Source: Chloroflexota bacterium (GTDB taxonomy: Bacteria > Chloroflexota > Dehalococcoidia > UBA2979). From it: a DNA stretch of 53,168 nucleotides. Positions 1 to 53,168 of this stretch are shown one piece after another (the first letter of the stretch is position 1; the number at the start of each line of letters is the position of its first letter). The position numbers were made by a program, and so were the translations under genes. The DNA is taken from positions 1 through 53,168 of the forward strand of contig VXTU01000085.1 of the NCBI GenBank assembly GCA_009837285.1, read 5' to 3'. Under the pieces are notes generated by a model that saw only the letters and a program-made list of their open reading frames with translations, had not been told where the DNA came from and searched no databases.

Positions 1-295
1 GCCGGCTAACGGCCGGGCGGCGCGAGCCGACGGAAAGTGCCACAGAAACATACCGCCGCCGCGTCCCTCGGGGTGCGGGGGTAAGGGTGAAATGGTGCGG
101 TAAGAGCGCACCGGCGTCCCGGAGACGGGGCGGCCGGGCAAACCCCACCCGGAGCAAGGCCAAATAGGGGAGCGTTCGGGGCGTCCGGCTCCGCTCCCGG
201 GTAGGCCGCTGGAGGCGGCGGGCAACCGTCGTCCTAGATGGATGGCCGTCGCCGCCCCTGGGGCGGTACAGAATTCGGCTTACAGGCCCCCTGGC
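1..295 (+). ncRNA. rnpB: RNase P RNA (class A), 5'-truncated by window edge
   Basis: This is the catalytic RNA of RNase P, which matures tRNA 5' ends. The core landmarks of bacterial type A RNase P RNA appear in order: the AGGGTGAAA-like segment with GGTGCGGTAAGAGCGCACC near 86-113, the CCACCCGGAGCAAGGCCAAA segment near 145-165, the GGGTAGGC segment near 200, the CTAGATGGATG segment near 234-244, and the terminal ACAGAATTCGGCTTACAGG near 268-286. By comparison with the Escherichia coli RNA, roughly the first 100-120 nt (P1 5' strand through about P9) lie before the window. The 3' end is placed by analogy and is uncertain by about 10 nt. Confidence 0.93.
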
Positions 296-364
296 CCCAA
301 CAAAGGTGTGGTACACTCCCCCCAGTCCCTGGTAGGAGTACTGCATACGTGATGAGAGTGCGCC

Positions 365-865
365 ATGTCTGACGTCGAGGTCTTTTACAACGCAGGCGAG
401 TTCCAGGAGGACGAGCCGGCCAACGCCGGGCTGGAAGACCTCTCGCGGGTCAGGAACCGGCTGGCGGAGGCGGCGGCCACGTACAGCGTCGTCGACGCCG
501 GGGAACTCACAGAGCAGGACCGCGAGGAGGCGTACCTGAGCCGCGCCGTCCGGCCCTCGGTCAGCAGGCGTTACCGGGTCCGGCGCATCTTCGGGACGAA
601 CAAGTACCCGGGGCAGTACTTCGGAGGCGCGGTCCCGGCGCTGGTGGTGCTGGAGGACGGCCGCCCCGTGGATGTCTACCCGCACGAGGAACAGGACGGA
701 ACCATCGTGACCATTCGTGACTACCTGGACGGCCTTGGGGGAGAGGCGCGCACCGGCGGCCAGGACCTTGCGCGCCGTATGGACGCGCTGAGCGCGCGCA
801 TCGCCGGCTACGGCGCGGTGGGCGCCACAGCCAGCGAACTGGTGGAGGACGGGCGCACCCGCTGA
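365..865 (+). CDS. Unrecognised protein, possible thioredoxin-like fold, partner of the PIN gene
   Basis: I do not recognise this 166-residue protein. The N-terminal part starts with a short beta-strand-like segment (VEVFYN). Residues ~80-110 read VPALVVLEDGRPVDVYPHEE, which resembles the cis-proline strand and hairpin of a thioredoxin fold, but there is no CxxC pair. The C-terminal ~30 residues end in a short basic tail (ATASELVEDGRTR) reminiscent of antitoxin tails. It lies 49 nt upstream of a VapC-type PIN gene on the same strand, so an antitoxin role is possible but unproven. A TACACT -10-like box at 312-317 could drive it. The ATG at 365 follows a GATGAGAG purine stretch. Confidence 0.7.
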   Translation: MSDVEVFYNAGEFQEDEPANAGLEDLSRVRNRLAEAAATYSVVDAGELTEQDREEAYLSRAVRPSVSRRYRVRRIFGTNKYPGQYFGGAVPALVVLEDGRPVDVYPHEEQDGTIVTIRDYLDGLGGEARTGGQDLARRMDALSARIAGYGAVGATASELVEDGRTR

Positions 866-914
866 TGACGGCTGATGTCCGGCCCACCCTTCGCGCCGCG
901 CGGGCAGTCCGAGC

Positions 915-1367
915 TTGACCGCGCGGGCGCCGTCGCGCCGCTACGTGATCGACGCCTCGGTCGTCGTGAAGTGGGTGCTGGACGACGAGGAACACGTCGA
1001 GCAGGCGCGTGCGCTGCGGGACGCCTGCCTCATCGACGGCACGGTCGAGTTCCACGCGCCCGAGCTGATCGTCTACGAACTCACCAACGCCATCCGCAAG
1101 GCTGCGTACAACACGCGCCTACCGCAGCACATCGCCCAGGAGGCGCTCACGGCACTGCTCGATGCGCCCATCGAACTGCACGAACCCGACCCGCTCGCGG
1201 CGCTCGAGATCGGGTTACGGCTGACGGTGAGCGGCTACGACGCCAACTACGTCGCCCTCGCCGACGCGCTCGGTGTCGAGTGCTGGTCCGGCGACGAGCG
1301 GCTCGTGCGGGCGTGTGAGCGTCCCGCCCCGTACGTGCGCTCGATCGGCGAGTACGAGGCCGCGTAG
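915..1367 (+). CDS. vapC: PIN-domain ribonuclease, VapC-type toxin
   Basis: A PIN-domain endoribonuclease of about 150 residues, the usual VapC size. The acidic metal-binding set is visible: Asp in YVIDASVVVKW near the N terminus, Glu in the IVYELTNAI segment, Asp in SGYDANYVALADALG and Asp in WSGDERLV. VapC toxins cleave RNA and are held inactive by a cognate antitoxin. The frame has a stop at 873-875, so the possible starts are TTG at 915 (used here) or GTG at 945, which would begin almost at the first catalytic Asp. No standard ribbon-helix-helix or Phd antitoxin precedes it, only the unusual 166-residue gene. It converges on the next gene with a 3-nt gap. Confidence 0.85.
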   Translation: MTARAPSRRYVIDASVVVKWVLDDEEHVEQARALRDACLIDGTVEFHAPELIVYELTNAIRKAAYNTRLPQHIAQEALTALLDAPIELHEPDPLAALEIGLRLTVSGYDANYVALADALGVECWSGDERLVRACERPAPYVRSIGEYEAA

Positions 1368-1370
1368 CGC

Positions 1371-1787
1371 TCAGCGCTCCATCGTCACCTGGCCGCGTTC
1401 GATCACACGGTCGAGGTCGATCACAACCGCGACGCCCTGGCGGTCGGGGTCGCGGTCGCGCTCCCGCTTGTCCGAGTTGTCGTAGATGGTGTCGCGCGCC
1501 TGCTGGTCGTCGACGACGCGGGCGCGGCCGTGGAACTGCCACATCTGCGAGAAGTCCGGGTTGCGGTACAGGAACGCGACGTGCGGGTTGGAGGCGATTC
1601 GCTGCAGGAAGCCCCCCTCGCGGTTGCGCACCCACACGGCGAGCTGGTCGTCGGAGTAGACCTGCGTGCTGCCGAAGAAGGCGAGACTCGGCTGCCCGTC
1701 GCCGCCGACGCTCGTCGAGATCACCGGATGGCCGTCGTCCAGCGCGTTGTTGACCGCGGTGCGCATCTCCTCGGTGAGCACGATCAT
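1371..1787 (-). CDS. Pyridoxamine 5'-phosphate oxidase-like FMN/F420-binding protein
   Basis: A 138-residue split-barrel flavin-binding protein of the pyridoxamine phosphate oxidase superfamily. The N-terminal LTEEMRTAVNNALDDGHPV helix, the ISTSVGGDGQPSLAFFGS strand pair, NREGGFLQRIASNPHVAFLYRN and FHGRARVVDD all match the usual order in the small Rv1155-type members. Such proteins bind FMN, F420 or haem; the substrate cannot be read from sequence. The longer open frame toward 2270 is antisense to murE and unlikely. The ATG at 1787 sits after a GAGG stretch and just downstream of a -10 box (TAGACT) that it shares back-to-back with murE. Confidence 0.85.
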   Translation of the reverse strand: MIVLTEEMRTAVNNALDDGHPVISTSVGGDGQPSLAFFGSTQVYSDDQLAVWVRNREGGFLQRIASNPHVAFLYRNPDFSQMWQFHGRARVVDDQQARDTIYDNSDKRERDRDPDRQGVAVVIDLDRVIERGQVTMER

Positions 1788-1849
1788 CGCGAAACCTCGT
1801 TTCGGCGGGCTGTCCTCGTGGTGTCCGGGCGGGGCGCTAGGCCGATGGC

Positions 1850-1864
1850 GCGGTAGTCTACCGC
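1850..1864. promoter_or_regulatory. Palindromic back-to-back -10 element between two divergent genes
   Basis: GCGGTAG-T-CTACCGC is a perfect 7-bp inverted repeat. Its core TAGTCTA gives a TANNNT -10 box on both strands (TAGTCT toward murE, TAGACT toward the flavin-binding gene). It could act as a bidirectional promoter, an operator, or both. No good -35 is visible on either side. Confidence 0.4.
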
Positions 1865-1899
1865 AGACGCGGCACATGCACGGCGACCGGGGGCCCTCG

Positions 1900-3423
1900 A
1901 TGAGCGCACGCGGCGACTGGCGCGACGGGCTGCCGGACGATGTCGATCGCGCCCAGCTGCCTGCAATCCAGCGTGTGCAGCACGACTCCCGGATCGTGGA
2001 GCCCGGCGACCTCTTCGTCTGTGTGCCGGGCCTGCGCGTCGACGGCCACGAATTCGCGGCGGCGGCGGTCGCCTCAGGGGCTACAGCCATCGTCGCGGAG
2101 CGCGGCCGCGGCGAGACACTCGCCCCGCTCGGCGTTCCCGTGGTCGAGGTCTCCTCGACACGACGGGCGTTGTCGTCGATTGCCGCGGCGCACGAGGGGT
2201 ACCCCTCGGAGCGGCTCACGGTCGTGGGGGTGACCGGGACGAACGGCAAGACCACCACCACGCTGCTCATCCAGGCGGCACTGGAGGCCTACGGCGAGTC
2301 TGCCGGGCTGATCAGCACGGTGGAGACTCGGGTCGGGGACACGGCGACCGCCAACCCGACGCGCATGAGCACGCCTGAGGCGCCCGAGGTGCAACGCCTG
2401 CTGGCGGAGATGGTCGACGCCGGGAACGAGTACGCGGTGGTCGAAGCGACCTCGCACGGCCTCGCGCTCGACCGGCTGGCCGACATCGCGTTCGACGTGG
2501 CGGTGCTCACGAACCTCGGCGAGGACCACCTCGACTTCCACGGCACCGTCGAGGCCTACACCGAGGCGAAGATGCGGCTGTTCGCGCAGCTCGACGCCGC
2601 GACCTCGAAGGCTGTGGAGCGCCGGGCCGTGCTCAATGCAGACGACCCCTCATGGCGGCGCTTCGCGTCGGCTACTCGGGCTCCAGCACTCACGTACGGC
2701 GTCGAGACGCGCGACGCGGACGTGGTGGCCGGTCGCATCGACGACGTCGGCGACGGATCGACGTTCGAGCTCGAGACGCCCCAGGAGACGCTGACGGCGC
2801 AGGTGCGGCTGCCCGGCCGCTTCAACGTGGCGAACGCGGCGGCGGCGTTCGCTGCCGCCCTCGCGCTGGGCGTGGACCCGTGGATGGCGAGCGTCGGCAT
2901 CTCGCAGTGCGCCGGTGTGCCGGGCCGCTTCGAGCGGATCATGACGGCGCCGATCGGGGTCGTGGTGGACTACGCGCACACCGGCGACGCGCTCGCCAAC
3001 GTGCTGACCCTGCTGCGAGCACTCACCGACGGACGGCTGATCGTGGTCTTTGGATCCGCGGGCGAGCGGCCCTCCGAGCGGAGGCGTGGGATGGGCGCCG
3101 TCGCGGCCCGGCAGGCCGACTACGCCGTGCTGACCGAGGAGGATCCGCGGTCCGAGCCGCCCGATGCGATCATCGACGAGATCGCGCGTGCCATGATCGC
3201 CGCCGGCGCCGAGGAGGGCGATCGCTTCGAGCGCGCGCCCGACCGCCGCGACGCGATCGCGCGGGCGATCGGGCTGGCGGAGTTCGGCGACGTCGTGCTC
3301 ATCGCCGGCAAGGGCCACGAGCCGACGATCGAGCGCGCGGACGGCCCACATCCGTGGGACGACCGCCGGGTTGCCCGCGAGGTGCTTCTGGAGCGCTTCA
3401 GCGACCCCGACGAGTGGGAGTAG
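1900..3423 (+). CDS. murE: UDP-N-acetylmuramyl-tripeptide synthetase
   Basis: MurE adds the third residue (meso-diaminopimelate or another diamine) to UDP-MurNAc-L-Ala-D-Glu in cytoplasmic peptidoglycan precursor synthesis. The 507-residue product has the Mur ligase order: an N-terminal UDP-sugar-binding domain with DSRIVEPGDLFVCVPG, the ATP loop GVTGTNGKTTTT at ~109-120, YAVVEATSHGLALDR, NLGEDHLDFHG with the Mg-binding His, then the C-terminal domain with DYAHTGDAL and GKGHE. At the diamine-recognition site it reads EDPR (414-417) rather than the common DNPR; the Arg that binds diaminopimelate is kept. ATG 1900 was chosen after CCGGGGGCC; ATG 1876 is an in-frame alternative. It stands alone rather than in a division/cell-wall cluster. 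Confidence 0.95.
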   Translation: MSARGDWRDGLPDDVDRAQLPAIQRVQHDSRIVEPGDLFVCVPGLRVDGHEFAAAAVASGATAIVAERGRGETLAPLGVPVVEVSSTRRALSSIAAAHEGYPSERLTVVGVTGTNGKTTTTLLIQAALEAYGESAGLISTVETRVGDTATANPTRMSTPEAPEVQRLLAEMVDAGNEYAVVEATSHGLALDRLADIAFDVAVLTNLGEDHLDFHGTVEAYTEAKMRLFAQLDAATSKAVERRAVLNADDPSWRRFASATRAPALTYGVETRDADVVAGRIDDVGDGSTFELETPQETLTAQVRLPGRFNVANAAAAFAAALALGVDPWMASVGISQCAGVPGRFERIMTAPIGVVVDYAHTGDALANVLTLLRALTDGRLIVVFGSAGERPSERRRGMGAVAARQADYAVLTEEDPRSEPPDAIIDEIARAMIAAGAEEGDRFERAPDRRDAIARAIGLAEFGDVVLIAGKGHEPTIERADGPHPWDDRRVAREVLLERFSDPDEWE

Positions 3424-3451
3424 CCGCCGGCGCGGCACGAAGGAGCAGGCC

Positions 3452-4822
3452 ATGACCACCGATGAGCAGGCGATGCTCGACGAGGCGGCGATCGCCGGCC
3501 TCGTCCGCGACGACCTCGCACACCTGATCCACCCGCAGTACTACGCGCCGGACCACCAGCACCCGGTCATCTACGACCGCGGAGAGGGCGTGTGGCTCAC
3601 TGACGTGCGCGGCAAGCGCTACATCGATGGGCTCTCGTCGCTGTGGAACGTCGCCGTCGGGCACGGGCGCGAGGAGCTCGCCGATGCGGCTGCCGAGCAG
3701 ATTCGCAAGGCCGCGTTCGTCAACAACTACACCGGCTTCTCGAACGTGCCGGCCATCGAGCTGGCCACGAAGCTCACCTCGGGCATCGCGTACGACAACC
3801 TCGAGGGCGTGTTCTTCACGAACTCGGGTTCAGAGGCAAACGAGGGGGCCGTGAAGACGGCGCGCTTCTACTGGAACCTCGTCGGCCGCCCGGAGAAGGT
3901 GAAGGTCATCGCGCGGCCTCGTGCGTACCACGGCGGCACGCTGCTCACGACGGCAATGACGGGGCTCCCGCCGTTCTGGAAGTACTTCGGCCCGCTGCCT
4001 GCGGAGGTCGTCCACACCGAGGAACCCGAGGGGGGCTGCGACTGCGCCGGAAACGCCGACGGCGAGTGCGCGTGCTGGCTTGAGGCCGCGATCGAGCGCG
4101 AGGGCGCCGATACGGTCGCGGCGTTCATCGCCGAGCCGGTGAAGGGCGCCGGCGGCGTGTGGACGCCGGCCGACGAGTACTTCCCGAAGGTACGCGAGAT
4201 CTGTGACGACAATGACATCCTGTTTATCGCCGACGAGGTGATCACGGGCTACGGCCGCACCGGCCACTGGTTCGCCCTCGAACGCTGGGGCGTGCAGCCG
4301 GACATCATGACGATGGCGAAGGCGATCACCTCGGGCTACATCCCGCTCGGCGGCTTCCTCGTGAGCGGCGAGATCATGGACGCGCTGCGCGAGACGCCTC
4401 CTGACGCGCGGTTCATGCACGCCTACACGAACAGCGCCCACCCGACCGCCGCGGCGGTGGCGCTGCGCAACCTTCAGATCATCGAGGACGAGGGCCTGAT
4501 CGCGAACGCCGCGGCGATGGGCGACCGGCTGGGCCGCGGCCTGCGCGACGCGCTGGGTGAGCACCCGCACGTCGCGAACATCCGCAGCCTCGGCCTCATC
4601 GCCGGCATGTCACTCGTCCGCGACGCCTCGACGGGCGAGCGCTACGAGCCGTCCGAGGGCGTCGGCGGGGGCGTGGCGCGGCACCTGCGCGAGGAGGGCG
4701 GTGTGGTCACGCGGTTCGTCGTCGACGAGCTCGTGATGGCGCCGCCGCTCGTGGTGTCAGCGGACGAGGTCGACCAGATTGTCGCCGCGCTGGCGGACGC
4801 GGTAGACGCGGTGACGACGTAG
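3452..4822 (+). CDS. Class III (omega) aminotransferase with cysteine-rich insert
   Basis: A PLP-dependent class III aminotransferase (456 residues) that moves an amino group from an omega-amine or beta-amino acid donor to a keto acid. Visible family features are FFTNSGSEANEGAVKTAR for cofactor phosphate binding, AYHGGTLLTTAMTG, FIAEPVKGAGGV, the DEVITGYGRTG segment whose Asp contacts the pyridine ring, and the PLP lysine in MTMAKAITSGYIPLGG. The substrate cannot be assigned; it looks closest to aspartate-aminotransferase-family or omega-amino acid:pyruvate enzymes. An unusual CxC-x7-CxC stretch (C196, C198, C206, C208) sits before the helix leading to IAEP. Start ATG 3452 follows AAGGAG. It lies 28 nt after murE and is probably co-transcribed. 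Confidence 0.92.
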   Translation: MTTDEQAMLDEAAIAGLVRDDLAHLIHPQYYAPDHQHPVIYDRGEGVWLTDVRGKRYIDGLSSLWNVAVGHGREELADAAAEQIRKAAFVNNYTGFSNVPAIELATKLTSGIAYDNLEGVFFTNSGSEANEGAVKTARFYWNLVGRPEKVKVIARPRAYHGGTLLTTAMTGLPPFWKYFGPLPAEVVHTEEPEGGCDCAGNADGECACWLEAAIEREGADTVAAFIAEPVKGAGGVWTPADEYFPKVREICDDNDILFIADEVITGYGRTGHWFALERWGVQPDIMTMAKAITSGYIPLGGFLVSGEIMDALRETPPDARFMHAYTNSAHPTAAAVALRNLQIIEDEGLIANAAAMGDRLGRGLRDALGEHPHVANIRSLGLIAGMSLVRDASTGERYEPSEGVGGGVARHLREEGGVVTRFVVDELVMAPPLVVSADEVDQIVAALADAVDAVTT

Positions 4823-4854
4823 CCGTCGCCCCTGCTGGCGGCGCCTCTTGCCGA

Positions 4855-4884
4855 TTGACGATAGCCGCGCCGCCGCCATATCGT
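4855..4884 (+). promoter_or_regulatory. Promoter of the small-ORF unit
   Basis: TTGACG at 4855-4860 and TATCGT at 4879-4884 are separated by 18 nt, the same layout as the histidine and dapF promoters in this window. Transcription would begin near 4890, about 22 nt before the small ORF. Confidence 0.5.
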
Positions 4885-4912
4885 CGCGACTAAGGAAGGA
4901 GGTGATGCCTGC

Positions 4913-4984
4913 ATGGATGATGATCGTAGTCACGGCCCGGAGGGCCAGTCGCAGGACATCTCCAAGGAGGTGTCGGCGGGCTAA
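4913..4984 (+). CDS. Putative small protein (23 aa) in its own transcription unit
   Basis: A 23-codon ORF starting MDDDRSHGPEG and ending KEVSAG. It is very acidic and polar, without membrane segment or cysteine. An 11-nt sequence, AAGGAGGTGAT (4896-4906), is a full complement of the standard 16S rRNA 3' tail and ends 6-10 nt before the ATG. A promoter lies upstream (4855-4884) and a strong intrinsic terminator follows 22 nt after the stop, so it forms an isolated unit between the aminotransferase and birA. A second reading, ATG 4905 in another frame (31 codons, Arg-rich C terminus), is possible but its start would overlap the Shine-Dalgarno. No function is recognised; it could also be a small RNA gene. 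Confidence 0.5.
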   Translation: MDDDRSHGPEGQSQDISKEVSAG

Positions 4985-5006
4985 TTCCGGGCCCGTGTGA
5001 CTTCAC

Positions 5007-5040
5007 GAGCGCCCCGGCATTGCCGGGGCGCTCTCTTTCT
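5007..5040 (+). terminator. Intrinsic terminator after the small ORF
   Basis: GAGCGCCCCGGCA (5007-5019) is the exact reverse complement of TGCCGGGGCGCTC (5021-5033), followed by the pyrimidine tail TCTTTCT. No upstream copy of either arm is seen, so it looks like a plain terminator rather than an attenuator for birA. Confidence 0.85.
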
Positions 5041-5100
5041 GCCCCGTGTCTCCCCCTACACTGGTTGGCATCGGATTCCCCACACGGCGAGGAGCGCCAC

Positions 5101-5886
5101 GTGCCCTTCGACGAAGCACGCTACGAGGAGCTGCACCACGGCGGCATGATCGGCTCGCTGGTGCACTACCGCGACCGCACCGCCTCCACCATGGACGACG
5201 CCCGCGCGGGCGCGGCGGCGCTGCGCGGCGAGGGCTGTGGCGACGCCTACCTGACCGACGAGCAGACCGCCGGGCGCGGCCGCTTCCGCCGCCCCTGGGT
5301 GGACGCGCCGGGCGCGTCGTTGCTCGTGACGTACCACCTCTGCGTGCTCGACCTCGTCTACGCCCCACTCGTGGGCCTCGCCGGCGCGCTCGCGGCCGCC
5401 GACGCGGTCACGGAGACGAGCGGCATCGAGACCGAGCTGAAGTGGCCGAACGACGTGCTGGCCGGCGGCCGGAAGCTCGCGGGCATCCTCGCCGAGGCGC
5501 AGCCCGGAGGCGTCGAGGTCGATGTGTTCCTCGGCATCGGTATCAACATCCGGGAGGCGGCGATCGGCGGCCTCTCCGAAGCCGAACGAGCCGTCGCCAC
5601 GACGATCGAAGGCGAGGGAGCGACCCTCCCGAGCGTCGAGGAGTTGCTGGCGGCGCTGTCGGAGGCGCTGGAGCGGCGCATGGCGGAGGTCGACGCGGAG
5701 CCGGAACGCCTGCTCGCTGACTGGCGCGCCCGTCTCGCCATGCTCGGCTCGCGCGTGCGGCTGTCGACGACGGACGGGGAGATCGAGGGTATCGCTGAGG
5801 ATGTGACGGCCGAGGGGCAGCTGGTGCTGCGCCTGGACGGTGGCGGTACGTACAGCTTCGCTGCTGGTGACGTGACGGTGCTGTAG
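5101..5886 (+). CDS. birA: Biotin--[acetyl-CoA-carboxylase] ligase
   Basis: BirA activates biotin with ATP and attaches it to the lysine of biotin carboxyl carrier proteins. The 261-residue protein has GRGRFRRPW (58-66), the biotinoyl-AMP loop, KWPNDVL at 114-120, the GGRKLAGILAE segment with the catalytic-site lysine, and FLGIGINI, followed by a small SH3-like C-terminal domain (RVRLSTTDGEIEG...). There is no N-terminal winged helix, so it is the monofunctional type and not a DNA-binding repressor. The GTG at 5101 follows GCGAGGAG; the longer frame upstream runs through the terminator and is unlikely. A TACACT box at 5057-5062 could be its -10 element. Confidence 0.93.
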   Translation: MPFDEARYEELHHGGMIGSLVHYRDRTASTMDDARAGAAALRGEGCGDAYLTDEQTAGRGRFRRPWVDAPGASLLVTYHLCVLDLVYAPLVGLAGALAAADAVTETSGIETELKWPNDVLAGGRKLAGILAEAQPGGVEVDVFLGIGINIREAAIGGLSEAERAVATTIEGEGATLPSVEELLAALSEALERRMAEVDAEPERLLADWRARLAMLGSRVRLSTTDGEIEGIAEDVTAEGQLVLRLDGGGTYSFAAGDVTVL

Positions 5887-5888
5887 GG

Positions 5889-6485
5889 GTGTTCAAGTCC
5901 CCGCGCCGTCGACGTCGGCGTTCGCGCCGAGGGCCGGACGTACGCGGTGCGCGCGGCATGCCCGTCCTCGTCACTCGCGTCAGTGACGGAGACACCGTCG
6001 TCGTTCGCGAGGACCGACGGTTCGCGCAGGAGTTCCGGGTGCGCCTGTACGGCATCGACGCACCGGAAACGAGCCAGCCGTTCGGACGCGAGTCCACTCA
6101 GGCGCTGCAACAGATGGTGCGGTTGCAGGCCCTCGCACTCGACGTGTTCGCCCATGACCGCTACGGGCGCGCGATCGGCCTGCTCTATCCGCGTGGTGGC
6201 GACCAGCGCCAGTCCTTGAACGTCGCGATGGTGCGCGAGGGCTGGGCGTACACGTACCACCGCAACGGCCGCTATAGCCATGGCCTGAACGCAGCCCAAC
6301 GCCAGGCCCAGGATGCGCGCCGGGGCGTCTGGGGCCAGTCCGCCAGTGCCGAGCGCCCATGGGCGTACCGGCGACGGATGAGCGAGAGGGACGGCGGCCT
6401 TGTGTTGCGTCCACGCGCGCTGCTCTGGGGGTTGGCGCTGCTCGCCGTGCTGTACGTCCTCGCTCGCGTAGCCGGAGGCGGGTAG
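5889..6485 (+). CDS. Thermonuclease-family nuclease with C-terminal membrane anchor
   Basis: A staphylococcal-nuclease-like (SNase/TNase) protein of 198 residues. The catalytic pattern is present: Asp in VSDGDTVVV, Arg and Asp/Glu in RLYGIDAPETSQPFG, and the second Arg in HDRYGRAIG, followed by LNVAMVREGWAYTY. The N terminus carries an arginine-rich stretch (PRRRRRRSRRG) and the C terminus a hydrophobic helix (LLWGLALLAVLYVLARVAG) that should anchor it in the membrane; the positive N terminus suggests an unusual orientation or nucleic-acid contact. GTG 5889 lies 2 nt after the birA stop, so the two are one operon. Whether the nuclease faces the cytoplasm or outside cannot be told. Confidence 0.87.
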   Translation: MFKSPRRRRRRSRRGPDVRGARGMPVLVTRVSDGDTVVVREDRRFAQEFRVRLYGIDAPETSQPFGRESTQALQQMVRLQALALDVFAHDRYGRAIGLLYPRGGDQRQSLNVAMVREGWAYTYHRNGRYSHGLNAAQRQAQDARRGVWGQSASAERPWAYRRRMSERDGGLVLRPRALLWGLALLAVLYVLARVAGGG

Positions 6486-6513
6486 GGGTCGCCGCGCGCG
6501 GGGTGGGTCACGC

Positions 6514-6543
6514 TTGACCCTCGGGCGGATGCCCACCTACGCT
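6514..6543 (+). promoter_or_regulatory. Histidine operon promoter
   Basis: TTGACC at 6514-6519 and TACGCT at 6538-6543 with an 18-nt spacer. Predicted transcription start is about 6549-6551, which would place the leader-peptide ATG (6552) at or within a few bases of the mRNA 5' end. Confidence 0.55.
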
Positions 6544-6551
6544 CGATTGCG

Positions 6552-6635
6552 ATGCGAACAAGCGAGGTCCACGGTCGCCATGTCCATATGCATCGGGTCC
6601 ATCGGAACCCGTCGCGGAGCTGCGCGCATCGCTAG
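6552..6635 (+). CDS. hisL: Histidine-rich leader peptide of the his operon
   Basis: A 27-codon ORF with six histidine codons (codons 7, 10, 12, 14, 17 and 26), five of them within 11 codons. It starts MRTSEVHGRH and ends at TAG 6633-6635. It lies between the histidine promoter and a terminator upstream of hisZ, exactly where a classical attenuation peptide would be. When histidyl-tRNA is scarce the ribosome should stall on the clustered His codons and change folding of the RNA downstream. No Shine-Dalgarno is seen; the predicted transcription start suggests (nearly) leaderless translation. The peptide itself probably has no other function. Confidence 0.75.
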   Translation: MRTSEVHGRHVHMHRVHRNPSRSCAHR

Positions 6636-6690
6636 TCGTTCGGCCGATGCCAGTGGCGCGCCGCGACGGGATCCCGTCGCGGCCTTTTTC
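6608..6690 (+). terminator. Transcription attenuator: competing antiterminator and intrinsic terminator
   Basis: Three copies of one 10-nt arm are present: CCCGTCGCGG at 6608-6617 (arm 1), its complement CCGCGACGGG at 6661-6670 (arm 2), and CCCGTCGCGG again at 6673-6682 (arm 3). Arms 2 and 3 form a GC hairpin followed by CCTTTTTCTT, a standard intrinsic terminator. Arm 1 can pair perfectly with arm 2 instead, which prevents the terminator. Arm 1 lies inside the leader ORF just after the His-codon cluster, so ribosome position decides which pairing forms. Confidence 0.8.
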
Positions 6691-6731
6691 TTGCCGCGCC
6701 CACCCCGAACGACGCCACCACGGGACGTGAG

Positions 6732-7751
6732 ATGACCAGCGAACGCACCGACACCGCACTCCGGCACGCGCTGACTGCACCTGCAGCCGAGCTGCGCAGC
6801 CCCGGCATGCATGACCTCGGCCCCGACGAGATGCGCCGCTTCCGCGCGGTCGAGTCGCGCTTCCTCGAGGTCACGGGGCGCGCGGGCTACGACGAGATCC
6901 GCACGCCGACGGTGGAACCGCTGCACCTGTTCACCGGCGCCGGCACGCTCTCGCCACAGATGCTCGACCGCGTCTACTCATTCCTCGACTGGGACGGCTG
7001 GAGCGGCGAGCGTGTCGTGCTGCGGCCCGACAGCACGCTCCCCGCCGTGCGATGGCACGAGGAGCAAGTGAGCGGCCAGACGTCGCGGCTGTGCTACGTG
7101 CAGCCCGTCTACCGGTTCGTACCGGGCGGCGGCCAGCGCGAGCAGTGGCAGTGCGGCGCCGAGCTGTTCGGCCTCGACGCACCCGAAGGTGACGCCGAGC
7201 TGCTGCGGCTGGCCCTCGACCTCCTCGCCGCGCTCGGCGTCGAGGGGGTACGCGTCGACCTCTCGCACACCGGGCTCGTGCGCGCCGCGCTCGGCGCGGC
7301 CGGGCTCGACGCCGCGGCTCAGCTCGCGACGCTCGACCGCCTCCTCGACGGCGATGACGGAGCGATCCAGGAAGTCATCTGGGCGCGGCCCGAGCAGGCC
7401 GGTGCGCTGCGCGTGCTCTTCGAGATCGACGGACACGATGCGGGATACCTCGCGAATCTGCGTGCGGCGCTCGACCCCGTTCCGGGCGCTGCTGCCGCCA
7501 TCGCGGAGCTCGATGCCGCCGCGGGCGTCCTCGGAGCCGCGGGCGCGGAGTTCCGCGTCTCCGCGGCGTCGGTGCGGAACTTCGAGTACTACACGGGCCT
7601 GACGTTCCGCGCGCTCGCCGGGGACGTCGAGTGCCTGCGGGGCGGGCGCTATGACGGCCTCGCCGAGACGATCGGCGGGAGCGCGGTGCCGGCGTCCGGC
7701 TTCGGCGCGGACATCGAGGTGCTCATGGCGCTCGCGGAGGGCGGCGCGTGA
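6732..7751 (+). CDS. hisZ: ATP phosphoribosyltransferase regulatory subunit HisZ
   Basis: HisZ is a catalytically dead histidyl-tRNA synthetase paralogue that assembles with short HisG and is needed for activity and histidine feedback of the first step of histidine synthesis. The 339-residue product has the class II synthetase core: a motif 1 region (FLEVTGRAGYDEIRTPTVEP), motif 2 (VLRPDSTLPAVRW...), a histidine-motif-like FEYYTGLTFRAL and RGGRYDGL. Motif 3 is reduced to GFGADIEVL, lacking the synthetase Arg, and no anticodon-binding domain follows, as expected for HisZ. It starts 49 nt after the terminator hairpin and ends in a TGATG overlap with hisG. Confidence 0.9.
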   Translation: MTSERTDTALRHALTAPAAELRSPGMHDLGPDEMRRFRAVESRFLEVTGRAGYDEIRTPTVEPLHLFTGAGTLSPQMLDRVYSFLDWDGWSGERVVLRPDSTLPAVRWHEEQVSGQTSRLCYVQPVYRFVPGGGQREQWQCGAELFGLDAPEGDAELLRLALDLLAALGVEGVRVDLSHTGLVRAALGAAGLDAAAQLATLDRLLDGDDGAIQEVIWARPEQAGALRVLFEIDGHDAGYLANLRAALDPVPGAAAAIAELDAAAGVLGAAGAEFRVSAASVRNFEYYTGLTFRALAGDVECLRGGRYDGLAETIGGSAVPASGFGADIEVLMALAEGGA

Positions 7752-9223
7752 TGGACGACGGTATCCGCGTCGCGCTCCCGCGGGGCGACCTGCGCGCGCC
7801 GCTGGCCGAACGGCTCGCGGCCGTCGGCTTCGCGCCTGCCGGCTACGGCGAGGGCTCACGGGCGTATCGCTTCAGCGTCGAGGGCCGCCCGCGGGTCGCC
7901 GTGCGCGTGTTCTCCGACGAGGACATCCCGATCCAGATCGCGCTCGGCAACTACGACCTCGGCATCACGAGCCGCTCCTCGATCGACGAGCTGGTGACGC
8001 GCTACGGCCACGACTCGATCGTCGCGTTGCGCGCGCTCGACGTGGGCGAGGCACGCGTCGTGCTGGCGGCGCCGGCCGGGACAACGCTCGATGAGCTGGG
8101 AGCGCGGCGGCCGCTGCGCGTCGCGACCACGTACCCGCACATCACGGCGCAGTACCTGAACTGGCTGCGCGTCCCCGACTATCGGCTCATCGAGGTCTGG
8201 GGCCAGCCACAGGCCTGGCCGCCGGAGGACGCCGACGCGGCCGTACTCGACGTGCCCGCCGGGGACGGCACGCCCGAGGTCCTCGATCGCGAGGGCCTGG
8301 AGGCGATCGCCGAAGTCCACCGCGGCTCCGCGTGGTTGGTCGCGAACCGGCGTGCGCTGGGCGAACAGGACCTGCGCGAGGTGCTCGACGCGCTCCTCGA
8401 GTTGCCCGCGCGCCCACCCGCCGCCGAGGGCGTGCAGTACGGCCCGCTCCGCCCGACGCCGCTCGTGCTCGATCGGCGCTCCGTCGAGGCACGCGTGAAC
8501 GGCTTCGAACGGCAGGACGGCGCGCTCAGGCTCGCGGTGCCCGACGGACACGCGCAGCGCCACACCGTCGAGGCACTCGCCACTGCCGGCATCGCGTTCG
8601 AGGGCTACGACGAGCAACAGGCCGTGCGCCGGCCGCGCTCGGCCATCGAGGGCGTCACCGTGAAGGTGATCCGCCCCCAGGACATGCCGCAGGCGGTCGC
8701 CCTGGGGCGGTTCGACGTAGCGCTGACCGGCCGCGACTGGCTGGCAACACACCTCGCCGCGTTCCCCGGCTCCCCGGTCGTGGAGCTGTGCGACCTGCAC
8801 CGCAGCCGCTACCGCATGGGCGCCGTGGTGTCCGAGGACGTCCCCGCCGAGAACATCGCCGAGGCCGTCGCGTACTGGCGGCGCGACGACCCGGGCCGCT
8901 CTATCCGTGTGGCCTCGGAGTACGTCGAACTGGCCGACCACTACGCGCGTGAGCGGCACCTGGGGCGCTACCGTGTGATCCCGATCGGCGGGGCGTCCGA
9001 GGGCTTTGTGCCGGACGACGCGGAGATCCTGATCGAGGGTTCGGAGACCGGAACCACCCTGCGCGCCAACCGGCTCCGTATGATCGATGTGATCATGGAA
9101 TCGACGAACTGCGCCATCGGCTCTACGGTCCGCCCGCCGGGCGCGCGTGGCGACCTGCGCGACCGGCTGGTGGAGCGGCTGGCGGCCGCCGCGCCTCCGG
9201 ACGACGGCGGCGGGCCGGCGTAG
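7751..9223 (+). CDS. hisG: ATP phosphoribosyltransferase, tandem double-domain HisG
   Basis: HisG joins ATP and PRPP in the first step of histidine synthesis. This 490-residue protein is about twice the length of short HisG and contains two HisG-like domains, residues ~1-215 and ~259-480. The N-terminal half keeps ALPRGDL, DIPIQIALGNYDLGITS and TTYPH (126-130), but its PRPP loop is degenerate (~167-183). The C-terminal half keeps AVPDGH, DMPQAVALGRFDVALTG and a good PRPP loop, SETGTTLRANRL (431-442), but has lost the TYPH-type motif. The halves may cooperate as a built-in pseudodimer. ATG 7751 overlaps the hisZ stop by one base; GTG 7748 is the alternative. Co-expression with HisZ fits short-form regulation. 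Confidence 0.9.
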   Translation: MDDGIRVALPRGDLRAPLAERLAAVGFAPAGYGEGSRAYRFSVEGRPRVAVRVFSDEDIPIQIALGNYDLGITSRSSIDELVTRYGHDSIVALRALDVGEARVVLAAPAGTTLDELGARRPLRVATTYPHITAQYLNWLRVPDYRLIEVWGQPQAWPPEDADAAVLDVPAGDGTPEVLDREGLEAIAEVHRGSAWLVANRRALGEQDLREVLDALLELPARPPAAEGVQYGPLRPTPLVLDRRSVEARVNGFERQDGALRLAVPDGHAQRHTVEALATAGIAFEGYDEQQAVRRPRSAIEGVTVKVIRPQDMPQAVALGRFDVALTGRDWLATHLAAFPGSPVVELCDLHRSRYRMGAVVSEDVPAENIAEAVAYWRRDDPGRSIRVASEYVELADHYARERHLGRYRVIPIGGASEGFVPDDAEILIEGSETGTTLRANRLRMIDVIMESTNCAIGSTVRPPGARGDLRDRLVERLAAAAPPDDGGGPA

Positions 9224-9248
9224 CCCGAGAGGCACGAGGAGGAGCCGG

Positions 9249-10004
9249 ATGCCCTCGCTCGGATCGCACCTGGCCAGCGCCTACGGGCTGGCCACGCGTC
9301 TCGGCTCGCAACACATCGACGCCGACCGTGGCGCGTACTACCTCGGCTCGACCGCGCCCGACATGCGCATCCTGATGCGCGTGGACCGCAAGCTCACACA
9401 CTTCTTCGAGCTCAGCGACTTCGAGCCACAGGACTCGATTGCGCGGATGTTCGAGGCCCACCCGAATCTGGGCGACGCGGTCAGCCTCGACCCCGGCATG
9501 CGGGCGTTCATCGCCGGCTACATGACGCACCTGCTCATGGACGAGCACTACATCCAGAGCGTCTATCGGGCCTTCTTCGGCGAGCGCTCGCCGCTCGGCG
9601 GCGACCTCTGGGCGAACGTGCTGGACCGCTCCCTGCAGTACGAGATGAACCGCCGCGACCTGGAGGACGACGACGCGCTGACCGATGTGCGCAAGGCCAT
9701 CGACGCCTCGCAGTCGGCGGTCGGCCTGCCGTTCATCGACGACGAGCTGTGGCCGGAGTGGCGCGACTTCACGCGCGGCATCACGCACCAGCGCCCGGAC
9801 TTCGAGCGCTACGCGCGCGTCATGCAGATCCACCTCCGCCGCGTCGGCTTCTCCGAGGAACGGATCGAGGAGATCGGCAACGACCCGCCGCAGGTCATCA
9901 ACGAGGCGTTCGAGGCGGTCAGCGAGGAACGCCTGGACCAGTACCTTGAGGAGGCGACCGAGCTCGCCTTTGACCGCCTGCGCGAGTACCTGCCGCCGTC
10001 ATGA
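9249..10004 (+). CDS. Zinc-dependent phospholipase C-like protein within the his operon
   Basis: A 251-residue protein resembling the zinc-dependent phospholipase C fold: MPSLGSHLASAYGLATRL, DRGAYYLGSTAPDMR, a HFF segment and YMTHLLMDEHY supply the His/Asp residues typical of metal sites in this group. There is no signal peptide, so it is probably cytoplasmic. Similar single-domain proteins are often annotated as hydrolases of unknown substrate. It lies 25 nt after hisG with a good Shine-Dalgarno (GAGGAGGAG) and overlaps hisD by 4 nt (ATGA), so it is translated as part of the his operon. No histidine-pathway reaction is known for this family; its role here is open. Confidence 0.72.
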   Translation: MPSLGSHLASAYGLATRLGSQHIDADRGAYYLGSTAPDMRILMRVDRKLTHFFELSDFEPQDSIARMFEAHPNLGDAVSLDPGMRAFIAGYMTHLLMDEHYIQSVYRAFFGERSPLGGDLWANVLDRSLQYEMNRRDLEDDDALTDVRKAIDASQSAVGLPFIDDELWPEWRDFTRGITHQRPDFERYARVMQIHLRRVGFSEERIEEIGNDPPQVINEAFEAVSEERLDQYLEEATELAFDRLREYLPPS

Positions 10005-11347
10005 CCGCCGACGATGCCCTCTCGCTGCGGATCGTCGAGGGCGCCGAGGCTGCTCGCGCGAGCGTGCTGCGCCGCGAGCCCCCGGGGGCGTCCGAACTCC
10101 CGGAGCCCATCCGCGCCTCGATCCGCGACACGTTCGGGGCGGACCTGAGCGCCGAGGAGGTCGTCGCGCGCATCATCGAGGACGTGCGACGCGAGGGCGA
10201 CGCCGCGGTGCGCCGCTACTCGCAGCGCTTCGACGGATCCGCCGACGCGCCGATGGAGGTGGGCCCCGAGGAGTTCGAGGCGGCCTTCGAGGAGGCCGAG
10301 CACGACCTCATCGAGTCGATGCGCTATGCGGCCGAGCGCGTGCGCGTCTTCCACGAGCTGCAGCTCGAGCACGGCCCACGCTCGTTCCTGTACGAGGGAC
10401 TGGGCCAGGAGGTGCTGCCCATCCAGCGCGCCGGGATCTACATGACCGGGAGCGTGGCCGTGCTGCCATCCTCGGTGCTGCACACGGCCATCCCGGGCGT
10501 GGTTGCAGGCGTGCCGGAGCTTGTCGGCGTCACCGCCGCGCGGCCCGACGGCAGTGTGCACCCCCTCAAGCTCGTCGCCGCCTCGATCGCGGGGGTGCAG
10601 CGCGTCTTCCGCGCCTCCGGCGCCCAGGGCATCGCCGCGCTGGCGCTCGGCACCGAGTCGATCCCGCGCGTCGACAAGCTGTTCGGTCCCGGCAACCTCT
10701 TCGTCACGCTCGCCAAGCGCCAGTTGTTCGGCGAAGTGGGCATAGACGCGCTCTACGGCCCGACCGAGACGCTCGTACTTGCCGACGCGGATTCGCCGCC
10801 CGACCTCTGCGCGGCCGACCTGCTGGCGCAGGCCGAGCACGACGTCCTCGCCACGCCTGTGCTCATCACAGCCAGCCTTGAGCTGGCCCAGCACGTCCAG
10901 ATCGCCGTCGAGGAGCAGCTTGCGACCCTCGACCGCGGCGCGATCGCGCGCGCGGCCGTCGAGCGCGGCGGCGCGGCGGTCGTTGAGGACCTCGACGAGG
11001 CCATCGAGCTGGCGAACGAGTTCGCGCCAGAGCACCTCTGCATCCTCACGGCCGACGCCGGCGCGGTCGCCGACCGCATCACGAGCGCGGGCGGCGTCTT
11101 CGTTGGCGAGCACTCGCCCGAGGTGCTCGGCGACTACGTGGCGGGGCCCAGCCATGTGATGCCGACCGGAGGCTCGGCTCGGTACGCCTCACCGCTGTCG
11201 GTGCTCGACTTCCTCAAGGTCACCTCCGTGATCGCGCTCCAGGACGACGCGATCGAGTTCCTCGGCCCGCACGCCGCGCGGCTCGCACGCGCGGAGGGGC
11301 TGACAGGCCACGCCCGCTCGATCGAGCGGCGGCTGGAGGGGCTGTGA
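10001..11347 (+). CDS. hisD: Histidinol dehydrogenase
   Basis: HisD catalyses the last two steps of histidine synthesis, oxidising histidinol to histidine with NAD. At 448 residues it has normal length. The zinc ligands and catalytic base known from the E. coli enzyme have counterparts: Gln and His in AQAEHD, Asp in GDYVAGPSH, His in GLTGHARS, and the catalytic Glu-His in APEHLC. GAQGIAALALGTE and FGPGNLFVTLAKRQ are also typical. Two conserved segments differ from most family members: the PGG(S/T)A loop reads MTGSVAVL and the AGPSE loop reads YGPTE. It starts in a 4-nt overlap with the preceding gene and ends in a TGATG overlap with hisC. Confidence 0.92.
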   Translation: MTADDALSLRIVEGAEAARASVLRREPPGASELPEPIRASIRDTFGADLSAEEVVARIIEDVRREGDAAVRRYSQRFDGSADAPMEVGPEEFEAAFEEAEHDLIESMRYAAERVRVFHELQLEHGPRSFLYEGLGQEVLPIQRAGIYMTGSVAVLPSSVLHTAIPGVVAGVPELVGVTAARPDGSVHPLKLVAASIAGVQRVFRASGAQGIAALALGTESIPRVDKLFGPGNLFVTLAKRQLFGEVGIDALYGPTETLVLADADSPPDLCAADLLAQAEHDVLATPVLITASLELAQHVQIAVEEQLATLDRGAIARAAVERGGAAVVEDLDEAIELANEFAPEHLCILTADAGAVADRITSAGGVFVGEHSPEVLGDYVAGPSHVMPTGGSARYASPLSVLDFLKVTSVIALQDDAIEFLGPHAARLARAEGLTGHARSIERRLEGL

Positions 11348-12495
11348 TGTCCGTGCGCTTCGACTTCGACGCCGCGCTCCGGCCCGCCCTGCGCGGGATG
11401 GACGGCTACGAGCCGATCGAGCCGCCCGAGGAGGCTGCGGCACGCTACGGCGTGGCGCCCGGGGACGTTGTGAAGCTCGACGGCAACGAGAACCCGTACG
11501 GCCCCTCGCCGCGCGCGCGCAAGGCCCTCGCCGGGGGCTACGAGGCGCACCGCTACCCCGACCCCGACCAGCGCCGCCTGCGCGCGGCGCTCGCCGCACG
11601 GCACCACATCCCGGAGTCGAGCATCGTGGCTGGGGCGGGGGCCGACGAGCTGATCGACCTCGTCTTCCGCGTCTTCGTCGACCCGGGCGACCGCGTCGTG
11701 ATCGCCTCGCCGACGTTCGGCATGTACAGCTTCGGCGCGCGCCTCTACGGCGCGACGCTCGTGGACGCACCGCGCGTCGAGGCCGACTGGAGCATCGACT
11801 CCGACGCCCTGGTCGAGGCTGCCGAGGGCGCCAAGGCGGTATTCGTCCCCTCGCCCAACAACCCCACAGGCGGCCTGCTGCCGCCGGACGTGTGTGAGCG
11901 CCTGCTGGCGAGCGGCGCGCTGCTCGTCGTTGACGAGGCGTACATCGAGTTCGCGCACGCCGAGTCACTCGTGCCGCTGGCTGCGGAGGGCGATGCGCCG
12001 CTGATCGTGCTGCGCACGTTCAGCAAGTGGGCGGGCCTTGCGGGGCTGCGCGTCGGCTACGGCGTGATGCCGCGGCCCATCGCAGACGCGTTCATGCAGT
12101 GGAAGCAGCCCTATGGCGTGAACCTCGCAGCCGAGGCCGCTGCCATCGCGTCCACCGAGGACGCAATGCTGCTCGACGAGCGCGCCTGCGAGATCGCCGG
12201 CGAGCGCGGGCGGCTCGAGGCCGGGCTGCGCGACGGCGAATGGCTTGAGCCCGCGCCGTCCGAGGCGAACTTCCTGCTGTGCCGCATGTCGGACCGCCTC
12301 GGCGGCGACGGGGCGGCGCTGCGCGAGGCGCTGGCGCGCCGCGGGGTGTTCGTGCGCTTCTTCAGCGACCCGCGGCTGCACCGCCACGTGCGCATCTCGG
12401 TGGGCATGCCCACCGACACCGACCGCGTGCTCGCCGCCCTCCACGAGGCCGGCCGCGAACTGGAAGGCCCGAATCCTGGAAGGGGGGCTCGATGA
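11347..12495 (+). CDS. hisC: Histidinol-phosphate aminotransferase
   Basis: A PLP-dependent class I/II aminotransferase converting imidazole-acetol phosphate to histidinol phosphate. The 382-residue sequence shows KLDGNENPYGPSP, AGAGADELIDL, PSPNNPTGG, VVDEAYIEF, and the PLP lysine in RTFSKWAGLAGLRVGYG, and ends with the Arg-containing VRISVGMPTD substrate carboxylate/phosphate region. Position between hisD and hisB supports HisC over other family I members. ATG 11347 overlaps the hisD stop by one base (GTG 11344 is an alternative). It overlaps hisB by 4 nt. Confidence 0.93.
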   Translation: MSVRFDFDAALRPALRGMDGYEPIEPPEEAAARYGVAPGDVVKLDGNENPYGPSPRARKALAGGYEAHRYPDPDQRRLRAALAARHHIPESSIVAGAGADELIDLVFRVFVDPGDRVVIASPTFGMYSFGARLYGATLVDAPRVEADWSIDSDALVEAAEGAKAVFVPSPNNPTGGLLPPDVCERLLASGALLVVDEAYIEFAHAESLVPLAAEGDAPLIVLRTFSKWAGLAGLRVGYGVMPRPIADAFMQWKQPYGVNLAAEAAAIASTEDAMLLDERACEIAGERGRLEAGLRDGEWLEPAPSEANFLLCRMSDRLGGDGAALREALARRGVFVRFFSDPRLHRHVRISVGMPTDTDRVLAALHEAGRELEGPNPGRGAR

Positions 12496-13091
12496 GCGAG
12501 CGCCGCGCGACTGTGACACGCGACACGGCGGAGACGCGCATCCACGTCGAGCTCGACGTCGACGGGACGGGCGAGGCGCGCGTCGGCACCGGCGTGGGGT
12601 TCTACGACCACATGCTGGAGGCGTTCGCCAAGCACGGCCGCTTCGACCTGCAACTGACGTGCGAGGGCGACCTGCACGTCGATGAGCACCACACGATGGA
12701 GGACTGCGCGCTGGCGCTGGGCACCGCGTTCGACGAGGCGCTGGGTGACCGCGCCGGCCTCGTGCGCATGGGCGACGCGACCGTGCCGCTCGACGAGGCG
12801 CTCGTGCACGCCGTGGTCGACGTCTCGGGCCGGCCCTACGCGACGGTCGGGCTGACATGGGTCGGCGACCGCGTCGGCGAGGCAACGACGCAGATGCTCA
12901 CCCACGCGCTGCACAGCCTCGCGCAGACCGCGCGCATCACGCTGCACGTCCGCCAGCTCGCGGGCGCCAACGACCACCACATCGCCGAGGCGGCCTTCAA
13001 GGCCATCGCCCGCGCCCTCGACGCCGCGACGCAGCTCGACCCGCGCATCGCGGGCGAGGTGCCGAGCACGAAGGGCACGCTGACGACGTGA
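12492..13091 (+). CDS. hisB: Imidazoleglycerol-phosphate dehydratase
   Basis: Monofunctional HisB (199 residues) that dehydrates imidazole glycerol phosphate using a manganese cluster. The metal-binding motifs are intact: GFYDHMLEAFAKHGRFDL, DEHHTMEDCALALG, and ANDHHIAEAAFKAIARAL; LTHALHSLAQ and the SGRPYATVGL strand are also typical. There is no fused histidinol phosphatase, and a separate hisN-like gene lies downstream. Start ATG 12492 follows GGAAGGGGGG and overlaps the hisC stop (ATGA). The stop overlaps the GTG of the methyltransferase gene. Confidence 0.95.
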   Translation: MSERRATVTRDTAETRIHVELDVDGTGEARVGTGVGFYDHMLEAFAKHGRFDLQLTCEGDLHVDEHHTMEDCALALGTAFDEALGDRAGLVRMGDATVPLDEALVHAVVDVSGRPYATVGLTWVGDRVGEATTQMLTHALHSLAQTARITLHVRQLAGANDHHIAEAAFKAIARALDAATQLDPRIAGEVPSTKGTLTT

Positions 13092-13993
13092 GCGACGGCG
13101 CGAGCGGAGGCGCGGACTTCGGCGGCGGACCACGCGGCCGCGTCCACCTCGCCGACGGCGTCGAAGTGGCGCGCACCCTCGCCGACGAGTCGGTCGACCT
13201 CGTCTACCTCGACCCGCCATTCAACACGGGCCGGCGGCAGACGCGCGAGCAGCTGCGCACGCGACGCGTTCCGGAAGGTGCCGGGGACGGCGAGGGCGAC
13301 CGCACGGGCTTCGGCGGGCGGCGCTACGCGACCGAGCGGCTCGGCAGCCGATCGTTCGACGACGGCTTCGACGACTACCTGGCGTTCCTCGAACCGTTTC
13401 TCGTCGAGTCCCACCGGGTGCTCGCGCCGACGGGCAGCCTGTACCTGCACCTCGACTACCGCGAGGTGCACTACGCGAAGGTGCTGCTCGACGAGGTCTT
13501 CGGGCGCGCCAACTTCGTGAACGAGATCATCTGGGCGTACGACTACGGCGCGCGGCCGAAGCGCCGCTGGCCGGCGAAGCACGACAACATCCTCTTCTAC
13601 GCGAAGGACGCGGGCCGCAACGTCTTCAACGCCGACGACATCGAGCGCATCCCGTACATGGCGCCCGGCCTCGTCGGCCCGGAGAAAGCGGCGCGCGGGA
13701 AGCTCCCGACCGACACGTGGTGGCACACGATCGTGAGCCCGACGGGACGCGAGAAGCTGGGCTACCCCACGCAGAAGCCGCTCGGCGTCCTCGAGCGCAT
13801 CGTGCGCGCCTCTTCCCCGCCGGGCGGGCTCGTCGCGGACTTCGTGGCGGGGTCCGGCACGGCGGGCGAGGCGGCTCTGCGCCACGGTCGGCGGTTCGTC
13901 CTCGCGGACTGCTCGCCGGAGGCGTTCGAGGTGATGCGTCGCCGGTTCGCGGAGTGCGACGGCGTGGCGTTTTGCGAGGCGGTCGAGGGCTGA
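13088..13993 (+). CDS. Site-specific DNA methyltransferase (beta-class, N6-A or N4-C)
   Basis: A 301-residue SAM-dependent DNA methyltransferase. The catalytic motif IV LDPPFNTG (DPPF at 42-45) precedes the SAM-binding motif I DFVAGSGT (251-258), the beta-class order; YPTQKPLGVLERIV and FVLADCSPEAFEVMRRRF are typical flanks. The target base is probably adenine N6, but sequence alone does not separate this from cytosine N4. No restriction endonuclease is recognised. It starts with GTG overlapping the hisB stop by 4 nt and ends in a TGATG overlap with the next gene, so it is built into the his operon. Its GC content matches its neighbours. Confidence 0.9.
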   Translation: MSDGASGGADFGGGPRGRVHLADGVEVARTLADESVDLVYLDPPFNTGRRQTREQLRTRRVPEGAGDGEGDRTGFGGRRYATERLGSRSFDDGFDDYLAFLEPFLVESHRVLAPTGSLYLHLDYREVHYAKVLLDEVFGRANFVNEIIWAYDYGARPKRRWPAKHDNILFYAKDAGRNVFNADDIERIPYMAPGLVGPEKAARGKLPTDTWWHTIVSPTGREKLGYPTQKPLGVLERIVRASSPPGGLVADFVAGSGTAGEAALRHGRRFVLADCSPEAFEVMRRRFAECDGVAFCEAVEG

Positions 13994-14757
13994 TGCAGGA
14001 CTGTTACGCGGGCGACATCGGCGACTTCGGCAAGTACGGCCTGCTCCGCGCGCTCTGCGGTGACGACTTGCGCCTCGGCGTCCTCTGGTACGCCTTCGAG
14101 GGAGACCGCAAACAAGCACCGAACGACGGAAAGCACACCTCCTACGTGCACTCTGGGCCGGATGGGCACTTCGCTCAGTGCGACCCCGAGTTGTTCGAGC
14201 TCATGCGGACCATCATCTGCGAGGGGAAGCGATCAATCGGGGAGATCGAGAAGAGCGGCGCTCTGCCCGAGGACACACTCTACTTCTCTGATCCGTTGAC
14301 CTTCCGCGACATAAGGCCCGGCGAAGCCCGCGCCTTGAGGCGACAGGCATGGATGCAAAACGCTCAGAAAGCGGTGGCGGCTGCATCGGTCGTGTTCGTC
14401 GACCCTGACAATGGCATCGAAACCGCGAGCGTGGCTCGGCTCACCGCGAAGGGCCCGAAGTACGTCTATCACGATGATATTCGCGCCCTGCTGGACGGGA
14501 ATCGTAGCGTCATCGTCTATCACCACCTCGGGCGGCAGACTCATCAGGCGCAGATAGAGGGACGCCTCCTGGAGTTGCGAGCGCGTCTGCCCCAGGCGAG
14601 CAGCGCCTTCGCGCTGCGCTTCCGGAGGGGCACTGCGCGTGCCTACTTCGTGCTTCCGGCGGAGCGCCACGCTGGGTTGCTACGAGCACGGGCGGTTGAA
14701 CTACTGTCTTCGCCTTGGGGCACGAACGAGCACTTCGATCAGGCGGTCTACGAGTGA
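13993..14757 (+). CDS. Conserved hypothetical protein next to the methyltransferase
   Basis: A 254-residue protein of unknown function. It begins MQDCYAGDIGDFGKYGLLRA and has SVVFVDPDNGIE (a DPDN segment reminiscent of methyltransferase or nuclease acidic motifs) and a VIVYHHLGRQTH segment. I recall similar proteins scattered in bacteria without characterised function; that is memory, not a search. It overlaps the methyltransferase stop by one base and hisN by 4 nt. Its base composition is visibly lower in GC than its neighbours, with many A/T third positions (for example 14100-14400), suggesting recent transfer. A partner of the methyltransferase, such as a restriction or modification-linked enzyme, is conceivable but unsupported. 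Confidence 0.75.
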   Translation: MQDCYAGDIGDFGKYGLLRALCGDDLRLGVLWYAFEGDRKQAPNDGKHTSYVHSGPDGHFAQCDPELFELMRTIICEGKRSIGEIEKSGALPEDTLYFSDPLTFRDIRPGEARALRRQAWMQNAQKAVAAASVVFVDPDNGIETASVARLTAKGPKYVYHDDIRALLDGNRSVIVYHHLGRQTHQAQIEGRLLELRARLPQASSAFALRFRRGTARAYFVLPAERHAGLLRARAVELLSSPWGTNEHFDQAVYE

Positions 14758-15566
14758 CCGCGGCACCGCTCACCGCCGATCTGCTTGCCTTCGCCGTCTC
14801 GCTCGCCGACGCCGCCGACGCCATCTCGATGCGGCACTACCGCACCGAGCACGCCGTCGAGCGCAAGGACGACGGGACGTTCGTTACGCCGGCTGACCGC
14901 GAGATCGAGGTGCTCCTGCGCGAACGCGTCGCCGAGGCGTACCCGGACCACGCCGTGCTCGGCGAGGAGCAGGGTGGCGACGCGGCGACGGACGCCGAGG
15001 TGCGCTGGATCATCGACCCCATCGACGGGACGCATAACTTCATGCGTGGCGTCCCGATCTGGGCCACGCTCATCGCCGTCGAACGCGGCGGGAGCATCGA
15101 GGTCGGCGTGGTGTCCGCGCCCGCGCTCGGCACGCGCTGGTGGGCTGGGCGGGGCCTCGGCGCGTACCGCGGCGCGACCGGCGGCCGGGCCGGGTCCGGC
15201 GAGCGCATCCACGTCTCAGCCACCGCGACGCTCGCCGAGGCTCAGGTGATGTGTGGCGACATCGTCTCGACCCTCGACCGCTGGCCGGGGACCCAAGCGC
15301 TGCTCTGGGACGCGTGGCGGGTACGCGCGCCCGGCGACTTCTGGGGCTTCTGCCTCGTCGCCGAGGGTGCGGCCGAGGTGATGCTGGAAGGCGCGCACCT
15401 CTACCCGTGGGACCTCGCCCCGCTCATCCCGATCGTCGAGGAAGCGGGCGGACGACTGACGGACGCGGAGGGCGGCCCGCTGGAGGGCGCCGGCCCGGTC
15501 ATCGCCTCGAACGGGCGGCTGCACGACGAGGTAGTTCGACGCCTTGCGGGCGGCAGCGCTACATAA
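14754..15566 (+). CDS. hisN: Inositol-monophosphatase-family histidinol-phosphatase
   Basis: A Mg-dependent IMPase-fold phosphatase of 270 residues: VTPADREIE, VLGEEQGG, WIIDPIDGTHNFMRG (metal-binding Asp cluster) and YPWDLAPLIPIVEEAGG, plus VIASNGRLHDE at the end. Family members dephosphorylate inositol, fructose-1,6- or histidinol phosphates; the position at the end of the his operon, and the absence of a phosphatase domain in HisB, point to histidinol-phosphatase. The start is GTG 14754, overlapping the previous stop (GTGA). It is the last gene of the operon; no clear terminator follows. Confidence 0.85.
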   Translation: MTAAPLTADLLAFAVSLADAADAISMRHYRTEHAVERKDDGTFVTPADREIEVLLRERVAEAYPDHAVLGEEQGGDAATDAEVRWIIDPIDGTHNFMRGVPIWATLIAVERGGSIEVGVVSAPALGTRWWAGRGLGAYRGATGGRAGSGERIHVSATATLAEAQVMCGDIVSTLDRWPGTQALLWDAWRVRAPGDFWGFCLVAEGAAEVMLEGAHLYPWDLAPLIPIVEEAGGRLTDAEGGPLEGAGPVIASNGRLHDEVVRRLAGGSAT

Positions 15567-15610
15567 GCTCGACGTCCGTCATTACATCCCCGATACAGCG
15601 TCGCAGCCGC

Positions 15611-15616
15611 TACAAT
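15611..15616 (+). promoter_or_regulatory. Probable -10 box upstream of amt
   Basis: TACAAT, a near-consensus -10 element 70 nt upstream of the amt ATG. No convincing -35 sequence is present at the right distance. The 120-nt gap after hisN holds no other feature I can support. Confidence 0.35.
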
Positions 15617-15686
15617 CCCGCCAGCGCCACGCCCGGTCGGGCGTGCCCGATTGGCGTGCCTCCCCGTGACGATTGCGGAGGCTCCT

Positions 15687-17078
15687 ATGCTCACGAATGT
15701 GCTCTCACGGCGTCGGCCCGCGGCCATCCTGGCCGCCTCGGGCGTGCTTGCGCTCGTGCTCTTCCTGCTCATGAGCGGGCGGGCGCACGCACAGGAGCTC
15801 GACGCCGAAGTCGCGTTCATCCTCAACACATTCTCGTTCCTGATCTGGGGCGCGCTCGTGATGTGGATGTGCGCGGGCTTCACCATGCTCGAGTCGGGCT
15901 CGGTACGCACCAAGAACGCGTCGATGATCTGCCTCAAGAACATCGGCCTCTACTCGATTGCCGGGCTGGCCTACTTCTTCATCGGCTACAACCTGATGTA
16001 CGTCGACCTCGTCGGCGGCGTGATCGGCTCCTTCAACCTGCTCTACGGCCCCACCTCGCAGGAGATCGCGCTCGTGGGCGGCGAGGGCGATGCCGCCGCC
16101 ATCGTGGCGAACAACGACTACTCGACGATGTCGGACTGGTTCTTCCAGATGGTCTTCGTGGCAACGGCCGCCTCGATCGTGTCGGGAGCGCTGGCTGAGC
16201 GCGTGAAGATGTGGACGTTCTTCCTGTTCGTGCTCGTGCTCACGGGGTTCATCTACCCGACGGTCGGCGCCTGGACGTGGGGCGGCGGCTGGCTGGCTGA
16301 GCTGGGGTTCCAGGACTTCGCCGGCTCGACGATCGTGCACGGTGTGGGCGGCTGGGCCGCCCTCGCGGGCATCCTCGTGGTGGGTCCGAGGCTCGGCAAG
16401 TTCCGGGCCGACGGCACCCCGCGGCCGACGCCGCCGTCGAACATCCTCGTGGTGACGCTCGGCGTCTTCATCCTGTGGTTCGGGTGGTTCGGCTTCAACG
16501 GCGGCTCGCAGCTCGCGCTCGGCAGCGCCGGTGACGCGGTCGCGATGAGCCACGTGCTCGTCAACACGAACCTCGCCGCGTGCGCGGGCGTGATGGCGGC
16601 ACTCGCCGGGTCGCGCTACCTCCTCGGCCGCATGGACCTCTTCGCCGGCCTGAACGGCGCAATCGCCGGCTTGGTGTCGATCACGGCCGGGCCCGACATC
16701 ACCGACCACTACTGGGCGGTGATCATCGGCGCGATCGGCGGGCTGATCTGCACTGCGGGGCTCAAGGCGCTGGAGCGCCTCCAGCTCGATGACGTCGTCG
16801 GGGCGGTGCCTGCCCACCTCTTCGCCGGCATCTGGGGCACCCTCGCCGCCTCGATCGTGGCGGGCGCGGACATCGCCGTGCAGGCCCTCGGCGTGCTCGC
16901 GATCGGCGCGTTCGTGTTCACGATCTCGTGGGTGCTGTGGCAGGTGCTCGCGATGACGCTGAGTGTGCGCGTCACCCCGGAGGTCGAGCGGCTTGGCCAG
17001 GACGTGGGCGAGCTGGGCATCGAGGCATACCCGGAGTTCGTGGTGATGCCGGAAGAGGTCTTCGCGGACGGCGAGTAG
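15687..17078 (+). CDS. amt: Ammonium transporter
   Basis: A 463-residue Amt/MEP/Rh-family channel that moves ammonium across the inner membrane. A cleavable N-terminal signal (hydrophobic ILAASGVLALVLFLLMSG then AHA) is followed by about 11 membrane segments. The pore twin histidines are in TIVHGVGGWAAL and VPAHLFAGIWGTL; LESGSVRTKN, TAASIVSGALAERVK and WFGWFGFNGGS are family signatures. Start ATG 15687 follows GCGGAGG. No glnK/glnB gene is adjacent, which is unusual, since most amt genes pair with a PII regulator. The gene converges with the lipoprotein gene, 36 nt away. Confidence 0.95.
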   Translation: MLTNVLSRRRPAAILAASGVLALVLFLLMSGRAHAQELDAEVAFILNTFSFLIWGALVMWMCAGFTMLESGSVRTKNASMICLKNIGLYSIAGLAYFFIGYNLMYVDLVGGVIGSFNLLYGPTSQEIALVGGEGDAAAIVANNDYSTMSDWFFQMVFVATAASIVSGALAERVKMWTFFLFVLVLTGFIYPTVGAWTWGGGWLAELGFQDFAGSTIVHGVGGWAALAGILVVGPRLGKFRADGTPRPTPPSNILVVTLGVFILWFGWFGFNGGSQLALGSAGDAVAMSHVLVNTNLAACAGVMAALAGSRYLLGRMDLFAGLNGAIAGLVSITAGPDITDHYWAVIIGAIGGLICTAGLKALERLQLDDVVGAVPAHLFAGIWGTLAASIVAGADIAVQALGVLAIGAFVFTISWVLWQVLAMTLSVRVTPEVERLGQDVGELGIEAYPEFVVMPEEVFADGE

Positions 17079-17114
17079 CTGCCGCGGGACGCCCTCGGCG
17101 GCCCGCCCGCAACC

Positions 17115-19055
17115 TCAGTCGTGCTCGAGATAGTCGTGGCTGACCCAGCCCTCGACGCCGTCCTCGGTGCGGACATAGACCCAGACCGGTGCTGATCGGA
17201 CTCGTCGCTCGTCCAACCCGATGGAGGGGTGGACGGATGCTGGGTAGTACGAGCTCTTCACAGTTCCTTCCGGGTACTCCCGCTGCACGAACACGACGCG
17301 CGCACCGTCCCGCAAGCAGTCAAGGATCTCGCCATCCGTGTCCGGCTCGCTGCGGAGGTGGAGGCAGTCACTGGTGCGCGCGACGCGGAACGCGATCTCC
17401 TCGCTGAAGGGAGGGAATTCGATCTTCGGCGGAAGCAGCAGCCACTCGACCCAGCCCTCACCCCAGCCCTCTCCCGCTACAGACCAGCGCTCGCGATGGG
17501 AATCGCCCCACCAGCACGGACTGCCGCCCCCAGATTCTGGAACTCTTCCTCTTCCGTGGTCGTCATCCTCGATCGCATCGGAGGGCAGCACCCAGCGCCC
17601 CTCGAATGCGTCGTACACGTTGCAGTCGTATCCGAAATACCGGCCATCCCCCGTGGGAGCCGGTTGTGGACCGGTCTGCCACGCGCCCCAAGTGCCGCCG
17701 CCTCTCAGGAACGGCACGATCTCGGGCTCCGGTCGAATCCGCACGATGACGTATCCGTCGTGGGTACCCACAACGATGCCCTCGCTGGTCGCGAGCCACT
17801 CGGCGTTCCACCAAAGCTCGCCGGTGCGCGCGGAGCGGACGCGAAAGAGCGGAACGCACGTTGCAGCGTCCGCGATCACCAAACTTGGCCAAGGGTCGTC
17901 GAGCCGAGCGAACCCCACGTACTTGGTGAACGCGGGTCCGCCGTCGAGCCATGCCACGTAGCGACCATCGGGGGATGTCCACGCCGACCCGACGGCCCAT
18001 CCAGTACTCGGAGCACCTCCGCTCGGGCAGGCGGGCCGGAGCACGGGCTCGCCCTCCCAGTTGAAGAAGTGGTCGCTGACGTGCTGCCTGGCCTCCTCCT
18101 TGGTGCCCACTACGTGGGAGAACACGACGTGGACAGTTGGGCCCTTCCACTTGGTATCGATCCACATGCGGACGTTCCTGGCGTCGGGATCGGGCTCGAA
18201 CAGGACGGAGATGCGGGATGACTCGATCGATACGAGGTACGCAGTTGTCCTGCTCCCGACAGCGAAGGTCTGTCGATCCGGCGAGACCACTACAGTGTGT
18301 TCGGAGACTTCCCGGTCGGCGGTGAGTCGGGCGACTTCTTCCATCTCGCCGTTCGCGAGCGTCATCTGGCTGGGCCAGTCGCCGGTAGGCTCCACGAACA
18401 GCAGGTGCCCGGGTCCGGCATGCACGAGCCGCAGCTTGGCTTCTGGCCACCGCCACGAACGTCCCGTTCCCCGGTGCAGGAGATACGCCCACTCGCCGGA
18501 AGGATCCCGGGATCTGATCCAGCCGCCCGGGAAGTGACCGTAGCCGTGGAACAGATCTGTTCCGGGGACTCGATATACGTTGGTCACCCCCGTGACCGGA
18601 TCGAGGACGGCGATCCCGCCCGGGCCGGATGCCTCCCCCGGCTTGACATGCTCGAACGCGCCCGGCGCCGGCTCGATGAGATCAAAGGCATCGGGCGGCC
18701 TGGGCGTGGGCGTTGGACTCGGCGTCGGTGTTGGGCTTGGCGTCGGGTCTGGTGTGGGCGTCGGCGTGGCGGTCTCGGTTGGCGTGGGTGTGGTGGTCGC
18801 GGTCGGGGAGGGCGTTGGTGGTGGCTGTGGCGTCGACGTCGCAGGTGGAGTCGCCACGATTGTCGGCGCGGGAGTCGCGGTCGGCGTCGTGGCGCTTGGC
18901 GTCGTCGTGGCCGCGCTCGTCGGTGATGGAGAGGGCGGGGGAGCGGGCTCCGGGCCATCCTCGCACGCCACTGCGAAGGCCAGCGCCCCCATCACGAGCA
19001 CGGAGCGAGCACGCGTGACGAAGTGCGTGAGGGCGCCGCGCGCACCAAAGCTCAT
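17115..19055 (-). CDS. Surface lipoprotein with Thr/Pro-rich linker and SH3-like C-terminal domain
   Basis: A 646-residue secreted lipoprotein. The N terminus has a hydrophobic signal ending in LAFAVAC, a lipobox whose Cys would be lipid-modified. Residues ~35-120 are a degenerate Pro-Thr-Ser linker. The central ~400 residues look like repeated beta-strands ([24 protein letters not shown]), suggesting a propeller-like fold. The C terminus ([21 protein letters not shown] ... [20 protein letters not shown]) resembles a bacterial SH3 domain that often binds cell-wall material. GC content is lower than in flanking genes. It lies 49 nt downstream of purS on the same strand, possibly as an insertion into the purine operon. 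Exact function unknown. Confidence 0.83.
18700..18945 (-). repeat. Degenerate Thr-Pro codon repeat in the lipoprotein linker
   Basis: On the plus strand this stretch is built of GGCGTCGG/GGTGTGGG-type units, encoding alternating Thr, Pro, Ser and Ala on the minus strand. Such tracts are prone to length change by slippage. It is a coding low-complexity linker, not a CRISPR or tandem-repeat array with fixed unit length. Confidence 0.7.
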
Positions 19056-19104
19056 GCAGACAGCCAGTCAGGGGAACTCAGGCCACTCTCGAACACCCAA
19101 GAGT

Positions 19105-19365
19105 CTAGCCCGCAGTCGCGACCTCCGCGACATCGAGCTCGAAGTCCTCGATCACCGGGTTGGCGAGCAGGCGCTCGCACATTTCCCGCGCCGCCGCCTC
19201 CGCCGACGCCGCGTCGGGGGCGTCGAGGGTGACCTCGATGCGCTTGCCGACGCGGACGGACTGCACGCCGTCGAAGCCGAGGTCGTGTAGGCCGCCGGCC
19301 ACGGCAAGGCCCTGCGGGTCGTTGACGAGCGGCTTGAGCATCACGCGGATGCTCGCCAGGTACAT
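19105..19365 (-). CDS. purS: Phosphoribosylformylglycinamidine synthase subunit PurS
   Basis: PurS (86 residues) is the small bridging subunit that links PurQ glutaminase and PurL synthetase in the fourth step of purine synthesis. It has the expected length and pattern: ASIRVMLKPLVNDPQG, LGFDGVQSVRVGKRIEV and MCERLLANPVIEDFELDV. Start ATG 19365 lies 2 nt after the purC stop. purQ and purL normally follow purS directly; here a lipoprotein gene follows instead, and no purQ or purL is in the window. Confidence 0.93.
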   Translation of the reverse strand: MYLASIRVMLKPLVNDPQGLAVAGGLHDLGFDGVQSVRVGKRIEVTLDAPDAASAEAAAREMCERLLANPVIEDFELDVAEVATAG

Positions 19366-19367
19366 CG

Positions 19368-20279
19368 TCACGAGGCGTCGGGCAGCGGGTCGCCAGTGAT
19401 CAGCCGGTACGCCTCCGTGTAGCGCTCCGAGCTCGCCTCGACGATGTCGGGCGGCAGCTCGGGGGCGGGGGGCTCGCGGTTCCAGCCGGTGTCGCTCGCC
19501 CAGTCGCGGACGTACTGCTTGTCGAACGAGGGCTGGCCGTGGCCGGCTTCGTAGCCCGCCATCGGCCAGAAGCGCGAGGAGTCGGGCGTGAGCGCCTCGT
19601 CGATGAGCGTGATCTCGCCGTCGATGACGCCGAACTCGAACTTCGTGTCGGCGATGATGATGCCGCGCTCCTCGGCGACGCCCGCCGCGTAGCGGTAGAG
19701 GGCGAGCGAGCGCAGCTTGATGACGTTCGCCATCTCCTCGCCGATGAAGTCCACGACCTCCTCGAAAGTCATCGGCATGTCGTGGCCGGTCTCGGCCTTG
19801 GTGGTGGGGGTGAAGATCGGGTCGGGCAGCATCTGCGACTCGATGAGCCCCTCGAGCAACACGATGCCGCAGACCGAGCCGGACTGCCGGTACTCGGACC
19901 AGCCCGAGCCGGTGATGTAGCCGCGCACGACGCACTCGACGAGGATCGGCTCCGCCTTGCGGACGACCATCGAGCGCCCCGCGAGCCCTGCCTCGCCGGC
20001 GTTTACCGAGGTGCCGCCGAGCTTGAGCGTGTCGCCGGCCTCGACGACCGAGATCATGTGGTTGGGCACCACGTCGGCGGTGCGGTCGAACCAGTGTGCG
20101 GAGAGCCGCGTGAGCACCTCGCCCTTGCGCGGCACGGGCGTCGGCATCACCACGTCGTACGTGGAGACGCGGTCGGTGGCGACCATCAGCAGGCGGTCGT
20201 CGCCGAGGTCGTAGAGCTCGCGGACCTTGCCCTCGTGCAGCTTGCCCGGCAGGTCGCTGCGCACCATCACTCCGGTCAT
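19368..20279 (-). CDS. purC: Phosphoribosylaminoimidazole-succinocarboxamide synthase
   Basis: PurC (SAICAR synthetase, 303 residues) joins aspartate to CAIR with ATP. Visible signatures are LHEGKVRELYDLGDDRLLMVATDR for ATP binding, PVPRKGEVLTRLSAHWF, ILVECVVRGYITGSGW and LIDEALTPDSSRFWP. The length is that of the longer PurC type found in actinobacteria, yeast and Chloroflexota rather than the ~240-residue E. coli type. It lies 45 nt downstream of purB in the same operon. Confidence 0.95.
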   Translation of the reverse strand: MTGVMVRSDLPGKLHEGKVRELYDLGDDRLLMVATDRVSTYDVVMPTPVPRKGEVLTRLSAHWFDRTADVVPNHMISVVEAGDTLKLGGTSVNAGEAGLAGRSMVVRKAEPILVECVVRGYITGSGWSEYRQSGSVCGIVLLEGLIESQMLPDPIFTPTTKAETGHDMPMTFEEVVDFIGEEMANVIKLRSLALYRYAAGVAEERGIIIADTKFEFGVIDGEITLIDEALTPDSSRFWPMAGYEAGHGQPSFDKQYVRDWASDTGWNREPPAPELPPDIVEASSERYTEAYRLITGDPLPDAS

Positions 20280-20324
20280 CGTCTGTCCTCTCCGTGGATC
20301 GCTGGGGGAGTCGTCATGCGTGTG

Positions 20325-21620
<1,296 letters not shown>

Positions 21621-21629
21621 CGGCCGCCC

Positions 21630-21968
21630 CTAGTCGTTCGCGAACTCTTCGCGGACGGGCGAGAACGCCTCGATCAGCGTGACGGCGTCGAGCGCGACGA
21701 CGTGGTGCGGCACGTCGCCGGGGATGAGGTACGAGTCGCCCGGCCCGAGCTCCTGGTCGATGTCGCCGATGCGGAAGTGGACACGGCCCGATGCGACGTG
21801 GCCGACCTGCTCGTGCGGGTGCGTGTGCTCGGGCACCTCGGCGCCCGGCGCGATACGGATCTCGACGAACGTGATGCGGTCGCCGGAGACCAGTGTGCGG
21901 CGCACGACGCCGGGGAACTGGTCCACCGGGTTGAGTGCCTCGTAGCTGCGGGTGCGAGGTTCGGTCAT
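21630..21968 (-). CDS. Small cupin-domain protein in the purine operon
   Basis: A single-domain cupin of 112 residues. The first cupin motif contains PEHTHPHEQVGHVASGRV, with three His and a Glu positioned as metal ligands, and the second is PGDSYLIPGDVPHHVVAL. Cupins bind metals and range from isomerases to sugar or ligand sensors, so no reaction can be named. It sits between purE and purB with 25-nt and 9-nt gaps and must be co-transcribed with them. Purine-related cupins are not established to my knowledge. Confidence 0.85.
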   Translation of the reverse strand: MTEPRTRSYEALNPVDQFPGVVRRTLVSGDRITFVEIRIAPGAEVPEHTHPHEQVGHVASGRVHFRIGDIDQELGPGDSYLIPGDVPHHVVALDAVTLIEAFSPVREEFAND

Positions 21969-21993
21969 CGGTTCCTGGCCGGTGCGCGCGGCG

Positions 21994-22473
21994 CTAGCGG
22001 CGCGCCTGCTCCTCGCGGTAGGCGTCGAGCGCCTGCGCGATGTCCGGGTGGCTGAGCGCGAGGATGCGCGCGGCGTAGACGGCGGCGTTGCGAGCGCCCC
22101 ACGGGCCCACCGCCATGGTAGCGACCGGCACCCCGGGCGGCATCTGCACGATCGCGTGCAGCGCGTCGACGCCCCCGAGCGCCGAGGATGCCAGCGGCAC
22201 GCCGATCACGGGCAGCGGTGTGTAGGCAGCGACTACGCCCGGCAGCGCCGCCGCGCCGCCCGCGCCCGCCACGAGCACCTCGATGCCCGCGTCCTTCGCG
22301 CCCACTGTGTAGTCGCGCACGACGTCGGGCGTCCGGTGCGCGGACATGACGTGCTGCTCGTACGGGATGCCGAGGCGTTCGAGTATGTCGCCGCAGCCGG
22401 ACATCGCCTCCTCGTCGGAGCGCGAGCCCATCAGGATGGCGACGAGCGCGGTCGCGTTGCTGTCGGTCGTCAT
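21994..22473 (-). CDS. purE: N5-carboxyaminoimidazole ribonucleotide mutase
   Basis: PurE (159 residues, class I) moves the carboxyl group of N5-CAIR to give CAIR. Signatures are ILMGSRSDEEAM for phosphate binding, MSAHRTPD with the catalytic His, GAGGAAALPGVVAA and GVPLASSALGG. Class I PurE usually needs PurK to supply N5-CAIR; no purK is in the window. The gene lies 10 nt after the unknown 134-residue gene. Confidence 0.94.
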   Translation of the reverse strand: MTTDSNATALVAILMGSRSDEEAMSGCGDILERLGIPYEQHVMSAHRTPDVVRDYTVGAKDAGIEVLVAGAGGAAALPGVVAAYTPLPVIGVPLASSALGGVDALHAIVQMPPGVPVATMAVGPWGARNAAVYAARILALSHPDIAQALDAYREEQARR

Positions 22474-22483
22474 CGTGCAGTCC

Positions 22484-22888
22484 TCATCTCATGGTTCCGC
22501 CGCCGAGCATCGGGTCCGGCCCGGCGATGATCTGTGCGAGGTCGCGGCAGACGGCTGCGCGTTCGTGTCGGTCGGCGAACGCCGCCCCGCCGCGTGGCTC
22601 CTCGGTCACGTGCAGGTTGGCGCGCACGACGGCGGCGAGCTCGTCCTGGTCCGCCTCGCGGACCCGGCGCCGCACCTCCTCGTCGCGGACGCGGATGTTG
22701 CGGATCACGAACTCCCGCTCGCCGTCCAGGCTCTGCAGCACCGCGTCGACCATGCCGGCGGGGGTGCTCCACGCTGCGACGAAGTGCAGGCACGGCGTGC
22801 CGATCCGCGTCGACTTCGTCGACCAGAAATGCTCCTCCAACGAGCGGCGGCACTCCGGCATCGGACAGCGCAGCAGTGAGGCGCTCAT
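22484..22888 (-). CDS. Hypothetical protein in the purine operon
   Basis: I do not recognise this 134-residue protein. It starts MSASLLRCPMPECRR with a Cys-x4-Cys pair that could be a partial metal site, followed by EEHFWSTKSTRIGTPCLHFVAAWSTPAG. The middle holds a charged helical stretch (RNIRVRDEEVRRRVREADQD) and the end is RDLAQIIAGPDPMLGGG. It lies 7 nt after purD and 10 nt before purE, in a tight operon. ATG 22888 was chosen because the upstream extension overlaps purD. Its conserved setting, if shared by relatives, would argue for a purine-linked or regulatory role. Confidence 0.7.
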   Translation of the reverse strand: MSASLLRCPMPECRRSLEEHFWSTKSTRIGTPCLHFVAAWSTPAGMVDAVLQSLDGEREFVIRNIRVRDEEVRRRVREADQDELAAVVRANLHVTEEPRGGAAFADRHERAAVCRDLAQIIAGPDPMLGGGTMR

Positions 22889-22895
22889 CGTGCTC

Positions 22896-24188
22896 CTACA
22901 GCCCTCGCCCGCTCGCGACACGGGCCGGCGCGGCGATGTCCGTGCGGTAGTGTGCGCCCTCGAAGTCGATGCGACGCACGTTGTCGTAGGCGCGCTCGCG
23001 CGCCTCGCCGAGCGTCGGCGCCTTCGCGACGACGCATAACACCCGCCCACCCGCCGTGACGAACGTCCCGTCCGCGTTGTGCCGTGCGCCGGCGAGGAAC
23101 ACCTGCACGTCGCCGTCGACTTCCTCGACGCCGGTGATGGGCTTCCCGGTCTCGTAGCTCCCGGGGTAGCCGCCAGACGCCATCACGACGCCCACAGTCG
23201 CGTCGTCGTCCCACGTGACGGGCACCTCGGCGAGACGACCGTGCGCGACGCCCTCGCAGATGGCGAGCAGGTCCGAGGTGAGGCGGGGCAGCAGCGCCTC
23301 CGCCTCCGGGTCGCCGAGGCGGCAGTTGAACTCGATCACCTTCGGGCCGGCGGCGGTGACCATCATCCCGGGGTAGAGCACCCCTCGGTACTCGCGGCCG
23401 GAGGCGGCGAGGGCGGCCACGGCTCGCTCGGTCACCTCGCGCTCGATGCGGGACGCGTCGTCGTCGGTGAGCCAGCCGGGCGGCGAGTAGACGCCCATGC
23501 CGCCGGTGTTGGGGCCTTCATCGCCGTCGAACACCGGCTTGTGGTCGCAGCTGAACGGCATGTGCGCGACGGTCGTGCCGTCGGTGAAGGCGTGCGCCGA
23601 GGTCTCCGGCCCCTGGAGCCGCTCCTCGATCAGCACGCGTGCTCCCGCGTCACCGAACGCGCGGTCCATCATCGACGCCTCGATCGCGGCGATTGCTTCG
23701 TCGGTCGTGTCGCAGACCACGACGCCCTTGCCGGCGGCGAGGCCGTCCGCCTTGACGACGCAGGAGCCCCCGCGGCTGTGCGCGAAGGCGACCGCCATGT
23801 CGAAGTCCTCGAACATCGCGGCGCGGCCGGTGGCGATGCCAGCCTCGGCCATCAGCTCCTTCGCGAACGCCTTGGACCACTCGATCTCGGCAGCCGACAT
23901 GGTGGGGCCGAACACCGGGACGCCCTCGGCGGTCAGCGCGTCGGCGACCCCGTGCGCAAGCGGCGCCTCCGGCCCGACCACGACGAGGTCGGCACGCAGC
24001 CTCGTCGCTGCGTCGACGACTGCCCGCGGGCTGTCGATGTCGAGCGCGTCGAGGTTCTCGCCGTACTGGGCGGTGCCGGCGTTGCCGGGTGCACTCGTGA
24101 GCGTGCTGAGGTTCGGCGACTGGGCGAGCTTCCACGCGATGGCGTGCTCGCGGCCTCCGCCGCCGAGGAGCAGGACGTTGGTGCTCAT
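22896..24188 (-). CDS. purD: Phosphoribosylamine--glycine ligase
   Basis: PurD (GAR synthetase, 430 residues) joins glycine to phosphoribosylamine. The ATP-grasp enzyme shows VLLLGGGGREHAIAWKLAQS at the N terminus, VVGPEAPLAHGVADAL, CVVKADGLAAGKGVVVC, MPFSCDHKPVFDGDEGPNTGGMG and VIEFNCRLGDPEAEALLPRL. Length and start (ATG 24188) are standard. It follows guaA by 31 nt. Confidence 0.96.
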   Translation of the reverse strand: MSTNVLLLGGGGREHAIAWKLAQSPNLSTLTSAPGNAGTAQYGENLDALDIDSPRAVVDAATRLRADLVVVGPEAPLAHGVADALTAEGVPVFGPTMSAAEIEWSKAFAKELMAEAGIATGRAAMFEDFDMAVAFAHSRGGSCVVKADGLAAGKGVVVCDTTDEAIAAIEASMMDRAFGDAGARVLIEERLQGPETSAHAFTDGTTVAHMPFSCDHKPVFDGDEGPNTGGMGVYSPPGWLTDDDASRIEREVTERAVAALAASGREYRGVLYPGMMVTAAGPKVIEFNCRLGDPEAEALLPRLTSDLLAICEGVAHGRLAEVPVTWDDDATVGVVMASGGYPGSYETGKPITGVEEVDGDVQVFLAGARHNADGTFVTAGGRVLCVVAKAPTLGEARERAYDNVRRIDFEGAHYRTDIAAPARVASGRGL

Positions 24189-24219
24189 CGGTGCTGCGTC
24201 CCGCTCGCGCTCACCCCTC

Positions 24220-25911
24220 CTACTCCCACTCGATCGTGCCGGGAGGCTTCGAGGTGATGTCGTAGACCACGCGGTTGACCTCGGGCACCTCGTTGACGAT
24301 GCGGCGTGAGATGGTGGCGAGGAGGTCGTAGGGGAGCCGCGCCCAGTCGGCCGTCATGGCGTCCTCCGCGGTCACGCAGCGCAGCGCGACGCAGAAGCCG
24401 TAGGTGCGGCCGTCACCCTGCACGCCGACCGTGCGTGTGTCGGTCAGGACGGCGAACGACTGCCAGAGGTCGTAGTACATCGCCGCGCCCTTGATCTCGT
24501 CCATCACGATCCAGTCAGCGCGGCGCAGGATGTCGAGCTTGTGCGGCGTCACCTCGCCGATCACGCGGATCGCGAGGCCGGGGCCGGGGTACGGCTGCCG
24601 GTAGACCATCTCGTCGGGCAGGCCGAGCTCGGTGCCGACGCGGCGCACCTCGTCCTTGAAGAGGTTGCGCAGCGGCTCGATGAGCGAGAGCTCCATGTCC
24701 TTGGGCAGCCCGCCGACGTTGTGGTGCGTCTTGATCTTCGCCGTCGCGCTGGTCCCCGTAGAGGCCGACTCGATAACGTCGGGGTAGGTCGTGCCCTGCA
24801 CGATGTAGTTGACGGCGCCGATGCCACGCGCCTGCTCCTCGAAGACGCGGATGAAGGTCTCGCCGATGCGGATGCGCTTCGTCTCCGGGTTCGTCACCTC
24901 GGCGAGGTCGGCGAGGAAGCGGTCGGCCGCGTTCACGTGGCGCAGGTCGATCGACATGTGTTCGCGGAACGTCGAGACGACGCGCTCCGGCTCCTCGGCG
25001 CGCATCAGACCGTTGTCGACAAAGATGCACGTCAACTGGTCGCCGACGGCGGAGTGCACGATGGCGGCCGCGACCGCGGAGTCGACGCCGCCGGAGAGCG
25101 CGCAGATCACGCGCCCGTCGCCGACCTGCCGCTCGATCGTGCTTACCGACTCGTCGATGAACGACGTTGCGGTCCAGTCGCCGGAGCAGCCGGCCACCTC
25201 GAACAGGAAGTTGTGGAGGAGCTGGTCGCCCTGTGGGGTGTGCACGACCTCCGGGTGGAACTGGATGCCGAGGTGCCCGTCGTCATCGGCCATCGCCGCC
25301 ACCGGCGAGTCGTCGGAGTGGGCGACGGCGCGGAAGCCGGGTGGCATCTCCACGATGCGGTCGGCGTGGGACATCCATACCGGCATGGTCGCGGGCAGGT
25401 CGTGCAGGAGCGGGTTGCCGGGCTCTGAGACGGTGATGACCGCGTGGCCGTACTCACGCCTCGAGGCGGGGGCGACGCGCCCACCCAACGCCTGCGCGAT
25501 CAGCTGCATGCCGTAGCAGATGCCGAGCACCGGCAGCCGCGACCCCACGACGTACGAGGGGAGCGTCGGTGCGCCCTCGTCGTAGACGGAGGCTGGGCCG
25601 CCGGACAGGACGAAGCCCTTCACCTTGAGGTGCGACAGCTTGTCCGGCGGGGTGTCCCAGGGGACGAGCTCGGAGTAGACGCCCGCCTCGCGGATTCGGC
25701 GCGTGATGAGCATCGAGTACTGCGAGCCGTAGTCGAGCACGACGATGGTCTCGGGTGCGTTCGGGGCAGGCGTGAGCAGCTGCCCGGGCTCGCGCGCCTC
25801 GGCGATCTCGAGGTACGTGCTGACCTCGCTGTCGCCTGACGTGCGGATACGATCGCCGGTGGGATTGGCCGCTGGTGCGGCCTGTGGGATTGCTTCGGTC
25901 GCCTCGGCCAT
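24220..25911 (-). CDS. guaA: GMP synthase (glutamine-hydrolysing)
   Basis: GuaA converts XMP to GMP using glutamine and ATP. The glutaminase domain has [13 protein letters not shown] (nucleophile Cys) and [11 protein letters not shown]; the ATP pyrophosphatase domain has [15 protein letters not shown]; the C-terminal dimerisation domain ends [13 protein letters not shown]. At 563 residues it is ~45-50 residues longer than usual because of a Pro/Ala-rich N-terminal tail before [12 protein letters not shown]. No other ATG/GTG lies close to the domain. The start at 25911 was chosen over 25983 because a good minus-strand promoter (25948-25976) would initiate near 25941, inside the longer version. 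It is the first gene of the purine operon. Confidence 0.94.
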
Positions 25912-25947
25912 CGAGCCCTGAATAACGCGGGGAGCTGTCGAGTCCGA

Positions 25948-25976
25948 ATCGTATCGGCGGGCTATAGTCCGGTCAA
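25948..25976 (-). promoter_or_regulatory. Promoter of the guaA-pur operon
   Basis: On the minus strand TTGACC (25976-25971) and TACGAT (25953-25948) are separated by exactly 17 nt. Transcription should start near 25941, giving a ~30-nt leader with no room for a riboswitch. A plus-strand TATAGT at 25963-25968 overlaps the spacer and could serve tsaC. Confidence 0.65.
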
Positions 25977-26075
25977 CGAACACATGGGGATCACGAGGGG
26001 TTCGCGACGTGCGAGAGCAACATAACGCACCACTTCGAGACGCCTCGCGGCGGCACGACGGATCCTGACGCCGCG

Positions 26076-26693
26076 ATGCCCATCCTCGGCCCCGAACGCG
26101 TCGACGAAATCGTGCACGCGCTCCAGGCGGGCGAGGTCGTCGGCATTCCGACCGACACGGTCTACGGCCTCGCCGCCATGCCTGGCAATGTCGAGGCCGT
26201 TAATGCGCTCGCTGACCTGAAGGGTCGCTCCAACCAGCAGCCGATCGCGGTGCTCTTCGACGACATCGGCGGAGTCGAGCCGTTCGTCGAGGAAGCGGAG
26301 GTGCTGAATCGCATCGAGCAGTTCTGGCCGGGGGCGCTAACCGTCGTGCTGCGCGCGCGGCCTGGCTTGGCGACTGCCGCGCTCACCGACGTCGGCACGC
26401 TCGGCCTCCGCCAGCCCGACGACGACCTCGCACGCTCCGTCATCCGCGCGTGCGGCGGCGCGCTGGCGGTGAGCAGCGCGAACCAGACCGGCGAGCCGCC
26501 CGCTCTGAGCGCCGAGGAGGTCGCCGCGGTGTTCGGCGACGAGTTGCTCGTGCTCGATGGCGGCGAGCGGCCCGGCGGTACAGCGTCGACGGTGCTCAAC
26601 CTCGCGGTCGACCCGCCCGCAGTCCTACGCGAAGGGCCGATCGATGCGTCGGAGGTGCTGGCGGCGCTGGGTAAGGGCTCGGAGTCTGGCTAG
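26076..26693 (+). CDS. tsaC: L-threonylcarbamoyladenylate synthase
   Basis: A YrdC/Sua5-domain enzyme (205 residues) making threonylcarbamoyl-AMP from threonine, bicarbonate and ATP for the t6A37 modification of ANN-decoding tRNAs. The signature residues are in [23 protein letters not shown] (the KxR pair) and [12 protein letters not shown] (the SxN pair). The length is that of the TsaC form without the long Sua5 C-terminal domain. It is divergent from guaA, and its stop overlaps the stop of the next, opposing gene. Confidence 0.92.
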
Positions 26694-26992
26694 CCCGCCG
26701 CGAGCAGGATCGCGGTGACGATGCTCAACGCCGCGAGCATGATGGCGACGGCGCCAGCCACCATCGCGCCGAATCGGATGGTGAGCCGGTGATCGAGCCG
26801 CTCTTCGAGCGCGATCAGGTCGCCCTTAAGCGCAGTCAGGTCGTCCCTGAGCGCGCTCACGTCGTCCTTCGTCGCGACGTTGCCGAACATCGCGCCCGCG
26901 AAGGCCGAGACCATCGCATCAGCCTGGCGAGCCTCGAAGCCAGCTTCTCGAAGCTCTTGTGATGCCCGGAGCGTGTCGAACAGCACTGCCAT
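26690..26992 (-). CDS. Small coiled-coil protein with C-terminal membrane segment (DUF1640-like)
   Basis: A 100-residue protein with an N-terminal helix (MAVLFDTLRASQELREAGFE), a heptad-like coiled coil around VSALRDDLTALKGDLIALEERLDHRL, and a C-terminal hydrophobic helix ([20 protein letters not shown]). The arrangement matches bacterial DUF1640/CCDC90-type proteins, whose role in bacteria is unclear. Its stop codon overlaps the tsaC stop in convergent orientation. It is divergent from the transporter gene and may share the promoter near 27032-27039. Confidence 0.75.
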   Translation of the reverse strand: MAVLFDTLRASQELREAGFEARQADAMVSAFAGAMFGNVATKDDVSALRDDLTALKGDLIALEERLDHRLTIRFGAMVAGAVAIMLAALSIVTAILLAAG

Positions 26993-27031
26993 GTGTCGAT
27001 CCTGTACACCGTGTGGGAGCGGCGTCGGGGC

Positions 27032-27039
27032 TATAGTAG
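27032..27039. promoter_or_regulatory. Back-to-back -10 element (TATAGTA) between divergent genes
   Basis: TATAGT on the plus strand (27032-27037) and TACTAT on the minus strand (27039-27034) overlap nearly completely. This TANNNTA arrangement matches known bidirectional bacterial promoters and could serve both the coiled-coil gene and the transporter gene. Confidence 0.4.
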
Positions 27040-27160
27040 CGCGGATCGCCGTCGATGAGACACGACTGGGCCATATCCGGATCGTTGTAGGACATTGCCG
27101 GATGGGTGCTAGGCTTCCGTGGCGCCTCGAACCGGTCGAGGGCGTCCGAGAGGTTTCCGC

Positions 27161-28858
27161 ATGAGCCTGCCCTCGATAGGCGACCTGCCGCTCGAGCAGC
27201 GACGCATCATCCGCGCCTGGTGCATGTACGACTGGGCGAACTCCGCCTTCGCCACCAGCATCGCCGCCATCGTCCCCATCTACTTCGTGTTCCTGTTCAA
27301 GGAAGCGGCGGGCGACGACGGGACGGTTCTCGGCATCTTCACCGGCAGCTCGATGTGGAGCCTCGGGGTCGCGCTCTCGACGGGGTTCGTGGCGTTCTCG
27401 AGCCCGGTCCTCGGCGTGATCGCGGATCGCGTCCCGATCCGGCGCGTGCTGCTGGCGACCTACATGATCATCGGCTCGGTGTTCACGATGCTGGCGTTCT
27501 TCGCGCCGTACGCGCCCGAACCGTGGGTGTGGATGTTCGTGATGTTCACGGTCGCCAACATCGGCTTCGTCGGAAGCATCGTGTTCTACAACTCGTTCCT
27601 GCCGCACCTCGGCCCGCGGCACCTCCTCGACGACATCAGTAGCCGCGGCTACGCCTACGGCTACCTCGGTGGCGGGCTGCTGCTGGTCGTACACCTTGCG
27701 TTCATCCTGGCCACGCGCGACACGGACCTCGCCGACCTGGCCACGCGGCTCTCCATCGCATCCGTCGGGGTGTGGTGGTTCGGGTGGGCGACCTGGACGC
27801 TGCGCGTCGTGCCGGAGCCGCCGGTGCGGCCTTCGGAGGAGCGACTGACGCCCCCCTCCGCGTTCGTACTCGGGTTCCGCGAGCTGCGGCGAACCTTCGG
27901 CGAGATCCGGCGGTTCCGCGTGGCGGTCGTCTTCCTCATCGCCTACCTGCTCTTCAACGACGGGATCTCGACCGTCACGGCGATCGCAGGCGCATACGCC
28001 GCCGACACGCTCGCGATCCCGCTGGTGTTCAACATGGGCACCGTCGCCACGATCCAGTTCGTGGCCGTGCCGGGCGCGCTGGCGTTCGCGTGGCTGGCGG
28101 ACCGCATCGCGACGAAGCCCGCGCTCACGGTGGCGCTCGTGGGGTGGATCGGCATCGTGGTCGTCGGCGTCTCACTCGCGCCGCTCCCGCCCACCGACCA
28201 CGGCGACTTCGACTTCCAGTTCGCCTACCGCGAATCCTCGGGCGACTACGTCGCGGAGGTCGCGCCCGACCTCGACGACGGCTACGAGCTGCGCTGGCGC
28301 GACCACTACTGGCGCATCGAGGAGGGCTACGCGTTCCGCGCCTCGGCGATCGAGGGTCTCGCCGAGGCGATGCGCGACGCACCAGGTGTCGAGTACGCAG
28401 TGTCAGTCAGCGGAGGGCCGCTCGACGGCGCCTCAGGGGTCGGGGAATCGCACCCGTCGATGCTGGGGGACGGGCCCGTCGACTGGTGGCCGTCGCTGAT
28501 GCGGGATCTCGTCTGGGCGCCGCTCGGGTTGGCGGTCGGGCCCCAGTGGCTGCTCCTCGGTGCGATGGTCGGCTGGGTGATCGGCGGGAGCCAGGCGCTC
28601 GCGCGCAGCCTGTTCGCGCAGGTCACGCCGGAGCGCCGCAGCGGCGAGTTCTTCGCGTTCTTCGGCTTTATCGGTCGCGCGTCGTCGGTGTTCGGCCCGA
28701 CGGTTTACATCGCGGCGACGGCCCTGTTCGACACGCGGGTCGCGGTGATGTCGATCCTGTTCATCATCCTCGCGGGGACGATCGTGCTGGGCCGCGTGGA
28801 CGTCGAAGCCGGCGCCCGCACCGCCGCCGAGGAGGACGCCCGCATCGCCGAGGCGTGA
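27161..28858 (+). CDS. MFS transporter, UMF1 (Atg22-like) family, with large soluble insert
   Basis: A 565-residue major facilitator of the UMF1 type. The N-terminal RAWCMYDWANSAFATSIAAIVPIYF and the following SPVLGVIADRVPIRR loop are hallmarks. About 12 membrane segments are visible, and SQALARSLFAQVTPERRSGEFFAFFG is the family's late signature. Between about residues 345 and 450 there is a ~105-residue soluble, acidic insert (DFDFQFAYRESSGDYVAEV...) that ordinary family members lack, located between two late membrane helices. The substrate is unknown; fungal relatives export amino acids from vacuoles. ATG 27161 follows GAGAGG; GTG 27119 would add 14 residues. Confidence 0.88.
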   Translation: MSLPSIGDLPLEQRRIIRAWCMYDWANSAFATSIAAIVPIYFVFLFKEAAGDDGTVLGIFTGSSMWSLGVALSTGFVAFSSPVLGVIADRVPIRRVLLATYMIIGSVFTMLAFFAPYAPEPWVWMFVMFTVANIGFVGSIVFYNSFLPHLGPRHLLDDISSRGYAYGYLGGGLLLVVHLAFILATRDTDLADLATRLSIASVGVWWFGWATWTLRVVPEPPVRPSEERLTPPSAFVLGFRELRRTFGEIRRFRVAVVFLIAYLLFNDGISTVTAIAGAYAADTLAIPLVFNMGTVATIQFVAVPGALAFAWLADRIATKPALTVALVGWIGIVVVGVSLAPLPPTDHGDFDFQFAYRESSGDYVAEVAPDLDDGYELRWRDHYWRIEEGYAFRASAIEGLAEAMRDAPGVEYAVSVSGGPLDGASGVGESHPSMLGDGPVDWWPSLMRDLVWAPLGLAVGPQWLLLGAMVGWVIGGSQALARSLFAQVTPERRSGEFFAFFGFIGRASSVFGPTVYIAATALFDTRVAVMSILFIILAGTIVLGRVDVEAGARTAAEEDARIAEA

Positions 28859-28892
28859 GCCCGCCCTGACTGCTTGAGCGGGTCACCTCCGC

Positions 28893-28898
28893 TATCAT
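28893..28898 (+). promoter_or_regulatory. -10 box immediately upstream of the SDR gene
   Basis: TATCAT ends 9 nt before ATG 28908. Transcription would begin near 28905, giving an mRNA with almost no 5' leader; no Shine-Dalgarno is present. A TTGAGC at 28874-28879 is too close to be a normal -35. Confidence 0.45.
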
Positions 28899-28907
28899 CG
28901 CCACATC

Positions 28908-29678
28908 ATGGGCTTCATCCACGACCGCCTCGACATGTCCGAACGCGTCGCCATCGTCACCGGCGGCGGGCGCAACCTCGGGCGCGGCATCGCACTGGGC
29001 CTAGCCGACGCCGGTGCCGCAGTGGTGATCGCGGAGATCGACGAGGAGACCGGCCCGGCGATGGAGCAGGAGCTGCGCGACGCGGGCCACGACGCGCTCT
29101 TCGTCCACACGAACGTCCGCGACGCCGACTCGGTTGACGCGCTGATCGGGGGCACGGTCGAGCGCTTCGGGCGGCTCGACGTGATGGTCGCTAACGCCGG
29201 GGGGATGTTCCAGGCGCCCGCGCTCGACATCTCGAAGCGCGGCTTCGAGGCGGTGATCGACCTCAACCTGATCGGCACGTGGCTCTGCGATACGGCCGCT
29301 GCGCGCGCGATGATCGAGGGCGGCCGTGGGGGCAGCATCATCAACATGTCCTCGCAGAACGCGCTCTACGGCGCGCTGAACGGTCCGCACTATGGCGCGG
29401 CGAAGGCGGGCATCCTCGGCCTCACGCTTTCCGTCGCCGCCGAGTGGGCAGAGCACGGCATCCGTGTCAACGCGGTGGCGCCCGGCGGCCGGACGGCGCG
29501 CGCAGGAGCAGCGCCGCGCGAGGGCCAGCTGGCAGGCGGCGGCGACCCCGAGTACATCGAGAACGTCGCCGCGGCCACCGTGTACCTCGCCTCCGACCTG
29601 GCGAGCTGGGTGACCGGCCACACCCTCGTGGTCGACGACGGCGGCACGTTCACGAACGCCGCGCCGCGCGGCGCCTAG
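28908..29678 (+). CDS. Short-chain dehydrogenase/reductase
   Basis: A classical SDR of 256 residues that oxidises or reduces an alcohol/ketone with NAD(P). It has the cofactor motif VTGGGRNLGRG, the NAG motif VANAGG, the catalytic Ser in NMSSQNALYG and the Tyr-x3-Lys pair in HYGAAKAGILG, then RVNAVAPGG and VVDDGGTFTN. The acidic residue after strand 2 (IAEIDEE) favours NAD over NADP. The substrate cannot be deduced. The start could be ATG 28908 (preferred; leaderless promoter) or ATG 28935. Confidence 0.92.
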   Translation: MGFIHDRLDMSERVAIVTGGGRNLGRGIALGLADAGAAVVIAEIDEETGPAMEQELRDAGHDALFVHTNVRDADSVDALIGGTVERFGRLDVMVANAGGMFQAPALDISKRGFEAVIDLNLIGTWLCDTAAARAMIEGGRGGSIINMSSQNALYGALNGPHYGAAKAGILGLTLSVAAEWAEHGIRVNAVAPGGRTARAGAAPREGQLAGGGDPEYIENVAAATVYLASDLASWVTGHTLVVDDGGTFTNAAPRGA

Positions 29679-29728
29679 CCCGAGTTCGTACGGCTCCACC
29701 CGCACGCGAGCGCGACCGCCGGGTGGGG

Positions 29729-29734
29729 TACGAT
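29729..29734 (+). promoter_or_regulatory. -10 box just upstream of the acylase gene
   Basis: TACGAT located 7-10 nt before the GTG/ATG start at 29742/29745, so the transcript is predicted to begin at or next to the start codon. No -35 consensus or Shine-Dalgarno is seen. Confidence 0.45.
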
Positions 29735-29744
29735 CCCCGTCGTG

Positions 29745-32117
29745 ATGCCCGCCATTGCCCAGCTGCGCTCACTGACCGGCCTCGCGGCCGGGGCGATGCG
29801 TGCGCTCGCCATCGCGAAGAGCGGGCGCGCGAACCCACGGGTGTCAGGCCGTCTGCGGGTCGACGGCCTCGACGAGCGAATCACGGTCACGCGCGACCGG
29901 TTCGGCATCCCCCACGTCGACGCACCCACGGACGTGGGTGCGGTCTTCGGACAGGGCTTCGCGCAGGCGCACGACCGGCTGTTCCAACTCGAGCTGTTCC
30001 GCCGCGCGGCCTCCGGGCGCCTGGCGGAGGTGTTCGGCCCGCGCGCGCTGGACGCGGACCGCTTCGCGCGACGGCTCGGACTCGACGCCCTGTCGCGCGG
30101 CGACCTCGAGTCGACGAGCACCGAGTCACGCGAGCTGCTGGAGGCATTCGCGAACGGGGTCAACGCCGCGATCGCGACGCTACCCGCGCTGCCGCCCGAG
30201 TTCTCGATCACGGGCTCCGGGCCGGAGCCGTGGCGGCCCGAGCACTCACTGCTCATCGGGCGGCTGCTCATGCTCGGCTTCTCCCCGAACTGGGACGCCG
30301 AGCTCCAACGTGACCGGCTGGTTGCGGCACTGGGGCCTGAGCGGGCCGCGCTCGTCGACGTGACGTACCCACCCGACGCGCCGACCATGACCGGCGAGGC
30401 GTACGAGGGCACTGCCGCGCGACTGCTCAGTGCCTACGACGGCATCGAGGCTGCGGGAGTGCCCGCCGGGGGCGCATCGAACGCGTGGGCGCTGGACGGT
30501 TCGCGCACCCGCACAGGCGCGCCGCTGCTGGCCTGTGACCCGCATGTGCGCGCCGGCGTGCCCAGCCTCTTCCATGTTGTGCATTTCCGTGGGGACGACC
30601 TCGACGTCATCGGGGCGAGCGTACCGGGCGTCCCCGGCGTCGTGATCGGGCACAACCGCGACGTGGCGTGGGGCATGACCGCGGGCCTTGCCGATGTGAG
30701 TGACTGCTACATCGAGGAGTTTGACCCGGCCGACCCAGACCGGTACCGCACCCCCGATGGCTGGGAGCGCGCTCGTTCGCGCGTCGAGCGACTCAACGTG
30801 CGGGGTGGCGCACCCGTCGACGAGGTCATGGTCGAGACGCGCCACGGGCCCGTCCTCGGCCCGGCGCTCCCCGATGAGACGAGGGCGATCGCGCTGCGCT
30901 CGACTGCGATCGAGCCGGGCGAGACGTTCGGGCCGCTGCTCGATGCCAACCGCGCGCGTGACGTCGCCGGGCTCGACGCCGCGCTCGCCCGCTGGCCCGG
31001 GGCAACGTTCAATTTCGTCTTCGCCGACCGCGCGGGCGCCATCGGCTACCGGCTTGCGGGCTCGATCCCTCGGCGCGCCGAGGGCGAGGGGCTCGTGCCG
31101 CAGATCGGCGCGACCTCGCCTGGTCCGCCGGAGCCGCTGACGGCCGATGAGGTGCCACAGCTTGTCGACCCGCCGGGGGGCGCCATTGTCTCGGCCAACC
31201 AGGCGCCCGGCGGCCCGCTGGAACTCGGTGAGGAGTGGATGGAGAGCTACCGCGCCGAGCGCATCGCCGAGCTGCTCGGAGACCGCAACGACCACACGGT
31301 CGCCTCGTGCCAGGCGATTCAGGCCGACCTCCACAATGCGGCGCTCGTAGCGCTGCGCGACCTGATGTTGTCGCTCGAGGTCGTCGGGGACGGTGAGGTG
31401 CGGGCCGTGCTGTCCGCGTGGGACGGACAGGTGACCGCGGGTAGCCCGGCGGCGGCGGTCATGGAGACGGTCTATCAGGAGGCCGCGCGGACGCTCGCCA
31501 CGCGCGTGGCAGGCACGATGTCCGACATGGTGCTCGGCCGCGGGCTGGGCGGTCCGGCCGGCGAGGACTCGCGCTTCCACTACCGCCTGCAGGGCCGCAT
31601 CGTGGCCGCGCTCACAGCAGCCGAGCCCCCCTGGTGCGACGGTGACGAGGATCGCGACCGCGTGTTGCGCGCTGCGGTTGAGCAAGCGCTCGGCGTGCTG
31701 CGGGAGCGCCTCGGATCGCGCCCGGCGGGGTGGCGCTGGGGCGCGTTGCGCTCGTCGCGGCAGCCACACCCGCTCGGGGGGGTGCCGGGCCTGGGCCGGG
31801 CCTTCGCTGTCGGCCCGAACGAGATGCCGGGCGACGTGAACACGGTGTGGCAGGGCGGCTACTCGGTGCACCACGGGCCGGACGCGCCCGGCGGGTTCTC
31901 GCCCGGTTACCGCCAGGTCGTCGACCTCGCGGACTGGGACCGTTCGACCTTCCAGATGCCCGCCGGGAACTCCGGGATCCCCGGCCACCCGCACTACGGC
32001 GACTGCGCCCCTGAGTTCTTCGAAGGACGGCAGCGCCCGCTGCTCTACTCAAGGGAGGCGATCGCGGCGAACGCAGAGGGTACGCTGGTGCTCGAACCGA
32101 ACGGGGAGCGCTCGTGA
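29745..32117 (+). CDS. Penicillin acylase-family Ntn-hydrolase
   Basis: A 790-residue member of the penicillin/aculeacin acylase family, which hydrolyse amides such as penicillins, acyl-homoserine lactones or lipopeptides. The N-terminal domain begins ITVTRDRFGIPHVDAPT and has GQGFAQAHDRLFQLELFRR. The predicted autoprocessing site is GGASNAWALDG with Ser245 as nucleophile, followed by LLACDPHVRAGVPSLFH, VVIGHNRDVAWGMT and, late, SANQAPGG. There is no clear signal peptide, unlike many periplasmic relatives. ATG 29745 (or GTG 29742) lies 10 nt after a TACGAT box at 29729-29734. The stop overlaps the next gene by 4 nt. Substrate unknown. Confidence 0.92.
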   Translation: MPAIAQLRSLTGLAAGAMRALAIAKSGRANPRVSGRLRVDGLDERITVTRDRFGIPHVDAPTDVGAVFGQGFAQAHDRLFQLELFRRAASGRLAEVFGPRALDADRFARRLGLDALSRGDLESTSTESRELLEAFANGVNAAIATLPALPPEFSITGSGPEPWRPEHSLLIGRLLMLGFSPNWDAELQRDRLVAALGPERAALVDVTYPPDAPTMTGEAYEGTAARLLSAYDGIEAAGVPAGGASNAWALDGSRTRTGAPLLACDPHVRAGVPSLFHVVHFRGDDLDVIGASVPGVPGVVIGHNRDVAWGMTAGLADVSDCYIEEFDPADPDRYRTPDGWERARSRVERLNVRGGAPVDEVMVETRHGPVLGPALPDETRAIALRSTAIEPGETFGPLLDANRARDVAGLDAALARWPGATFNFVFADRAGAIGYRLAGSIPRRAEGEGLVPQIGATSPGPPEPLTADEVPQLVDPPGGAIVSANQAPGGPLELGEEWMESYRAERIAELLGDRNDHTVASCQAIQADLHNAALVALRDLMLSLEVVGDGEVRAVLSAWDGQVTAGSPAAAVMETVYQEAARTLATRVAGTMSDMVLGRGLGGPAGEDSRFHYRLQGRIVAALTAAEPPWCDGDEDRDRVLRAAVEQALGVLRERLGSRPAGWRWGALRSSRQPHPLGGVPGLGRAFAVGPNEMPGDVNTVWQGGYSVHHGPDAPGGFSPGYRQVVDLADWDRSTFQMPAGNSGIPGHPHYGDCAPEFFEGRQRPLLYSREAIAANAEGTLVLEPNGERS

Positions 32118-33160
32118 CGACTTCGCCGGCCGCGCTGGAGACGCGGATGCGGGAGTACCGCCCGCGTGTCGACGAGGAGATGCGCGCCGTTGTCGGCGAC
32201 GACTCGTCCGGCCTGTACGCATGGATGCGGTACCACCTCGGGTGGGAGGACCGCGACGGGGTCCCCACGGGCCGCGGCCCCGGCAAGATGCTGCGCTCGA
32301 CGGCGCTCCTGCTCTCCGCCGAGGCGTGCGGCGGCGTGGTCGGGCACGCCATCCCGGCGGCAGCCGCAATCGAGCTCCTGCACAACTTCTCGCTCGTCCA
32401 CGACGATATCGAGGACGACAGCGACACGCGACGCGGGCAGGCGGCATTGTGGACGCTCGTTGGGCTCGCGCAGGGGATCAACACCGGCGACGGTATGTTC
32501 ACCCTCGCGCGCGTCGCCCTGCACCGCCTGCCCGACGCAGGCGTCGATCCCGCCGTCGCCTTCGCGGCGACACGCGAGCTGGACTACGCCTGCATGCGGC
32601 TCATCGAGGGCCAGTACCACGACATCGCCTTCGAGACGCGCTCCCGCGTCGACCGCGAGGAGTACCTCGCGATGGTCGAGGGCAAGACCTCGGCGCTGTT
32701 CGCGGCGTGTGCGGCCATGGGGGCGCTGATCGCGGGCGCGCCAGCAGAGCGCGTGGACGCGCTCCGGGAGTGGGGCCGCCAGATCGGACTTGCCTTCCAG
32801 GCCGTCGACGACCTCCTCGGTATCTGGGGCGACCCGGCGGTGACCGGCAAGCCCGTGGGAGACGACGTCGCCGTGCGCAAGCAGACCTTCCCGGTGATCG
32901 CCGCGCTCGCGTCCGGCGGTGCGCCGCAGCTCGAGGCCGCGTACCGGCGAAACGAGGACGGCGAGCCGGTCGTCGCCGCCCCGGACATCGCCGCGCTGAC
33001 CGCGGAGATCGAGGCGTCCGGCGCGCGCGCGACGACCGAGGCTCTGGTGCGCGAGCACCGGGCACTCGCCGACGAGGCGCTGGCGGCGTCGGGACTCGGC
33101 GACGAGGCGCGCCTGCCGTTCGAGGAGTACGCGGACCTCGCCACCGCGCGCGAGGCGTAG
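32114..33160 (+). CDS. Polyprenyl (all-trans) diphosphate synthase
   Basis: A trans-isoprenyl diphosphate synthase of 348 residues that condenses IPP units onto an allylic diphosphate. It shows GKMLRSTALLLSAEA (basic IPP-binding region), the first Asp-rich motif in LVHDDIEDDSDTRRG, EGKTSALFAACAAMG, and the second Asp-rich motif in FQAVDDLLGIWGD, which is DDxxG rather than DDxxD. Product chain length (geranylgeranyl or longer, for quinones or carrier lipid) cannot be fixed from this. The GTG start at 32114 overlaps the acylase stop (GTGA), so the two are co-translated. Confidence 0.92.
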   Translation: MTTSPAALETRMREYRPRVDEEMRAVVGDDSSGLYAWMRYHLGWEDRDGVPTGRGPGKMLRSTALLLSAEACGGVVGHAIPAAAAIELLHNFSLVHDDIEDDSDTRRGQAALWTLVGLAQGINTGDGMFTLARVALHRLPDAGVDPAVAFAATRELDYACMRLIEGQYHDIAFETRSRVDREEYLAMVEGKTSALFAACAAMGALIAGAPAERVDALREWGRQIGLAFQAVDDLLGIWGDPAVTGKPVGDDVAVRKQTFPVIAALASGGAPQLEAAYRRNEDGEPVVAAPDIAALTAEIEASGARATTEALVREHRALADEALAASGLGDEARLPFEEYADLATAREA

Positions 33161-33181
33161 CACGCGGCGTGGCGACGTGCA

Positions 33182-33187
33182 TATGAT
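33182..33187 (+). promoter_or_regulatory. -10 box immediately upstream of pgk
   Basis: TATGAT ends 7 nt before the GTG start of pgk at 33194. The predicted transcription start coincides with the start codon, suggesting a leaderless pgk mRNA. No Shine-Dalgarno is present. Confidence 0.5.
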
Positions 33188-33193
33188 CGCCTC

Positions 33194-34387
33194 GTGAACG
33201 GCGCCCCCAACAAGCGCAGCATCCGCGATATCGACCTCGCCGGCCGGCGCGTCTTCCTGCGCGTCGACTACAACGTGCAGGTCGACGACGGACGCGTCAT
33301 CGACGACATGCGGCTGCGCGAGTCGCTCCCGACCATCGCGTACCTGCGCGAGGCCGGGGCCAGCGTCATCCTCTGCTCGCACCGCGGGCGGCCGCGCGGG
33401 CAGGTGGTCGAGAACCTGCGCAACGTGCCCGTGGCCACGCACCTCTCCCGGCTCATCGAGACGCCCGTGCGGTCGGTAGGAGACTGCGTCGGCCCCGAGG
33501 CAGAGGCCGCGGCGGCCGGGCTGGAGCCCGGTGAGCTGCTCATGCTGGAGAACGTCCGCTTCCACGCCGGCGAGGAGGAGAACGACCCGGCGTTCGCGCA
33601 ACAACTCGCCCGCCTCGCCGACGTGTACGTGAGCGACGCGTTCGGCACGGCTCATCGCGCGCACGCCTCGATCGTCGGTGTGCCGAAGTACCTGCCCGCG
33701 GTGGCAGGTCTCCTCCTGGAACGCGAGATCGCCGCGCTGGGTGGGCTCACGGAGCCGGAGCGGCCGTTCGGGATCGTACTCGGCGGGGCGAAGGTCTCCG
33801 ACAAGATCGCGATCCTCCGCCACCTCGCCGCCAAGGCCGACGTGGTCTGCGTTGGCGGCGGCGTGGCCAACACGTTCCTCGCCGAGCAGGGCTTCGACGT
33901 GGCCGACTCGCTCTGGGACCGCGACGGGCTCGACTCCGCGCGGGACGTGCTCGCGCAGGCAGCCGCACGCCGCGACCTGCGGCTCTACCTGCCGGTCGAC
34001 GCCGTCGTTGGCTTCGGCGCGGCCGACGCCGGGCACATTCGCAAGGTGCCGGTGGACAGCGTGCCGCCGGACTGGCGCATCCTCGACATCGGCCCCGCGA
34101 CGGTCGAGCTGTTCCGTACGGCGCTCCACCCGATGCGCACCGTGGTGTGGAACGGCCCGCTGGGCCTGTTCGAGCGCGAGCCGTTCGACTACGGCTCGCT
34201 GGCGATGGCGGAGATGCTCGCGGACCTCGACGGTCAGGTGGTGATCGGCGGGGGCGAGACGGCCGCGGCCGTGCAGCGCGCGGGCATCGAGGACCGCATC
34301 GCGCACATCTCGACCGGTGGTGGCGCCTCGCTGGCGATGCTGCAGGGCCACGCCCTCCCCGCGGTGGACGCCCTCGACGACGCCTGA
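33194..34387 (+). CDS. pgk: Phosphoglycerate kinase
   Basis: Pgk (397 residues) transfers phosphate between 1,3-bisphosphoglycerate and ADP in glycolysis. Substrate motifs include FLRVDYNVQVDDG (usually RVDFNVP), ILCSHRGRPRG, LLMLENVRFHAGEEEND and SDAFGTAHRAHAS; the nucleotide domain has VLGGAKVSDKI, VWNGPLGLFE and IGGGETAAAV (usually GGGDT/ET). The substitutions at RVDYNVQ are mild. The GTG start fits a leaderless promoter. It is separated from apgM-tpiA by a toxin-antitoxin module. Confidence 0.95.
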   Translation: MNGAPNKRSIRDIDLAGRRVFLRVDYNVQVDDGRVIDDMRLRESLPTIAYLREAGASVILCSHRGRPRGQVVENLRNVPVATHLSRLIETPVRSVGDCVGPEAEAAAAGLEPGELLMLENVRFHAGEEENDPAFAQQLARLADVYVSDAFGTAHRAHASIVGVPKYLPAVAGLLLEREIAALGGLTEPERPFGIVLGGAKVSDKIAILRHLAAKADVVCVGGGVANTFLAEQGFDVADSLWDRDGLDSARDVLAQAAARRDLRLYLPVDAVVGFGAADAGHIRKVPVDSVPPDWRILDIGPATVELFRTALHPMRTVVWNGPLGLFEREPFDYGSLAMAEMLADLDGQVVIGGGETAAAVQRAGIEDRIAHISTGGGASLAMLQGHALPAVDALDDA

Positions 34388-34402
34388 GGTCCGAGTTGGT
34401 TC

Positions 34403-34432
34403 TTTGACTAGTCCGACCAGATTGGTCAAAAT
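34403..34432 (+). promoter_or_regulatory. Promoter with embedded operator of the toxin-antitoxin module
   Basis: TTGACT (34404-34409), a 17-nt spacer and CAAAAT (34427-34432) form a good promoter. Inside the spacer GACCA-N3-TGGTC (34415-34427) is a perfect inverted repeat, and GACTAGTC (34406-34413) is an 8-bp palindrome over the -35. A further GTTGG-N7-CCAAC lies at 34444-34460. This layout fits autorepression by the antitoxin or the complex. The region is distinctly AT-richer than its surroundings. Confidence 0.65.
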
Positions 34433-34503
34433 AGTCACCGCCAGTTGGATCGTGCCCAACCAACCGAGCCTCGAAGCGCATCCACGGAGGTGAGGGTCTG
34501 ACG

Positions 34504-34872
34504 ATGTCGGAAACCACGGGGCGGTACGAGAGCCATGCGGAAGGCGACGTATCGGACGCGTTTCGCGTCGGGGTGGCCGAGGCGAAGGGCAAGTTCTCCG
34601 CACTGGTCGAAGGGGTACAGCACCGCGGCGAGCACTACGTGATCGAGCGTCACGGCAAGCCCGCGGCGGCCCTCGTGAGCGTCGACGAACTTGAACTTGT
34701 CGAAGCTGCGCGGCGCGATCCCTCCGAGGGCAACGACGGGCTGACCGGCCTCATCGGTCTCTTCGGGGACCTCATGTCCGATGACGAGATCGATGACATG
34801 GTCGATGCCATCTACGAGGACCGCGCACGAGACGAGCTCCGCGAGGTCGATTCGAGCGACTGGTTCGCGTGA
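34504..34872 (+). CDS. Phd/YefM-type antitoxin
   Basis: A 122-residue antitoxin. The middle matches the Phd/YefM DNA-binding fold: RVGVAEAKGKFSALVEGVQHRGEHYVIERHGKPAAALVSVDELE. The longer than usual acidic C-terminal part (DEIDDMVDAIYEDRARDELREVDSSDWFA) would wrap and neutralise the toxin. The ATG follows GGAGGTGA. It overlaps the toxin gene by 4 nt (GTGA), and the promoter upstream contains palindromic operator-like sites, as expected for autoregulation. Confidence 0.9.
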   Translation: MSETTGRYESHAEGDVSDAFRVGVAEAKGKFSALVEGVQHRGEHYVIERHGKPAAALVSVDELELVEAARRDPSEGNDGLTGLIGLFGDLMSDDEIDDMVDAIYEDRARDELREVDSSDWFA

Positions 34873-35276
34873 AATACCTGCTCGATACCGACACGGTGAG
34901 CGGCCTGACGAGGCGAAGGCCGTCTGAAACCCTCCTCCTCCGCATGGCGACCACCGCTCGCGAGGACAGAACCACTTCGAGCATCACGCTCTCCGAACTG
35001 CTGTTTGGAGCACACAAGGCCGGCGCACGATCGACGGAACTCCTGACGCGGATTCGCGCCGCGCTGCCACGCTCCTCACTGATCCCGTTCGACGATGCGG
35101 CAGCGGAGGAGTACGGACGGCTGCGAGCGCACCTGGAATCTCAGGGCACGCCGATAGGGCAGGCAGACACGCAGATCGCGGCGATCGCACTGGCGAACGA
35201 CCTGACAGTCGTCACCGGGAACGTCCGTCACTTCGAGCGCGTCCCCGGCCTCACCGTCGAGAACTGGCTCGCGTAA
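34869..35276 (+). CDS. vapC: VapC-type PIN-domain toxin
   Basis: A 135-residue PIN endoribonuclease: Asp in YLLDTDTVSGL, Glu in LSELLFGAHKAG, Asp in PIGQADTQIAAIALAND, and VTGNVRHFERVPGL with Asn in place of the fourth acidic residue, a common variant in VapC. It begins with GTG overlapping the antitoxin stop, so the antitoxin is made first. Lower GC than the flanking glycolytic genes suggests that the module arrived by transfer. Confidence 0.92.
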   Translation: MKYLLDTDTVSGLTRRRPSETLLLRMATTAREDRTTSSITLSELLFGAHKAGARSTELLTRIRAALPRSSLIPFDDAAAEEYGRLRAHLESQGTPIGQADTQIAAIALANDLTVVTGNVRHFERVPGLTVENWLA

Positions 35277-35343
35277 ACTGCCTCGGCCGCAGTCATCGAG
35301 GCCTCTGCGCCGTGCATGCGGGCGCTACGAGCCGCGCTCGCTA

Positions 35344-35349
35344 TAGCAT
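35344..35349 (+). promoter_or_regulatory. -10 box immediately upstream of apgM
   Basis: TAGCAT (overlapping TATAGC at 35342-35347) ends 8 nt before ATG 35357, with no Shine-Dalgarno between, so apgM is likely leaderless. It gives the apgM-tpiA-miaA genes a promoter independent of the upstream toxin-antitoxin module. Confidence 0.45.
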
Positions 35350-35356
35350 GTAGGCC

Positions 35357-36568
35357 ATGGACCCCGAACTGATCCGGCGGCTCTCGATCCCCGCCGACAC
35401 CAAGGTCGTGTTGTGCGTCCTCGACGGCCTCGGCGGGCTGCCCGGCCCGCGCGGCCGCACCGAGCTCGAAGCTGCCGACTGCCTCCACCTCGACCGGCTG
35501 GCCGAGGAGGGCATGATCGGCCAGACGCTTCCCGTCGGGCACGGCATCACGCCAGGCTCAGGGCCCGGCCACCTCGGCCTCTTCGGCTATGACCCGCTCG
35601 AGGTCGAGGTCGGCCGTGGGGTGCTCGAGGCGACCGGGATCGACTTCCCGCTCGGCCGGGACGACCTGGTGGCGCGCGGCAACCTCTGCACCGTCGACGC
35701 CGACGGGAACATCACCGACCGCCGCGCCGGGCGAGTGGCGACCGAGATCACCGGCGAGATCGCCGAACAACTCTCCGGCATCGAGTTGCCCGGGTACGAG
35801 GCGCTTGTGCAGGAGGTGCGTGAGCACCGCTTCGTGCTGGTGCTGAGGCCGCTCGACGGCAACGCTCCGCTGAGCGAGGCGCTCTCCGAGACCGACCCGC
35901 AGCGCGAGGGGGCTCCGGCGCTTGTCGCGGAAGCGCTCGCGCCGGCCGGGGCGTCGGCTGCGGACGTGGCCAATCGCTTCGCCGCGGAGGCACGGATACG
36001 CATCGGGGAGCGTGAGACGGCGAACCAGGTGCTGCTGCGAGGGTGGTCGAGACTACCCGACCTGCCGCAGCTGCCGGAGCTGTGGAAGCTGCGGGCCGCA
36101 GCCGTCGCCACGTACCCGATGTACCGCGGCCTCTCGCGCCTCGTCGGCATGGACGTGCTCGATGCCGGCGACTCGCTTGCCACGCAGGTCGCGACCGTGC
36201 GGGAGCACTGGGACGACTACGACTTCTTCTTCGTCCACTTCAAGCCCACCGACGCGGCGGGCGAGGACGGCGACTTCGCACGCAAGCAGCAGGCGATCGC
36301 GGCGTTCGACGACTGCATGCCGGGGCTGCTCGCCCTCGATCCGAACGTGGTGGTCGTGACCGGCGACCACTCGACACCCGCCGGGATGGCGGCGCACTCG
36401 TGGCACCCCGTCCCGGCACTGGTCTGGGGCGACTACGTGCGCCCCGACGACTCGCACCGCTTCGGCGAGCGCGAGTGCGCGCACGGCGGGATGGGCACCA
36501 TCCCCGCGAAGGAACTGCTGCCGATCGCGTTCGCGCACGCGGGGCGGCTCGCGAAGTTCGGCGCCTGA
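35357..36568 (+). CDS. apgM: 2,3-bisphosphoglycerate-independent phosphoglycerate mutase, archaeal type
   Basis: ApgM (403 residues) interconverts 3- and 2-phosphoglycerate. It belongs to the alkaline-phosphatase superfamily: VVLCVLDGLGGLP with metal-binding Asp, the nucleophile Ser in TPGSGPGHLGLFGYDP, VHFKPTDAAGEDGD, and VVVTGDHSTPAGMAAHSWHPVP for the second metal site. The length and layout are those of the archaeal/ApgM form rather than the ~510-residue GpmI. The stop overlaps tpiA by one base. Together with pgk and tpiA it gives a lower-glycolysis cluster. Confidence 0.95.
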   Translation: MDPELIRRLSIPADTKVVLCVLDGLGGLPGPRGRTELEAADCLHLDRLAEEGMIGQTLPVGHGITPGSGPGHLGLFGYDPLEVEVGRGVLEATGIDFPLGRDDLVARGNLCTVDADGNITDRRAGRVATEITGEIAEQLSGIELPGYEALVQEVREHRFVLVLRPLDGNAPLSEALSETDPQREGAPALVAEALAPAGASAADVANRFAAEARIRIGERETANQVLLRGWSRLPDLPQLPELWKLRAAAVATYPMYRGLSRLVGMDVLDAGDSLATQVATVREHWDDYDFFFVHFKPTDAAGEDGDFARKQQAIAAFDDCMPGLLALDPNVVVVTGDHSTPAGMAAHSWHPVPALVWGDYVRPDDSHRFGERECAHGGMGTIPAKELLPIAFAHAGRLAKFGA

Positions 36569-37341
36569 TGGCTGCGCGCACCCCCATCGTCGGCGGCAAC
36601 TGGAAGATGCACCTCGACCGAGCGGGCGCGCGCGACCTGCTGCGAGAGCTGCGGGCCGAACTCGATGGCGTCGAAGGCGTCGAGGTGGTCATCTGCCCGC
36701 CCGCGCCGTGGCTCGGCGACGCCGCCGACGCGCTCGATGGCACATCGCTCCATGTCGGCGCGCAGAACGCGTACTGGCTGCCGCACGGCGCCTACACGGG
36801 CGAAGTGGGCGCGGCGATGCTCATCGGCACCGCCCGGTACGTCCTCGTCGGCCACTCCGAGCGGCGCCACGTCTTCGGCGAGACGAACGAGGACACGGGC
36901 CGCAAGCTCTCGGCAGTGCTGGAGCTTGGTCTGCTGCCAATCCTCGCGGTCGGCGAGCTGCAGGCCGAGCGCGAGGCGGGCACGACACGCGAGGTGCTCC
37001 GCGAGCAAGTCGACGCTGCGTTGTCCGACGTCGACCGACTGCCCGAGGGCTTTGTCATTGCGTACGAGCCGGTGTGGGCGATCGGCACTGGCCTGACCGC
37101 GACGCCTGAGATCGCACAGTCGACCATCGCCGATGTGCGCGCGATGGTCGCCGACCGCTTCGGCGAGGCGACCGCCGAGTCGTGCCGTATCCAGTACGGG
37201 GGGTCGGTCAACGCCGACAACGTCGGCGACCTCGCCGCGCAGCCCGACATCGACGGTGCGCTCGTTGGTGGAGCGTCACTCGACGCGTCGGCCTTCGCGA
37301 CCATCTGCCGCGCCGTGGCGGGAGCAGGGGGCGCGAGCTGA
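36568..37341 (+). CDS. tpiA: Triosephosphate isomerase
   Basis: TpiA (257 residues) interconverts dihydroxyacetone phosphate and glyceraldehyde 3-phosphate. The active-site residues are all visible: Lys in VGGNWKMH, His in LVGHSERR, Glu in AYEPVWAIGTG, and the phosphate-binding YGGSVN and GALVGGASLD. The CVGE segment reads AVGE, which is tolerated. The start overlaps the apgM stop by one base (TGATG). The miaA frame begins at the tpiA stop. Confidence 0.96.
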   Translation: MAARTPIVGGNWKMHLDRAGARDLLRELRAELDGVEGVEVVICPPAPWLGDAADALDGTSLHVGAQNAYWLPHGAYTGEVGAAMLIGTARYVLVGHSERRHVFGETNEDTGRKLSAVLELGLLPILAVGELQAEREAGTTREVLREQVDAALSDVDRLPEGFVIAYEPVWAIGTGLTATPEIAQSTIADVRAMVADRFGEATAESCRIQYGGSVNADNVGDLAAQPDIDGALVGGASLDASAFATICRAVAGAGGAS

Positions 37342-38258
37342 GCGGGCCGGGCGTCGTCGCGCTCGTTGGCCCGACTGCGTCGGGCAAGACCGCCGCGGCG
37401 ATCGCCGTCGCTCAGCGTCTACCGATCGAAGTGGTCTCGGCCGACTCGCGCCAGATCCGGCGAGGCATGCGCATCGGCACCGCCGCCCCCACCGACGAGG
37501 AGCTTGCGGCCGTCCCGCACCACCTCGTCGGCATCGTCGAGCCCAACGAGCCGTGGACGCTCGCGGACTTCCTCGAACGCGCGCACGAGGCCATCGACGC
37601 GATCCACGCGCGCGGGTGCCTGCCGCTGCTCGTCGGGGGCGCCGGGCAGTACGTGTGGGCGCTCCTCGAAGGCTGGGAGCCACCCGCCGTCCCGCCCAAC
37701 CCCGAGCTGCGGGCGCGCCTCGAGGCCGAGGCGCGGGCGCAGGGCGTCGAAGCCGTGCATGCCCGACTCGCGGCCCTCGACCCCGCGTCCGCGGAGCGCA
37801 TCGGCACAAGGAACGAGCGACGCCTGATCCGCGCACTCGAGATCGTCGACGCAACCGGCGAGCCGATCGCCCCACTCCCGCGCGTGCCGCCGCCCTGGCC
37901 GTGGCGCGTCGTCGGCCTGCAGTGGTCGCGGTCGGCGCTCAGCCGCCGCGCTGACCGCCGAGCGGCAGCGATGTACGAGGCCGGGCTCGTCGAGGAGACG
38001 CGCGCCATCGTCGAGGGCCACGGCGACGACTTCGAGGCGCTGACCTCGATTGGCTACGCGGAGGCGCTGGGGGTGCTGAGAGGCCAGTGGCACGAGGCGG
38101 AGGCGGTCAAGCGCACGCAGGCCGCAACACGCCGCCTGATACGCCGCCAGGCGGCGTGGTTCCGTCCCGTCGACCCTCGGATCGAGTGGGTGGCGGGGGC
38201 GGACGTGGACCGTGTCGTGGCCGCGGTTGAGGCGGCTGCGGACGGGCTGCGGTCGTAG
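37338..38258 (+). CDS. miaA: tRNA dimethylallyltransferase
   Basis: MiaA adds a dimethylallyl group to A37 of tRNAs reading UNN codons. The ~306-residue product has the P-loop LVGPTASGKT, VSADSRQIRRGMRIGTAAPT, PHHLVGIVEPNEPW, LVGGAGQYVWALLEGW and RNERRLIRALEI. No ATG, GTG or TTG occurs in frame between GTG 37182 (deep inside tpiA) and the P-loop. CTG 37338, 10 codons before the P-loop and a few bases after AGGGGG, overlaps the tpiA stop (CTGA) and is the likely start. A start at 37182 would add 52 unrelated residues. Confidence 0.9.
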   Translation: MSGPGVVALVGPTASGKTAAAIAVAQRLPIEVVSADSRQIRRGMRIGTAAPTDEELAAVPHHLVGIVEPNEPWTLADFLERAHEAIDAIHARGCLPLLVGGAGQYVWALLEGWEPPAVPPNPELRARLEAEARAQGVEAVHARLAALDPASAERIGTRNERRLIRALEIVDATGEPIAPLPRVPPPWPWRVVGLQWSRSALSRRADRRAAAMYEAGLVEETRAIVEGHGDDFEALTSIGYAEALGVLRGQWHEAEAVKRTQAATRRLIRRQAAWFRPVDPRIEWVAGADVDRVVAAVEAAADGLRS

Positions 38259-38263
38259 CGCCG

Positions 38264-38560
38264 TCAGGCCGTTGGCGCGGGTTCGTTGAGCGGGTGGAAG
38301 ACCTCGTACCCCTCGACGCGTAGCTCGGGCGGGCCATGCGCGATCAGCGCGTCACGGATGCGATCGGCTTCGGGAAGCCCCAGCAGGCTCACCCCTCGTG
38401 GCAGCCCGATGAGTTCGACGCCGATCAGGCGTCCCTCGCCGTCGTAGTCGAGGTTTCTCCAGTCGCCAAACTCACGGCACGTCGCGATCTTCGCCCGTAG
38501 GAACCGCAAGTACAGGATGTCGCCGACTTCGTTGATTCGGACTTCGATGGCGCCGGGCAT
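38264..38560 (-). CDS. DUF2283-family protein, possible antitoxin
   Basis: A 98-residue protein with the DUF2283 pattern: IEVRINEVGDILYLRFLRA then NLDYDGEGRLIGVELIGLPRG. DUF2283 proteins often sit next to DUF4258 genes and the pair is suspected to be a toxin-antitoxin system. Here it begins 13 nt after the DUF4258 stop, with AGAGGGA as Shine-Dalgarno before ATG 38560; GTG 38581 is an alternative. The C-terminal tail (EGYEVFHPLNEPAPTA) has no match I know. Confidence 0.8.
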   Translation of the reverse strand: MPGAIEVRINEVGDILYLRFLRAKIATCREFGDWRNLDYDGEGRLIGVELIGLPRGVSLLGLPEADRIRDALIAHGPPELRVEGYEVFHPLNEPAPTA

Positions 38561-38573
38561 GTCGTCAGTCCCT

Positions 38574-38852
38574 CTACTCACCGTGCCACGCGACGGTCGC
38601 GACCATCATCGGCTCGGAATCGATCCGGACGTAGACCTTGCAGCGGCGGAGGCCTATCGACCGCAGGTAAATGTTACACGGGTCGGTCGGAGGGCGGTCG
38701 CGCGCGGGCCGGACGTGGTCTGGCCGCTCCAGTGTCGCTCGAATGTCATCCCTGGTGATGCCGAGCTCCACCATTCGGTCGAGTGCATGCGGCTCATAGG
38801 CGACCACGCCACCCGGTGGCAGTATTGGCTCCACGGCCGCTCCTCGGCTCAT
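38574..38852 (-). CDS. DUF4258-family protein, possible toxin
   Basis: A 92-residue protein ending in the DUF4258 pattern: YEPHALDRMVELGITRDDIRATLERPDHV, then YLRSIGLRRCKVYVRIDSEPMMVATVAWHG. The fold is related to BrnT/RelE-like small toxins, with conserved His and Arg residues in the first helix. It precedes the DUF2283 gene on the same strand. The order (toxin before antitoxin) is the same as in BrnTA. Divergent from dapF. Confidence 0.8.
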   Translation of the reverse strand: MSRGAAVEPILPPGGVVAYEPHALDRMVELGITRDDIRATLERPDHVRPARDRPPTDPCNIYLRSIGLRRCKVYVRIDSEPMMVATVAWHGE

Positions 38853-38953
38853 CGCGCCGTCGCACGGGCATCGGGGATACGGTGGGAGCCGTGACGCCGA
38901 GGGTACGGGGCACCGGGCATGACGGGAACCGGTCCGCCGACCGACCATGTCGG

Positions 38954-38983
38954 TTGAGGCTGCCGCTCGCGCGCACGTACGAT
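38954..38983 (+). promoter_or_regulatory. dapF promoter
   Basis: TTGAGG (38954-38959), an 18-nt spacer and TACGAT (38978-38983). Transcription should start at about 38990, directly at ATG 38991. The in-frame ATG at 38982 overlaps the -10 box and so cannot be the start from this promoter. Confidence 0.6.
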
Positions 38984-38990
38984 GATCGGC

Positions 38991-39866
38991 ATGAGCGCGT
39001 GGGCCTTCTGGAAGATGCACGGCGCCGGCAACGACTTCGTCGTCACCGACGGAGGCGACCCCGCGCACGCCGGGCGCTCCGACGCGGAGTGGAGCGCGCT
39101 CGCCGAGCGCGTGTGTGACCGGCACTTTGGCGTCGGCGCCGACGGGCTCATCGCCGTGCTGCCGTCCGACGTGGCCGACCGGCGCATGCGCATGTTCAAT
39201 CCCGACGGCTCCGAGTCCGAGATGTGCGGCAACGGCATCCGCTGCCTCGTCAAGTTCGTGCTCGACCAGGACGACGACCTGCGCGCCCGCGGGACGCTGA
39301 GCGTCGACACGCTCGCGGGTGTGCTCGACGCCGTAGCGACGCCGGGCGAGGACGGCACGGTCGCGCGCGTGCAGGTGAGCATGGGCGAACCGCACTTCGC
39401 GCCGGAAGACCTCGGCGCACTCGTAGAGCAGGCGGCCCCGGTGCTTGGCTTGCCGCTGGAGGCGGCGGGGACCGAGCAGAGCGTGACGCTCGTCTCGATG
39501 GGTAATCCGCACGCCGTCACGTTTATCGATACCCCTGTCGACTCGTTCGAGCTTGAACGCATCGGACCGGCGGTCGAGCATCACCCCGTCTTCGCGAACC
39601 GCACGAACTTCGAGGTCGTGCGCGTGCGCGACGAGGGCGCGATCGACATGCGGGTGTGGGAGCGCGGCGCGGGCGAGACCCTCGCCTGCGGCTCGGGCGC
39701 CTGCGCCGCCGCCGTCGCGTCGCGGCTGCATGGCTTCGTCGGCGACCGCGTCGACGTCCACGTGCCGGGCGGCACGCTCGGCATCGGCTGGGATGGAGCC
39801 GGCGAGGTCTCACTCGAGGGCCCCGCGACGCTCGTCTTCACCTCGACGTGGGAGGATCCCGCGTGA
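38991..39866 (+). CDS. dapF: Diaminopimelate epimerase
   Basis: DapF (291 residues) converts LL- to meso-diaminopimelate by a two-cysteine mechanism. Both catalytic cysteines are present: Cys79 in SEMCGNGIRCL and Cys233 in LACGSGACAAAV. WKMHGAGNDFVV is the standard N terminus and VSMGNPHAVTF the second domain motif. ATG 38991 was chosen over 38982 from promoter position; translation is probably leaderless. With the DapL-type aminotransferase 1 kb downstream this supplies meso-diaminopimelate for lysine and for MurE. Confidence 0.96.
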   Translation: MSAWAFWKMHGAGNDFVVTDGGDPAHAGRSDAEWSALAERVCDRHFGVGADGLIAVLPSDVADRRMRMFNPDGSESEMCGNGIRCLVKFVLDQDDDLRARGTLSVDTLAGVLDAVATPGEDGTVARVQVSMGEPHFAPEDLGALVEQAAPVLGLPLEAAGTEQSVTLVSMGNPHAVTFIDTPVDSFELERIGPAVEHHPVFANRTNFEVVRVRDEGAIDMRVWERGAGETLACGSGACAAAVASRLHGFVGDRVDVHVPGGTLGIGWDGAGEVSLEGPATLVFTSTWEDPA

Positions 39867-39923
39867 ACCCGACCCTTCCGGGCATCCGCCGCCCGCACCC
39901 CAACGCAAGCCGGAGGTAGTGGC

Positions 39924-40802
39924 ATGACGCAACCGAGGACGCTCGACGACGCGCTCCAGACCCGCAACATCCCTCGCACGGTCGATGAGTGGGAGGAGCT
40001 GCTCGACGCCGACGGCACGCACGCCGTCGAGACCGACCTGGGCGAGATGGCCTTCGTCGAGGACGGCGGACAGCTGCACCTGCACTACGCGTTCGACAGC
40101 CTCGAGGCGATGAAGCAGGTGTGGCACTCGATGTTCGACGTGCTGCGGCCCCGCATTAACGAGCTCGGGTACCCCTACCTCGTGATCGACCTCATCGAGC
40201 ACCCGAACCGGCGCTGGATCGAGGGGCTGCTGGACGAGAACGACTTCGAGGAGCTGGGCGACTGGCTGGAGTTCACGCACAACGACATCCGCGACCTCGA
40301 CCCGCCCGAGATCCCCGACGGGTTCACGATGCGGCGGGGCGGCGAGGACGACCACGAGTCGGTGATCGCCCTGGAGGGCGCTGCTTACGGCGACTTCCGC
40401 GACGGCGCCACCGCGACGCGTTCCCGCCTCGCCGAGGCGGCCTGGCTCGGCGTCCTCGAGCGCGACGGAGACCTCATCGCCTACGCGCTGAACAGCGGCG
40501 TCGAGCAGCGGCACGGGACGGTGCTCTCGTGCGCCGTCCAGCCACGCGAGCAGAACCGCGGGATCGGCAAGGTGATCCTCGGCGCGGCCACGTACCAGCT
40601 GGCCAGCGCCGGGGCGCGCACGGCCTCGCTGCGCGTCTGGCCGGAGATCCCGAGGGGCGCACGCATCGCGCAGGCCGTCGGGTACCGAGTCGGACGGCGC
40701 GGCATCGAGCTGCGGCGCGACAGCGACGAAGAAATCCTTGCGGAGCGGCGCGACGACCAGCGCATCCGCAACATGCGCGTCCGCTTCGGCGGCTGGCGAT
40801 AA
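39924..40802 (+). CDS. GNAT-family N-acetyltransferase, two-domain
   Basis: A 292-residue acetyltransferase. The C-terminal half shows a GNAT core: FTMRRGGEDDHESVIALEGAAYGDF, LERDGDLIAYALNSG, and the acetyl-CoA loop region AVQPREQNRGIGKVILGAAT (RxxGIG). The N-terminal ~120 residues look like a decayed second GNAT-like domain (HLHYAFDSLEAMKQVWHSMFDVLRPRI, YLVIDLIEHPNRRWIEGLLDENDF). ATG 39924 follows GGAGGTAGTGG. Substrate unknown. It lies between dapF and dapL with short gaps and may be part of that operon. Confidence 0.85.
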   Translation: MTQPRTLDDALQTRNIPRTVDEWEELLDADGTHAVETDLGEMAFVEDGGQLHLHYAFDSLEAMKQVWHSMFDVLRPRINELGYPYLVIDLIEHPNRRWIEGLLDENDFEELGDWLEFTHNDIRDLDPPEIPDGFTMRRGGEDDHESVIALEGAAYGDFRDGATATRSRLAEAAWLGVLERDGDLIAYALNSGVEQRHGTVLSCAVQPREQNRGIGKVILGAATYQLASAGARTASLRVWPEIPRGARIAQAVGYRVGRRGIELRRDSDEEILAERRDDQRIRNMRVRFGGWR

Positions 40803-40824
40803 CGCGGAGGCGGGGGAACACGGC

Positions 40825-41994
40825 ATGAGGCTAGCGACGCGCGTCCAGCAGCTCCCGCCGTACCTCTTCGCCCGTATCTCCGAACTCATCGCGGAGAAGC
40901 GCGCCGAGGGCGTCGACGTCATCTCGCTCGGCATCGGCGACCCGGACCTGCCGACGCCGCCGCACGTGATCGAGGCGCTGCAGCGCGCCGCCGAAGACCC
41001 GGCCAACCACCGCTACCCCGAGACCGAGGGACTGCCGGAGTTCCGCGAGGCGGTCGCGCGCTGGTACGAGCGTCGCCACGGCGTCTCGCTCGACCCGGAG
41101 ACCGAGGTGGTCTCGCTGATCGGCTCGAAGGAAGGCATCGGCCATCTGCCGCTGTGCCTGATCGACCCCGGCGACCTCGCGATCAGCACCTCGCCCGGCT
41201 ACCCGGTGTACGAGGTGGCGACGATGTTCGCCGGCGGCGAGACGCTGGCGCTCCCGCTGCGCGAGGAGGACGGCTGGCTGCCCCGCCTCGATGAGGTCTC
41301 GGACGCAGATGCCGACCGCGCGCAGCTGCTGTGGCTCAACTACCCGAACAACCCCACGGGCGCCATCGCCGACCACGCGTTCTTCGAGCGCGCGGTGGCG
41401 TGGGCGAAGCAGCACGACGTCGCGATCGCCCACGACCTCGCGTACTCCGACGTGTGCTTCGACGGCTACGAGGCGCCCTCGATCCTCGAGGTCGACGGCG
41501 CGCGCGACGTGGCGATCGAGTTCAACTCGCTCTCGAAGACGTTCAACATGACCGGCTGGCGGATCGCGATGGCAGTGGGCAACGCCGACCTCGTCGGCGT
41601 GCTGCGCCGCGTGAAGTCGAACCTCGACAGCGGCGTGGCGCAGGCGGTGCAGCAGATGGCGATTGCCGCCCTCGATGGCCCGCGGGACGCCATCGACGGA
41701 CATAACGCCATCTACCAGCGTCGCCGTGACCGAGCCGTCGAGGTGCTTCGGGAGCTCGGCCTCCATGTCGATCCGCCGAGCGCGTCGCTGTACGTGTGGG
41801 CGCGGCTGCCGGAGGGTGAGCGCTCCTCGGCGGACTACGCCGGGCGGCTGGTCGAGGAGACCGGGGTCGTGGTGACGCCGGGCGTGAGCTACGGCGACGC
41901 GGGCGAGGGCTACATCCGCATCTCACTCACCCTCGGCGATGACCGCCTCGAGGAGGCGCTCGACCGGCTCTCGCGCTTCGCGCGCGGGCAGTAG
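40825..41994 (+). CDS. dapL: LL-diaminopimelate aminotransferase-like, class I/II
   Basis: A PLP-dependent aminotransferase of 389 residues. The N terminus RVQQLPPYLFARISELIAEK and VISLGIGDPDLPTPPHVIEAL are typical of the DapL2-like branch, which makes LL-diaminopimelate directly from tetrahydrodipicolinate and glutamate. LNYPNNPTGAIA, HDLAYSDVCFDGY and the PLP lysine in SLSKTFNMTGWRIAMAVG are present, and YIRISLTL has the carboxylate-binding Arg. The neighbouring dapF supports DapL over other class I activities such as alanine or aspartate transamination. ATG 40825 follows CGGGGGAA. Confidence 0.85.
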   Translation: MRLATRVQQLPPYLFARISELIAEKRAEGVDVISLGIGDPDLPTPPHVIEALQRAAEDPANHRYPETEGLPEFREAVARWYERRHGVSLDPETEVVSLIGSKEGIGHLPLCLIDPGDLAISTSPGYPVYEVATMFAGGETLALPLREEDGWLPRLDEVSDADADRAQLLWLNYPNNPTGAIADHAFFERAVAWAKQHDVAIAHDLAYSDVCFDGYEAPSILEVDGARDVAIEFNSLSKTFNMTGWRIAMAVGNADLVGVLRRVKSNLDSGVAQAVQQMAIAALDGPRDAIDGHNAIYQRRRDRAVEVLRELGLHVDPPSASLYVWARLPEGERSSADYAGRLVEETGVVVTPGVSYGDAGEGYIRISLTLGDDRLEEALDRLSRFARGQ

Positions 41995-42009
41995 CGTCGA
42001 GGGCAGACG

Positions 42010-42246
42010 ATGGCCACGCGCCCGCCCGAGCCGATGCCGGAGGACGTGCGCCTCGCGCTCGAGGAGCGCGGCGTGCGGGCGGATTACGACGCCCGGCCCT
42101 GGTACCAGCGCAACGACTACCTCGCGTGGATGCGACGTGCGAAGCGCGCGGATACGCGCGCCCGCCGGCTCGCGCAGATGCTCGACGAGCTGGAACGGGG
42201 CGGTGTCTACATGCGCATGACGCACGCGCCGAGCCGCAAGGCGTAG
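42010..42246 (+). CDS. YdeI/OmpD-associated-type small protein
   Basis: A 78-residue protein with the pattern of the YdeI/OmpD-associated (bacteriocin-protection) domain: MPEDVRLALEERGVRADYDARPWYQRNDYLAWMRRAKRADTRARRLAQMLDELERGG. Only the C-terminal helical part found in larger YdeI proteins is present. It starts 15 nt after dapL. The function of the family is poorly known; some members protect against bacteriocins or peptides. Confidence 0.8.
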   Translation: MATRPPEPMPEDVRLALEERGVRADYDARPWYQRNDYLAWMRRAKRADTRARRLAQMLDELERGGVYMRMTHAPSRKA

Positions 42247-42303
42247 CCCCGACCACTTCCTCCGATCCGCGGCGACTAGCGCCATTACAAGACGAAAGCA
42301 CGA

Positions 42304-42309
42304 TACGCT
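42304..42309 (+). promoter_or_regulatory. -10 box immediately upstream of addB
   Basis: TACGCT, identical to the his-operon -10 box, ends 8 nt before GTG 42317. No Shine-Dalgarno intervenes, so the addBA transcript is predicted to be leaderless. Confidence 0.45.
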
Positions 42310-42316
42310 GCGCCGC

Positions 42317-45268
42317 GTGAGCGGCTTGACGATTGTTGGCGGGCCACCGGGGTCGGGGAAGACGGAGCGCCTCGTCGCGCTCGCCGCGCAGCGGGTCGAG
42401 GCGGACCGCTTCGCTGCGACGCTCGTGCTTGTCCCAACGGCACGCCATGGCGACCAGTTTCGGCGGCGCGTCGTCGACCGCTGTGGCGTCGCGCTCAACC
42501 TCGAGGTCACGACGCTCCACTTCTTCGCCCGGCGGATCGCCGACACGAGCGCGGTCCCTTCCATCGACGTAGCCGCCGAGCTGCTTCGGCGAGCCACGCA
42601 CGAGCGCGTTGACGCGGGCGCCGCCGGTCGCTTCGAGCCCATCGCCGAGATGCCCGGGCTGCACGCACTGCTCACCGGCGCCGTGTCGGAACTGGTCGGC
42701 GCGGACGTGGAGCCCTCGGACCTCCGCGAGGCGGCAGGCCGCGCGGCGAGCACGGACCATGAGGCGTTCGCAGCCGTCTACCACGCGTACCGCGCGCTCC
42801 TGGACGAGCACGGATGGCGCGATCCGCGCGAGACGCCCTCGCTCGCCACCGAGGCGATCGACGACGGCGCCCCGTTGCCGGGGCTGGTGCTCGTCGACGC
42901 GTTCGAGTTCCTGAACCCGCGTGAGCTCGCCCTGGTCACGGCGCTCGCGCGCCGCACCGACGTTGCCATCGCGCTCGACCGGGAGGGTAGCGAGCGCGCG
43001 CAATGGACGGCGGAACGCCTCGCCGCGCTCGTTCCCGACGCTGTCGGGGAGGAGGTCGCGCCGCGTCCCGGGTCGGCGACGGTGACCGTGCGCTCGGCGT
43101 TCGACAACGAGGCGCAGCTCCGCGAGATCGCGCGAGCGATCAAGCAGACGCTCGGCGAGGACGCGTCACTGCGGCCCTCGGATTTCGCGGTGGTCTTCCG
43201 GCAGGTCGCGCCGCATCTCACGCTCGCCCGGCGCATCTTCGCGGAGTACGACCTGCCGTTCGACCCGGCAGCCGGCGAGCGGCTGGCGTCGAGGCCGTTC
43301 GGGGCGTGGGTGCTGCAGCTGCTGCGGCTGCCGCAGCACGACTGGCGGTTGACGCGCCTGGCGGTGTTGCTGCGCTCGGCGTTCCTCGACCGCGGCGCAT
43401 GGAGCATCGAGGGTGACACCGTCGACCAGGCACTGCGCGTCGGTCGCGACCTCAAGCTGTTCACCGGCATGGACGCGCTCAGGCGCTTGACGCGCGCGCT
43501 GGCCGCGCGAGCGGACGACGCCGCCGAGGGCCGCGAGGGGTACGCGCGACGCCTCCGGGTCGCGTCGGCGGCGATCGAGCGCGTCACCGAGGGCCTGGCG
43601 GCGGTGCTCGACGGCGAGTCACGCACGGCCGGGGCGTGGGCCGTCGCGCTGGACGACACGCTGTTCGGAGCCGACGGCCTCGTGCGCCCGTCGGTCGAGG
43701 AGTACGACAGCCTCGACGTGGAGACGTCGGCGCTGCGCGCGGACCTCGACGCCATGCGCGCCATCGACGAGGAACTTGGCGGCCCGGCGATCGAGCTCGA
43801 CGAGTTCGCCGATGAGCTCGAGGCGCGCATGCAGCGCCCGGCGATGCTCCTGCGCGAGGCGGGTGGCGTGCTGCTGGCCCCGATGCACACGCTGCACGGC
43901 CTGCGCTTCGCGCACGTCTTCGTCGGCGGGCTGGCCGAAGGCGAGTTCCCCGCGCCCCGCCGCAGCGGCGGGTTCCTCGACCGGCGCGGTCGCGACCTCC
44001 TGCAGGCGGGCGGGCTCGATCTGCCCCCGGAGCGCCGCGCCACCGAAGACGAGCTGTGGGCGACCGCCTCCTCTCGCGCAGGCACGGGTCTGTCGCTCTG
44101 GCGGCCGCGCTTCGACGCGGGCGGACGGCCGCGCGCCGCCTCGTGGTACTGGCACGATGCCGCAACGACCGGTGCACGGCAGGCAGACGAGCCCGCATCC
44201 GTCGTGCCCGAGGCCTCGGCTTCGCTGCGCGAGCTGGCCGTGTCGCTCTCGTCCCGCTGGCGCGACGGGGAACGACGCCGGCCGAGGGGCCTCGACGCCT
44301 GGCCGCTCGTCGTGCGCACGGCGGCTCCGGTCGAGCAACGACGGCGCTCGTTCGCCGCCGCGGGCGCGTACGAGGGCGATCTCGCGGGCATCGCCGCCCC
44401 CTCGGCCGTCGAGCGCCTGACGGGCGCGACCGCGCGGTGGAGCGCGAGCCGCCTCGAGTCGTACCGGACGTGCGCGTTCCAGTTCTTCGGCGGCTACGCC
44501 CTCCGGTTGCGGGAGGTCGAGGACGAGCACACCGAGGCGGATGCCGCGATCCGCGGGAGCGTCGTGCACGACATCCTCGAGGAGGCGCTGCAGCCGCTCG
44601 CCGACGAGGGGCGCGCACTGCTTCCGGACACCGTCGACGAGGCCGTCGCGCGCATGCGCGAGCAGGGGCACGAGCTGTGGGACGCAGCGCCCGTGAAGTG
44701 GTCGTTCGGCCGCGCGGCGCTCTGGCAGTACGAGTGGGACGCCACAGCCGACGAGATGGAGCGGCTGCTCCGCCGCGAGGCCGAGGAGAACGAACGCCTC
44801 GGCATCGAACGCATCGCTGGGCTGGAGTCCGCCATCGACGGGACCACGGTGCCGGGGATCGAGCGGGCGATTGCGCTGCGCGGCAACATCGACCGTGTCG
44901 ATGCGGGCCCCGGCCTCATCCAGATCGTCGACTACAAGACCGGACGAGACATCAGCAGGAAGGATGTGGACGAGGGTCGCCGCATCCAGCTGCAGCTCTA
45001 CGCCATCGCCGCCCGGGAGCAGTACGGCGCGGAACGCCTTGTCGCGCGGTACGCCTACTTGCGGCCGCCAGCGAGTGAGTGGTCGCTGGACACCGCTGAC
45101 CCGGCCGACGCCGCGCTCGTCGAGGCGGTCGCGATGCACGCCGAGGCTGCGCGTGACGCCGTCGGGCGCGGCGACTTCCGGGTCAACCCGCAGGTCCCGA
45201 CGTGTCCGTCGTACTGCGACTTCCGGCACATCTGCCGCGTCAACCGGTTCAGCCGGTTCAAGCGATGA
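42317..45268 (+). CDS. addB: AddB-type nuclease/helicase-like subunit
   Basis: The 983-residue AddB-like half of a RecBCD-type end-resection complex, which degrades double-strand DNA ends and loads recombination. The N terminus carries GPPGSGKT (9-16); helicase motifs beyond it are degenerate, as in AddB. The C-terminal RecB-family nuclease has ALRGNIDRVD and IVDYKTG (D872, K874). Cys719 in YRTCAFQFF and Cys963, Cys967, Cys973 in CPSYCDFRHIC should bind the 4Fe-4S cluster that clamps the nuclease. The spacing Cx3Cx5C differs by one residue from Bacillus AddB (Cx2Cx5C). It ends with an ATGA overlap with addA. Confidence 0.9.
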   Translation: MSGLTIVGGPPGSGKTERLVALAAQRVEADRFAATLVLVPTARHGDQFRRRVVDRCGVALNLEVTTLHFFARRIADTSAVPSIDVAAELLRRATHERVDAGAAGRFEPIAEMPGLHALLTGAVSELVGADVEPSDLREAAGRAASTDHEAFAAVYHAYRALLDEHGWRDPRETPSLATEAIDDGAPLPGLVLVDAFEFLNPRELALVTALARRTDVAIALDREGSERAQWTAERLAALVPDAVGEEVAPRPGSATVTVRSAFDNEAQLREIARAIKQTLGEDASLRPSDFAVVFRQVAPHLTLARRIFAEYDLPFDPAAGERLASRPFGAWVLQLLRLPQHDWRLTRLAVLLRSAFLDRGAWSIEGDTVDQALRVGRDLKLFTGMDALRRLTRALAARADDAAEGREGYARRLRVASAAIERVTEGLAAVLDGESRTAGAWAVALDDTLFGADGLVRPSVEEYDSLDVETSALRADLDAMRAIDEELGGPAIELDEFADELEARMQRPAMLLREAGGVLLAPMHTLHGLRFAHVFVGGLAEGEFPAPRRSGGFLDRRGRDLLQAGGLDLPPERRATEDELWATASSRAGTGLSLWRPRFDAGGRPRAASWYWHDAATTGARQADEPASVVPEASASLRELAVSLSSRWRDGERRRPRGLDAWPLVVRTAAPVEQRRRSFAAAGAYEGDLAGIAAPSAVERLTGATARWSASRLESYRTCAFQFFGGYALRLREVEDEHTEADAAIRGSVVHDILEEALQPLADEGRALLPDTVDEAVARMREQGHELWDAAPVKWSFGRAALWQYEWDATADEMERLLRREAEENERLGIERIAGLESAIDGTTVPGIERAIALRGNIDRVDAGPGLIQIVDYKTGRDISRKDVDEGRRIQLQLYAIAAREQYGAERLVARYAYLRPPASEWSLDTADPADAALVEAVAMHAEAARDAVGRGDFRVNPQVPTCPSYCDFRHICRVNRFSRFKR

Positions 45269-48200
45269 AGCCGACCGACGAACAGATCGCCGTCATCGAG
45301 GCGGAGGCCACAGACCTCGCCGTGACCGCCGGCGCGGGCAGCGGCAAGACCCACGTGCTGGTCGAGCGCTACCTGCGCCTGCTGCGTACCTCGTCGATCC
45401 CGGAGATCGCCGCGGTCACCTTCACCGAGGCGGCGGCGACCGAGATGCGGGAGCGCGTCCGCCGCGCCGTGATGGACGACGCGGGACTTGCGCACCACCG
45501 GGCCGAACTCGACGACGCCGTGATCGGCACCGTCCACTCGCTTGCGCTGCGGCTGCTCCGCGAGCACCCGTTCGACGCCGCCATCGACCCCTCGGCGGGC
45601 GTGCTCGGCGAGGACGAGGCCGAGCTGCTCCGACGCACAGCCGCAGTCGAGGCCATCGATGACGCCGCCGAGGCAGGCGACGACCGCACGACGGCTCTCC
45701 GCGAGATCGGCGTGTACTGGGTTGGCCAGCTCCTCCCCCGTATGCTCGCCGACCGCGACGACGTGGACGCCGCCTTCAATGCCATGGGCGACGATCCTGC
45801 CGACTGGCACGACCACGCGAGTACGGTTCTCGGTGCCGCGTACGGGGCAGAGCAAGGCGTCATCCGGCGCGAGGTCGCCGCCCTTGCTACCGACATTGAG
45901 CGCAACGCGCCCGGAGTGAACGAGCGCCAGCGCGAAGTTGCGGACGACGTACTCGCGTCGCTCCAGGCTTCGCCCGAGGCGGCCGACTGGGAGGTGTTCA
46001 GCGCCGCGCTCGCCGAGGCATCCGGACGCGTCAATCTGCAGGTCGGGCGCAGAAGTCCGCCGGACTCAGACGTCAGGGAAGCGTTCCACAAGCTGCGCGC
46101 ACTGGGCAAGGATGCAGCGGGGCTCCCCGCGTGGAATGACGCCGATGAGCGAGTCTTGCCCGCCCTCGTCGGTGTCCGCGCCCTCTTCCGCGCCGCCGCG
46201 GATGGGTACGCCGCGGCCAAACGTGAGCAGCACGCTCTCGACTTCCTCGACCTCGAAGTCGGCGCGGTGGCGCTGCTGCGCGACCACCCGGGCGTGGCGG
46301 CCGAGGTGCGCGCGGGGTTCCGCCACCTCATGGTGGACGAGGCGCAGGACATCAACCCGACGCAGGCCGACCTCATCCGCCTCATCGCCGGGCCCGCGCC
46401 CGCCGGACCGCGGCCGCACCTGTTCCTCGTCGGCGACGCCAAGCAGTCCATCTACCGGTTCCGCGGCGCCGACGTGGCGCGCTTCGCCGACCTCCGGCGG
46501 CTCGTGGCGGACCGGGGCGGTCCCACCCTCCCTCTGAGCCGCTCGTTCCGCACTCACGGGCCGCTGGTAGAGGCCGCCAACGGCATCTTCACCGAGGTCT
46601 TCGCCGACGCTTCCGAGCCGTTCGAGGTGTCGATGGAGCGGATGTCGGGCCGTCCCGACCCGGCACCCGGCGACGGGCCGCACCTCGCGCTGATGCCCGT
46701 CGGCAAGACGAAGCCCGACGGCGCGAGCGCGGTCGATGAGGAGCGCCGTGGCGTCGAGGCGGACGCGGGCGCGGCCGAGATCGCCGCGCTGCTGCGCGAG
46801 GGCCGCGAGGTGTGGGACCGACGGGAGGGGACGATGCGCCCGGCGCAGCCCGGCGACATCGCCGTGCTGCTGCGCCGGTTCAGCAAGGTGCATGCCTTTG
46901 AGCAAGCGCTCGAGGCGCACGGGGTCCCGTACACGACGCCGAGCGGCATGGGCTTCTTCACGCGCCAGGAGGTGCTCGACTGCGCCCACCTCCTGCGCTG
47001 GCTCGCCGAGCCCCACGGCGAGATCGCCCTCGCCGGCCTGCTACGGTCGCCGTTCTTCATGCTGCGTGATGACACGCTGCTCACGCTTCGTGAGCACCGT
47101 CGGTCGTTCTTCGATGGCCTCGGTGACCCGCCTGACGCTGTCGAGGGCCGCGAACGGGAGCGGTGCGCGCACGCGGCGCGCCTGCTCGGTGAGCTGCGCG
47201 GCCTCGCCGGCACGTTGCCTGCCGATGCGCTGTTGGAGCGCGCGCTCGAGACCTCGGGCGTCGAGGCCGCATGGAGGCCGATCGAGGGCGGTGAGCAGGC
47301 CGTCGCCAACATCCGCAAGCTGGTCCGGATCGTCCGCACCCTCGCGGGGTACACGCTTCCCGACGTGGTCGAGTACCTCGACCAGCGCCGCGAGGAGCTC
47401 GATGTGCGCGAGGGCCCGGCAGTGCTGGACCGCCCGGAGGCCGTGCAGATCATGACGGTGCACGCCTCGAAGGGGCTGGAGTTCCCGATCGTCTGGATCC
47501 CGGAGGCGCATCTCCCGTCGTGGCCGTCATACGAGCCGATCCGCTGGCACCGTGACGACGGAGTGTCCGCCACGCTGCAGCCCGGCGAGGAGGACACAAC
47601 GCGCCCTCGCCCCGGGTTCTACGCCCACCTCCTGCTCCGCGACCAGGCCGAGGACGCGGCCGAGCACCGGCGGCTCTTTTACGTCGCCGCCACGCGCGCA
47701 GCGGACTACCTCTACGTCTCCGGCGACGACGCGAACCGGGGCGGCTGGCTACAGCTCGCCCTCGCCGCGTGCGAGACGGACGCCGTCGAGAGCGCCGAGG
47801 TGCGCGAGCCGCTCGTGGTGGACGTCGAGGGCGTCGCGCGGCGCGCCGCCCCGCGCGACCTGCGTCTCGCCGCCGAGGCCGACGAACAGGACTACATCGC
47901 GCCGCTGCTGGAGCGCCCGCGGGTGATCCCCGTGCGCGCGAGCACGCCGGTCACCGCGCTGCGCGAGCCCACCGGCGCGCCCACGCTCGCCCGGCGCAGT
48001 GACGGCCACGGGGCGCTACGCGGCAGCGTCGTCCACCGCGCCATCGAGGAGTCCGCGGGCGATGTCGCCTCGCTGGACGCGTCCGCCCTCGCGACGCTCG
48101 TGCGCGAGGAGAGCGAGCGAGCGCTCGACGGCGCGGCGGTGGATGCGCTGGCGCGCGAAGCCGGCGAGATGCTGGCGGAGTTCGCACGGACGAGCGTTGC

Positions 48201-48591
48201 CGAGGCGCTCACCGATCCCGCCGTCGAGCGGTGGTTCGAGCTGCCGTTTGCGTGGGACTGGGACGGCCTGCCCGTGCACGGCGCGATCGACCTCGTCTAC
48301 CGCGACGCCGAGGGCTGGCACGTCATCGACTTCAAGACCGACAGCCTCGAGGGCACGACGGCCGAGGCAGTCGCGCGCCGCTACCTCGTGCAGATCGGCC
48401 TGTATCAGCGAGCGGTCGAGGCGGTAGTCGGCGAGGATTCGGCAGCCGGGCTGCTGTTCCTGCGCAGCGGCGAGCTCGTCCAACCCCCTCGCGCCGACCT
48501 CGATGCCGCACTCGACGAGGCGCGCGAGCGCGTCGACGCGGGCGGGCTGCTGGACCCCGAGGCAGCCGAGTTCGTCGAGGAGCCAGAGTAG
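45265..48591 (+). CDS. addA: AddA-type UvrD-family helicase/nuclease
   Basis: The 1108-residue AddA subunit. UvrD-family motifs are in order: TAGAGSGKT (motif I, 21-29), VTFTEAAATEMRERV (Ia), MVDEAQDINPTQ (II), VGDAKQSIYRFRGAD (III), ADRGGPTLPLSRSFRT (IV), IMTVHASKGLEFPIVW (V) and RRLFYVAATRA (VI). A C-terminal RecB-like nuclease follows: RGSVVHRAIEE, GAIDLVYRDAEGWHVIDFKTD and LVQIGLYQRAVE. It overlaps addB by 4 nt, and both proteins are expected in one complex with two nucleases. Chi-like control is possible but no site can be read here. Confidence 0.95.
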   Translation: MKPTDEQIAVIEAEATDLAVTAGAGSGKTHVLVERYLRLLRTSSIPEIAAVTFTEAAATEMRERVRRAVMDDAGLAHHRAELDDAVIGTVHSLALRLLREHPFDAAIDPSAGVLGEDEAELLRRTAAVEAIDDAAEAGDDRTTALREIGVYWVGQLLPRMLADRDDVDAAFNAMGDDPADWHDHASTVLGAAYGAEQGVIRREVAALATDIERNAPGVNERQREVADDVLASLQASPEAADWEVFSAALAEASGRVNLQVGRRSPPDSDVREAFHKLRALGKDAAGLPAWNDADERVLPALVGVRALFRAAADGYAAAKREQHALDFLDLEVGAVALLRDHPGVAAEVRAGFRHLMVDEAQDINPTQADLIRLIAGPAPAGPRPHLFLVGDAKQSIYRFRGADVARFADLRRLVADRGGPTLPLSRSFRTHGPLVEAANGIFTEVFADASEPFEVSMERMSGRPDPAPGDGPHLALMPVGKTKPDGASAVDEERRGVEADAGAAEIAALLREGREVWDRREGTMRPAQPGDIAVLLRRFSKVHAFEQALEAHGVPYTTPSGMGFFTRQEVLDCAHLLRWLAEPHGEIALAGLLRSPFFMLRDDTLLTLREHRRSFFDGLGDPPDAVEGRERERCAHAARLLGELRGLAGTLPADALLERALETSGVEAAWRPIEGGEQAVANIRKLVRIVRTLAGYTLPDVVEYLDQRREELDVREGPAVLDRPEAVQIMTVHASKGLEFPIVWIPEAHLPSWPSYEPIRWHRDDGVSATLQPGEEDTTRPRPGFYAHLLLRDQAEDAAEHRRLFYVAATRAADYLYVSGDDANRGGWLQLALAACETDAVESAEVREPLVVDVEGVARRAAPRDLRLAAEADEQDYIAPLLERPRVIPVRASTPVTALREPTGAPTLARRSDGHGALRGSVVHRAIEESAGDVASLDASALATLVREESERALDGAAVDALAREAGEMLAEFARTSVAEALTDPAVERWFELPFAWDWDGLPVHGAIDLVYRDAEGWHVIDFKTDSLEGTTAEAVARRYLVQIGLYQRAVEAVVGEDSAAGLLFLRSGELVQPPRADLDAALDEARERVDAGGLLDPEAAEFVEEPE

Positions 48592-48598
48592 CGCGGGA

Positions 48599-49120
48599 CT
48601 ACTCGTCCGCACTCCCGAGGCGGTCGAGGGCGATACGGCGGGCGCTGTTGTCGCCCGGCTCCGAGCGCACCTCGATGTGGTCGGTCCACTTGATGCTGGT
48701 GAAGCACTCACCGCCGGGCACGACGAGGCGGGCCGGGCCGCCGTGCGGGCCCGCCAGCGGCTCGTCGTTCGCCTCGACCGCGAGGATCGCGGTGCGCGCC
48801 TCGGCGAGCGGGAGCGGGATGCTGAAGTCGTCGGCGGTGACCTGAACCCAGGACGCCTCGGACGGCACGGACGCACGATCGAGCAGGTCCGCGACGGCCA
48901 CGCCTCGCCAGCGGATACCCGGTACCGTCCAGCCCTCGAGGCAGGCGAAGTCGTCGACCATGAGCTGCTGCGTCATGGCGAGCAGGTCGTCGATAGCGAG
49001 GTCGAGCGGCTCGCCGACGAGGCCGTCGACGCGCAGCCGCCACGTCGACGGGTCGGGCGCATCGCCGGGGTGCACCGGCAGGGCGTCGAGGACGGTCAGT
49101 TCGGATGGCTGGTCTGGCAT
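48599..49120 (-). CDS. Sulfite oxidase-like molybdopterin-binding domain protein
   Basis: A 173-residue protein matching the oxidoreductase molybdopterin-binding domain of the sulfite-oxidase/MsrP family. WRLRVDGLVGEPLDLAIDDLLAM is the typical start; Cys60 in DDFACLEGW is in the place of the Mo-ligating cysteine; IRWRGVAVADLLDRA and GGPARLVVPG also fit. There is no signal peptide or haem/dimerisation domain, so it is a minimal cytoplasmic form with unknown substrate. It converges with addA, 7 nt apart. Confidence 0.88.
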   Translation of the reverse strand: MPDQPSELTVLDALPVHPGDAPDPSTWRLRVDGLVGEPLDLAIDDLLAMTQQLMVDDFACLEGWTVPGIRWRGVAVADLLDRASVPSEASWVQVTADDFSIPLPLAEARTAILAVEANDEPLAGPHGGPARLVVPGGECFTSIKWTDHIEVRSEPGDNSARRIALDRLGSADE

Positions 49121-49185
49121 GCGGCGCTCCTCCCGTCGCGTCGGCCGGGTGGGTCGGGATCCATGGTACCGCGCCCCGCGAGTGG

Positions 49186-49983
49186 CTACGTCGCCGTGAA
49201 GTTCGGCGTGGTCCGCTCGGCCATCGCCCGGACGCCTTCGCGGAAGTCGTTCGTCTGGCGCAGCCAGTCCTGTTCCACCTGCTCGTGGTCAGTGGCCAGG
49301 CGGAAGGCGTCGGCGAGGCCGCGGCGCATGGTCTTGCGGATCGACCGCACCGCGAGCGGCGCCGACGCGGCGATCTCCTGCGCCATCTCCCGGGCCTTGT
49401 CGCGCAGATCCGCGAGCGGCACGACCGCGTCGCACAGCCCGATCTCCAGCGCCTCCTCGGCGCGCACGCGGCGGCCGGTGTAGAGCAGGTCGAGCGCCTG
49501 CTGCTCGCCGACGAGTCGCGGGAGCGTGACGGTGAGGCCGAAGCCGTGGTGGAAGCCGAGCCGTGCGAAGTTGGCCGCGAAGCGCGCCTCGGGCGCGGCG
49601 ACGCGGAAGTCGGCGGTGAGCGCGAGGCCGAGCCCGCCCCCGATCGCCGCGCCTTGCACCGCCGCGACGACGGGCGTCCCGGCCTCCATCAACCGCGCGC
49701 CCTGCGCGTAGAGGTGCGGGTTGCCGGTGGGGCGAGGCGTCTCCCCGTCGTCCTCGGGCGCGGGGTCGCCGCCGAGCGCGGCACCGGCGCAGAACGAGCG
49801 CCCCTCCGCCGCGAGGATGATCGCCCGCACGTCGGGCTCCGCGTCGAGGGCGTGATAGGCGTCGGCGATGGCGCGCACGAGGTCGACGTCGAAGAAGTTG
49901 TGCGGCGGCCGGTGCATCTCGACGGTGGCGATATGGCCGTCGACCTCGACCGAGACCTCGTGGGACGAGTTGGCTACGGGCAT
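49186..49983 (-). CDS. Enoyl-CoA hydratase/isomerase (crotonase) family protein
   Basis: A 265-residue crotonase-fold protein. EGRSFCAGAALGGD and VQGAAIGGGLGLALTADFRVA supply the two oxyanion-hole segments, with RLGFHHGFGLTVTLPRLVG and ALDLLYTGRRVRAEEALEIGL following. The two glutamates used by true enoyl-CoA hydratases are not evident: the first position lies in NFARLGF and the second is Asp in QALDLL. Another crotonase-type reaction (isomerase, hydrolase) is therefore plausible. ATG 49983 follows GAGGAGGA; the upstream extension is unlikely. Confidence 0.9.
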   Translation of the reverse strand: MPVANSSHEVSVEVDGHIATVEMHRPPHNFFDVDLVRAIADAYHALDAEPDVRAIILAAEGRSFCAGAALGGDPAPEDDGETPRPTGNPHLYAQGARLMEAGTPVVAAVQGAAIGGGLGLALTADFRVAAPEARFAANFARLGFHHGFGLTVTLPRLVGEQQALDLLYTGRRVRAEEALEIGLCDAVVPLADLRDKAREMAQEIAASAPLAVRSIRKTMRRGLADAFRLATDHEQVEQDWLRQTNDFREGVRAMAERTTPNFTAT

Positions 49984-50148
49984 GCGTCCTCCTCGTGCGC
50001 CGCGCCACGGTACCGAGCCGCCCTCGGAGCGTCGAGCGAAGCGGATCGGGGCCGCGTGCGGGACAGTACGGCGCAGGGCGTGTTCCACTGGATCGCGTCG
50101 CCGCCGCGGTGCCGCGACGCGATCAGGAGCCCCACCATCGACGCTTCA

Positions 50149-52008
50149 GTGGCCCTCGAGCCAGCCGATCCGGGCGTGATCGCCACGCGGGACGACATCC
50201 GCAACGTCGCGATCATCGCGCATGTCGACCATGGCAAGACGACGCTGATCGACGCGCTACTCCAGCAGTCGGGCGAGCTTGGCGCGCACGCCGACCCGCC
50301 CGAGCGCGTCATGGACTCGAACGAGCTGGAGCGCGAGAAAGGCATCACGATCCTCGCGAAGAACACCGCCGTGCGCGTGGGCGACGTGAAGGTGAACATC
50401 ATTGACACGCCCGGCCACGCCGACTTCGGCGGCGAGGTGGAGCGTGGCCTCACGATGGCCGACGGTGCGCTCCTGCTCGTCGACGCGAGCGAGGGGCCGC
50501 TGCCGCAGACGCGTTTCGTGCTCCGTAAGGCGCTCGAACGCGACCTGCCGATCATCCTCGTCGTCAACAAGGTCGACCGCTCCGACGCCCGCGTCGCCGA
50601 GGTGGTGGACGAGGTCTACGAGCTGTTCCTCGACCTCGATGCGACCGAGGCGCAGATCGACTTCCCGATCGTCTACTGCGTCGCGCGCGGCGGGACGGCC
50701 TCGCTCGACCCGAGCGTGCGAGGCGCGGACCTGCGTCCGCTCGTGGACCTCGTGCTCTCGCATGTCCCCGCGCCGACGTACGAGCCCGGGCACGCGCTGC
50801 AGGCACTCGTCACGAACCTCGACGCGTCGCCGTACGTGGGACGGCTCGCGCTGTGCCGCGTGGTGCAGGGCACCTTGCGGCGCGGTGAGCAGGTCGCGTG
50901 GTGCCGTCGCGATGGTTCGGTCGAGCGCACCACGATCGGTCGGCTCTACGTTACCGAGGGCCTTGAGCGCGTCGAGGCGGACGAGGCGGGGCCAGGCGAG
51001 ATCGCGGCGGTCGCGGGCATCGAGGAGATCACCATCGGTGAGACGCTGGCCGACCTCGCACGCCCGGAGGCGCTCCCGCTCATCACGGTTGATGAGCCGA
51101 GCCTGTCGATGCTCATCGGCACGAACACCTCGCCCCTGGCAGGGCGCGAGGGGACCGAGCTCACGGCGCGCGTGCTCAAGAACCGCCTCGACGCCGAGCT
51201 GGTCGGCAATGTGGCGCTGCGGGTACGGGACTCCGACCGCCCCGACGCGTGGATCGTGCAGGGACGCGGCGAGCTGCAGCTCGCGATCCTCGTCGAGACG
51301 CTCCGCCGCGAGGGCTTCGAGCTCACCGTCGGACGGCCCGAGGTGGTGACGCGCGAGGTCGACGGCCGACTGCACGAGCCCGTCGAGGCGCTGAGCGTGG
51401 ACATCCCCGAGGAGTACCTCGGCATCGTCACGCAGCTGCTCGCCCTGAGACGCGGGCGCGTGACCCAGACGGTGAACCACGGCAGCGGCCGCATTCGCAT
51501 CGACTACCTGGTGCCGTCGCGCGGGTTGATCGGGTTCCACACGGAGTTCCTGACGGAGACGCGCGGGACGGGCATCGCGCACCACGTGTTCCACGCGTAC
51601 GAGCCCTGGCACGGCGAGCTCCGCCACCGGCCGACGGGCAGCCTTGTCGCGGACCGCCGGGGAGCAACGACGACATACGCGCTGCTTAACCTGCAGGAGC
51701 GCGGGTCGCTGTTCTTCGCTCCGGGCGTCGAGGTCTACGAGGGCATGGTCATCGGTGAGCACTCGCGCGCCGGGGACCTCGACGTGAACCCCACGCGTGA
51801 GAAGAAGCTCACCAACATCCGCGCCGCAGCGGCCGATCAGACCGAGAAGCTCGCGCCGCCGCGCACACTCTCCCTGGAGATGGCGATCGAGCTGTTGCGC
51901 CCCGACGAGTGCCTCGAGGTGACGCCGCGATCGCTACGCCCGCGCAAGGTCATGCTCGACGGCACGAAGCGCGCTCGCGCCGCGTCGCGCCGGACCGCCT
52001 CGCGGTAG
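50149..52008 (+). CDS. typA: Translational GTPase TypA/BipA
   Basis: TypA is a ribosome-binding GTPase of the EF-G/LepA group involved in 50S assembly and stress or cold adaptation. The ~619-residue product has [21 protein letters not shown] (G1), [14 protein letters not shown] (G2), [16 protein letters not shown] (G3) and VVNKVDR (G4), then the beta-barrel and domain V, and the unique C-terminal domain with [19 protein letters not shown] and [17 protein letters not shown]. Start is GTG 50149 or GTG 50176; the latter is closest to the usual N terminus. No Shine-Dalgarno decides it. The long frame back to 49105 is antisense to the crotonase gene and is rejected. Confidence 0.95.
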
Positions 52009-52017
52009 GGCGGGGCC

Positions 52018-53028
52018 CTACGCGCCGAGCGCGGCGAGGACACGCTCTTGCTCAGCGGGGTCGTCGTGGTCAACCTCGACGCGGTGGATCGTGATCCCGG
52101 CCCCGACCTGCTGCGCCAGCCGGTCGCGCGCCTCTGCAGTGTCCGAAGTCACGAACCAGCATGACTGCTGCATCTCGCCGGGCACGGCCTCGGCTGCCGC
52201 GCGGCGGCCGCCCTCGTTCCACGCCGCACGCACCGACTGCACCAGGTCCTCGTGGCCGAGCCGGGTGAAGTGCCGCGCATAGAAGTCGCCCATGCGCGCG
52301 ATGTAGAAGGCGAGCTGGCCGCGGACCGTCGCGCGGGTCGCCTCCACCTCGTCGGTGACGATGAGCGCGCCGGGGGAGCGGATATTGAACTCGCGGCCGG
52401 ACGCCCTGGCGTCCTGGGGGCGGTGGTCGTGCACGAACCGTGTGAGATCCGGCATCGCCTCCAGCGGCGTCCATAGCGGCAGCCACCCGTCGGCGAGCTC
52501 GGCAGTCTGCCGGAGGCTCCGAGGCAGCAGCGACGCGATGTAGATCGGCACGTCGGCGCGTGGCGGCCGCACAGCGAGGGTCATGCCGCCCCCGGCGCTT
52601 ACCTCGGAGCCCTCGTAGTCCAGCGGTTCGCCCGCGAGGAGTGCGCGCATGATCCGCACGTAGTCGGCGGTGCGGGCCACGGGGCGGCGGAACGGCGTGC
52701 CGTGGAGCGTCTCGACGACTCCCGCCGCGCTGGTGCCGAGGCCGACGATGGCGCGCCCGCCCGAAATCTCGTCGAGCGTGGCGAAGTGTTGCGCGAGCGC
52801 CGCGGGGGTCCGCGAGAAGACGTTCACGATCGCCGTTCCGAGCTGGATCTGCTCCGTGCGCGTCGCGATCAGCACCAGGGTCGTGAACGCGTCGCGTGCC
52901 CACGCCTCCTCGACCCATACGGAGTGGACGCCCGCGCGGTCGGCCGCCTCGACCATTGCGAGCGTGGCCTCGCGGCCCGCACCGAGGTCGTCCTGCCACC
53001 CGATGTTGAGCGCGAGCCGGTACGTCAT
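52018..53028 (-). CDS. LLM-class (F420-type) flavin-dependent oxidoreductase
   Basis: A 336-residue luciferase-like monooxygenase-family protein. The pattern is that of F420-dependent methylenetetrahydromethanopterin-reductase-like enzymes: MVEAADRAGVHSVWVEEAWARDAFTTL, IQLGTAIVNVFSRTPAALAQHFATLDEISGGR, VGLGTSAAGVVE, and PIYIASLLPRSLRQTAELADGWLP. The cofactor may be F420 or FMN. Substrate unknown. The C-terminal part ends EQERVLAALGA. It converges with typA, with 9 nt between the stops. Confidence 0.9.
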   Translation of the reverse strand: MTYRLALNIGWQDDLGAGREATLAMVEAADRAGVHSVWVEEAWARDAFTTLVLIATRTEQIQLGTAIVNVFSRTPAALAQHFATLDEISGGRAIVGLGTSAAGVVETLHGTPFRRPVARTADYVRIMRALLAGEPLDYEGSEVSAGGGMTLAVRPPRADVPIYIASLLPRSLRQTAELADGWLPLWTPLEAMPDLTRFVHDHRPQDARASGREFNIRSPGALIVTDEVEATRATVRGQLAFYIARMGDFYARHFTRLGHEDLVQSVRAAWNEGGRRAAAEAVPGEMQQSCWFVTSDTAEARDRLAQQVGAGITIHRVEVDHDDPAEQERVLAALGA

Positions 53029-53089
53029 GGGCGAGGTCGTCCCATCCTCGGTCGTTCCTGGCGGGCTGGTGGGGGAGTGGTCGCGGGCC

Positions 53090-53168
53090 CCCGCCCCCGC
53101 AAACCACCCCCCCGCGCGGGGAGGGGGAGACGCCCCCCGCCCCCCGGGGCGACCCCCCCCCCCCGCCC
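53090..53168. other. C/G homopolymer-rich, likely low-quality contig end
   Basis: The last ~75 bases are long C runs and G runs (for example a 12-C run near 53152-53164) with no coding signal. This is more typical of low-quality or misassembled read ends than of genomic sequence. No feature can be supported here. Confidence 0.6.

Follow-up and report, generated by a model that had tools for sequence, protein, structure and literature searches.

A predicted histidine leader-peptide attenuator, probably leaderless, upstream of hisZGDCB in a family of Dehalococcoidia

The his operon and its upstream region

The analyzed window, a stretch of 53,168 nucleotides, contains a his operon, hisZGDCB, which is preceded by a short His-rich open reading frame (ORF), a promoter, and an intrinsic terminator (Table 1). 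The first gene of the operon was assigned to hisZ. The models TIGR00443 and PF13393 also fit HisS-like proteins, and the product was considered HisZ rather than HisS because it has 339 amino acids and its gene adjoins hisG; an SD-like GGGA precedes the gene. The two HisG halves fused in the second gene share 27% identity (E 1e-13) when aligned to each other, and nearly all of the Dehalococcoidia loci examined likewise have such a tandem after hisZ. The operon also includes an ORF between hisG and hisD, which showed a weak match to the zinc-dependent phospholipase C-like family PF00882, below the cut-off.

Table 1. Positions of the annotated features in the window
Feature	Position	Strand	Sequence or evidence
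3' part of class A RNase P RNA	1-298		RF00010; left end of window
Leader promoter	6514-6543	+	-35 TTGACC (6514-6519), 18-nt spacer, -10 TACGCT (6538-6543); sequence, conserved in relatives
Leader peptide ORF, 27 codons	6552-6635	+	MRTSEVHGRHVHMHRVHRNPSRSCAHR, then stop; sequence, no Shine-Dalgarno; homologues before hisZ in 28 family members
Control His codons 7, 10, 12, 14, 17	6570-6602	+	His cluster conserved 5' of arm 1; CAT bias
Arm 1, 5' antiterminator arm	6608-6617	+	CCCGTCGCGG; within leader ORF codons 19-22 (Asn-Pro-Ser-Arg); covaries with arm 2
Arm 2	6661-6670	+	CCGCGACGGG; pairs with arm 1 (antiterminator) or arm 3 (terminator)
Arm 3, second copy of arm 1, closes terminator	6673-6682	+	CCCGTCGCGG; exact sequence match
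Intrinsic terminator and tail	6660-6690	+	Hairpin 6660-6683, 10 bp, 4-nt loop, then CTTTTTC
hisZ, ATP phosphoribosyltransferase regulatory subunit	6732-7751	+	TIGR00443 6.4e-53; PF13393 8.8e-57
hisG, two HisG halves in tandem fusion	7748-9223	+	TIGR00070 2.6e-54, two stretches
ORF with weak PF00882 match	9249-10004		
hisD	10001-11347	+	TIGR00069 6.7e-133
hisC	11344-12495	+	TIGR01141 5.1e-87
hisB, imidazoleglycerol-phosphate dehydratase	12492-13091	+	NF002116 5.7e-84, from residue 72 of ORF opening at 12279

The leader ORF carries His codons at positions 7, 10, 12, 14, 17, and 26, of which the first is CAC and the other five are CAT. The original prediction, made from the DNA sequence alone, had described an ORF of 27 codons with six His codons, five of them within codons 7 to 17, and this description was correct to the base. 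It is the sole ORF with five His in 11 codons among the 538 short ORFs (10 to 60 codons) in the window, and at the 2% local frequency of His, a binomial model gives P = 1.5e-6 for five or more His in a stretch of 11 codons. The 10-nt arm inside the ORF, its perfect complement, and its second copy were all found at the predicted positions as exact copies or complements. The predicted terminator and its tail are likewise present: a terminator search found one, compared with 0.1 expected in shuffled sequences, and among the five perfect terminators in the window (at least 9 bp plus a T tail), no other has a copy of its 3' arm in the 90 nt upstream.

Conservation of the leader among relatives

The genome (2.4 Mb in 153 contigs) belongs to a family of 44 genomes, and the genomes compared are MAGs. 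Its nearest named relative among GTDB genomes is SB0661_bin_44, with a HisZ of 93% identity, and the named relatives are Dehalococcoidia/Chloroflexi MAGs, so the distant high-GC lineage of the original prediction can be narrowed to Dehalococcoidia within Chloroflexota. HisZ-anchored upstream regions were readable in 35 family genomes, and the His leader element was found before hisZ in 28 of them, covering 14 of 17 genera; the His codons are thus kept across the family. The other seven readable genomes (genera g5, g7, and g9) showed no leader, and the sequences there are AT-rich. Most leaders (24/28) contain four to nine His, for example MNWSVIHATHAHAHAHLYDLPSRARTSR and MRVRTIGTGHEHHGHAHAGHVRPSRALRS, and four (L009, L010, L023, and L049) contain two or three.

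The position of the antiterminator arm inside the leader ORF, rather than after its stop, holds in 27 of the 28 homologues. In the exception, L017 (G035:C23), an in-frame TGA directly after the His codons places the stop upstream of arm 1, so that this one relative has the layout of E. coli unless the TGA is a sequencing error. Arm 3 is followed by at least four T in 19 homologues, and nine have fewer than four T in the next eight bases. Four members of genus g8 (L013, L014, L015, and L018) have His leaders and strong arm 1:arm 2 pairing but no U-tract terminator.

A covariance model (R1) searched against 393 genomes of the class gave 27 matches at E <1e-6, one per genome, and all of them were hisZ leaders. 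The matches beyond the training set (L259 and L260) were weak and lay in high-GC protein-coding sequence, and they were rejected as false positives. When 301 genomes drawn from the phylum were searched with R1, only the locus in the window was detected. A search of the 393 class genomes for an HHHAHH codon pattern gave mostly chance-like matches inside long reading frames among the 30 loci examined, and these were also rejected. Of nearly 100 HisZ upstream regions scanned in members of the class outside the family, only those of L112 and L115 showed an obvious His leader. These two Dehalococcoidales-like MAGs, whose HisZ proteins are 68% identical to each other, carry a different leader (IIHHHAHHT) about 200 to 360 nt before hisZ, with an SD-like sequence, an HHHAHH run, and arms of quite different sequence; arm 1 (CGGGCTTGG) again lies inside the ORF. 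The closest HisZ matches of L112 were examined as well, and the 29 upstream regions that could be read showed no relative of its leader.

Covariation of the antiterminator arms

The 28 leaders were aligned with MAFFT (alignment A2) and analyzed for covariation, a check that had been suggested together with the original prediction and that came out in its favor. Arm 1 and arm 2 pair in 96.4% of cells, and at most 75% pair when the partners are slid by one to three columns. Ten cells changed on both sides, a number matched by none of 500 shuffles in a test that is not corrected for relatedness. The changes from U-A to C-G occur in several genera, including L006/L008, L009, L017, and L023, and replace Ser with Pro or Leu; a change from C-G to U-A in the genus of L024-L026 replaces Arg with Cys. 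As the double changes fall in different genera, shared descent is unlikely to be a sufficient explanation, and as several of them alter the peptide yet keep the pairing, selection acts on the RNA. The arm 2 change in L024-L026 keeps the antiterminator pair and loses one terminator pair, and the terminator helix (arm 2:arm 3) covaries weakly. Inspection of the leaders encoding Pro-Ser in arm 1 showed that the codons are always CCG (25/25) and TCG (21/21), whereas the corresponding shares in hisZ are 55% (CCG among Pro codons) and 32% (TCG among Ser codons). In this GC-rich DNA, arm pairing is often not significant in a single sequence, and the comparative test alone is decisive.

These data also bear on whether the element is simply the ordinary terminator of the upstream gene next to an ORF that is His-rich by chance. 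Terminators between genes are common, and the upstream gene ends at 6485; however, the promoter sits between that gene and the terminator, the leader is the only His-dense short ORF in the window, and the layout is conserved across 14 genera. As this explanation is also contradicted by the arm 1:arm 2 covariation, we consider it barely credible.

Promoter geometry and predicted start of the leader RNA

A generic sigma-70 scan called no promoter at the leader, although the promoter that had been predicted, TTGACC/TACGCT, is present in the sequence and its two boxes are conserved in the homologues. A TTGNNN/TANNNT pair with a 16- to 18-nt spacer lies directly 5' of 27 of the 28 leaders, and in one the -10 box is CACGCT. 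The strict pattern has a single match in the whole genome that contains the window. In 26 leaders, 6 to 10 nt separate the last base of the -10 box from the start codon, and in one more the gap is 13 nt; in the window the AUG follows the box by 8 nt. The Shine-Dalgarno scan of the leaders was at background in nearly all 28 homologues, the exception being L009, where the 5' end is longer and includes AGGAG.

The usual distance from a -10 box to the transcription start is about 7 nt, which would give the leader a 5' untranslated region of 0 to 4 nt. Because the AUG lies 6 to 10 nt after the -10 box and a Shine-Dalgarno sequence is lacking, the leader mRNA, with its start predicted in this way, is probably leaderless or near-leaderless.

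Folding and the proposed attenuation mechanism

The switching states were modeled on the assumption that a ribosome covers about 12 nt downstream of its A site. His codons 7, 10, 12, and 14 lie 38, 29, 23, and 17 nt before arm 1, and these distances exceed the assumed footprint, so a ribosome stalled at any of them is predicted to leave arm 1 free; one stalled at codon 17, which lies 8 nt before arm 1, would not. When all sequence up to and including the part covered by a ribosome at His codon 14 was removed, the remaining segment 6605-6692 folded as the antiterminator (-41.4 kcal/mol), which before arm 3 is made has a z score of -3.18. With the ribosome at the stop codon, segment 6649-6692 folded as the terminator (z -3.43), and none of 200 shuffles was as stable. 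In the homologues, pair probabilities in the stalled state averaged 0.66 for the antiterminator and 0.18 for the terminator, and the terminator pair probability averaged 0.72 with the ribosome at the stop. The equilibrium fold of the whole ribosome-free leader is ambiguous, as L001 favors the antiterminator and L002 the terminator.

The distances and the stalled-state fold agree with the part of the original prediction in which a stalled ribosome frees arm 1. The part in which a moving ribosome covers the arm needs refinement: in most homologues, about 16 nt separate the end of arm 1 from the stop codon, so a ribosome parked on the stop would mask it only partly, and we infer that the timing of ribosome passage over arm 1 must matter. 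A pause hairpin within the His codons before arm 1 was considered as well; it is striking in L003, L021, and L027, but the mean z score against synonymous recoding was only -0.77, and the candidate was rejected.

The locus combines a His-rich ORF before the first gene of the operon, an intrinsic terminator, and a mutually exclusive, covarying antiterminator, which are three of the features that define leader-peptide attenuators as a class; as a fourth, read-through would be predicted to depend on charging of the cognate tRNA and on translation of the leader. We therefore propose, with a probability of roughly 0.88, that the leader controls hisZGDCB by ribosome-mediated transcription attenuation. 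RNA polymerase would start at, or within a few bases of, the leader AUG, and a ribosome would initiate on the leaderless or near-leaderless RNA. When charged tRNA-His is scarce, the ribosome would stall at His codon 7, 10, 12, or 14, leaving arm 1 free to capture arm 2 as it emerges, so that no terminator forms and transcription continues into the his genes. With abundant histidine, the ribosome would run over arm 1 while arms 2 and 3 are made; with arm 1 covered, arm 2 would pair with arm 3 and transcription would end near 6690. The hisL-like logic of the original prediction is in this way supported by conservation, covariation, and folds, and the response to histidine is what it predicts.

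The same His sensor might instead act through another output, either Rho-dependent or translational (re-initiation or sequestration of the hisZ start), at least in the relatives that have no U tract. The nine homologues of this kind fit such an output, as do L013, L014, L015, and L018, in which the arm 2:arm 3 probability is near zero while arm 1:arm 2 pairing is strong; the output step has possibly changed in these members of genus g8. In the window, however, the terminator is strong and has a T5 tract, at least four T are found in 19 of the 28 homologues, and the hairpin ends 43 nt before hisZ, leaving its start uncovered. We regard a different output as unlikely, though it is the most plausible of the alternatives, and transcription attenuation as the preferred reading.

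Codon choice and leaders before ilvB and trpE

CAT makes up 80 of the 147 His codons in the leaders (54%) compared with 7 of 92 in hisZ (8%; Fisher 1.3e-14, a nominal value since the sequences are related). The other leader codons keep a GC3 of 0.83, compared with 0.46 for His, and the CAT bias is therefore specific to His. As a single tRNA isoacceptor normally reads His codons, selective charging of isoacceptors would not explain the bias, and slow decoding or RNA-level constraints would have to. It is through isoacceptors that the selective-charging theory explains codon bias in leaders (PMC1183508).

Leaders were also found before other biosynthetic genes of the family. In nearly all of 30 family loci, ilvB is preceded by Leu/Val leaders ending in LLVLVLT-like runs (including L230/L202 and L198-L227), some of which show a similarly short distance from the -10 box to the AUG. 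GTA accounts for 44 of 91 Val codons in these leaders compared with 97 of 1414 in ilvB. Leaders with W-rich runs, such as WSWWW, precede trpE in about 20 of 30 family loci. The region upstream of trpE in the genome that contains the window (L229 1480-2129, minus strand, G000:C53; see also L183, L185, and L191) contains a T-box-like element (RF00230, E 1.2e-8; 45 bits, below the Rfam gathering score of 93), followed by GGGTGGCACCGCGAG and a terminator. After this element comes an ORF that starts with GTG, contains three consecutive Trp codons, and ends in a stop codon overlapping the start of trpE. The region is a possible double sensor of charged tRNA-Trp, in a layout that we take to resemble B. 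subtilis rtpA. It is about an even bet that the family uses leaderless or near-leaderless His and branched-chain attenuators, together with Trp leaders, and that rare synonyms (CAT for His and GTA for Val) serve deliberately as the sensing codons.

Comparison with known regulators

We searched positions 6450-6760 for known RNA families. The His_leader family (RF00514) gave no match at the gathering threshold or at E values up to 5, and no T-box (RF00230) was found there. A T-box or another ligand- or protein-binding riboregulator, to which the ORF would be incidental, has some background in its favor, as a T-box-like element is present before trpE in the same genome and his genes of other phyla are under T-box control (PMC9413887). 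However, no Rfam match above chance was obtained in this region by the same search that finds RF00230 before trpE, only about 140 nt separate the start from the terminator, and the conserved feature is the His codons and not an aptamer. We consider such a riboregulator very improbable here, and the comparison below is made for the proposed leader-peptide attenuator.

On the basis of these searches, the element would work like hisL without belonging to the Rfam His_leader family as modeled. The hisL leader has 16 codons with seven consecutive His, and its helices B:C/D:E compete with E:F (PMC4046918). The Chloroflexota element shares with E. coli and Salmonella hisL (RF00514) a His-rich leader ORF, competing antiterminator and terminator, a his operon downstream, and the same predicted switching logic. 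It differs in that the His codons are spaced (HxHxH) and CAT-biased, whereas hisL has a His run; in its single antiterminator helix with the 5' arm inside the ORF, in place of the A-F series; and in the lack of a Shine-Dalgarno sequence, with the AUG close to the -10 box.

Leader-peptide attenuation was first thought to be confined to Proteobacteria and Actinobacteria and was later described in Firmicutes (PMC2965389, PMC9413887), and a survey that included Chloroflexi found amino-acid attenuators to be essentially gammaproteobacterial (PMC3766115). The Firmicutes His leaders, which precede hisZ and hisS* or his operons (PMC2965389; PMC9413887), likewise have a terminator/antiterminator pair outside Proteobacteria; besides belonging to another phylum, they have three to five consecutive His codons directly 5' of the attenuator structures (PMC9413887), and no account of them as leaderless was found in the literature searched. 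An attenuator RNA that begins at the leader AUG is known from the leaderless trp attenuator rnTrpL/peTrpL of Sinorhizobium meliloti (PMC7298713), which differs in its amino acid (Trp), its 14 codons, and its alphaproteobacterial host; here, the predicted leaderless geometry concerns His and part of the ilvB leaders. The actinobacterial trp, ilvB, and cys leader attenuators (PMC1262725) are comparable in that several amino-acid operons of a high-GC lineage are controlled by leader peptides, and the same study detected nothing conserved upstream of his operons. PMC4833913 cites a 2015 conference paper on Actinobacteria. No earlier account of a Chloroflexota His leader was found in the literature searched, and Lopatovskaya et al. 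2010, represented there by its citation in PMC4833913, may contain some.

One family of Chloroflexota thus seems to use leader peptides for three pathways. As these leaders cover three pathways with a different architecture, they argue for repeated invention of this type of control. The predicted leaderless start raises the question of whether it alters the coupling of ribosome and polymerase, and the codon bias raises the question of why CAU would be preferred although both His codons are normally served by one tRNA.
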